Assembly (NCBI GenBank): GCA_016217765.1
Contig: JACRGP010000039.1
Coordinates: forward strand, 1 to 34,455
DNA: 34,455 nt
Direction: 5' to 3'
From: Nitrospinota bacterium
GTDB lineage: Bacteria > Nitrospinota > Nitrospinia > Nitrospinales > JACRGP01
Shown here: positions 1 to 34,455 of the stretch, piece after piece
Position numbering within the stretch: the stretch's first letter is position 1
Layout of the letters: every line of letters begins with the position of its first letter
The notes under the pieces: generated by a model
What the model was told of the DNA's origin: nothing
Databases searched by the model: none
Seen by the model: only the letters and a program-made list of their open reading frames with translations
Translations under genes and position numbers: made by a program

Positions 1-191
1 TGGACCCACGTCATCTTCGGGGCCCTGGGGTCGGGGGCGTCCGGGTCGTCCACGATCAACGCCAGGCTCTTGGCGTTTTTGGGGACCCCGCTCCAGACGA
101 TCTCCGGGGAAACGTCCTTGCCCTCGCAGGTATATTTCGCGGGGATTTCTCCTTGATGGACGAACACAGAGGACTTGACGGTCATGGCCAT
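1..191 (-). CDS. PEBP (YbhB/YbcL, Raf-kinase-inhibitor-like) family protein, N-terminal part only
   Basis: The first 63 codons of a minus-strand gene that runs off the left edge. The translation begins MAMTVKSSVF, then has YTCEGKDVSPEIVWSGVP and a run resembling LALIVDDPDAPDP. That order is the hallmark N-terminal half of bacterial phosphatidylethanolamine-binding-protein homologues, where the DDPDAP stretch lines the anion-binding pocket. The start at 191 is supported by a GGGAGGTG ribosome-binding site a few bases upstream; an ATG two codons later (185) is the alternative. No signal peptide is visible, so a cytoplasmic protein is likely. The family's role in bacteria is poorly defined. The C-terminal half, including further pocket residues, lies outside the window. 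Confidence 0.85.
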   Translation of the reverse strand, partial: MAMTVKSSVFVHQGEIPAKYTCEGKDVSPEIVWSGVPKNAKSLALIVDDPDAPDPRAPKMTWV

Positions 192-318
192 GGGACACCT
201 CCCGTTTTTTTAAGGATTTCCTCCATATTATTCCAAAACCCGAGGGGAATAAAGCGCCTGGCTCTCAACGCATCGAAGAATTCCGCCCAGAATCCGCCCG
301 ATCTTCTCTTACCGCGCC

Positions 319-585
319 TCAATTGATATTGAGCGCCCAATTATATTTTTCCACCGTCTCTCGAAGCTTCCTGTTGGCCTCGTCCATTTTCTTTTGCAGT
401 TCGTCGCACTTGGTAATATCGTCCTGGTTCGACATCACGCATTGCATGAAAGCCTCGTTGGCCGACGCGAATTTTTGCGTGTACTTCGCCATTTCGCTTC
501 CGGCCCGGGCCCGCCAAACATTCTTGATCGCGCCGACCGCCAACAAAAGCAGAACGATTAAAAGAAACGTCATTTTCGGATTCAT
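319..585 (-). CDS. Small membrane-anchored helical protein, unknown function
   Basis: An 88-residue protein with one hydrophobic N-terminal segment (about residues 5-20, rich in Leu/Val/Ile) followed by a charged, probably helical tail with two cysteines and heptad-like spacing. This suggests a single-pass anchor or uncleaved signal with a soluble coiled region. The start at 585 has GAGG four bases upstream of the ATG, a good ribosome-binding site. It lies between the PEBP gene and the DUF2283 gene on the same strand, with about 130 bp and 70 bp gaps. I do not recognise a family. It could be a short lineage-specific envelope protein. Confidence 0.6.
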   Translation of the reverse strand: MNPKMTFLLIVLLLLAVGAIKNVWRARAGSEMAKYTQKFASANEAFMQCVMSNQDDITKCDELQKKMDEANRKLRETVEKYNWALNIN

Positions 586-616
586 TTACCTCGCTCGTAG
601 GAGAGAGGGTTTGTCA

Positions 617-634
617 AGAGAGCCTGACAAATCG
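617..634. repeat. Solitary, degenerate end of the MITE-like repeat
   Basis: AGAGAGCCTGACAAATCG matches the left terminus of the complete element at 33440 (AGAGCGCCTGACAAAACG) at 16 of 18 positions. The same stretch forms part of a perfect 6-bp inverted repeat, TTGTCA (611-616) and TGACAA (625-630). No partner end is visible nearby, so it is either an eroded remnant or a chance match. Confidence 0.4.
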
Positions 635-656
635 GGTAGCGCCATACGGCCCGGAG

Positions 657-857
657 TCACCCCGTATAAAATTGCAACTCGTGCACGTTCAGTTTTGGGG
701 TACGTTTGGAAAGATGCAGAATCTCCACTCCCACGACTTGATTCTGCTCGTTGAAATCCAATATCACGCCGGGAGAAACTTCCTCGGATTCCGTGATTTT
801 TGAGTCGTCCAAGCGCAAATAAAGGGCATCCGCCTTTTCGTCGATTTTAAGTTTCAT
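657..857 (-). CDS. DUF2283 family small protein
   Basis: A 66-residue protein whose opening, MKLKIDEKADALYLRLDD, followed by an acidic turn and VSPGVILDFNEQNQVVGVEIL, is the typical DUF2283 pattern (D..aDaLYi.l......e...pgv..d.d..g.vvGiEil). The function of the family is unknown; members are often found beside toxin-antitoxin or accessory genes. It starts 8 bp after the stop of the upstream DUF488 gene, so it probably belongs to the same transcript even though no clear Shine-Dalgarno sequence is seen. It is the last gene of the four-gene minus-strand cassette 657-2632. Confidence 0.85.
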   Translation of the reverse strand: MKLKIDEKADALYLRLDDSKITESEEVSPGVILDFNEQNQVVGVEILHLSKRTPKLNVHELQFYTG

Positions 858-865
858 AATAAAGG

Positions 866-1303
866 CTATGGAATATGCTCTATCGCAACGTCATTCCATT
901 TCCCCTGAAGATATTCGGCAACAAGGCGGCGATGGCAATGATGCGGTTCTTCCTCGCTACATAACAAACAACTGCCGTCAAGCAGTTCACGAGAAACTTT
1001 CTCTTCAATCCGTCTTTCCGCCATCAAACCCAGGAATTGGCGTTCATATAACGCCCAGTCGCCTTTATGTTTCTTGTATGCGTCCAAGATATCCTTTGTT
1101 GGAGCAAGATTAGGAACATGCACGTAGTCAATATCGCAAATCATTTTGGTGAAATAGCGAAGGTCGTCGCGTTTGGTGAAACCGGCCAACTGCGAAACGT
1201 TATTTAATCGAACATCGATCAGCCGTTCTACCTTTGCGTTCTTAAGCTTTGTGAAGAAATTCTCCGCCGATTTTTTTGTAAAACCAATTGTGAAAATTTT
1301 CAT
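866..1303 (-). CDS. DUF488 family protein (second copy in the cassette)
   Basis: A 145-residue protein starting MKIFTIGFTKKSAENFF and containing IDVRLNN and, near the C-terminus, LLCSEEEPHHCHRRLVAEYL. The opening TIGxT/TIGHS stretch, the DVR motif and the C-x(n)-E-x-P-x-x-CHR motif define DUF488. Its biochemical function is not established; the conserved Cys/His residues suggest a catalytic or metal-binding site. The start at 1303 overlaps the stop of the preceding gene in an ATGA junction, which indicates translational coupling. This copy is shorter than its upstream neighbour and lacks the C-terminal extension, so the two are divergent paralogues rather than a recent duplication. Confidence 0.85.
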   Translation of the reverse strand: MKIFTIGFTKKSAENFFTKLKNAKVERLIDVRLNNVSQLAGFTKRDDLRYFTKMICDIDYVHVPNLAPTKDILDAYKKHKGDWALYERQFLGLMAERRIEEKVSRELLDGSCLLCSEEEPHHCHRRLVAEYLQGKWNDVAIEHIP

Positions 1304-1935
1304 CCGGCCGGTCTCCGGTGGTTTTTAGAATCCGAGGCAAGAAAAACATCGGCGCTGTAAGCGATCCGTTCCGCCTGCTTGCCATAAGCTTCCATCAATA
1401 TGTCCTCGCGGGAAAGAAACATATCCTGTTGCCCAGGCGGTTGTAACTTGAGCTGATGCACCAGGCGGACCAGGGCATCCGAATGACTTTCCAGCCTCCC
1501 GTCGCCAAGTATATGTTGAACCGCAAAACCATCCGCTTCGAGACGCCGGGCAACAAGGATGGCGCGGTGACATTCAAGCGGTTCTTTTTCGGCGCACATC
1601 AAAGCAACCTTGCCCCGATTGACCTCCTCTTGCACCCTATTGATGCCTTGGCGGAACAGTTCGGTCTCCGCCAGACGATCATATCGAACTTTTCCTTGAT
1701 CATAGCAAGACGGGTCTTCGCTACGCGCTCCCAATTCCGCGCCCAGAAAAATGTAGGTTATGCCTGATTTGCGCAAAAAATCTTTAAGGGGTTCGCGATT
1801 GAATTGCGGATTCGCCCGGCTGTATGGCGCCGATCGTACATCGCAGAGGACGGTTATGCCGTGCCGCTTCAGCAAATCGACAAACTTCTCAAGAGTATGA
1901 TTAGAATGCCCAATTGTAAAAACCGTGTTCCCCAT
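1300..1935 (-). CDS. DUF488 family protein (first copy in the cassette)
   Basis: About 211 residues from the ATG at 1935. It opens MGNTVFTIGHSNHTLEKFVDLL, has CDVRSAPYSRANPQFN and FLGAELGAR, and carries LMCAEKEPLECHRAILVARRL, all diagnostic of DUF488. A longer reading from 1998 would add 21 residues that overlap the end of the dual-OB gene; I prefer 1935 because family members begin at the TIGHSN strand and a GAG-containing sequence sits about 9 bases upstream. About 60 residues after the CHR motif form a charged extension (LQPPGQQDMFLSREDI). It starts 10 bp after the upstream stop and ends in an ATGA overlap with the next DUF488 gene. Confidence 0.85.
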   Translation of the reverse strand: MGNTVFTIGHSNHTLEKFVDLLKRHGITVLCDVRSAPYSRANPQFNREPLKDFLRKSGITYIFLGAELGARSEDPSCYDQGKVRYDRLAETELFRQGINRVQEEVNRGKVALMCAEKEPLECHRAILVARRLEADGFAVQHILGDGRLESHSDALVRLVHQLKLQPPGQQDMFLSREDILMEAYGKQAERIAYSADVFLASDSKNHRRPAG

Positions 1936-1945
1936 AATTCGGATC

Positions 1946-2632
1946 TCATCGAGGTTTTCTGATGACTGCCGCGACAAGCTTGTAACAATAACCTTCATAT
2001 ATTTCCCCCAGACTTATGCAAAGATAGGCATCGCTGAGAGGATAATTGCTGTCAGTTCTGGCGAGAAATTCCTCTTCCACAACCGGATCGGTGACGACCA
2101 AATCATAATACTCATTATGATACTCAAAGCTTGCCCTAACACGTCTTCTGGGGTTTCCGAACTCCTTGCCTTCTATCGCAACCTGTATGACGAGGGACTT
2201 GAGCTTAATCAGCGTTAACGAGCCAAGCAAACTGGAAGCCTGCTCCGCGGGTATACGGTCATTCATGCCGTAGTAAGAGGAACCGTCGTTTATCCATAGA
2301 GTTGAAGGCGTATCGACAATTTTCTCAAGGTCCTCCCAAGGCCAGACGCCCTTTTTTGTCCAACGAGCGCTGTGGTCGATCAAATGATTTTCGGTTTGGT
2401 GTGAATGGGGCTTGGATTCCAGTATGAGGATATTGATAATGTCCAAAACCCGAGGCTCCACGCCATTTTCATAGCAACGTTCTTGCCTCGATAACTCGGC
2501 CCCCGGGCGGGCGCTGATGGGCCGTATCCATCCATTGATCACGCCATTTTCCAGAGCTTCTTTTCCCGCAACACACCGTTCATTATGTCTGTTGGAATTT
2601 GCAAGACAGATAATTTTCTTTGAGTATTTCAT
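1946..2632 (-). CDS. Dual-OB-like domain protein associated with DUF488
   Basis: A 228-residue protein beginning MKYSKKIICLANSNRHNERCVAG, with GWIRPIS and a C-terminal block ending YKLVAAVIRKPR. This combination (KKI.CLANS, C.aGk, WiRPIS near the start; DxLVVTDP-like and YKLVAAVI at the end) resembles the dual-OB-fold domain family that I recall from comparative genomics next to DUF488 proteins and that is proposed to bind nucleic acid; I cannot confirm it by search. It is first in the minus-strand cassette with two DUF488 genes and DUF2283. A weak promoter-like pair, TTGACG at 2673-2678 with TTTTAA 17 bp downstream, lies in the 62-bp AT-rich gap after the ABC-F gene. The region is visibly more AT-rich than its neighbours, consistent with acquisition. 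Confidence 0.7.
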   Translation of the reverse strand: MKYSKKIICLANSNRHNERCVAGKEALENGVINGWIRPISARPGAELSRQERCYENGVEPRVLDIINILILESKPHSHQTENHLIDHSARWTKKGVWPWEDLEKIVDTPSTLWINDGSSYYGMNDRIPAEQASSLLGSLTLIKLKSLVIQVAIEGKEFGNPRRRVRASFEYHNEYYDLVVTDPVVEEEFLARTDSNYPLSDAYLCISLGEIYEGYCYKLVAAVIRKPR

Positions 2633-2694
2633 GGGCGAGGATTCTTACCTTAAAAACCCAATTTAACCCTACCGTCAAACATTTTAAAAGATAT

Positions 2695-4650
2695 TTATTT
2701 ATTTTCCTGGGCCTGCTTTTCTTGTTCAATGGCCGAGGACAGGTCTTCCCAGCGGCGCAATAAGTCCCGTTCCTCGCCATGCAGGTTTCTCTGCCGGTCG
2801 AGCGTTTCCATGAGCCGGTCTTTCCGCTCCGCCTCGTAAAACGCCGGGTCGGCCAGCCGTTCATCGAGCGCGCGCTTTTCCTCCATCAACTTGTCCAGGC
2901 GTTTCTCGACCGTTTCCAGTTCCTCTTGCAGGGGCTTGAGTTGCCGGTACCGCCGGTTTCTTGCCTCGGCTTCCTGGCGTTTCTGCTCGCGGTCTTTTTG
3001 CGACGCGGTTTTCCTGTCCGCGTCCTTGCCGCCGTTCTCTTGCGTCGCCGGCGGCGTCTCGCGCGACTTGGCCCGTTCGTACTCGCTGTAATTGCCGACG
3101 TATTCCCTCAAGGTCCCGTTGTCGATTTCCCAGACGCGGTTGACGATGCCGTCGAGGAAGGACCGGTCGTGGGAAATGGCGCACAGCGTCCCTTCGTAAT
3201 CGGCGAGGGCGGCGGAGAGGATTTCGCAGGACTTCATGTCCAGGTGGTTGGTCGGCTCGTCGAGGAGCAGGAGCGACGCGGGATTGACCAGTATGCGCGC
3301 CAGCGTCAGGCGGGCGCGTTCCCCGCCGGACAGGACGCCGACTTTCTTCTTGACGTCGTCGCCGGAAAACAGGAAGGCGCCGAGGATGTTCCGGCGCTGG
3401 GTGAGGAGGAGGTGGGAACCGACCTGGTCGATGGTCTCCAGGACGGTGAGCGCCGGGTCCAGCAGGTCGGAATGGCGCTGGGCGTAATAGGCCCGCGTCG
3501 CGTTGAAGCCGAGTTTGACTTCTCCCCGGTCGGGTCCGACGATCCCCGCCATCATCTTGAGGAGCGTGGACTTGCCCGCGCCGTTGACGCCCACCAAGGC
3601 CACCTTCCACCCGCGTTCCAGCCGGGCGGAGAAGTTTTTATACACGGTCACCGGGCCGTAGCTTTTATCGACCCCGGATATCGCGACAACCTCCCGGCCG
3701 CACCGGGCGGGCTGGGGAAAGCGGAAGTCCACCGACTTGGACTGTTCCGCCGTCTCCACGCGCTCGATCTTTTCCAGCAGTTTGACCCGGCTCTGCACCT
3801 GGGATGCCTTGGTGTTCTTGGCCCTGAACCGTTCGATGAAACGCTCGATCTCGGCGATCCGTCTCTGCTGGTTCGCCGACGCCTTTTCCAGCAGGGATTC
3901 CCGCTCCGCCTTCTGCCGCTCGTAGTCGTCGTAGTTTCCCGTGTAGCTGGTCAGCGTCCCCCGGTCGAGCTCGACGATGCGCTCCGCCAGCCCGTTGAGG
4001 AACCGCCGGTCGTGGGAGATGAGGAGCAAAGACCCCTCGTAGTTTTTCAAAAACGATTCCAGCCAGACGACGGAGTGCAGGTCCAGGTGGTTGGTGGGCT
4101 CGTCCAAAAGGAGGACGTCCGGGTTCTGCAAGAGGAGCCGGGCCAGTTCGACCCGCATGCGCCAGCCGCCGCTGAACTTGGACAGCGGCGAATCCATCTG
4201 GCCGGAGCGGAAACCGAGTCCCTCGAGGATGGCCTTGGCTTTCGCCTCCCGGCCATATCCCCCCAACCGTTCGAATTCGTGTTGCAGGCCGCCGTAGCGC
4301 CGGTTCCACTCCTCCAGGGACCTTTGCCGGAGTTCCTCGTCGCGCGCCAGGTCGTCCAGGCCCTTTTTGACCTCGCCGAAATGCTTGTCGCCCATGACGA
4401 CGCGTTCCAGGATGGTCTCGTCGGCATGGACCAGTTCCTGCGCGAGCATGGCGACCCGCGCCCCTTTCCGGACGACGATGGAGCCGCCGTCCGCCCCCTC
4501 CTCATCGAGGATGAGGCGCAGGAGGGTGGTCTTCCCGGCGCCGTTCTCGCCCACGAACCCCACGCGTTCGTTGGGGCGAAGGTGGAACTGGACTTCCCTC
4601 AGCAGGACCTTGGGGCCATATTGTTTCGAGACAGCGTTAATATAGATCAT
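2695..4650 (-). CDS. ABC-F family ATPase (duplicated ATP-binding cassette, ribosome-associated type)
   Basis: A 651-residue protein without membrane segments and with two complete ATP-binding cassettes. The first has Walker A GENGAGKT at residues 34-41, signature FSGGWRMRVELARLL and Walker B LLLDEPTNHLD; the second has GVNGAGKST, LSGGERARLTLARIL and LLLDEPTNHLDM. The linker between them is long, basic and helical (about residues 240-320, ERFIERFRAKNTKASQVQSR), the P-site-tRNA interaction motif region of ABC-F translation factors. The C-terminal 110 residues form a charged coiled coil, as in Uup and YheS. Such proteins act on ribosomes in translation rescue or antibiotic protection. The gene follows oppC by 49 bp on the same strand and may be read through from it. 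Confidence 0.93.
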   Translation of the reverse strand: MIYINAVSKQYGPKVLLREVQFHLRPNERVGFVGENGAGKTTLLRLILDEEGADGGSIVVRKGARVAMLAQELVHADETILERVVMGDKHFGEVKKGLDDLARDEELRQRSLEEWNRRYGGLQHEFERLGGYGREAKAKAILEGLGFRSGQMDSPLSKFSGGWRMRVELARLLLQNPDVLLLDEPTNHLDLHSVVWLESFLKNYEGSLLLISHDRRFLNGLAERIVELDRGTLTSYTGNYDDYERQKAERESLLEKASANQQRRIAEIERFIERFRAKNTKASQVQSRVKLLEKIERVETAEQSKSVDFRFPQPARCGREVVAISGVDKSYGPVTVYKNFSARLERGWKVALVGVNGAGKSTLLKMMAGIVGPDRGEVKLGFNATRAYYAQRHSDLLDPALTVLETIDQVGSHLLLTQRRNILGAFLFSGDDVKKKVGVLSGGERARLTLARILVNPASLLLLDEPTNHLDMKSCEILSAALADYEGTLCAISHDRSFLDGIVNRVWEIDNGTLREYVGNYSEYERAKSRETPPATQENGGKDADRKTASQKDREQKRQEAEARNRRYRQLKPLQEELETVEKRLDKLMEEKRALDERLADPAFYEAERKDRLMETLDRQRNLHGEERDLLRRWEDLSSAIEQEKQAQENK

Positions 4651-4699
4651 GGTTTATTGGATGAAGTATTCCGGGCGCTTTTCAAGCGCCCGCGTTTTC

Positions 4700-5668
4700 T
4701 CACCGTCTCCGGCGCAGTTTGGGGTTGAACGTCTCGCGCAGGCCTTCCCCGCACAGGTTGAACGCCAACACGACGAACAGGATCGTGAAGCCCGGGATGA
4801 AGGTCAGCCAGGGGGCGTCGAATATGAAGTTCTTGCCGTCGGCGAGGATATTGCCCCACGTCGCGTCCGGAGGCTGGACGCCGAATCCCAGGAAGCTCAG
4901 GCTCGACTCCGTAAGGATGGCGGTGGCCACGCCGATGGTGGCGGAGACCAGGACCGGCGCGATGGCGTTGGGCGCCATGTGCAGGAAGATGATCCGCCAT
5001 TCGGGGATAGCCTGGGACCGGGCGGCGGCGACAAAGTCCTGCTCGCGGAGCGTCAGGAACTCGGCGCGCACGAAACGCGCCGTCCCCATCCAACTGGTCA
5101 GGCCGATCACGATCATTATATTGTATATGTTGGGAGGCAGAAGCGCCACCACGGTGAGGATGAGAAAAAACGTCGGGAAACAGAGCATGATGTCCACGAA
5201 CCGCATGATGAGGGTGTCCACGGTGAGGAACAGGAGCCGCGTCCTCCCATAAAACCCCGCCAGCCCGCCAAGCAGAATGCCCACCGCCACGGATATCCCC
5301 ACCGCGACGAACCCGACGGTCAGCGAGACGAAGGTCCCCTCCAGCATGCGCGCGAACACGTCCCGGCCCAGTTCGTCGGTGCCGAGCAGGTAAACGCCGA
5401 AGGGGGGCGCGTCCGCCGAATGGTTCACGTCCGCCGAAACCTCCGAAAGAGGCGGCTTGAATTTTTCCGCCAGCCGCACGGTCCTGGGATCGAACACCAC
5501 GATCCATTCGGTGAGGGCTTTCCCCAGGATGGCGACAGCCAGCAAAAAAACGAGAAAGAACAAGCTGGCCAACGCCGGTTTGTCGCGGCGGAAAACGGTC
5601 CAGTGTTCGCGGAGGAGACTGGTCCGCGGTTCCAGGTTTTCGATTTCGCCGGTTGCCGGTCGGTCCAT
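4700..5668 (-). CDS. oppC: Oligopeptide/dipeptide ABC transporter permease, OppC/DppC type
   Basis: A 322-residue inner-membrane permease. After a cytoplasmic N-terminal tail come the first hydrophobic segment (LASLFFLVFLLAVAILG) and the family-typical GTDELGRDVFARMLEGTFVSL, then about five more membrane helices. The EAA loop that contacts the ATPase is seen as LREQDFVAAARSQAIPEW, and LSFLGFGVQPPDATWGNIL is a strongly conserved OppC/DppC block. The start at 5668 follows the oppB stop by 14 bp; a longer open frame extends upstream over oppB but lacks coding character. The binding protein (OppA) and ATPases (OppD/F) are not in the window, so substrate specificity cannot be judged. Confidence 0.95.
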   Translation of the reverse strand: MDRPATGEIENLEPRTSLLREHWTVFRRDKPALASLFFLVFLLAVAILGKALTEWIVVFDPRTVRLAEKFKPPLSEVSADVNHSADAPPFGVYLLGTDELGRDVFARMLEGTFVSLTVGFVAVGISVAVGILLGGLAGFYGRTRLLFLTVDTLIMRFVDIMLCFPTFFLILTVVALLPPNIYNIMIVIGLTSWMGTARFVRAEFLTLREQDFVAAARSQAIPEWRIIFLHMAPNAIAPVLVSATIGVATAILTESSLSFLGFGVQPPDATWGNILADGKNFIFDAPWLTFIPGFTILFVVLAFNLCGEGLRETFNPKLRRRR

Positions 5669-5682
5669 GGGAAAAGTCCGTC

Positions 5683-6642
5683 CTAGAATTTGATGCGCGG
5701 GTCGGCCGCGGCGTACAGGATGTCGGAGATCAACGTGCCGATCAAAACCAAAACGGCGGAGATGAAGTTGAGCGTCAGGATCACCGGGAAGTCGCGCGAC
5801 AGGATGGCCTCGTAACCGAGCCTGCCCATGCCGGGCCAGGCGAAAATGGTCTCGAAGATGACCGATCCGCCGATGAGACCGGGAATCAAAAGCCCAAACA
5901 TGGTGATGAACGGCAAAAGGGCGTTGCGCAACGCATGCCGGTAAACGACGACGTCCTGGGACAGGCCCTTGGCCCTGGCCGTGCGGATGTAGTCCTGGTC
6001 CAGGACCTCCAGCATCTGCGACCGGACGTAGCGCGACAGGACCGCCACCCCCGCGACCGCCGACATGAGCGCCGGGATGGTCAGGTGCCAGACGCGGTCC
6101 ATGGAACGGAACAGGATGTCGGCGCCTTCCAGGCCGAACGTGCGCATGCCGATGACCGGGACGTTGAACGTCTTGACGATGAAAATGATACAGATGTAGG
6201 ACAGGAAGAACCCGGGAATGGAAATCATGGAATAGGCGAGAACGGTCCCCGAGCGGTCGTAAAGCGAGCCGCGTTTCAGCGCCGCCTGGATCCCCACCGG
6301 AAAGGCGACGCACCACGTGATCAGCGACGAGATCAGGAACAGGGCGAGGGAGTTCAGGAACCGCTCCCAGATTTTCCTCAATACCGGCTGGCTGTCCTTG
6401 AAGGACCGCAAATCGCCGGAGAACAGGTCGCGCATCCAGTAAAGGTATTGCGTATGCAGGGGCTCGTCCAGATGGAACGCCGCGCGGATGCGGGCGATGT
6501 CCTCCGGTTTCATCCGCGGGTTGGCGGGATCCACCAGGCTCGGCTCCCCCGGCGCCAGATGCACGATGGCGTGAGATATGATCGAAATGAAAAGCAGGAG
6601 CACGATCCGTTGCCCGATATTTCTGAGGATGAAAGCGGTCAT
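5683..6642 (-). CDS. oppB: Oligopeptide/dipeptide ABC transporter permease, OppB/DppB type
   Basis: A 319-residue permease with the N-terminal signature FILRNIGQRIVLLLFISIISHAIVHLAPGEP, a periplasmic loop after it, and then about five membrane helices. The EAA loop is clear (QDYIRTARAKGLSQDVVVYRHALRNALLP), as is the SVIFETIFAWPGMGRLGYEAI block near the C-terminus. It pairs with oppC downstream to form the membrane channel of a peptide importer. It is the first gene of the minus-strand unit oppB-oppC-ABC-F. The region immediately upstream of its ATG is a MITE-like repeat end (6652-6671), so its promoter, if local, must lie within or beyond that repeat; no good Shine-Dalgarno sequence is visible. 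Confidence 0.95.
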   Translation of the reverse strand: MTAFILRNIGQRIVLLLFISIISHAIVHLAPGEPSLVDPANPRMKPEDIARIRAAFHLDEPLHTQYLYWMRDLFSGDLRSFKDSQPVLRKIWERFLNSLALFLISSLITWCVAFPVGIQAALKRGSLYDRSGTVLAYSMISIPGFFLSYICIIFIVKTFNVPVIGMRTFGLEGADILFRSMDRVWHLTIPALMSAVAGVAVLSRYVRSQMLEVLDQDYIRTARAKGLSQDVVVYRHALRNALLPFITMFGLLIPGLIGGSVIFETIFAWPGMGRLGYEAILSRDFPVILTLNFISAVLVLIGTLISDILYAAADPRIKF

Positions 6643-6651
6643 GAGCTACCA

Positions 6652-6880
6652 AGAGCGTGTAACAAAATGAAGCATTCCATAACTTCCTCCCCCTTCCAGG
6701 GAACGCCCCGGAACGGGATGGCCAAGACCCGAATTGTTCTCCATGGCGCTTGTTCGCCATCGGAGCCCAGCCCGTTGAGTCCAGCGTCACGCTGGCAGGG
6801 GGCGGTTGGGTGGGGGTAAACGCGCTGAATTTGCACCCCCATCCTGGCCTTCCCCCTCAAGGGGGAAGGAAATTCTCCAG
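6652..6880. repeat. Truncated MITE-like mosaic repeat in the oppB/Nif3 divergent gap
   Basis: AGAGCGTGTAACAAAATGAA (6652-6671) matches the terminal repeat of the element at 22185. It is followed by the modules CTTCCAGGGAACGCCCCGG, a minus-strand copy of the CAGCGTGACGCTGGACTCAAC module (about 6750-6805), and GGTTGGGTGGGGGTAAA with CCTCAAGGGGGAAGG. The opposite terminus is not recognisable, so the copy is one-ended. It fills most of the 319 bp between the divergent genes oppB and the Nif3-like gene; I see no coding sequence here. Confidence 0.75.
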
Positions 6881-6948
6881 TAAAACGGCGCGGACGGCCA
6901 TCCGGAGTTTCGCGCCGGTTTTGTCTTCTCCGGATTTGTCCTTTGGGA

Positions 6949-6954
6949 TATACT
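6949..6954 (+). promoter_or_regulatory. Candidate -10 box placed for a leaderless Nif3 mRNA
   Basis: TATACT lies 7 bp upstream of the ATG at 6962, which would put transcription start at or next to the initiation codon. No convincing -35 at 17 bp is present, and no Shine-Dalgarno sequence precedes the ATG. The absence of a ribosome-binding site together with the placement suggests a leaderless transcript. Confidence 0.35.
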
Positions 6955-6961
6955 TCCAAGC

Positions 6962-7711
6962 ATGGACATTGTACAACTCAGCCATTACCTGGATCAACTG
7001 CTTGACACGGCTTCCATCAAGGATTCTCCGAACGCGTTGAACGGCCTGCAGGTGCAGAACCACGGCGAAATCCGGAAAATCGGGTTGGCGGTGGACCTGT
7101 GCATGGCCACGGTCGAGATGGCCATCGAGAGAAAATGCGACGTGCTCCTGGTCCATCACGGGATATTCTGGGGAGGATTACAACCCGTCCGCGGAAATTT
7201 TTACCAGAAACTGTCCGCCATGATCCGCGCCAACCTCGGACTGTATTCCGCCCATATCCCGCTGGACCTGCACCCCGTGCTGGGAAACAACAAGGCCCTG
7301 GCGGACAAAGTGGGGCTGGAGCACCTGGAGCCGTTCGGCGAATACAACGGCGCGAAGATCGGGCTGAAAGGGCTGATCGCCACGCAGTCCGCGGAGGAAC
7401 TGGGGCGAGAGTTGTCCAGAAAGCTCGGCCATCCCGCGCGCGTGATCGGCGAAGGGGAAGTGAAAAAGGTCGGCCTGGTGACCGGCGGGGCGGGAGACAT
7501 CCTCGCGCAGGCGATCGCCGAACACCTCGACTGCTACATCACTGGCGAGGCGGACAACCATCATTACCACGAAGCGAAAGAGGGGAAATGCGTCTTGATC
7601 CTCGCGGGCCATTACGCCACGGAGACGGGGGGCGTGAAGGCCGTCGGCAGGCATCTCGAGGAACAGTTCCGCCTGCAAACGGAGTTTTTGGACTGTCCCA
7701 CGGGGCTGTGA
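6962..7711 (+). CDS. Nif3-like dinuclear metal-centre protein (YbgI family, GTP cyclohydrolase I type 2 homologue)
   Basis: A 249-residue protein with the family's metal-binding motifs in order: LLVHHGIFWGG (His pair), LYSAHIPLDLHP (His and Asp), and near the C-terminus LILAGHYATETGGVKAVG (His and Glu). The opening LSHYLDQLL and NGLQVQN block is also typical (NGLQV near residue 28). Length matches the short bacterial form without the inserted PII-like domain. These proteins form toroidal hexamers with two divalent metals per subunit; the physiological reaction is unsettled despite the database name. It stands alone on the plus strand between two repeat-filled gaps. No ribosome-binding site is evident; see the -10 entry just upstream. 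Confidence 0.93.
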   Translation: MDIVQLSHYLDQLLDTASIKDSPNALNGLQVQNHGEIRKIGLAVDLCMATVEMAIERKCDVLLVHHGIFWGGLQPVRGNFYQKLSAMIRANLGLYSAHIPLDLHPVLGNNKALADKVGLEHLEPFGEYNGAKIGLKGLIATQSAEELGRELSRKLGHPARVIGEGEVKKVGLVTGGAGDILAQAIAEHLDCYITGEADNHHYHEAKEGKCVLILAGHYATETGGVKAVGRHLEEQFRLQTEFLDCPTGL

Positions 7712-7730
7712 CCCGTATAACGCTGAACCC

Positions 7731-7805
7731 AAAGGGACAAGGTGGTCTAGCGTTCCCTTCCCCCTGGCACGGGGAAGGACAGGTTGGGGGTTGAAGCTCT
7801 GAAGC
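7731..7805. repeat. Eroded internal fragment of the MITE-like repeat
   Basis: CCTTCCCCCTGGCACGGGGA followed by AGGACAGGTTGGGGGTTGAAG aligns with the inner arm of the complete elements (CTCCCCCTTGACGGGGGAGG then TTAGGTGGGGGTGAAAA at 25433). Neither terminal repeat is intact. It lies in the gap between the Nif3-like stop and the microprotein gene. Confidence 0.5.
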
Positions 7806-7863
7806 CAGCTCTTGTCAAATAACCGCAATCGCCTGGCTCTGGGCAAACTGCCCGCCGATGGGG

Positions 7864-7992
7864 TCAGCGCCTGGCCTGTCGTTTCCTGTCGTTCCGGACC
7901 AGCACGGCCCGCTTCGCGGGCAAAAGGAAAACTGCCAGGAGAGCCGACAGGGTCAAGGCCAAACCGAGTTGAATGTAAGTCGCGGCCGTCAT
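7864..7992 (-). CDS. 42-residue single-pass membrane microprotein
   Basis: A short minus-strand gene starting MTAATYIQLGLALTLSALL, continuing through a hydrophobic helix (about residues 6-24) and ending in a basic tail with nine Arg/Lys residues (KRAVLVRNDRKRQARR). The charge distribution predicts one membrane helix with the basic C-terminus in the cytoplasm. The ATG at 7992 is preceded by GGGAG four bases upstream and lies only 10 bp after the stop of the PCP_red protein gene, so co-transcription and a functional link are likely. It is too short to be assigned to a family. The alternative is a chance frame, but the ribosome-binding site, spacing and clean helix argue for a real gene. Confidence 0.65.
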   Translation of the reverse strand: MTAATYIQLGLALTLSALLAVFLLPAKRAVLVRNDRKRQARR

Positions 7993-8002
7993 AAGCTCCC
8001 GG

Positions 8003-8887
8003 TCAAAAGGTGAAACGGTATTTTTCGAACAGGTCGAGGGTCACTTCCGGGCGCCCTTCCTTCGAAACCTGTTCCTCGATACGTTTTATGGCCATGGCGC
8101 GGATGAAGGGGATGGGGATGCGCTTGACTTTCGCCAGGGCCTCCTCGTCCCATTTCAAGGTCGTCTCGGGAGTCTCGTCCGACTTGTTTTGATTCTCCAC
8201 GTCGCGCTTTTCGTCTTCCTCCGTCACTTCCATGCCCATGGCCTTTTTGGCGGAGGCGGGCATGATGTTGGTGAACGCTTCCTGGATAATGCCCCCGGTG
8301 ACCATCTTGTCGCCGCGTTCCCGGGCGCGGGCCTCGATGGTCTGCCTGGCCATTCCCCGGACGAAGGGGGGCGCCTTTTCCATCTTCTCCAGGGCTTCCT
8401 TGTTCCAGGGCATGCCCTGCGTCGGGGCGACCTCCATGTAATTTTTAAATTTCTCGATGATGTCGTCTTTCTTCTGCGTCCGCATGGCCAGGAAATCCTG
8501 GATCTCCTCGATCACCTCGACCTTGCGGGGGCTGGCCGACATTTTCTTCTTGGCCTCCTCGAACGCGCCCATGGACAGTTCCTCGAAGCCGAACTGCTTG
8601 ACGCGCTTGGAAACCAGCATCATCGACTCGTTGCGGATCTCCGTCAGGAATTCGGACGTCACGTATTTATACCCGCGCTTGACGGCGCGCTGGACCATCA
8701 GCTTGCGGATGCCGGGGCGCACGAACTCCGGGGCGTGCTTCACCCGCTCCCAGGCCTCGGCGGTCCACTCGACGCCGTTTTCCTCCGCGTAGGGATGGTC
8801 TATTTTTTCTCCGTTGATGTCCGTTCCCGCCGACATGCGTTTTTTCCGCGGTCTCATGGCGGCCGTGCCGCGTGGGCGGCGCCGCAT
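8003..8887 (-). CDS. Protein with three tandem PCP_red (proto-chlorophyllide reductase 57-kDa-type) domains
   Basis: A 294-residue soluble protein with three copies of a roughly 47-residue unit at about residues 40-87, 160-206 and 245-291. Each has the pattern W-x-x-E-A-x-x-x-(hydrophobic)-x-x-x-P-x-F-(V/I)-R-x-x-(A/I): WTAEAWERVKHAPEFVRPGI, WNKEALEKMEKAPPFVRGMA, and WDEEALAKVKRIPIPFIRAM. This is the small PCP_red domain known from the C-terminus of the BchB subunit of dark protochlorophyllide reductase. No nitrogenase-like catalytic domain or cysteine ligand set is present, so photosynthetic pigment synthesis is not implied. Domains 1 and 2 are joined by a charged helical linker. The start at 8887 has GAGG 8 bp upstream; ATGs at 8857 and 8836 are alternatives. 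Role unknown. Confidence 0.8.
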   Translation of the reverse strand: MRRRPRGTAAMRPRKKRMSAGTDINGEKIDHPYAEENGVEWTAEAWERVKHAPEFVRPGIRKLMVQRAVKRGYKYVTSEFLTEIRNESMMLVSKRVKQFGFEELSMGAFEEAKKKMSASPRKVEVIEEIQDFLAMRTQKKDDIIEKFKNYMEVAPTQGMPWNKEALEKMEKAPPFVRGMARQTIEARARERGDKMVTGGIIQEAFTNIMPASAKKAMGMEVTEEDEKRDVENQNKSDETPETTLKWDEEALAKVKRIPIPFIRAMAIKRIEEQVSKEGRPEVTLDLFEKYRFTF

Positions 8888-8922
8888 GAAACCGGCCTCG
8901 TTTCAGGATTTGTAATACCGTA

Positions 8923-8952
8923 TTATCAAAATAACTTGAACCCGGATACAAT
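8923..8952 (+). promoter_or_regulatory. Candidate sigma-70-type promoter for the membrane/spermidine-synthase-like gene
   Basis: TTATCA (8923-8928) and TACAAT (8947-8952) are separated by 18 bp, about 45 bp upstream of the ATG at 8998. The -10 matches the consensus at five of six positions and the -35 at four. It overlaps the oppositely oriented candidate promoter of the PCP_red gene. Confidence 0.4.
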
Positions 8953-8957
8953 GTCAA
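8928..8957 (-). promoter_or_regulatory. Candidate sigma-70-type promoter for the PCP_red gene
   Basis: On the minus strand a perfect TTGACA (8957-8952) is followed after 18 bp by TATTTT (8933-8928), about 40 bp upstream of the ATG at 8887. Because it overlaps the divergent plus-strand candidate, the two genes may share control. Confidence 0.45.
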
Positions 8958-8997
8958 TTATTTTGAAGTCTTTTCAAGGTTGGACGAAATACCGATA

Positions 8998-11900
8998 ATG
9001 ACCCGCTCGCCCAAAGTCTATTTTCTTTTCTTCATCTCCGGCATCTCCGGCCTGGTCCATGAAATCGTATGGACCCGGATGCTGACCCTGACCTTCGGGC
9101 ACACGGTATTTTCCGTGTCGATCACCCTCTCCGCGTTCATGGCGGGTCTGGGGTTTGGAAGTTACCTCTGGGGCAACCTCATCGACGCCAACGGCGAAAA
9201 CGATCCTTCGGGCGTCTCTCCCGCCCCGCTGTTGACGTACGGGACGATCGAGGCCCTCATATTCGTTACCTCGGCCGCCGTCTCCCTGGTCCTGGCCCAC
9301 TTCGCCGATTTTTACTCCTGGTTGCGCCTGGGATTGCCGGACGCTCCGGTCGTCGACCGGCTGGTCAAGGCGGTCCTCGCCTTCGTCCTCATGTTCGTCC
9401 CCACGACGTTGATGGGCGCCACCCTGCCGATCGTCAGCAAATATTACGTTACCGACGACGCCAAACTGGGAAACCAGGTGGGCTATTTGTATTTCATCAA
9501 TACCCTGGGCGCGGCGGCAGGGTGTTTGCTGACGGGTTTCGTCCTGGTCAGCCACCTCGGGGTATTGCAGACCGTACTGCTCGCGGCGGGGCTGAACCTG
9601 ACGGTCGGCGTGGGGGCCATCCGCATTTATCAGGACAGCGAGGGAGGAAGCCCGGCTTGGTTCCGGCTTCCGCGCCCGCGCCGCCCTTTGTCGCTCTGGA
9701 GCGCCGGGCAAAGGTCATGGATGACGATCGGTTTCCTTTGCGGGTTTACCGCGCTCGCCTATGAGGTATTGTGGACGCGCCTGCTGGTCTTCTCCATGGC
9801 CAGCACCGTCTATTCCCTCAGCATGATGCTCGCGGTGTTTCTGCTGGGGCTGGCGCTGGGAAGCCTCCTGGTCGTCCCGCTGGCCCGGCGTTTTTCGGAT
9901 CCGAGGGACTTGTTGATCGCGGCCCAACTGGGGGTCGGGACCTACGCGATCGTTTGTCTGTTCGGCATGGACCAACTCCTTTCCCCCCCCTGGAACGCCT
10001 ACTCCCTGCAGTCGCCGTTGAAGACGCTGGCCCGCTATTTCAAGGACTCCTCGGCGCTCATGCTGGTCCCCACCTTGTTGTTGGGCATGAATTTCCCCCT
10101 GCTTATCAAGATCGTTGCCGGCGACCGCGGGCACGTAGGGCGCGGGACGGGCCTGATCTACGCCGCCAATACCCTCGGGGCCATCCTCGGGTCCCTGGCC
10201 GCCGGGTTTCTTTTTCTGCCGCGGCTGGGGACGGAAAAGAGCCTCGTCCTGGTCGCCACGCTGAACTACCTCACGGCGATGGCCCTCTTCCGCGCGGGCG
10301 GCTATTTCTCCCTCGCCGTCCGGAAAGGGATGACCGCCCTCGCGGCGTGCGCGATCCTCTATATCAATATGACGCTTCCGGGAGACTTGCTGAGTTCTTT
10401 TTTCATGCGCGACAACGCCGGCCAGCGGGACGCGAAACGCCTCCTGTTTTTCGAGGAGGGGTTGACGGACACGGTGGCCATCTTCCAGGACGAGTACGGC
10501 CCCCTGGACCCGGACGCCAAGCGGCTGGTCTCCAACGGGATCCCCATGTCCGCCTCCAACGAGGCCGCCAGCCGCTACATGAAGCTCCTGGCGCACCTGC
10601 CCATCCTGCTGTCGGACCGTCCCGACGACGTCTTGACGATCTGTTTCGGGACCGGGCAGACGACGGGCGCCGCGGGGATACATCCCCTCGTCAAAACGGT
10701 GGACAGCGTGGAGTTGTCGCCGAGCGCGGTGCACGGCGGCAGGGTCTTCGCCAGGGAAAACTACGCGGTCCTGAAAAATCCGAAAGTGAATATCGTCATC
10801 CAGGACGGACGCAATTTCCTGCTGACGACCCCGAAGCGCTACGACGTGATCACCGGAGAACCCCCTCCCCCGCGGACGGCCTTCACGGTAAACCTTTACA
10901 CGCGGGAATATTACGAGCGGGCCAAACAGCGGCTCAAGCCCGGCGGCGTCTTCGCGCAGTGGGTCCCCCTCCACAGCCAGAGCGCGCGGGAGGCGGCCAT
11001 GCATTTCCGCACGTTCCGGTCGGTCTTCCCGCGCGCCATGGGCTGGCTTCCGGTGGCGGGCGAAATCATCCTGATCGGCTCCGAAAAACCTATCGGCCTC
11101 GACTTGCAAAAAATCCGCGCGCGGATGGAGGAGCCCGCCGTCCGCAAGGCGTTAAAAGAGATCCATATCGAGAGCCCCGAGGCCTTCCTCGGCAACATCT
11201 GGTTTCTGGAGGACCAACTGGACCGTCTGGGGGCCGGACAACCCCTCATCACCGACAACCGGCCGCGGATCGAGTTCTACCTGGATTATCCCGGCGTCAT
11301 CGGCGTCCCCGACATGGAGAAATTCGTCTTCAACCGGGCCCCCTTCGCGGAGTCGGCGGGCCGGATCCAAAACCTCTCCGAGGACGACCGCGAGCGATTG
11401 CGCGCGTATTACGACGCGATGGATTCGTATCAAAGAGGGATCATGTACGGCAACCGCAAGCAACTGCTCGAAGCCATCGCGCTGGCGGGAGACGGCGACT
11501 TGTTCCGCTATCATTTGCAGGCCGGGCGGGGCCAGATCCAGCGGCTGGTCGAGCAGACGGAGCGCGAGCCGGCGAACCACGAGCCCCTGCTCAACCTCGG
11601 GCACGCTTATTTTCAAACCGGCGAATACGATAAAAGCGCGGAGTTTTTGAACATGGCCCTGTCGAAAGAACCCAGGCAGGGTTACGCCGAGTTGTACCTG
11701 GGATACGCCCTGCTGGAAATGGGTAGACGGGACGAAGCCAAAAAACATTTCGAATCCGCCGTCAAGAAAGACCCGCGCCAGCTCCGCGCCGTCATGCAGG
11801 AGATCGGCCTGATCGATCTGCTGGGCAAACTGGATTCCGACCCGGACAACCCGGGCCTGATGAACGCCGTCGCGCAGTTCTACAACGTCAAGAGCGACTA

Positions 11901-12222
11901 CCGGAAGTCCGCGGAATATTCCCTGAAGGTCCTGGAAAAAGATCCCGAAAACATGGCCGCGCTACAAAACCTGGTCTTCAGTTACCTGGGACTCGGGGAG
12001 CCGGGGGAGGTTTTCGACTACGGGAGGCGTTACCATCAGCTCAACCCGGACGACCTGCACATCCAGTACATCCTGGCGGAAATGTACATGAAGACCCTGC
12101 GCTATGAAGAGGCCATCCCCTACTTAAAGGAAATATTGAGGAAGGACGATTCGTACCGCGACGCGCAGTCCCTCCTGAACCAGTGCGAGGCCGCCAGCGT
12201 GCCGCTGGACCCAACCGGCTGA
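8998..12222 (+). CDS. Membrane-bound spermidine-synthase-like protein with C-terminal TPR repeats
   Basis: A 1074-residue three-part protein. The N-terminal 430 residues form many hydrophobic helices in two related halves, each opening with the typical motif (GISGLVHEIVWTRMLTLTFG and GFTALAYEVLWTRLLVFSM). Then comes a Rossmann-like aminopropyltransferase-type domain (about residues 490-740: ICFGTGQTTGAAG, VDSVELSP, VIQDGRNFL, YDVITGEPPPPRTAF, LKPGGVFAQWVPL). The C-terminal 220 residues carry about five TPR units (for example LLNLGHAYFQTGEYDKSAEF and LYLGYALLEMGRRDEAKKHF). At the position of the catalytic D-x-x-DP of true spermidine synthases it has GEPPPP, so polyamine synthesis is doubtful. 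I prefer ATG 8998 over TTG 8980. The last nine codons and stop lie inside a repeat module. Confidence 0.88.
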   Translation: MTRSPKVYFLFFISGISGLVHEIVWTRMLTLTFGHTVFSVSITLSAFMAGLGFGSYLWGNLIDANGENDPSGVSPAPLLTYGTIEALIFVTSAAVSLVLAHFADFYSWLRLGLPDAPVVDRLVKAVLAFVLMFVPTTLMGATLPIVSKYYVTDDAKLGNQVGYLYFINTLGAAAGCLLTGFVLVSHLGVLQTVLLAAGLNLTVGVGAIRIYQDSEGGSPAWFRLPRPRRPLSLWSAGQRSWMTIGFLCGFTALAYEVLWTRLLVFSMASTVYSLSMMLAVFLLGLALGSLLVVPLARRFSDPRDLLIAAQLGVGTYAIVCLFGMDQLLSPPWNAYSLQSPLKTLARYFKDSSALMLVPTLLLGMNFPLLIKIVAGDRGHVGRGTGLIYAANTLGAILGSLAAGFLFLPRLGTEKSLVLVATLNYLTAMALFRAGGYFSLAVRKGMTALAACAILYINMTLPGDLLSSFFMRDNAGQRDAKRLLFFEEGLTDTVAIFQDEYGPLDPDAKRLVSNGIPMSASNEAASRYMKLLAHLPILLSDRPDDVLTICFGTGQTTGAAGIHPLVKTVDSVELSPSAVHGGRVFARENYAVLKNPKVNIVIQDGRNFLLTTPKRYDVITGEPPPPRTAFTVNLYTREYYERAKQRLKPGGVFAQWVPLHSQSAREAAMHFRTFRSVFPRAMGWLPVAGEIILIGSEKPIGLDLQKIRARMEEPAVRKALKEIHIESPEAFLGNIWFLEDQLDRLGAGQPLITDNRPRIEFYLDYPGVIGVPDMEKFVFNRAPFAESAGRIQNLSEDDRERLRAYYDAMDSYQRGIMYGNRKQLLEAIALAGDGDLFRYHLQAGRGQIQRLVEQTEREPANHEPLLNLGHAYFQTGEYDKSAEFLNMALSKEPRQGYAELYLGYALLEMGRRDEAKKHFESAVKKDPRQLRAVMQEIGLIDLLGKLDSDPDNPGLMNAVAQFYNVKSDYRKSAEYSLKVLEKDPENMAALQNLVFSYLGLGEPGEVFDYGRRYHQLNPDDLHIQYILAEMYMKTLRYEEAIPYLKEILRKDDSYRDAQSLLNQCEAASVPLDPTG

Positions 12223-12310
12223 GCTTGGATGGCGAACATGAGGGCAGTCAGGATTTCGCCTGTCTCCTCCGGGCGAGCGCCCGGCCAGCGTGGAGAGAGC
12301 GAAGGAGTGA
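12194..12310. repeat. Mosaic repeat modules overlapping the 3' end of the upstream gene
   Basis: CAGCGTGCCGCTGGACCCAA and the following GGCTGAGCTTGGATGGCGAA align with the module CAGCGTGACGCTGGACTCAA...GGCTCCGATGGCGAA found in the complete elements at about 25540 and 33645 and, inverted, near 6780. Downstream, CCGGGCG-AG-CGCCCGG (12269-12284) is a perfect hairpin related to the CCGGGC-AA-GCGCCCGG module of those elements. The remainder of the 353-bp gap 12223-12575 shows no gene I can support. Confidence 0.65.
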
Positions 12311-12575
12311 CCGTCATTAAGCGGGAAGTAGCCCAGGAAATCTTAAATTTTATTATACAGCCGTCGCCGATCCCTCGCTTTGGCCTGCATAAATCCTCCG
12401 GGTTTTGAGCGCTTCTCCTCAACTCCCGGCAATTCCAACGCGCGCAAACACACGTCTTACCCATATTCCACAAGGGGTTTACGCTTTTTCAGGGGCGGCT
12501 ATTTATCAGGGAAAAGAGAGGACGGCCGGGGACAGACGACCGGAAAGTCTCGACGGAGGGGGCGTAAAACCGGGA

Positions 12576-12776
12576 TTACTCTTTCTTGGCGAAAGACAGT
12601 TCCTTCGAAATGCGGACGGCTTCCTTGACGAAATTCCGAAAAGCGCGGTCGTCATCCTTATGCTGGGTCTGTTTGATCAGCTTTTCCTCGTCGGTCTCGA
12701 TGACCAAATCCAGAACGTTCACTCCGGGAGTGACGTGATGTTTTCTGATCTCGATTTTTATTTGCTTCACTTCCAT
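12576..12776 (-). CDS. Small charged hypothetical protein near flagellin
   Basis: A 66-residue protein from the ATG at 12776 (MEVKQIKIEIRKHHVTPGVN), preceded by GGAGAA at a suitable distance; a TTG at 12791 would extend it by five residues. The first half alternates hydrophobic and charged residues as in beta strands, the second half (DDDRAFRNFVKEAVRISKEL) looks helical. There is no membrane segment or signal. It lies downstream of the flagellin gene on the same strand, about 205 bp away and separated by a repeat, so linkage to flagella is only positional. I do not recognise the family. Confidence 0.55.
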   Translation of the reverse strand: MEVKQIKIEIRKHHVTPGVNVLDLVIETDEEKLIKQTQHKDDDRAFRNFVKEAVRISKELSFAKKE

Positions 12777-12857
12777 TAGAAGATTCTCCAAACGAATAGG
12801 CTGGGTTCAAAGGCAATAATAAATAACATTTCGCGGCTGGAGGGTCAAGGAATAATT

Positions 12858-12950
12858 CCACCAACGTAAACGTTGGATGCAACGCCCGCCTCCGGCTGAC
12901 GCCGAGGCGGGGGCGCTCCCCCTTGCAAAGGGGGCTGGGGGGATTCATGC
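12858..12950. repeat. Partial mosaic repeat between flagellin and the 66-residue gene
   Basis: It holds the perfect hairpin CCAACGT-AA-ACGTTGG (12861-12876), related to CCAGCGT-TC-ACGCTGG in the element at 33440, and then CGCCTCCGGCTGACGCCGAGG, an inverted relative of the CCTCGGCGTCAGCCTGAGGC stretch there. It ends with CTCCCCCTTGCAAAGGGGGC, the C/G-rich arm. No terminal repeats are seen. Confidence 0.6.
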
Positions 12951-12981
12951 TACTCGCAGTAGGCGGCGAGGGGAAATGGAT

Positions 12982-13836
12982 TTAACCCTGGATGTCGAGC
13001 AGTCTGCCGGGGATTTGCAGGTTTTGCCGGTTCTGGGCGGCTAGGGCTTGCAGGGAAGCCTGCGTCCGGGTCTGGGACAATTGCAGGTTCGAGACTTCCC
13101 GGGCGATGTCCGTCCCGGCCAATTGGCTTTCGGCGGCGGACAGGTTTTCGATCCGAGAACCCAGGGCGTTCACGGCAACGGACAGCCGGGCGCCCGTCGC
13201 TCCAACTCTGCCGCGCGTAGCGTTGATTCGATCGGCCGCGTCCCCCAGCGTAGCGAACGCCTGTAGCGCCCCCTCGACGGTGGAAATGCCGGCTGTCGCG
13301 ATCCCCAGCGCCTGCGTCCCGGCATTTTCGATCACGTTCAGGTTGACCTGGTCCTCCGGACCGCCCCCCGTTCCGACCTGGACATTCACCTGGTTCGGCG
13401 AGTCGGCCCCCAGGTTGCCGTTCAACAGGGGTTGCCCGTTGAACTCCAGGGAGTTGACGGTCCGGTCGATTTCGCCGCGGATGGCCGTGAACTCCTGGTT
13501 CAGGCTTTGCCGTTGCGCGTCGCCAAGGGTCCCGTTGGCGGCCTGGACCGCCAGTTCCCTCCCCCGGGCCACAAGGTCGGAAATCGTCGCCAGCCCGCCC
13601 TCGGCGGTATTGACAAAATTGGCCCCGGCTTCGGTATTGCGGACGGCCTGGGAAAGCGCCTGGATTTCGGAACGCAATTGGGCGCTGATGGAGCTTGCGG
13701 AGGGGTCCTCGCCCGCGCCGGCCAACCGGTTGCCGGAAGCGATTTTCGCCAGCGACGCGGCGGTCTCGGAACGATTGTTCTCGACCGTCCGCAACAACCG
13801 ATCGTTCACATTGCCCAATCCGACGCGTTCGACCAT
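12982..13836 (-). CDS. fliC: Flagellin
   Basis: A 284-residue flagellin with both conserved coiled-coil ends and a very short central region. The N-terminal D0/D1 segment is clear: SLAKIASGNRLAGAGEDPSA, LRSEIQALSQAVRNTEAGAN, and GGLATISDLVARGRELAVQA, with the TR5-recognition-like NQEFTAIRGEIDR. The C-terminal segment has RVGATGARLSVAVNALGSRI and ends QALAAQNRQNLQIPGRLLDIQG, the polymerisation end. The protein is near the minimum size for flagellins, so little surface-exposed domain remains. The start at 13836 follows AAGG with appropriate spacing. It is divergent from the unknown gene at 14037. A sigma-70-like rather than a clear sigma-28 promoter is seen upstream. Confidence 0.95.
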   Translation of the reverse strand: MVERVGLGNVNDRLLRTVENNRSETAASLAKIASGNRLAGAGEDPSASSISAQLRSEIQALSQAVRNTEAGANFVNTAEGGLATISDLVARGRELAVQAANGTLGDAQRQSLNQEFTAIRGEIDRTVNSLEFNGQPLLNGNLGADSPNQVNVQVGTGGGPEDQVNLNVIENAGTQALGIATAGISTVEGALQAFATLGDAADRINATRGRVGATGARLSVAVNALGSRIENLSAAESQLAGTDIAREVSNLQLSQTRTQASLQALAAQNRQNLQIPGRLLDIQG

Positions 13837-13880
13837 GGCAACCTTTCCGCGGGAAGATAGCGAGGCTCTCGTATGACTCC

Positions 13881-13909
13881 AAATTAATACGAGACGGCCC
13901 CTTTGTCAA
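13881..13909 (-). promoter_or_regulatory. Candidate sigma-70-type promoter for flagellin
   Basis: A perfect TTGACA (minus strand, 13909-13904) and TAATTT (13886-13881) are spaced exactly 17 bp, about 45 bp upstream of the flagellin ATG. The -10 is weak (three of six matches). No GCCGATAA-like sigma-28 box was found in this gap, in contrast to the gene at 15132. Confidence 0.4.
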
Positions 13910-14036
13910 TCCGGACAACCGCGCCCCGAACCATTATATATTGCAATGGGCATTTTCTCCTTATATTATAGAGACGCTATCCGGAAGCGGACCCGAGTTT
14001 CCCGCCACTCCTTAATCCAAAAACCAAGGCTCTTCC

Positions 14037-14654
14037 ATGAAGATTTTTATCAACGGGATAGAAGACGCCCAGAAGTATGAAGGAACGACCCTGGGCGACG
14101 TCTTGCGCCAAATCAGGCAATCCAAGGTCCTGAAAGGCACGTTCATCAGCAATTTGAAGCTCAACCGTCAGGAATCGGACCTCCGCTCGGAGGAAGTCTT
14201 GCAGACCTCCATACCCAAAATCGAGACTCTGGAAATCGAAATCGGTTCCATAGGCACGCTCATCACAAGAAACATTGCCAACGCCGAGGAATATCTCAAA
14301 AAACTGATTCCCGGAATTCAAAAAGCCGCCGGGCTATTCCATTCGGGAAGCGAACAAGAAGCCAACCAGTTTTTCATCAAAATCGTGGACGGAATCGACT
14401 GGCTTTCCCAAGTCGTGGATTCGGTCGTCGATGCCATGGGCAAGGACGCCAACGATATCCGTGTTAACGGGAAAACCGTCATGGAACGCAAAAACCAGCT
14501 CGTCGACCTAATCCAGCAAATGCTGAACGCCAATAAAAACAAGGACTGGGTGCTTCTGGCCGATTTATTGGAGTACGAAATCCTCCCTTTTTACCAGGAA
14601 TGGCAAACCTTTCTCCCACAACTCCGCCAAGCCGGATTGGAAAAAGTCAACTGA
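14037..14654 (+). CDS. Uncharacterised protein divergent from flagellin
   Basis: A 205-residue soluble, mostly helical protein starting MKIFINGIEDAQKYEGTTLG. The N-terminal 60 residues look like a small beta/alpha unit with TTLGDVLRQIRQSK; the rest (for example NAEEYLKKLIPGIQKAAGLF, IVDGIDWLSQVVDSVVDAMG, LADLLEYEILPFYQEWQTFL) is predicted helical and resembles the helical-bundle style of flagellar export chaperones, though I see no diagnostic FliS or FlgN motif. No signal peptide. It lies between flagellin and the FliA-dependent gene. A flagellar accessory or chaperone role is a positional inference. No strong ribosome-binding site is visible. Confidence 0.75.
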   Translation: MKIFINGIEDAQKYEGTTLGDVLRQIRQSKVLKGTFISNLKLNRQESDLRSEEVLQTSIPKIETLEIEIGSIGTLITRNIANAEEYLKKLIPGIQKAAGLFHSGSEQEANQFFIKIVDGIDWLSQVVDSVVDAMGKDANDIRVNGKTVMERKNQLVDLIQQMLNANKNKDWVLLADLLEYEILPFYQEWQTFLPQLRQAGLEKVN

Positions 14655-14767
14655 CCCGCCCGCCAAGGCCATTTCCATAACAAGAATAAATCCAACAAGT
14701 TATCAAGTAAAAAATTTCCCGCCTCGCCCGCCCCCTAAAAAAAATCAAAAAAAAAACAAAACAAGAC

Positions 14768-14794
14768 TAAAGTTTATTTTTTTTTTGCCGATAA
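14768..14794 (+). promoter_or_regulatory. Sigma-28 (FliA) promoter
   Basis: TAAAGTTT (14768-14775), an 11-bp spacer made almost entirely of T, and GCCGATAA (14787-14794) match the enterobacterial FliA consensus TAAAGTTT-N11-GCCGATAA at every position. Transcription would begin near 14800 and read rightward through an ATG-free leader into the gene at 15132. This places that gene in the late flagellar class. Confidence 0.9.
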
Positions 14795-14799
14795 AGAAA

Positions 14800-15131
14800 T
14801 TGGCGAGGTCTCGATAACCGAGACACGGGGGTTTCTTTCAACTCGGCTAAGGGATATACTTAAAGCGAGAAATCCCGGCATCGCCCCAATACCAGCGATA
14901 CGGGAAGGAGGGCCGCTAAAAAGACCGAAAATTCATTTTGGAAATTAAATTTTTTTGCCCTTTAAGTCGGGACGGAGATCCTGAAAATCCTGAACAACTT
15001 ATCGGGGAAAAACGTTAATACCTTAATCGAAAAGACGACGTTTTGGCGAAAAAGCCCGCCGGGGGGTGTGGCAAACAAAACCTTCATAACGCCAAAACGG
15101 GATGGAGTCCATTACAGGGGAGAGTACCGCC
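14800..15131 (+). promoter_or_regulatory. Long ATG-free structured 5' leader
   Basis: From the predicted sigma-28 start to 15100 there is no ATG on the plus strand. Three hairpins can be drawn: GTCTCG/CGAGAC (14808-14813 with 14819-14824, loop ATAAC); CCCG..ATCGC/GCGAT.CGGG (14874-14884 with 14895-14904, 10-nt loop), immediately followed by AAGGAGGG; and a perfect 10-bp stem CGTTTTGGCG/CGCCAAAACG (15039-15048 with 15090-15099) enclosing 41 nt, ending 16 nt before the Shine-Dalgarno AGGGGAGAG. Several GGA triplets could be CsrA sites. I could not match it to the c-di-GMP-I riboswitch consensus. The upstream part of this 477-bp gap, 14655-14767, is A/T-rich with no gene seen. Confidence 0.6.
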
Positions 15132-15944
15132 ATGGCTCAAGTCGATAACGCACAAGGCATTCAACAGATCATTCCACGCCCGGGGATTGTCCCCGAACCG
15201 CAAAGAAACCAGCCGCAAAACCAACGCGTCGAGGAAGAGGACAACCAGGACCGGCAACAAGCCAGACGTCTGGAAACCCAGGACCAAAACCGCGTCCAAC
15301 GTCAGGACCAGGACCGGGTCGATATCCAGAGGACCGGCCAGGAGCAGGCCCAGACCGGCAGGGCGGACGACCGCGCCCGGCAGGAAGACAGGCGTCAGGA
15401 AGTCCGCGACCAACAGCAAACCCAGCGTCAGGAAAACCGGGCCGCCGCCACTGGAGAAAACATCCAAGGCGTCCGCATCCCCCGTCCGGGAAGAGTTCCC
15501 ATCCAGGGAGGGGGAGGAGGAATTCAACAAAGGATACAGCAACAGGAAGAAGTCCGGCAGGAGAGAGAATTTCGCGAACACCCCGCCTTGGAAGCTCCGC
15601 CGCAAAACGTCGGACGCATCAGCCTCGATCAAGGGCCGCCCCAACCGCCACAACCCGGCGAAGCGAACGCCGGACAGGACAGGCCTCCCACGGTCATCGA
15701 GCGGCAAATCCGCGACGCCACGGAAACCAACGTACGGACTCAGCAGGCGCAAAACCAGCGTCCGGAAAGGACTCGGGAAACGCAAAACCGTCAACAGGTC
15801 CAGGCGAATGAAGCCAACGACCAAGCGCGCGCTCGGGAGACAGAACGGCAACGGGCGAACGAAGCGAGGAACAACGAGCGCCAACAACGTAACGTGGTTT
15901 CGACGCAAACTCAAAGAGGACGAAACGTGGACCGCTTGATTTAG
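15132..15944 (+). CDS. Gln/Arg-rich low-complexity protein under FliA control
   Basis: A 270-residue protein starting MAQVDNAQGIQQIIPRPG, dominated by Gln, Arg, Glu, Asp and Asn in irregular short repeats (such as RQDQDRVDIQRTGQEQAQTG), with a Pro/Gly-rich middle (about residues 115-195) and the terminus RGRNVDRLI. It should be largely disordered or extended helix; no membrane segment, signal or known domain is seen. The start at 15132 has AGGGGAGAG seven bases upstream; an in-frame ATG at 15102 lacks one. Long open frames in two other registers cover the same stretch, but this one has the ribosome-binding site, the promoter orientation and a terminator after it. Its place between flagellin and fliD and its sigma-28 promoter suggest a filament-associated or secreted flagellar component. 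Confidence 0.7.
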   Translation: MAQVDNAQGIQQIIPRPGIVPEPQRNQPQNQRVEEEDNQDRQQARRLETQDQNRVQRQDQDRVDIQRTGQEQAQTGRADDRARQEDRRQEVRDQQQTQRQENRAAATGENIQGVRIPRPGRVPIQGGGGGIQQRIQQQEEVRQEREFREHPALEAPPQNVGRISLDQGPPQPPQPGEANAGQDRPPTVIERQIRDATETNVRTQQAQNQRPERTRETQNRQQVQANEANDQARARETERQRANEARNNERQQRNVVSTQTQRGRNVDRLI

Positions 15945-16083
15945 ACCGGCGGTCCCGGAAAAGTCCAAGGGACGCCCCGGTTTCTCGGCCGCGCGCCCCC
16001 GCGCGATGGAGGGACGGTTCTGCCCTCTTGACGCGCGGAGCGACGGCGAGCGCGGAGTTGGGGAGTCGATTGCCAAATATTCC

Positions 16084-16146
16084 GGTGGCCGGCGCGTTGG
16101 GTCCGGTCTTTTTTCCGGCCGCCTTTTTTTATTGTTTTTTTTTGTT
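16084..16146 (+). terminator. Rho-independent terminator
   Basis: GGTGGCCGG (16084-16092) pairs with CCGGCCGCC (16115-16123) over nine base pairs with one T-G wobble, and is followed by TTTTTTTATTG and another T run. The loop is long (22 nt). It lies 140 bp after the stop at 15944, ending the FliA-driven transcript before fliD. The rest of the 15945-16237 gap shows no gene. Confidence 0.75.
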
Positions 16147-16237
16147 TGGAAAACCGTAACGCGCACTCGAACTTATTGTCCTTTACGGCTTAAAACATTA
16201 AAACTTTAGCGTTATTTTTCAGCGCCCCGGATCGACC

Positions 16238-18073
16238 ATGGAAGTCAACGGTTTCCCCAGCGCTTACTTTCCGCCCTTCTCGTTCCTGCGGCCCGCGCCG
16301 ACGGAGTCCCAGGCGCGGGAAGCGCGGACCCAGTTGACGACGCCCGGCAGTCCGCCGCCTTCCTTGAGCGATACCCTGTTCTCTTCCTTTATATTCGTCT
16401 CGCAAAAAACCCCGCCAGCCGAGCTGACGGGTCCCCTGGCCGCCATGCGCATGCTCGATTCGTTCAACACGCTGAAGACGCTCTCGGACCAGACCAAAAT
16501 TCCCATCGTTTCCAACCTGGACAGGAAACCCCGGTTTTCCGAACTGCAACAGGACACGTTGAACGACATAAAGGATTCCGCCCAGACTTTAAGCTCGACC
16601 GTCGATCGGTTGTCGCGGAAAAGCTCCTTGAACACGCGCGCCGTCAAAACGACGCCGACCGGCATTGTGAGCGCCCAGGCCGGCAACGCTACTCCCTTGA
16701 CCGCGGTCTCGGTGGTTGCCAGGCAAGTTTCGACCGGAAACGCCCTGTCCTCCAACGTTCAATCGTTCCCTTTTCCCGCCTTGGGCAAGACCGGGAGCTT
16801 CGTCGTCAACGGGGTCAAAGTTTCGGTAGTCGCCTCGGACACCATCGTCACCTTGAAAAACAAAATCAATCGCGGGGAGGACACCAACGGGAACGGGGTC
16901 CTGGACGGGCCGGAAGACCTCAACGGCAACGGCGCGGCGGACGTCATAACCGTGGCGCCAAGCAAATTCGGCCCCGGCGTTTACGTCGCCGAGGACGCAA
17001 ACGGCGACGGCCAGTTGGCTCCCGCCGAGGACGCAAACGACAACAAGCGTCTGGACGGCGGGACCGCCGAGCATAAAGTCGCCGCGACCATCGAGGACAA
17101 CCGTTTGAAACTGACCAGCCAGGCCGGCGGATCGACCAAAATCGACCTGCAAGACCCGAACGACATCCTTTTGTCCCTGGGTTTTTTTGAACTGAACGGC
17201 AAAGGGTTGCCCATCCAAAAAGAGTTTCAGTTCAATTCCGACGAGCCGCCGCGAAATTTGATCGTCAACCCGCGGAAAGCGGAGATCGAGGTCGGCGGAA
17301 AAGTCGCGACCAGCGACTCCAACGACTTCTCCGGCGTGATCGACCAGGGCGTTTTGACCGTCAAGAAGACATCCGGCAAAAAGGTGGCCGTGGACATCTC
17401 CCTTGACGCCGAGTCCGCCATGAGTCAGATTAAAACGTTGTTCGACAACTACAACGATACGATTACAAAGATCAATCGCGAGTTGCGGTTTTCAAAAGTG
17501 TTTCAAACCGATCCGGACGTCCAGCGCGCGCGTCAAGACCTGGTATCCAGCGCTCAAGGGAAAATCCCCGAAATCACGGAGCAAAACCGGGAGATCGACA
17601 AAATACGCGGCAAAGCGCAAAACCTGAACATGATCGGCTTCAAGTTCCAAAACACGGAGAAGGACGTTTTGAACGAAACGATGGTGACCAGTAACGTCCA
17701 GGCCATCAAGGACGGACTCACGTTCCCGTTCAAGAACGCGCCCAACGACCTGTTACGGCGGTTGTCCTCGGTCGGCATACAAACCGTCGCCGACGATACC
17801 GTGGCGGTGGACGAGGTGGAACTGAAAAAGGCCCTGGACATCAATACGGCCGGGGTCCTGGACATTTTAAACAACCCGGACACGGGGGTCCTCCCAAAAC
17901 TGCAAAACCAACTCTCCAAGGCGCTTGAAAAGGACTTTGGGGCCATCGACGTCAAGCGGACCAAAATACAAAATACCTCCCGAATTCCCTCGGCGTTGCA
18001 GGAGATTTTCCAAAAACTCATCAAGAACGAAACGGAAAAAAGTAAAACTCAAACGTTGATCGCGGTGGCCTGA
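16238..18073 (+). CDS. fliD: Flagellar hook-associated protein 2 / filament cap (FliD) with calcium-loop-like insert
   Basis: A 611-residue protein. Residues about 100-170 match the FliD N-terminal domain (LSSTVDRLSRKSSLNTRAVK, IVSAQAGNATPLTAVSVVARQVSTGN); residues about 185-211 match the flagellin hook IN motif (GSFVVNGVKVSV..SDTIVTLKNKIN). The C-terminal third (AMSQIKTLFDNYNDTITKIN) fits the FliD C-terminal domain, ending in a helical tail. Two features are unusual: a roughly 95-residue N-terminal extension ahead of the FliD domain, and two acidic loops, DTNGNGVLDGPE-DLNGNG (215-232) and DANGDGQLAPAE-DANDN (253-269), with the D-x-N-G-(N/D)-G spacing of EF-hand or dockerin-type calcium sites. 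It is the first gene of fliD-flgN-flgM. The ribosome-binding site is weak. Confidence 0.85.
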   Translation: MEVNGFPSAYFPPFSFLRPAPTESQAREARTQLTTPGSPPPSLSDTLFSSFIFVSQKTPPAELTGPLAAMRMLDSFNTLKTLSDQTKIPIVSNLDRKPRFSELQQDTLNDIKDSAQTLSSTVDRLSRKSSLNTRAVKTTPTGIVSAQAGNATPLTAVSVVARQVSTGNALSSNVQSFPFPALGKTGSFVVNGVKVSVVASDTIVTLKNKINRGEDTNGNGVLDGPEDLNGNGAADVITVAPSKFGPGVYVAEDANGDGQLAPAEDANDNKRLDGGTAEHKVAATIEDNRLKLTSQAGGSTKIDLQDPNDILLSLGFFELNGKGLPIQKEFQFNSDEPPRNLIVNPRKAEIEVGGKVATSDSNDFSGVIDQGVLTVKKTSGKKVAVDISLDAESAMSQIKTLFDNYNDTITKINRELRFSKVFQTDPDVQRARQDLVSSAQGKIPEITEQNREIDKIRGKAQNLNMIGFKFQNTEKDVLNETMVTSNVQAIKDGLTFPFKNAPNDLLRRLSSVGIQTVADDTVAVDEVELKKALDINTAGVLDILNNPDTGVLPKLQNQLSKALEKDFGAIDVKRTKIQNTSRIPSALQEIFQKLIKNETEKSKTQTLIAVA

Positions 18074-18074
18074 A

Positions 18075-18515
18075 GTGAAACCTAAATCGCAAATGGAGAC
18101 GGTCAAGACGTGGTTGCGGGAAGAGCTGTTCCGCTATCTGGCGATTTTGACTAAACTGGAGGAACAGAGGAAGGCCGTGGACGGGGACGACGAGGCCCGC
18201 CTGCTGGCCGTCATCCAGGAAAAAAGCTCGCTCATGGCCGGCATCGAAAAACTGGAACGCAAGATCGCCGGGGCCCGGAAAAACTTCTCCGCCGAGGAAC
18301 AAAAAGACGCGGCGCGGCATACCGGTCCGTTAACGGCCCAGATAGAAGACGTCCTGAAAAAAATCATCGCGCGGGAGGACGCCTGCGCGGAGGAAATCAA
18401 GAAGAAGCAGTTGAAGATCCAGGAGCGGATGTTACAGGTCAAGCAGGGGAAGACCGGCTTGAAAGGATACGGAGATCGCGGGAAAAACAAATCCTGGTTT
18501 TCCAACAACGCCTGA
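18075..18515 (+). CDS. flgN: FlgN-like flagellar export chaperone
   Basis: A 146-residue, entirely helical and highly charged protein. The pattern of an N-terminal helix (TVKTWLREELFRYLAILTKL), a segment with DDEARLLAVIQEKSSLMAGIEKLE, and a long second coiled coil is that of FlgN, the cytosolic chaperone for hook-filament junction proteins; the LL..I.EKs.L...I..LE stretch is the most characteristic. It begins with GTG at 18075, one base after the fliD stop, suggesting coupling; an ATG at 18093 is possible. The position between fliD and an FlgM-like gene supports the call. Sequence conservation in FlgN is low, so the assignment leans on pattern and context. Confidence 0.75.
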   Translation: MKPKSQMETVKTWLREELFRYLAILTKLEEQRKAVDGDDEARLLAVIQEKSSLMAGIEKLERKIAGARKNFSAEEQKDAARHTGPLTAQIEDVLKKIIAREDACAEEIKKKQLKIQERMLQVKQGKTGLKGYGDRGKNKSWFSNNA

Positions 18516-18533
18516 GAAAGGCAAGGTGTCGTC

Positions 18534-18806
18534 ATGGATTTCGCAATTTCGGAAGTCAACCGAATCGTCAGGAGTTACCAGGCCCAGGAAAAAGTCGCCG
18601 AATTGATCCGGGAAACCCCGGTCAAAACCGTCCAGGGCCAGGTAGACCGGGTGACCCTTTCGGCGAAGGCCCGGCAGTTGGCGCAAGCGGCGGCAAAACT
18701 CGAAACGGCCGGAGAACCGCAAGACATCAACACGCAAGACCTGCAAGCCATGGTGGACGGTCTGCCCGCTGTTTCCGAACCGCCGCCAGAGGAGGGACTC
18801 CAATAA
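18534..18806 (+). CDS. flgM: FlgM-like anti-sigma-28 factor (probable)
   Basis: A 90-residue protein with AISEVNRIVRSYQAQEKVAE at the start and the block DRVTLSAKARQLAQAAAKLE, which recalls the D-x-V-x-L-S-x-x-A motif of FlgM. The C-terminal part that in FlgM clamps sigma-28 is short here and the protein ends in a Pro/Glu-rich tail (SEPPPEEGLQ). It follows flgN by 18 bp with AAGGTG before the ATG. With a perfect FliA promoter 3.7 kb away, an anti-FliA role is sensible. The alternative is another small flagellar regulator sharing this motif. The 3' end and stop codon adjoin the end of a repeat copy. Confidence 0.55.
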   Translation: MDFAISEVNRIVRSYQAQEKVAELIRETPVKTVQGQVDRVTLSAKARQLAQAAAKLETAGEPQDINTQDLQAMVDGLPAVSEPPPEEGLQ

Positions 18807-18933
18807 AATGAAGCCCCCCCAGCCCCCTCCCTTCCAGGGAGGGGGCTGGGGGAGGGTAGGACCGGCTTTTCACCCCCACCCAGCCTCCCCCTCAAGGGGG
18901 AGGGGGTTGGAACTCCGTTTTGTCAGGCGCTCC
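18796..18933. repeat. MITE-like element with one eroded end
   Basis: The right end, TCCGTTTTGTCAGGCGCT, is the near-exact reverse complement of the left end of the element at 33440. The left end, reading CCAATAAAATGAAG, is an eroded version of the usual terminus. Between them lie the inverted G/C-rich arms CCCCTCCCTTCCAGGGAGGG and CCTCCCCCTCAAGGGGGAGG. The stop codon of the FlgM-like gene falls in the left end. Confidence 0.75.
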
Positions 18934-18997
18934 AGGAAGCGCGGCGGCCCCGGCGCCGCAAATACCCCTTGCAAATTCCTCTTTTTTCCATTAAATC

Positions 18998-20470
18998 ATG
19001 CCCATGATTTGCGTGCCCATTGTCTCCCCCTCCATGAAGGAATCGCTGGCCGATATCGCCGCGGCCCGCGAATTCGCCGACATCATCGAACTGCGCGTCG
19101 ACCTGATGCGGGATTTCGACCTGCCCGCCCTCCTCAAGGCCGCGGGCAGACCCTGCATCGTCACCAACCGGACCAAGCTGGAAGGCGGGCAGTTCCGCGG
19201 GACCGAGGAACTAAGGGTCCGCGTCCTGCGCCAGGCCATCGACGCCGGAGCCGACTTCATCGACATCGAGGCCTCCACCCCGCGCCACCTGTTGAAATCC
19301 GTCCTGGAGTCAAAAGGAAGTTCCCAGGCGATCCTGTCTTATCACGATTTCACCGGCGCCCCGGACCGGCTCGAAACCCTTTACGAAATGATGCGCGAAC
19401 TGCCGGCGGACGTCCTCAAAATCGTCGTCTACGCGACGGACATCAACGACAACCTGGCGGTTTTCGACCTCCTCAAGCGCGCCTGCCGGGACGGCAGGCG
19501 GTTGATCTCCTTTTGCATGGGAGAGAAGGGGGAGATCAGCCGGATCCTGTCGCCGTTAATGGGCGGATTCCTGACCTTCGGCTCTCTGGACGCCGGGAAG
19601 GAAAGCGCGCCGGGGCAGATACCCGCCGAACGCCTCAAAAACGTCTATCGCGTCGACCGGCCCAGGGAAGGGATGAAAATTTACGGGGTGATCGGCGACC
19701 CCGTTTCCAAGAGCATGGGATATTTGATCCATAACCGGGCCTTCCAGGAATCCGGCTTGCCGCATATCTACGTCCCGTTCCGCGTAAAAAATCTGCAAAA
19801 ATTTTTCGCCGGGTTCGAATCCGTTTTCGCGGGGCTCAGCGTCACCATGCCGTTCAAGGAGGAGATCGTCCCACTGCTCGGCAAGGTGGACCCGGTCGCC
19901 CGGAAGATCGGCGCGGTGAACACCGTGGCGAGGGAGGGAAACGTCTGGACGGGGCACAACACCGACTGCTCCGGCGCCTTGAAGGCGTTGGAGGAGATCG
20001 CCCCGTTGGCCGGCAAGAACGTCCTGATCGTCGGCGCGGGCGGGACCGCCAAGGCCATCGGCCACGGGGTTGCCGGGCGCGGAGCGCGCCTGACCCTGAC
20101 CTACAACCGCGACAAAAACCGCGGCGAGGTCCTGGCGCGGGAACTCCAATGCCGTCTCGTCAGCGTCCGCGATATCGAGGATTGCCCCGCGGACGTCCTG
20201 ATCAACTGCTCCCCGGCCGGGATGGCCCCGAAGGTCAACGAAACGCCCGTCCCCGCGCGGGCCCTGCGCCCCGGGATGGTGGTCTTCGATTCCGTATACA
20301 ACCCCCCCGAAACCCGCCTGATCAGGGAAGCCAAGGCCGCCGGATGCGCGACCATCTCCGGCGTCGAACTGTTCATCAACCAGGGAGCGGCGCAGTTCGA
20401 GCTATGGACCGGAATGAAGGCCCCGGCGGCGGCCATGCGCTCGGCCTTGACGACCGCGCTGGGCGGCTGA
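18998..20470 (+). CDS. aroDE: Bifunctional 3-dehydroquinate dehydratase (type I) / shikimate dehydrogenase
   Basis: A 490-residue fusion for steps three and four of the shikimate pathway. Residues 1-215 are a type I dehydroquinase: ELRVD near 31, SYHDF with the catalytic His 116, and the Schiff-base Lys 141 in VLKIVVYA, with FCMGEKGEISR. Residues about 226-490 are AroE: GVIGDPVSKSMGYLIHN, SVTMPFK with catalytic Lys 287, GAVNT, GHNTDCSGA with Asp 323, and the NADP-binding GAGGTAKAIG. The usual HS-x-SP of the shikimate-binding loop is SKSMGYL here, a departure that leaves one serine. Similar fusions are known in plants and some bacteria. The start is not certain: ATGs at 18998 and 19004 both lack a clear ribosome-binding site. 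It converges on the transporter gene with 24 bp between stops. Confidence 0.95.
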   Translation: MPMICVPIVSPSMKESLADIAAAREFADIIELRVDLMRDFDLPALLKAAGRPCIVTNRTKLEGGQFRGTEELRVRVLRQAIDAGADFIDIEASTPRHLLKSVLESKGSSQAILSYHDFTGAPDRLETLYEMMRELPADVLKIVVYATDINDNLAVFDLLKRACRDGRRLISFCMGEKGEISRILSPLMGGFLTFGSLDAGKESAPGQIPAERLKNVYRVDRPREGMKIYGVIGDPVSKSMGYLIHNRAFQESGLPHIYVPFRVKNLQKFFAGFESVFAGLSVTMPFKEEIVPLLGKVDPVARKIGAVNTVAREGNVWTGHNTDCSGALKALEEIAPLAGKNVLIVGAGGTAKAIGHGVAGRGARLTLTYNRDKNRGEVLARELQCRLVSVRDIEDCPADVLINCSPAGMAPKVNETPVPARALRPGMVVFDSVYNPPETRLIREAKAAGCATISGVELFINQGAAQFELWTGMKAPAAAMRSALTTALGG

Positions 20471-20494
20471 ATCCGCAAACCGCGCTCCGGACCG

Positions 20495-21946
20495 TCAAAA
20501 GAACCCGATAAAGGACCAGTACGCCCATAGCGTGAAAACGTAGGACAGAATTCCCAGCAGACCCATCCACAACCCCGACCGGACCATTTCGTTGAGCGAA
20601 ATGAATTTGGAGGAATACGCCAGGGCCGAGGCGGGCGTGGCGATCGGCAGGATGAAGGCGAAATTGCTGGGCAGGATGACGGTCATGGCCGCCACGGCGG
20701 GATTGATGCCGTATTCGGCGCAAAGGCTGAGGGCCGGCGGAAGCAGGATGGCGATGACCGCCGAATTGCTCATGAACGTGGTGAGTATCAACGACAAAAC
20801 CGCGATGGCGACCAGAAACACGGGCGCGGAATGGATAAATCCCTCGAAGAGTTTCCTGGCCAGCCACAACGCCGCCCCCGAATCGGCCATCACCTCGCCG
20901 AGGCAGATGGCCCCGCCATACATCAGGATAATCGCCCAATTGACGTGTTCCTCCACCATGTTCCAGGTCGCCAGGTTGAAGGAAAACAACGCGACGATGG
21001 AAATGATGGCAATGTTGGCGATGCCCAAAGTTTCCCCGAACCCGAACCATAATACGAGGGTGACCGCCATGACCGCGGCGATCCCCTTTTCGCGCAGGGT
21101 CATCCTTCCCATGGATCGGGACTTTTGATGCAGGACCGCGCGCGCCTGGCTCACGTCGGAAGTCTCCGGGGGAAAAAGAAAATACAGGATCGCCAGTCCG
21201 CAGACCAGCAACAGGAAGACCATCGGAAGAGACAACAGGGAATACTGGAGAAGTCCGATGGTGCTCGCGCCCTGCGTGCTCTTTTCCAAAATTTCGATCG
21301 CCAAGGGGACCCGCCCGCCCCCCAGGACGGTGGCGGACCCGCCAATGATGCAACCCCAGGCCATGGCGAAAAACATGGACTTGGCGAGCGGCGATTTCTT
21401 CTGGCTCAATTTCAGGGCGTTGACGATCTCCAGGACGATGGGGAACAACATCGCGGCCACCGCGTGCTCCGACATGAAACAGGAACCGACCGCGCCGAAA
21501 AAATAAATCGACGTCACCAGGCTCCGGGAGTCCTTCCCCCAGTTCTCCAGCGTCCAAAGCGACAAGCGCGCGCTCAACCCGCACCCGATCATCGCTCCGG
21601 ACAAAATAAAGGCGCCCAGGATGAAAAACACCGCCTTGTTGCCGAAATACGCGTACGCCTGCGAGGCCTTCATGATGCCCATCAAGGGAATGGCCGCGAT
21701 GGCGAACAGGCTGGTGATGGACAGGGGGATCAGGTTGGTCGTCCACAGGGCGACGCAGAAAACAAACAGGCAAAGGACCTTGTACGCCTGCGGCGACAGG
21801 TCCGCGGGGCCTTCGCGGAACGCGAAGACGACGAACAGGGCGAACAATACGGCGAGAAAAATTCCCCGCCGCAAGCGGTCGAAAATGACGATCCACAAAG
21901 GCCGCCGGTCAATGACGATTTGATGAATTTCCTCGGTCGCGTTCAT
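20495..21946 (-). CDS. DASS (SLC13-type) sodium-dependent anion/dicarboxylate transporter
   Basis: A 483-residue integral membrane protein with about 11-12 hydrophobic helices. Family blocks include AYFGNKAVFFILGAFILSGAMI, the first substrate/sodium motif region GGSATVLGGGRVPLAIEILE, NWAIILMYGGAICLGEVMADSGAA, and the second motif region TFMSNSAVIAILLPPALSL, followed by PSNFAFILPIATPASALAY. In canonical members the sodium-site motif is SNT; here it is SNS, and the first hairpin reads GGS rather than GTS, so substrate (sulfate, succinate or another anion) cannot be assigned. Start ATG 21946, with no strong Shine-Dalgarno sequence. It stands alone, convergent with aroDE. Confidence 0.88.
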   Translation of the reverse strand: MNATEEIHQIVIDRRPLWIVIFDRLRRGIFLAVLFALFVVFAFREGPADLSPQAYKVLCLFVFCVALWTTNLIPLSITSLFAIAAIPLMGIMKASQAYAYFGNKAVFFILGAFILSGAMIGCGLSARLSLWTLENWGKDSRSLVTSIYFFGAVGSCFMSEHAVAAMLFPIVLEIVNALKLSQKKSPLAKSMFFAMAWGCIIGGSATVLGGGRVPLAIEILEKSTQGASTIGLLQYSLLSLPMVFLLLVCGLAILYFLFPPETSDVSQARAVLHQKSRSMGRMTLREKGIAAVMAVTLVLWFGFGETLGIANIAIISIVALFSFNLATWNMVEEHVNWAIILMYGGAICLGEVMADSGAALWLARKLFEGFIHSAPVFLVAIAVLSLILTTFMSNSAVIAILLPPALSLCAEYGINPAVAAMTVILPSNFAFILPIATPASALAYSSKFISLNEMVRSGLWMGLLGILSYVFTLWAYWSFIGFF

Positions 21947-22075
21947 CTTTAGGGTCTCGTTTCCGGCTGTAACCTACAATAATTGCAGGGCCGTTGCAAT
22001 TAAATTGCCCCGCCGCCACAATGCCCGCCGGAAATGCGGGAAAAGGCGCGCGGGGCCGCAAAAACGGCGCTTTCA

Positions 22076-22096
22076 AGAGCGCCTGTCCGCAACGAA
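22076..22096. repeat. Degenerate MITE end inside the DASS/radical SAM gap
   Basis: AGAGCGCCTGTCCGCAACGAA matches AGAGCGCCTGACAAAACGAA, the left end of the element at 33440, apart from the centre. Together with the preceding GGCGCT it also forms a hairpin, GGCGCT-TTCAAG-AGCGCC. The rest of the 21947-22184 stretch has no gene I can support. Confidence 0.35.
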
Positions 22097-22184
22097 CGCG
22101 GACGGATATCCGCCGCTGGAGATCGAGGGTCAAACGGGAATTTTCTCCGGCAAAAACAGAGGGGGGACCGGGGAGGAGTTACTT

Positions 22185-22343
22185 AGAGCGTCTAACAAAA
22201 TGAAGTCCTCTCCAATTCCCTCCCCCTTCCAGGGGGAGGTTAGGTGGGGGTGAAAAGCCAGCCCACCCTCCCCCAGCCCCCTCCCTCAAGGGAGGGGAGT
22301 AATTTGAGGGTCGAGCCAAAGGGTTCATTTTGTTAGACGCTCT
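22185..22343. repeat. MITE-like element with perfect 20-bp terminal inverted repeats
   Basis: AGAGCGTCTAACAAAATGAA (22185-22204) and its exact reverse complement (22324-22343) bound a 159-bp unit. The interior has two G/C-rich hairpin arms (CCTCCCCCTTCCAGGGGGAGG near 22218 and CCCCTCCCTCAAGGGAGGGG near 22280) and GGTGGGGGTGAAAAGCC. No reading frame for a transposase is present, so it would be a non-autonomous element. A target-site duplication cannot be fixed: the flanks read CTT on the left and TAT on the right. The right end overlaps the last codons of the radical SAM gene. Confidence 0.85.
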
Positions 22344-23313
22344 TATCAACCATCTCCACGGTCCACAGGTCGCACGAACCGCAGGTCTGGCGGTAGTTTT
22401 CCCTGAAATGGTTGAACCGGTCGCTCCGCCAGATGCCTTCGAGGTCCCCTTCGATCACGTTTCCCATCTTGGTCTGCGGAAGCAGACAACACGGGGTGAC
22501 GTCGCCCAGGCGGTTGACGTAGGCGTAATTGAAGGTTTTCAGGCAGTAGCGTCCGGATTGATGCAGTTTCTTGCGGAGGAGACGATAGAAAAACCGGGTC
22601 AATCCGCTGGAGACGGAATACTGCAACCAGTCGAGCTGGATTCCCAGCGAACGAGCGAGGCTGTCGGCTTTATTGAAGATGCGCTCCTCTTCCGCCGGGT
22701 CCGGGCGTTTGAGGTCCGGCGCGTATTTGCGGTCGAGCCGTCCCACGTTGACGATATCGCAACCGATCCTCGCCCCGTAGCGGATCACGTCGTACAGATC
22801 TTCCTCGCGCCCGGCGTGCAGGGTGGACTGGAGCCTGAGCGAAAGCTTTCCGTTTGCCCGGACCCGGGCGACGGTCTCGATATTTTCGAAGACCTTGTTG
22901 TTGGTATGCCCCTCCTCCACGTGGCCGCTGACGCTGTCCACCGAGAACGTGATGGCGTCCAACCCCGAACTGGCAATCTCCCGCGGGACCGTCGGCCGGA
23001 CGAACAAACCGTTGGAGGTGATCATGACCTTGTGGCCGCGCTCCTTGCAATACGCGATCATGTCGAATATCCGGGGATGCAGAAACGGTTCTCCCCAGCC
23101 GGTGAGGGTGACGTCCTCCCGGTCCCCCAATTTATCGACGGCGGCGGCGAATGTGTCCCACTCCATGTGCTCGAGTTCGATCCCGAGGACCTCGCGGGGG
23201 CACATGTGGCAGTCCATGTTGCACCGGTTGGTGATCTCTATTTGTATTTGACGCGGTTTGCGCGGCAACTTGTAGCGCAACCGGTCGAATGTCTCCAGCG
23301 CGATTTTCAGCAT
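22333..23313 (-). CDS. Radical SAM protein with SPASM-type C-terminal domain
   Basis: A 326-residue protein. The radical SAM cluster ligands are Cys31, Cys35 and Cys38 (RCNMDCHMC), followed by LTGWGEPFLHPRIFDMIAYC (the GGE-like SAM motif, here GWGEP) and MITSNGLF. The C-terminal region carries CLKTFNYAYVNRLGDVTPCC and, after MGNVIEGDLEGIW, CGSCD, the cysteine pattern of a SPASM/twitch auxiliary cluster as in peptide- and sugar-modifying enzymes. The substrate is unknown; no precursor peptide gene is visible next to it. The final codons (Lys-Ser-Val-stop) come from the terminal repeat of the MITE-like element at 22185. It is divergent from leuC. Confidence 0.9.
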   Translation of the reverse strand: MLKIALETFDRLRYKLPRKPRQIQIEITNRCNMDCHMCPREVLGIELEHMEWDTFAAAVDKLGDREDVTLTGWGEPFLHPRIFDMIAYCKERGHKVMITSNGLFVRPTVPREIASSGLDAITFSVDSVSGHVEEGHTNNKVFENIETVARVRANGKLSLRLQSTLHAGREEDLYDVIRYGARIGCDIVNVGRLDRKYAPDLKRPDPAEEERIFNKADSLARSLGIQLDWLQYSVSSGLTRFFYRLLRKKLHQSGRYCLKTFNYAYVNRLGDVTPCCLLPQTKMGNVIEGDLEGIWRSDRFNHFRENYRQTCGSCDLWTVEMVDKSV

Positions 23314-23419
23314 AAAATCCCGATTTGACCCCGGTTATAAAAACTCATAAAATTCAAACTTTTTGCGGCTCCGCCGCAACATGACATGATACCTCTAAAA
23401 GCGATCGGTTTATAAAAAT

Positions 23420-23462
23420 TTGTCGTGCCGCGACAAGTTTGTTTGTTATATTGAGACGACAA
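23420..23462 (+). promoter_or_regulatory. Inverted repeat and -10-like box upstream of leuC
   Basis: TTGTCG-TGCCG-CGACAA (23420-23436) is a perfect 6-bp inverted repeat; a further CGACAA occurs at 23457-23462. A TATATT box lies at 23447-23452, between them, but no consensus -35 is at the proper distance. The arrangement of half-sites around a -10 box would suit an operator controlling leuCD or the divergent radical SAM gene. This is inference from pattern only. Confidence 0.3.
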
Positions 23463-23490
23463 AAATCTTTTTTGGAACAGGAGCGTTTTC

Positions 23491-24786
23491 ATGGGAATGA
23501 CCCTTACCGAGAAAATCCTTTCGGCCCACGCGGGCGGCAAAAGCGTCCGCCCCGGCGACAACGTCTGGGTGGACGTGGACGTCCTGATGACGCACGACGT
23601 GTGCGGGCCGGGAACCATCGGCATTTTCAAACGGCAGTTCGGCAAAAACGCCAGGGTCTGGGACAGGGAAAAGGTGGTGATCATCCCCGACCATTACATT
23701 TTCACCTCCGATCCGCACGCGCGGAGGAACCTCGAAATCCTGAGGGATTTCGTCAAGGAGCAGGGCCTGCCCTATTTTTACGACGCGGGGACCCGGAACT
23801 ATAAAGGCGTCTGCCATCTGGCGCTGGCCCAGGAAGGCCACAACCGGCCGGGAGAGGTCCTGTTCGGCACCGACTCCCATACCTGCACGTCGGGGGCCTT
23901 CGGCATGTTCTCGACCGGCATCGGCAATACCGACGCGGCGTTCATCCTCGGCACGGGGAAACTCTGGGTCAAGGTCCCGGAAACCATGTACTTCGAGTTC
24001 AACGGGACCTTCCCCCCATACATCATGGCGAAAGACATCATCCTGCAGGTCATCGGCGACATCGGCGTCGACGGCGCCACCTACCGGACCATGGAATGGG
24101 GCGGCGACGCGATCGCCAAATTCTCCATGGAGGAACGGATGACCTTGTGCAACATGGCCATCGAGGGGGGCGGCAAGAACGCGGTCATCGAGGCCGACGA
24201 CACCACGCTGAACTACGTCCGGCGGAGGACGCAAAAACCCTATACGGTCCACCGCTCGGACAAGGACGCCAACTATTGCTTCAAGAAAGTCTACAACGCC
24301 GGCGCCATGGAACCCGTCGTCGCCAAGCCCCACTCGCCGGACAACAAGGCCCTTGTCAAGGAATGCCAAGGGGTCAGGCTGGACCGTTCGTATATCGGTT
24401 CCTGCACGGGCGGAAAAATCACCGATTTCAAGGCGGCGGCCCAACTGCTCAAGGGCAAGACCGTGAAGATCGACACCTTCATCGTCCCCGCCACCAAGGA
24501 GGTGGAGGACGACCTGCACAAGGAAAAGATCGGCGGCCAGTCCCTGATGGACATTTTCAAAAACGCGGGCGCCCATCTCGGCCCGCCCTCGTGCGCGGCG
24601 TGCCTGGGAGGCCCCCAGGACACCTTCGGCAGGACCCAGGCGGAGGAAGTGGTCATTTCCACCACCAACCGGAACTTCCCCGGCAGGATGGGGTCGAAAA
24701 AGTCCCAGGTGTACCTGGCCTCGCCCTACACCGCGGCCGCCTCGGCGCTTACGGGACGCATCACCGACCCGCGGGAGTTTCTCTAA
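23491..24786 (+). CDS. leuC: 3-isopropylmalate dehydratase large subunit
   Basis: A 431-residue aconitase-superfamily protein of the shorter, archaeal-like LeuC/HacA length. It contains GTDSHTCTSGAFGMFSTGIG, the first 4Fe-4S cysteine in SYIGSCTGGKITDF and the other two in PPSCAACLGGPQDTF, then TTNRNFPGRMGSKKSQVYLASPYTAAASA. With LeuD it isomerises 2-isopropylmalate to 3-isopropylmalate in leucine synthesis; homologues of this length may also act on homocitrate or citramalate, which the sequence cannot exclude. The start at 23491 has CAGGAG about 8 bp upstream. leuD follows 38 bp downstream. Confidence 0.95.
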   Translation: MGMTLTEKILSAHAGGKSVRPGDNVWVDVDVLMTHDVCGPGTIGIFKRQFGKNARVWDREKVVIIPDHYIFTSDPHARRNLEILRDFVKEQGLPYFYDAGTRNYKGVCHLALAQEGHNRPGEVLFGTDSHTCTSGAFGMFSTGIGNTDAAFILGTGKLWVKVPETMYFEFNGTFPPYIMAKDIILQVIGDIGVDGATYRTMEWGGDAIAKFSMEERMTLCNMAIEGGGKNAVIEADDTTLNYVRRRTQKPYTVHRSDKDANYCFKKVYNAGAMEPVVAKPHSPDNKALVKECQGVRLDRSYIGSCTGGKITDFKAAAQLLKGKTVKIDTFIVPATKEVEDDLHKEKIGGQSLMDIFKNAGAHLGPPSCAACLGGPQDTFGRTQAEEVVISTTNRNFPGRMGSKKSQVYLASPYTAAASALTGRITDPREFL

Positions 24787-24824
24787 ATAAAACCGTTCGC
24801 AACCCACGTGGAGTTTCGTCATAC

Positions 24825-25394
24825 ATGCAAAAAGTCATTGAAGGCAAGGCATACGTCCTCGGCAACAACATCGACACGGACCAGATCATCCCCGCGGAAC
24901 GCCTGGTCTACAGCCTGAGCGACCCGGAGGAAAAAAAGAACTACGGCAGGTACGCCCTCTCCGGCGTCCCGGCGCCCGCCGCCGGCCTGCCGGACGGCAA
25001 CCACGCTTTCGTGAAGGAGGGGGACCGCCGCTCGGAATACGCCATCATCGTCGGCGGAAAAAACTTCGGTTGCGGCTCGTCCAGGGAGCATGCGCCCGCC
25101 TGCCTGCAAATCGCCGGCATCCAGGCCGTGATCGCCGAGTCGTACGCCCGGATTTTCTACCGCAATTCGGTGGACGGAGGGTTCTTCATCCCGCTGGAAA
25201 CGACGACGCCGCTCATCGACGAAATCCGCACGGGCGACCGGCTGTCGGTCGATATAGGGGCCGGGACCGTGACCAACGTTTCGGCAAAAAGGCAATACCC
25301 GCTGAAACCGCTGGGAGACGTCCTCGAAATCCTCGAAGCCGGGACTATCTTCGAATACGCCAAAAAAGCGGGGATGTTGCCGAAGGACTCCTAA
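24825..25394 (+). CDS. leuD: 3-isopropylmalate dehydratase small subunit
   Basis: A 189-residue swivel-domain protein with NNIDTDQIIPAERL at the start, the substrate-specificity loop region (VYSLSDPEEKKNYGRY), GKNFGCGSSREHAP, and YARIFYRNSVDGGFFIP. The length fits the short LeuD type that partners the 430-residue LeuC. GGAG lies about 11 bp before the ATG. Its TAA stop touches the left end of the MITE-like element at 25394, so the transcript's 3' end lies in that hairpin-rich repeat. Confidence 0.95.
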   Translation: MQKVIEGKAYVLGNNIDTDQIIPAERLVYSLSDPEEKKNYGRYALSGVPAPAAGLPDGNHAFVKEGDRRSEYAIIVGGKNFGCGSSREHAPACLQIAGIQAVIAESYARIFYRNSVDGGFFIPLETTTPLIDEIRTGDRLSVDIGAGTVTNVSAKRQYPLKPLGDVLEILEAGTIFEYAKKAGMLPKDS

Positions 25395-25691
25395 GAGCGC
25401 ATAACAAAATGAAATCCCCCATAATTCCCTCCCCCTTGACGGGGGAGGTTAGGTGGGGGTGAAAAGCCGGGCAAGCGCCCGGAGGCGGCGCCGGGTCCAA
25501 CGTCCACGCTGGTCACCCTCCCCCAGCCCCCTCCCCAGCGTGACGCTGGACTCAACAGGCTCGGCTCCGATGGCGAATGGGAGTCATCGGGGGCAATCCG
25601 GGCTTGGCCATCCCGCTCCGGGGCGTTCCCCGGTCAAGGGAGGGGGGTAATTTGAGGGTCAAGCCAAATGGTTCATTTTGTTACGCGCTCT
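25394..25691. repeat. MITE-like mosaic element (298 bp) between leuD and priA
   Basis: The ends AGAGCGCATAACAAAATGAA (25394-25413) and the reverse complement of AGAGCGCGTAACAAAATGAA (25672-25691) match at 19 of 20 positions. The interior contains GGTTAGGTGGGGGTGAAAAG, CCGGGCAAGCGCCCGG, a CCCTCCCCCAGCCCCCTCC arm, then a roughly 150-bp block starting CAGCGTGACGCTGGACTCAA that is nearly identical to the block near 33645. It fills most of the 416-bp gap to priA; no gene is seen in it. Confidence 0.85.
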
Positions 25692-25810
25692 AAACGAGTT
25701 CGGCAATACGTCCTCCCTGGCCCCGGCGTTCACCCCCCCTCTAAAACAATTTGCAACCGGACAAGGGAACTTTGATACAATCGCTCAAAACCTCGTTGGC
25801 TCCCGGCCAG

Positions 25811-28318
25811 ATGAACATCCCCGCCACAAATCCCCAAACCGCGGACGACATCCAAGCGCAAAAACATCCGCCCTTCGCGGCGGTGGCCCTCAACATTCCG
25901 CTGAAAGATACCTTCACGTACGAAATCCCGGAGACCCTCCGCGGCCTGGTCAAAACCGGGATGCGCGTTCTCGTGCCGTTCGGCAGGCGCAAGCTCACGG
26001 GCTACGTCGTGGACTTGCCGCGGAAGCTCGAAAAGAACATACCGCTGAAACCCATCGAGGAACTGCTGGACGCGGAAGCCGCCCTCTCCGAGGAACTCCT
26101 GTCGCTCACGAAATGGATCGCCGGCTACTACCACGCCTCCTGGGGAGAGGCCATCAAGGCGTCGCTCCCCGCCGGGCTGGACGACGAAAGCCATGAACGG
26201 CTCGTCCTGACCGATGAGGGACAGCGCGTGTTGGAGAGCGGTTCGCTCCAGGCCCCCGCCCTGCTGACCCTGCAAACCGTCCGGGACAAAAAGCGGCTGA
26301 CCCTCAAGCAAATCCGGCGGCTCTTGAGGAAAAAATTCAGCTCCGCGGTCCTGGCCCGCTTGAAGAACGAGGGGCTGATAGCCGTCGAGACGGTCATGCG
26401 CAGGAGCCCGGTCAACTACTCCTACGAGAAAACGGCCCGGCTGGTCTCCCCGGCCAAACCCGATGAAGAGGCCGAACGGCTCCTCCGCAGGAGTCCAAAG
26501 CAGAAAGATCTCTACCGGGTCCTTCTGGAGGGGGAGATAAAATTGCCGGACCTCGCCCGCCGTTGCCCGTCCTACGCGGGACCTCTGAAAAATCTTCGGC
26601 AAAAAAGGTTGGCGGAAATCGTCGCCGTGAAAACGCCGCGCCGGATTCAAACCGCGCCCCAGGCCGGAGGAGCCGACGGCCCGTTGCGCTTCTCCCCGGA
26701 CCAGGAACGGGCTTACGGACGGTTGGAGGAAGCGATCTCCGCCTCCGAATATCGCGTCTTCCTTCTGCACGGCGTGACCGGGAGCGGCAAAACGGAAATC
26801 TACATCCGGTGCATCGAACGCGCCCTCCAATTGGGGAAAACCGCCATCATGCTGGTCCCCGAAATCTCGCTCACCCCGCAGACCGCGTCCCGGTTCAAAG
26901 GCCGGTTTGGAGAGCAGGTCGCCATCCTCCATAGCGCGCTATCCAACAACGACCGGTACCAGGAATGGAAAAAAGTCCAGGAGGGGCGCGTTTCGGTCGT
27001 CGTGGGGGCGCGCTCGGCCATCTTCGCCCCGTTCAAGGACCTGGGCGTCGTCATCGTCGACGAGGAGCACGACCCGTCCTACAAGCAGGATTCCAGTCCG
27101 CGCTACCACGCGCGGGACACGGCCATCGTGCGGGCCCGTAGCCAAAAAGCCGTCGTGGTCCTGGGGTCGGCGACGCCTTCCCTCGAATCGCGGCGCAACG
27201 CGGAATCGGGGAAATACGTCTATCTCGCCCTTCCCAGCAGGATCGAGGACCGCCTCCTGCCCATCGTGGAGGTGCGCGACATGCGCGCGGAAAAAACGGA
27301 GAAAAAAAACTTCTCCATCCTCTCCTCCGGCCTCAAGACCGCCATCCGGCTCCGGCTGGAGCGCGGCGAGCAAACCTTTTTGTTCCTCAACCGCCGGGGC
27401 ACGTCCAACTACGTGTTCTGCAAGGAATGCGGTTTCGTCTTCCACTGTCCGCGCTGTAGCGTGACCCTGACCTTCCACGGCTCCCATCACAGCCTGCTGT
27501 GTCATTACTGCGACTTCCGGACGCCGCCTCCGGGAACATGCGCGGAATGCTCCGGCGAAGTCATCCGGTTCGCCGGGTTCGGCACGCAAAAGCTCGAGGA
27601 AGACGTCCGGCGGCTCTTCCCGCAAGCTCGGATCTCCCGGCTCGACCGCGACACCGCCCGCAACCACGCGGACTTCGAAGCCATGTACCGGAGCATGACC
27701 GCGGGCGAAATCGACATCCTGATCGGGACGCAGATGATCGCCAAGGGGCACGACTTCCCGAACGTGACCCTGGTGGGCGTGGTGCACGCCGACTTGTCGC
27801 TCAACATTCCCGACTTCCGGTCGGGCGAACGGTCCTTTCAACTCCTGACCCAGGTGGCGGGCCGCGCGGGACGGGGGAACGTCCCCGGTCAAGTCATCAT
27901 CCAGACGCACAACCCGGAACATTACGTCTTCCAATTCGTGCGCGACCACGATTACGAGAAGTTCTACGAGACCGAGATCGTTTTCCGGAGGAAATTGCAC
28001 TACCCGCCGTTCACCCGCATGGCCCTGCTGGAGGTGGAAAGCGCGGACGAGTCCCTGGCGGCGGACGGCGCGCGAACGCTGAAATCCATTCTGGTCCGCC
28101 AGATCCGTCCCGGCGAGGGGATCGAGCTACTCGGGCCTTCGCGGGCCGTCCTGTACAAGATCAACGACAAATTCCGCTGGCGCCTGATACTGCGTTGCCG
28201 GGACAACCGGCCCCTGCAATCCCTTTTGGAGCAAAGCAAGGGTCTCCCGGATTGGCGGAGGCTGGCCTCGGGAAAAATCAAGCTGACCATCGACGTCGAC
28301 CCCGTAAACCTCCTTTAA
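25811..28318 (+). CDS. priA: Primosomal replication protein N' (PriA helicase)
   Basis: An 835-residue helicase that restarts stalled forks. Order of parts: 3'-DNA-binding domain starting AAVALNIPLKDTFTYEIPETL and GMRVLVPFGRRKLTGYVVDL, a winged-helix region, helicase motif I GVTGSGKTEIYIR, motif Ia LVPEISLTPQT, DEEH box in VIVDEEHDPSYKQDS, YHARD, and LGSATPSLES. Next comes the zinc region with eight cysteines (CKECGFVFHCPRC and CHYC...CAEC), then GTQMIAKGHDFPNVTLVGV and QVAGRAGRG. Conserved domain homology begins about 25 residues in. I chose ATG 25811; a TTG at 25751 would add 20 residues, and neither has a clear ribosome-binding site. Confidence 0.95.
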   Translation: MNIPATNPQTADDIQAQKHPPFAAVALNIPLKDTFTYEIPETLRGLVKTGMRVLVPFGRRKLTGYVVDLPRKLEKNIPLKPIEELLDAEAALSEELLSLTKWIAGYYHASWGEAIKASLPAGLDDESHERLVLTDEGQRVLESGSLQAPALLTLQTVRDKKRLTLKQIRRLLRKKFSSAVLARLKNEGLIAVETVMRRSPVNYSYEKTARLVSPAKPDEEAERLLRRSPKQKDLYRVLLEGEIKLPDLARRCPSYAGPLKNLRQKRLAEIVAVKTPRRIQTAPQAGGADGPLRFSPDQERAYGRLEEAISASEYRVFLLHGVTGSGKTEIYIRCIERALQLGKTAIMLVPEISLTPQTASRFKGRFGEQVAILHSALSNNDRYQEWKKVQEGRVSVVVGARSAIFAPFKDLGVVIVDEEHDPSYKQDSSPRYHARDTAIVRARSQKAVVVLGSATPSLESRRNAESGKYVYLALPSRIEDRLLPIVEVRDMRAEKTEKKNFSILSSGLKTAIRLRLERGEQTFLFLNRRGTSNYVFCKECGFVFHCPRCSVTLTFHGSHHSLLCHYCDFRTPPPGTCAECSGEVIRFAGFGTQKLEEDVRRLFPQARISRLDRDTARNHADFEAMYRSMTAGEIDILIGTQMIAKGHDFPNVTLVGVVHADLSLNIPDFRSGERSFQLLTQVAGRAGRGNVPGQVIIQTHNPEHYVFQFVRDHDYEKFYETEIVFRRKLHYPPFTRMALLEVESADESLAADGARTLKSILVRQIRPGEGIELLGPSRAVLYKINDKFRWRLILRCRDNRPLQSLLEQSKGLPDWRRLASGKIKLTIDVDPVNLL

Positions 28319-28353
28319 AAGAGATTTGAGAAAACTATTTTATGGTCCTTTGG

Positions 28354-28426
28354 CGTCATTCCCGCGCAGGCGGGAATCCAGCGCTTTCAAGGAACTTCTG
28401 GATGCCTCGCTTTCGCGGGCATGACG
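28354..28426. repeat. Large imperfect palindrome of the dRS3-like ATTCCC...GGGAAT type
   Basis: ATTCCCGC-GCAG-GCGGGAAT (28358-28377) is nested in an outer inverted repeat CGTCAT (28354) / ATGACG (28421-28426), with TCCAG and CTGGA between. Such dispersed GTCATTCCCGC...GCGGGAATCCA palindromes occur in many bacterial genomes, for example dRS3 of Neisseria. It is unrelated to the MITE-like family here and lies between priA and the YqaA-like gene. Confidence 0.75.
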
Positions 28427-28522
28427 GCTTTGGCGCAACAATGGACTTTTTCAACGGCCTCTTAAACGCGCAAAAAATCGGCCGCAACCGTCCTTCAATT
28501 CACTTTTTCCGGAAAGGCACAC

Positions 28523-29110
28523 ATGGCGCTTATTAAAAAGCTCTACGACTGGGTCCTGCACTGGTCCGCGACCCCTTACGCGGTACCGGCGTTGTTCATT
28601 TTGTCGTTCGCGGAGTCCTCGTTCTTTCCCATCCCGCCCGACGTGTTGCTGATCGCCATGGCGGTGGCCGTGCCCCGGCGCTCGTTCTATTTCGCGACGG
28701 TATGCTCCGTCGCCTCGGTCGTGGGCGGGATGTTCGGATATCTCCTGGGTTACGGCTTCATGGAAGCGATCGGCGACCGGATCGTCGCTTTCTATCATTT
28801 CCAGGACAAATGGGACAAAATCGGGTTACTATATAAGGACTACGAGGCTTGGGCCGTGGCCATCGCCGGTTTCACGCCGATCCCTTACAAGTTGTTCACC
28901 CTGGCGGCGGGGGCGTTTGAAATCAATTTCCCGATTTTCGTGATCGCCTCCGTACTCAGTCGGTCGGCCCGGTTTTTCCTGGTCGCGGCCCTGATCTACA
29001 AGTTCGGGGCGCCTATAAGATCTTTCATCGAGAAATATTTCAACTTGCTGACCGTCGTATTTTTCGCGTTGTTGATCCTGGGCTTCTACCTGGTCAAATA
29101 CGTTCTCTAA
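28523..29110 (+). CDS. YqaA/DedA-like inner-membrane protein (SNARE-associated/VTT domain)
   Basis: A 195-residue membrane protein with about five hydrophobic segments. The family core is visible: FILSFAESSFFPIPPDVLLIAMAV (the E..fP.iP.D.lL motif), GMFGYLLGYGFMEAIG, and AVAIAGFTPIPYKLFTLAAGAFEINFPIFVIASVLSRSARF (the F.PiP.K..t..aG motif with the conserved R). YqaA and DedA proteins are linked to membrane lipid flipping and envelope homeostasis. The start at 28523 has AAAGG seven bases upstream. cutA follows 13 bp after the stop, so the two are probably co-transcribed. Confidence 0.9.
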   Translation: MALIKKLYDWVLHWSATPYAVPALFILSFAESSFFPIPPDVLLIAMAVAVPRRSFYFATVCSVASVVGGMFGYLLGYGFMEAIGDRIVAFYHFQDKWDKIGLLYKDYEAWAVAIAGFTPIPYKLFTLAAGAFEINFPIFVIASVLSRSARFFLVAALIYKFGAPIRSFIEKYFNLLTVVFFALLILGFYLVKYVL

Positions 29111-29123
29111 CGCGGGAGCCGCC

Positions 29124-29444
29124 ATGAGCGAACACATCGTCGTTCTCATCACCGCCGGATCGGAGGCGGAAGCCGACAAGCTGAGCCGCGGCCTGGTCGA
29201 GGAGAAACTCGCCTTCTGCGTGAACGCCGTGCCCGGGATCAAATCGACCTATTACTGGGAGGGCAGGATCAACGTCGATCCGGAAATCCTTTTGATCGTC
29301 AAAACCCGGAACGATCTGTTTGAGTCCCTGGAAAGCTGGGTCAGGAAAAACCACGGCTACTCCGTCCCCGAAGTGATCGCCCTGCCCATCGTCAAGGGTT
29401 CCGGACCCTACTTGAAGGGGATCGACGACTGGGTGAAACGGTAA
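29124..29444 (+). CDS. cutA: Divalent-cation tolerance protein CutA
   Basis: A 106-residue protein with all CutA1 landmarks: ADKLSRGLVEEKLAFCVNAV (the usual A.CVN), IKSTYYWEGRI, EILLIVKTRNDLFESLESWV, and NHGYSVPEVIALPIVKGS. CutA forms stable trimers resembling PII signalling proteins; the physiological role in metal tolerance is uncertain. The start has GGGAG upstream. It sits 13 bp after the YqaA-like gene and 46 bp before msrP. Confidence 0.96.
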   Translation: MSEHIVVLITAGSEAEADKLSRGLVEEKLAFCVNAVPGIKSTYYWEGRINVDPEILLIVKTRNDLFESLESWVRKNHGYSVPEVIALPIVKGSGPYLKGIDDWVKR

Positions 29445-29490
29445 ACGCGCGTCTCCCGTTACCAAGGGATGAACGCCTGGATCGGCGCTT

Positions 29491-30462
29491 ATGAGCCGCT
29501 TGAACGACCGCAAAGTCCGGAAAATTGCCGGAGGCAAGGCGACCCCCGAATCCGCCTACATGGACCGGAGGCGTTTTCTCAAAGGGGCGGGCATGATCGG
29601 CCTTTACTCCGCGGCCCTGGCGGCGGGTTGCTCTCCGGGAACAAGCGGCCGGGAGGCGGACCTTCCCCTGGAATTGAGCGCGGTCGAAAAAACGGTTTAT
29701 CCCGCCAGACGCAACGACCGGTACTTGTTGGACCGCCCGCTCACCCGGGAGGAGATCGCGGCCCGGTACAACAACTTTTACGAGTTCACCGAAATCAAGG
29801 AAGACGTGCGCGTCCACGCGCAAAAACTGGTCATACGCCCTTGGGCCGTCGAGGTGACGGGACTCGTCCGGCGTCCCAAAACGTTCGACCTGGACGACCT
29901 CCGCAAGACCATGCCCATGGAGGAACGTCTCTACCGCCACCGTTGCGTGGAGGCTTGGGCCATGGCGGTCCCCTGGACCGGGTTCCCCCTGAAAGCCCTG
30001 CTCGACGCAGTCCAGCCGCTTTCCTCCGCGACCCATGTGCGCTTCAAATCCTTCTATAAACCGTTCGCCGCCCAGGGACAGCTCGCCTTCTGGTATCCCT
30101 GGCCTTATACGGAAGGCTTGACCCTCGCCGAAGCCACGAACGAGCTGGCCTTCATGGCCGTCGGCATCTATGGCCACCCGCTTCCGAAACAGCACGGGGC
30201 TCCCGTCCGCCTGGTCGTCCCGTGGAAATACGGGTTCAAAAGCATCAAGTCCGCGGTGCGGATCGAACTGGTCGATTACCGTCCGGCGACGTTCTGGAAT
30301 ACGGCGCAAGGTTTGGAATATGACTTTGCCGCCAACGTCAATCCGACCGTTCCCCACCCGCGCTGGTCCCAGGCACGGGAAAAAACGATCGACACCGGCG
30401 AGACCCGCCCCACCCTGCTCTACAACGGCTATGAGGAATATGTCGGGCGTCTCTACGCCTAA
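29491..30462 (+). CDS. msrP: Protein-methionine-sulfoxide reductase, molybdopterin catalytic subunit
   Basis: A 323-residue YedY/MsrP-type enzyme that repairs oxidised methionines in exported proteins. The N-terminus has a Tat signal (RRRFLKG, residues 26-32) after a 25-residue leader, and the hydrophobic stretch ends LAAGCS, which also fits a lipobox with Cys47, so it may be a lipoprotein. The molybdenum ligand is likely Cys152 in YRHRCVEAWAMAVPW. The C-terminal GFKSIKSAVRIELVD and FWNTAQGLEYDFAANVNPTVPHPRWSQA are the family's typical ending. The usual haem-binding membrane partner MsrQ is not next to it, and no gene in this window resembles it. ATG 29560 (MDRRRF) is a possible shorter start. 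Confidence 0.93.
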   Translation: MSRLNDRKVRKIAGGKATPESAYMDRRRFLKGAGMIGLYSAALAAGCSPGTSGREADLPLELSAVEKTVYPARRNDRYLLDRPLTREEIAARYNNFYEFTEIKEDVRVHAQKLVIRPWAVEVTGLVRRPKTFDLDDLRKTMPMEERLYRHRCVEAWAMAVPWTGFPLKALLDAVQPLSSATHVRFKSFYKPFAAQGQLAFWYPWPYTEGLTLAEATNELAFMAVGIYGHPLPKQHGAPVRLVVPWKYGFKSIKSAVRIELVDYRPATFWNTAQGLEYDFAANVNPTVPHPRWSQAREKTIDTGETRPTLLYNGYEEYVGRLYA

Positions 30463-30540
30463 GTCCCTTGCGCGGACGCGCGGGCGGTCCCGCAACCCGC
30501 CGTTTCCCAACAACTCGTTTTTCAAGGAAAGATAACCGTC

Positions 30541-31392
30541 ATGGCGCTCATCCCTCCTTTTTCGTTCAACTGCGTGGTGGCGATCGGCACGCGGGATTCG
30601 GGCACGTACCCGCGGTGGGTCGGGACCGGGACCCTGATCGGACGCTTTTTTAAAAAACGCGCGGACAATCAGCGGCAATACCACATCTTCATCGTCACCA
30701 ACAAACACGTCGTCGAAGGGCAGAAATCCATCGTGGCGCGGTTCAATCCGCTGGCGACCCAAAAGGCGAAGGATTACGACATCCCGCTCGTGGACCGGTC
30801 CGGAAAGACGCTGTGGAGGGAGCACCCCAGCGAGGCCCTGGACATCGCCGTGATCGGGATCAACGCCGATTTCCTGGCCGAGGAGAACGTGCGTTACGAT
30901 TTTTTCCAGTCGGACAACCACCTGATGCCCATCGCGGAGATGTCCGCGTTGGGGGTGTCGGAGGGGGACTTCGTCTACGTCCTGGGGTTTCCCATGGGGA
31001 TCGTCGATCCCGACAGGCAATATGTGATAGCCCGGTCGGGCATTATCGCCCGCCTCCGCGACGCTTTGGAGGGGCACAAAAAGGACTTCCTCATCGACGC
31101 CTTCATCTTCCCGGGCAACAGCGGCGGCCCGGTCCTCTACAAACCCGAGATCGTCAGTTTGGAGGGCACGAAGTCGGTGGTGAAGCCGGGCCTCATTGGG
31201 ATCGTTTCCGGTTATTTGACGTACAAGGACACGGCGGTAAGCCAGCAGACGGGGCATCCGCGGGTGGTGTTCGAGGAAAACTCGGGCCTGGCGGCCGCGG
31301 TCCCGGTGGATTTCGTCATGGAGGCCATCGAAGCCTGTTTCGCCTCGCTCAACATCAAGGAACGGGATTCCATTCGACCGGCAAATTCCTGA
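30541..31392 (+). CDS. Trypsin-like serine peptidase, apparently cytoplasmic
   Basis: A 283-residue protein with a complete chymotrypsin-fold triad: His56 (FIVTNKHVV), Asp101 (EALDIAVIGI) and Ser194 (FPGNSGGPVL). It lacks a signal peptide, a membrane anchor and a PDZ domain, so it differs from DegP/HtrA proteases. The pattern of VGTGTLIG, YVLGFPMGIV and GIVSGYL matches the stand-alone trypsin-like peptidase family seen in many bacteria, whose substrates are mostly unknown. AAGGAAAG lies about 10 bp upstream of the ATG. It is 78 bp after msrP on the same strand and converges on the cupin gene. Confidence 0.88.
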   Translation: MALIPPFSFNCVVAIGTRDSGTYPRWVGTGTLIGRFFKKRADNQRQYHIFIVTNKHVVEGQKSIVARFNPLATQKAKDYDIPLVDRSGKTLWREHPSEALDIAVIGINADFLAEENVRYDFFQSDNHLMPIAEMSALGVSEGDFVYVLGFPMGIVDPDRQYVIARSGIIARLRDALEGHKKDFLIDAFIFPGNSGGPVLYKPEIVSLEGTKSVVKPGLIGIVSGYLTYKDTAVSQQTGHPRVVFEENSGLAAAVPVDFVMEAIEACFASLNIKERDSIRPANS

Positions 31393-31423
31393 GACCGGGA
31401 ATCCATCCGCCCGGGGAGGCGGG

Positions 31424-31795
31424 TCATTCCGTAAAATAGGCGTCGGAATCGGCGAAGACGGGCGGGCTGTGGAAATTCAGCATCTCCAGCGGCTCATCCT
31501 CGGTGGCGAAGCGGTGGACGGTGTTGGGAGGGACGCGAAAAAAACACCCCGGCTCCAGCGAGAAACTCTTATCGCCCAGTTGGGCGGTACCGGCCCCCGA
31601 CAGGACGTAATACAATTCCTCGCCCCGTTTATGGAAGCTGGGTTTCTTGACCTGGCGGGGTTCCATGCGCACGCGGTAGGCCGAAAACCGGTCGCAGTTC
31701 TCGCGCGGCAGGAGCTGGTCGATGCGGATTCCCTTCAAGACAAAGGTCGAGCCGCCGTCCGGCCCGACAAACACGACTTGTTTCTTGAGGTCCAT
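31424..31795 (-). CDS. Cupin-domain protein
   Basis: A 123-residue single-domain cupin. Motif 1 appears as SFHKRGEELYYVLSGAGTAQLG and motif 2 as CFFRVPPNTVHRFATEDEPLEML. In motif 1 the second metal-binding histidine of H-x-H is Arg here, so metal binding may be weakened, while the Glu and the motif 2 His are present. The function may be in binding a small molecule or an isomerase-type reaction; not assignable. It lies 37 bp downstream of the deoxyhypusine-synthase-like gene and is probably the last gene of the bcp operon. Confidence 0.85.
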   Translation of the reverse strand: MDLKKQVVFVGPDGGSTFVLKGIRIDQLLPRENCDRFSAYRVRMEPRQVKKPSFHKRGEELYYVLSGAGTAQLGDKSFSLEPGCFFRVPPNTVHRFATEDEPLEMLNFHSPPVFADSDAYFTE

Positions 31796-31832
31796 AGCGC
31801 GCGGCGGCGAAGAGGGGCCGCTCCTCTCCGGC

Positions 31833-32933
31833 TTATCGCCGGACTTTCAATTCCTTCAGGTTTTCGCCGTCCCACTTGATGGACAGCTTCGAACGTTTTT
31901 TGTAAAGTTTTTTCTGAAACGCGTACCCGAAGACCAGGGGCAGGGACACGCTGGGCTCGACAAACGCCATGGCGAAGTTGGCTTCCTTGTTGATCTTGCC
32001 CCAGGACTGGGCCTCGCCGAGGGTACTGCCGCTCAACCCGCCCCAATGGGGGACGTCCGTGGTCAACTGCAAGGCGTATTTGTGCCCGCCGGTATAATTC
32101 CCGAAAATGTAGGACATGATGATGGAGTCGTTGATATAGTTCTTGGGCACGCCCCCGGCCACGTAAAACGCCGCCGTCGCGCGGGACTTCACCACCAGTT
32201 GGGTGATCTCGTAGTTGTCGCGTATGGAATCGATGGTCAGGGGTTTCCTCCCGGCTTTCCTGGCCAGGTAATAATGCTCCGTCAGACCGATGCCGATGCT
32301 GGAATCGTTGAGCGCGGGGCAGAAAATGGGGACCCCTTTTTTGCGGGCCGTGACCAGTATGGACTCATCGTCGTCGATCGTCTCGGACAGGCGCAGTAAA
32401 AACTCCCGGCTGGAATAGTCCTTCGGCTCCAGCCGGCTCGCGAATTCGCCGATCAGGGAATCGTGCTCGGCGAAAAACTCCTCGTCCACGTAGGTGTCGT
32501 AGATCCTGTTGATGTAGAGTTCACGGAGCTTCTTGTCGTCGGCGTTGGGGTTGCCGAGGAAATGCCCGCATCCCTTGGCGGCGTAATAGTCCTGATACAT
32601 GATCGCGCCGGTAGACACGATGGCGTCCACCATGTTGTAGTGGACCATGTCGCGGAGGACCTTGCGCAGTCCCGCGGCGATCAAGGGTCCGGCGATGCCG
32701 AGGATGACGGAGGGGCGCTTCGGATCGGTCAGCATCTTCTCGTATATCTTGGCGCAGGCGCCCACGTTGCGGGCCTGGATGGACATCGACTGGAACGACT
32801 CGACCAGGTCGGCCACGTTGTTCACCTTCCCGTAGTCGACGTGGGAAATCCGCTCGCTCATGATCTTTCGTTTTTCGCCCCGCAGTTTTTTGTCCAGGGG
32901 ATAGATGGACTTGATGAAATCCTTGTATGCCAT
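31833..32933 (-). CDS. Deoxyhypusine-synthase-like protein
   Basis: A 366-residue member of the DHS family. The region SGSTLGEAQSWGKI corresponds to the DHS segment EAVSWGKI, whose lysine (Lys313 here) forms the enamine with the butylamine group from spermidine; the following FAMAFVEPSVSLPLV also fits. Other NAD/spermidine site blocks are GPLIAAGLRKVLRDMV, AIVSTGAIMYQDYY, PIFCPALNDSSIGIG and YVAGGVPKNYI. In eukaryotes and archaea the enzyme modifies eIF5A/aIF5A; bacteria lack this partner, and bacterial homologues have been linked to homospermidine formation instead. The start at 32933 has GAGAG upstream; a longer frame reaching into bcp is spurious. It is the middle gene of bcp-DHS-cupin. 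Confidence 0.92.
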   Translation of the reverse strand: MAYKDFIKSIYPLDKKLRGEKRKIMSERISHVDYGKVNNVADLVESFQSMSIQARNVGACAKIYEKMLTDPKRPSVILGIAGPLIAAGLRKVLRDMVHYNMVDAIVSTGAIMYQDYYAAKGCGHFLGNPNADDKKLRELYINRIYDTYVDEEFFAEHDSLIGEFASRLEPKDYSSREFLLRLSETIDDDESILVTARKKGVPIFCPALNDSSIGIGLTEHYYLARKAGRKPLTIDSIRDNYEITQLVVKSRATAAFYVAGGVPKNYINDSIIMSYIFGNYTGGHKYALQLTTDVPHWGGLSGSTLGEAQSWGKINKEANFAMAFVEPSVSLPLVFGYAFQKKLYKKRSKLSIKWDGENLKELKVRR

Positions 32934-32983
32934 TTTTTGCTCTCGTGAAATAGTGTCCTTGAAGACCGCCCGCGCGGCCCTTG

Positions 32984-33421
32984 TTACAACCGCGCGCAAA
33001 GGTCCCTGGCGTGGGTTTTGACATCGACTTTTTCCATGGCCTCGAGGACCTTGCCTTCCTCGTCGATCACATAGGTGATCCGCGCCGCGTATTTGTCCTC
33101 CCTGCCTTTCACGGCGTGATAAGCCGAGGATATCTCCCTCTGGACGTCGCACAGCAGGGGGAACGGAAAGGAGAACTTCTCCGCGAAGGCCCGGTTCTCG
33201 GCCGGGGTGTCCAGGCTCACGCCAAGAATCACGACGTCTTTCTCGTCGAAGCGGTCGAACGCGTCGCGAAAACCTTGTCCCTCCATGGTGCAACCGGGGG
33301 TGTCGGCCTTGGGATAAAACCAGAGCGCGATTTTCCTTCCCCGGAAATCCTTCAAGCCGATCTTGTTGCCATTATGGTCGTAAACCGAAAAATCGGGGGC
33401 CTGTGTTCCGACGGCAAGCAT
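32984..33421 (-). CDS. bcp: Peroxiredoxin of the BCP/PrxQ type
   Basis: A 145-residue thiol peroxidase. It starts MLAVGTQAPDFSVYDHNGNK and has FYPKADTPGCTMEGQGFRD, where Cys44 is the peroxidatic cysteine. The resolving cysteine often found five residues later in BCP is Gly49 here; Cys91 and Cys142 are other candidates, so it may work as a 1-Cys or atypical 2-Cys enzyme. The start at 33421 is supported by AAGGAG eight bases upstream. It is the first gene of the operon with the DHS-like and cupin genes. The MITE-like element at 33440 begins 19 bp upstream of its ATG. Confidence 0.94.
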   Translation of the reverse strand: MLAVGTQAPDFSVYDHNGNKIGLKDFRGRKIALWFYPKADTPGCTMEGQGFRDAFDRFDEKDVVILGVSLDTPAENRAFAEKFSFPFPLLCDVQREISSAYHAVKGREDKYAARITYVIDEEGKVLEAMEKVDVKTHARDLCARL

Positions 33422-33439
33422 GGGCCATCTCCTTATCCA

Positions 33440-33796
33440 AGAGCGCCTGACAAAACGAAGTTTTCCATAACTATCCTCCCCCTTGAAGGGGGAGGGCAGG
33501 TGGGGGTGCCGGGCAAGCGCCCGGAGGCGATGCGGCGATGACGCTTCGCGATCGCCGAGGCGCAATTTCCGCCTCGGCGTCAGCCTGAGGCGGCGCCGGA
33601 TCCAGCGTTCACGCTGGCCACCCTCCCCCAGCCCCCTCCCCAGCGTGACGCTGGACTCAACAGGCTCGGCTCCGATGGCGAATGGGAGTCATCGGGGGCA
33701 AGCCGGGCTTGGCTATCCCGTTCCGGGGCGTTCCCCGGTCAAGGGAGGGGAGTAATTTGAGGGTCGAGCCAAAGGGTTCGTTTTGTTAGACGCTCT
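33440..33796. repeat. Longest MITE-like mosaic element (357 bp) between bcp and the DUF1844 gene
   Basis: The ends AGAGCGCCTGACAAAACGAA (33440-33459) and the reverse complement of AGAGCGTCTAACAAAACGAA (33777-33796) match at 18 of 20 positions. It shares its interior with the element at 25394 but has an extra 60-bp segment (about 33535-33597, with CCGAGGCGC and GCCTCGGCG forming a hairpin). It occupies nearly the whole 407-bp gap between the divergent genes, so promoters for both must lie inside it or be very short. No gene is seen in it. Confidence 0.85.
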
Positions 33797-33828
33797 AAGT
33801 CAAAAAGCCAAATCAGGGGGATGCGCTT

Positions 33829-34218
33829 ATGAACTCAGATATCGAGGGTCCCGGTTTCACCATCAAGGATTCGCGGTCTTCCAGCAAGTCCGACGAAGAG
33901 TTGAAAACCGACCGCAAGCAGGACAAACCGGAGGACAAAACGGCGGCCAAGGGAGAAAAAGAGACGCTTCCCGACCTGGAGTTGAATTTTTCCACGTTCC
34001 TGTTGTCCCTCGCATCCTCGGCGTTTTATCATCTGGGGGACCTGGCCGACCCCGACACGGGCGAAAAGCGCGTGGAACTGCCCGCCGTCAAGCAAACGAT
34101 CGACATCCTCATCCTGTTGCGGGACAAGACCAAGGGCAACCTCAACAAGGACGAGGAGAAGTTGCTGGAACAGTTGACCTACGAGTTGCAGGTGAAGTAT
34201 CTGGCGCGGAATAAATGA
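33829..34218 (+). CDS. DUF1844 family protein
   Basis: A 129-residue protein with a disordered, Lys/Glu-rich first 45 residues, then the DUF1844 core: LNFSTFLLSLASSAFYHLGDLADPDTGE, AVKQTIDILILLRDKTKGNL, and DEEKLLEQLTYELQVKYL. The family is widespread in deltaproteobacteria and related phyla and has no assigned biochemical function. GGGGG lies near the ATG as a ribosome-binding site. The next gene starts 116 bp downstream on the same strand. Confidence 0.92.
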   Translation: MNSDIEGPGFTIKDSRSSSKSDEELKTDRKQDKPEDKTAAKGEKETLPDLELNFSTFLLSLASSAFYHLGDLADPDTGEKRVELPAVKQTIDILILLRDKTKGNLNKDEEKLLEQLTYELQVKYLARNK

Positions 34219-34334
34219 GCCGGGGGGTTTTCTCCATTACCTGACGAAGAAACGCATTCAAGCGCCTGCTGGCCCGGCGGAAACTCGGGCCGGTCGAACG
34301 ACCATCCGGGCGTCCCCTTCCACAAGAGACCGAC

Positions 34335-34455
34335 ATGGCATTAACGTCCGATCATAACGGGCTGTTCATCCAGGGGATGACGGACCCCGGCGAGTTGCGC
34401 GGGTTCCTGGAGTCGCGGTTCTCGCAGGCCGAGATCCAATCCCTCTACGCCGCAA
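34335..34455 (+). CDS. Partial gene of unknown function, cut by the window end
   Basis: An open frame from the ATG at 34335 to the right edge, 40 complete codons starting MALTSDHNGLFIQGMTDPGE and continuing with a helical stretch (LRGFLESRFSQAEIQ). AAGAGA lies upstream as a possible ribosome-binding site. Too little is present to assign a family. It follows the DUF1844 gene in the same direction. Confidence 0.45.
   Translation, partial: MALTSDHNGLFIQGMTDPGELRGFLESRFSQAEIQSLYAA

Follow-up and report, generated by a model that had tools for sequence, protein, structure and literature searches.

The window analysed here, a stretch of 34,455 nucleotides, corresponds to contig C155 of a 71%-complete Nitrospinota genome. 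From left to right, the locus of interest comprises genes for a short flagellin and for a protein without assigned family, an untranslated leader, a gene for a Q/E/R-rich protein, fliD, and FlgN-like and FlgM-like genes, the latter two with scores below the Pfam cut-offs (Table 1). The comparison set covered 64 genomes of the order (Nitrospinota), with the window genome designated G000 and its sister species G001. We analysed 41 leaders of the Q/E/R-rich gene, to which five were added later; 45 complete leaders entered the count of the counter-directed promoter P2. The gene without assigned family occurs order-wide and adjoins promoter P1. It gave a sub-threshold match to a cyanophycin-synthetase-like N-terminal domain and nothing better, and distant homologues are found in other orders of the class without the promoter pair.

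Table 1. Coordinates of genes, promoters, and leader elements in the window
Feature	Position	Strand	Remarks
Short flagellin	12982-13836	minus	
Sigma-70-like promoter of the short flagellin, TTGACA-N17-TATTAAT	13837-13900	minus	Read from the sequence
Gene without assigned family	14037-14654	plus	
P1, sigma-28 promoter TAAAGTTT-N11-GCCGATAA	14768-14794	plus	Exact sequence; predicted +1 at 14802
Untranslated leader of the 15132 gene	14802-15131	plus	330 nt, from predicted +1 to conserved start codon
Predicted overlap of P1 and P2 transcripts	14802-14991	both	190 nt, from predicted starts
P2, sigma-28 promoter TAAGGTAT-N11-CCCGATAA	14999-15025	minus	12.6 bits; predicted +1 at 14991, reading left
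10-bp stem of the earlier note	15039-15048/15090-15099	plus	Present; 3% of shuffles
Ribosome-binding site GGGGAGAG	15117-15124	plus	Just 5' of the conserved ATG at 15132
P1-driven gene, 270-aa disordered Q/E/R-rich protein	15132-15944	plus	MAQ/MAE start and tail G-Q/R-N-V-D-R-L-I conserved order-wide
P3, third sigma-28 promoter, in the gap between the 15132 gene and fliD	16208-16182	minus	17.9 bits; points away from fliD
fliD	16238-18073		Downstream of the Q/E/R-rich gene

P1 is located about 1.5 kb upstream of fliD. The earlier note had described it as a consensus sigma-28 promoter, and the match is indeed exact: the site agrees with the FliA consensus TAAA(GTTT)-N11-(G)CCGATAA in full. At 28.7 bits, it outscores every other sigma-28 match in the 34-kb window; shuffled windows contained 0-3 matches of at least 8 bits, and P1 is clearly beyond chance. 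The promoter is syntenic order-wide, in the 41 leaders as well as in the five added later. Relatives with an intact locus carry TAAAGTTT-N11-NCCGATAA at the equivalent place, mostly 1.1-1.9 kb upstream of fliD; a leader comes next, and then a start codon with MAE, MAQ, or a similar beginning of the protein. A purine occupies the predicted P1 +1, eight bases past the -10 element, in 38/38 relatives, and the +1 given for the window was estimated from the initiator pattern. As a control, we inspected flagellin genes: the major flagellin gene in seven genomes, including G000 (C96), has a P1-type sigma-28 promoter. A gene for a FlaG-like protein in G000 (C1) is likewise preceded by a sigma-28 motif, as judged by inspection. 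In its -35 and -10 elements and their spacing, P1 resembles FliA (sigma-28) late promoters, for example those of flagellin genes, and it would also drive a late gene near fliD. In contrast to ordinary FliA late promoters, P1 is faced by a second sigma-28 promoter within its leader.

The claim of a long leader on a late flagellar gene behind the sigma-28 promoter was borne out as well. The MAE or MAQ start is conserved in relatives, which identifies 15132, and not the in-frame ATG at 15102, as the true start codon. Downstream of its P1-type promoter, flagellin mRNA in this order begins with a leader of roughly 160-320 nt; thus, long leaders are usual for late flagellar genes here. The region from 14768 to 15131 is 96.7% identical to that of the sister species. 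Lower values were obtained for fliD (91.6%), the downstream gene (92.6%), and other (flanking) intergenic DNA (71-94%), which indicates constraint within the genus. Outside the genus, little of the leader can be aligned well apart from the two promoters. A Pfam search of the 15132-15944 product returned no family. Its C-terminal tail (G-x-N-V-D-x-x-I) resembles the tails GNKIDVLA and GNNVDVTA of two other small proteins (L161, L168), both encoded downstream of sigma-28 promoters, and is perhaps an export or chaperone signal shared with them.

The second promoter, P2, is missing from the earlier note's description of the leader. It was first noticed by reading related leaders, in which TTATCGG-N14-ACTTTA, the mirror image of P1, recurs. 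We built a position weight matrix (PWM) from forward P1 promoters only and then scanned the rest of each leader on both strands. A minus-strand site of 12-27 bits was detected in 39 of the 41 leaders, compared with means of about -3 in shuffled leaders, and the second-best plus-strand match in these 41 leaders was at null level. Together with four further genomes, P2 equivalents are present in 43 of the 45 complete leaders; the exceptions are G007, a member of family f4 with a 108-nt leader, and G033. A PWM derived from family f2 alone recovers P2 in f1 and f3. Despite a variable spacer sequence, the spacing is N11 in all sites but one (N10). At the predicted P2 +1, again eight bases past the -10 element, all 39 of 39 sites have a purine, and an initiator, YRRG at positions 7-10, is common to P1 and P2 (CAGG for P2 of the window). 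This pattern had not been used in finding the sites. Although the relatives do not count as independent samples, three families and about twelve genera possess the pair. P2 of the window itself is degenerate, its 12.6 bits comparing with 18-28 bits for P1 promoters; 7 of 2000 shuffles reach this score. In relatives, the predicted transcripts from P1 and P2 would overlap by 49-212 nt. No P1/P2 pair was found in five class-level outgroups with the upstream gene (G065, G066, G071, G072, G076), so the pair looks order-specific. We rejected the possibility that P1 and P2 are the arms of an invertible element, as the 11-nt spacers show no repetition. In two of eight flagellin leaders examined, namely L159 (G000's flagellin) and L166, the minus strand also carries sigma-28-like sites, which are weaker (11.8 and 16.1 bits).

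P2 drives no leftward gene in any lineage checked, and the nearest gene to its left reads rightward. In genus g8, P2 persists, no leftward gene starts near P1, and neither the upstream gene nor the flagellin was found beside P2. The sequence comparison gives good support to the existence of the two promoters, to the way they point, to their conservation, and to the lack of a leftward gene. An assignment of P2 to the short flagellin gene was rejected, since this gene has its own sigma-70-like promoter and lies far away in some genera, and since P2 is kept in g8 without the flagellin. The sigma-70-like promoter, instead of a sigma-28 promoter, is visible in several relatives too, and the short flagellin may be an early gene. 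A conserved terminator for the P2 RNA was not found across lineages, nor was any intrinsic terminator within the leader, for either transcript, common to lineages. On the plus strand, such a terminator is restricted to some g8 leaders (L088, L090, L098), where the intrinsic-terminator-like hairpin AAAAAGCC-UUUGUUUUC-GGGCUUUUU lies between P1 and P2; attenuation or a short sigma-28 RNA is possible there.

Previously, the leader had been read as a structured control element. It indeed contains no plus-strand ATG until 15101, but this is also true of 8% of dinucleotide shuffles, and the leaders of most relatives have ATGs. The ATG-free course, being marginal and not conserved, was therefore rejected as a signal. 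The perfect 10-bp stem exists, but it is likewise marginal and not conserved outside the genus, and the earlier note itself had named missing stem conservation in homologous leaders as refuting its reading. When leaders from other genera of the family are aligned, a gap takes the place of the stem region, and the stem of the sister species carries one U-A to U-G change. Whole-leader folding energy gave a z of about -1.5 to -1.8 (two runs), and the structure of the leader is not beyond chance. The Shine-Dalgarno-like AAGGAGGG at 14905-14912 has no ATG, GTG, or TTG in reach, but AAGGAGG appears in 7.9% of shuffles; a decoy ribosome-binding site, though conceivable, is not supported beyond chance, and the motif is retained in the sister species only.

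A riboswitch or other ligand-sensing structured element would accommodate the stem and the several drawable hairpins. Rfam scans, however, gave no match above threshold in the window, in the leader at a permissive threshold, or in ten related loci. Sliding consensus folding of both strands, performed per lineage, was near zero in f1, f3, g9, and g10 leaders. It was modest only in g4 and g14 leaders, and the consensus collapsed when these two were folded jointly. Moreover, the 12 substitutions relative to the sister species do not spare the predicted fold, which they disturb no less than randomly placed changes would. Together with the absence of the stem outside the genus, these results already largely refute the riboswitch reading, to which we give hardly any credence.

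Judged by its anatomy, the leader is more likely to contain a built-in antisense brake than a riboswitch. Our best explanation, which we put at even chances, is that P1 and P2 act as convergent sigma-28 promoters and that antisense RNA from P2, or a polymerase colliding with its counterpart, would limit the late flagellar gene at 15132. P1 would give rise to an mRNA with the 330-nt leader, and P2, firing back toward P1, would produce a noncoding RNA antisense to the 5'-most ~190 nt of this leader. Since P1 and P2 depend on one sigma factor, transcription in the two directions would increase in parallel. Most likely, expression of the 15132 gene would be capped in a self-limiting manner, in step with sigma-28 activity, through polymerase collision or promoter occlusion and/or through antisense pairing and RNase III cleavage. 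As the P2 RNA would run away from the ribosome-binding site, the latter would not be covered. In favor of this explanation, the real flagellin genes of the same genomes use the P1/P2 type of promoter, P2 is recovered with PWMs built from P1 only or, for f1 and f3, from f2 only, and it is kept in g8 where no leftward gene is nearby. On the other hand, P2 of the window is degenerate, G007 and G033 lack P2, the P2 RNA has no conserved terminator, and a promoter-like site need not fire. We infer that P2 fires in the species of the window, that the two RNAs meet, and that output falls as a consequence.

Precedents exist for the individual parts of this arrangement. Bacterial convergent promoter pairs are reported to limit or sharpen expression via polymerase collision and antisense RNA (PMC3134472, PMC4731013, PMC10349824). 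Face-to-face promoters and overlapping transcripts are features that P1/P2 share with the scbA-scbR convergent switch (PMC3134472) and with the synthetic tuning of E. coli expression by antisense transcription (PMC4731013), whereas a single alternative sigma factor serves both P1 and P2, and the antisense side is devoid of protein genes. The intragenic and antisense FliA promoters of E. coli, for instance that of the hypD antisense RNA (PMC4183435), show that a sigma-28 promoter can yield an antisense noncoding RNA, as proposed for P2. They are, however, situated inside genes and their products are very weak or unknown, while P2 belongs to a flagellar leader and is found order-wide.

Convergent transcription has to be weighed against other roles of P2 and of the leader. 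The product of P2 might be a sigma-28-dependent small RNA that acts in trans, pairing with other flagellar mRNAs, in which case the location of P2 in the leader would be incidental. Examples of sigma-28 small RNAs come from Campylobacter (PMC4626219, PMC11187230) and from E. coli (PMC10578931); P2 has no protein gene to drive, and in genera g4 and g14 the P2 RNAs have AAGUAUCC in common in their first ~25 nt. Yet no conserved intrinsic terminator or small-RNA body was found, the sequence of the P2 RNA differs between families, and minus-strand folding is not unusual in most genomes, which leaves this possibility unlikely. CjNC1/CjNC4 of Campylobacter (PMC4626219) and UhpU/MotR/FliX/FlgO of E. 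coli (PMC10578931) are, like the predicted P2 RNA, noncoding and under flagellar sigma control; in contrast to these RNAs, which act in trans, the P2 RNA would be antisense to the leader of its neighbor and has no known body. If the P2-like sites were non-productive or only bound the holoenzyme, the leader would be an ordinary long 5' UTR. The leaders of flagellin mRNAs, which are long as well, and the unremarkable structure of the present leader would fit. Selection is needed, however, to explain why P2 has been kept throughout the order with its spacing exact and its initiator in common with P1, and the leader is conserved more than flanking intergenic DNA. We consider an ordinary UTR quite improbable.

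The leader could also be a target of the FliW-CsrA system, with CsrA blocking translation at GGA sites near the ribosome-binding site, as it does for flagellin. Both csrA and fliW are present in the window genome (G000:C21); across the order, csrA occurs in 48/64 genomes and fliW in 47/64. GGA sites at 15100, 15104, and 15119 lie near the start codon. Genera g4/g14 have a conserved CARGGAY in potential hairpin loops and are the only two other genera in which a motif of this type recurs upstream of the start codon. Over the 41 leaders, however, neither GGA (z 1.2) nor ANGGA (z 1.7) was significantly enriched, and GGA belongs to any Shine-Dalgarno sequence. CsrA control would, moreover, leave the conserved P2 unexplained. 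We judge it improbable, albeit compatible with the convergent-promoter explanation. FliW-CsrA-flagellin homeostasis (PMC6529632) limits a late flagellar product, as proposed here, and CsrA and FliW are encoded in the window genome; that system acts at translation, whereas CsrA is only a candidate for the window leader.

FliA promoters, FliA-dependent antisense and small RNAs (PMC4183435, PMC10578931, PMC4626219), and convergent promoters are already known separately. In the literature covered, which was largely open access, we found no report of a conserved convergent sigma-28 pair in a flagellar leader. Where alternative sigma factors have antisense promoters, these are often written off as noise, since few of them are conserved. 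P2 is retained in three of the four families of the order, in an intergenic leader, and has no gene of its own to drive. It therefore offers a clean natural case for studying the function of conserved antisense transcription. The P1/P2 pair also provides a specific, testable prediction on flagellar control in the largely uncultured phylum Nitrospinota.

The third sigma-28 promoter, P3, is recognizable across the order (relatives L060-L098), in most genomes 20-130 nt before fliD. Its score reaches 28.7 bits in G002/G004, and an N12 variant occurs in several genera. In family f2 (e.g., L093, L079, L069), the gap before fliD holds a conserved candidate RNA of ~265 nt, into which P3 points and for which no Rfam match was obtained. 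The window's own gap has diverged, and no f2-type candidate RNA is recognizable in it. The f2 candidate RNA ends in GGCGGGCG-U-tract (GGCGGGCGU plus a T-run in the DNA), which is able to pair with its own 5' end, and it contains a hairpin whose stem covaries between genera (UAUUGG/CCAAUA, GAAUUGG/CCAAUUC, AUAUAGG/CCUAUAU). With P2 in the leader and P3 at the gap RNA, each of the noncoding parts flanking the P1 gene has a sigma-28 promoter directed against it. Very tentatively, P1 against P2, plus P3 facing a structured 3' RNA in relatives, might constitute an order-wide self-limiting sense/antisense circuit in which the flagellar sigma factor would give rise to a late mRNA together with the antisense brake on it, although we doubt this more than we believe it. 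Elsewhere in the window, interspersed intergenic repeats of ~60-75 bp were observed at 6796-6857, 12886-12946, 22182-22258, 25395-25467, and 33441-33506; they are common to the window and the sister species, where they occupy other positions.
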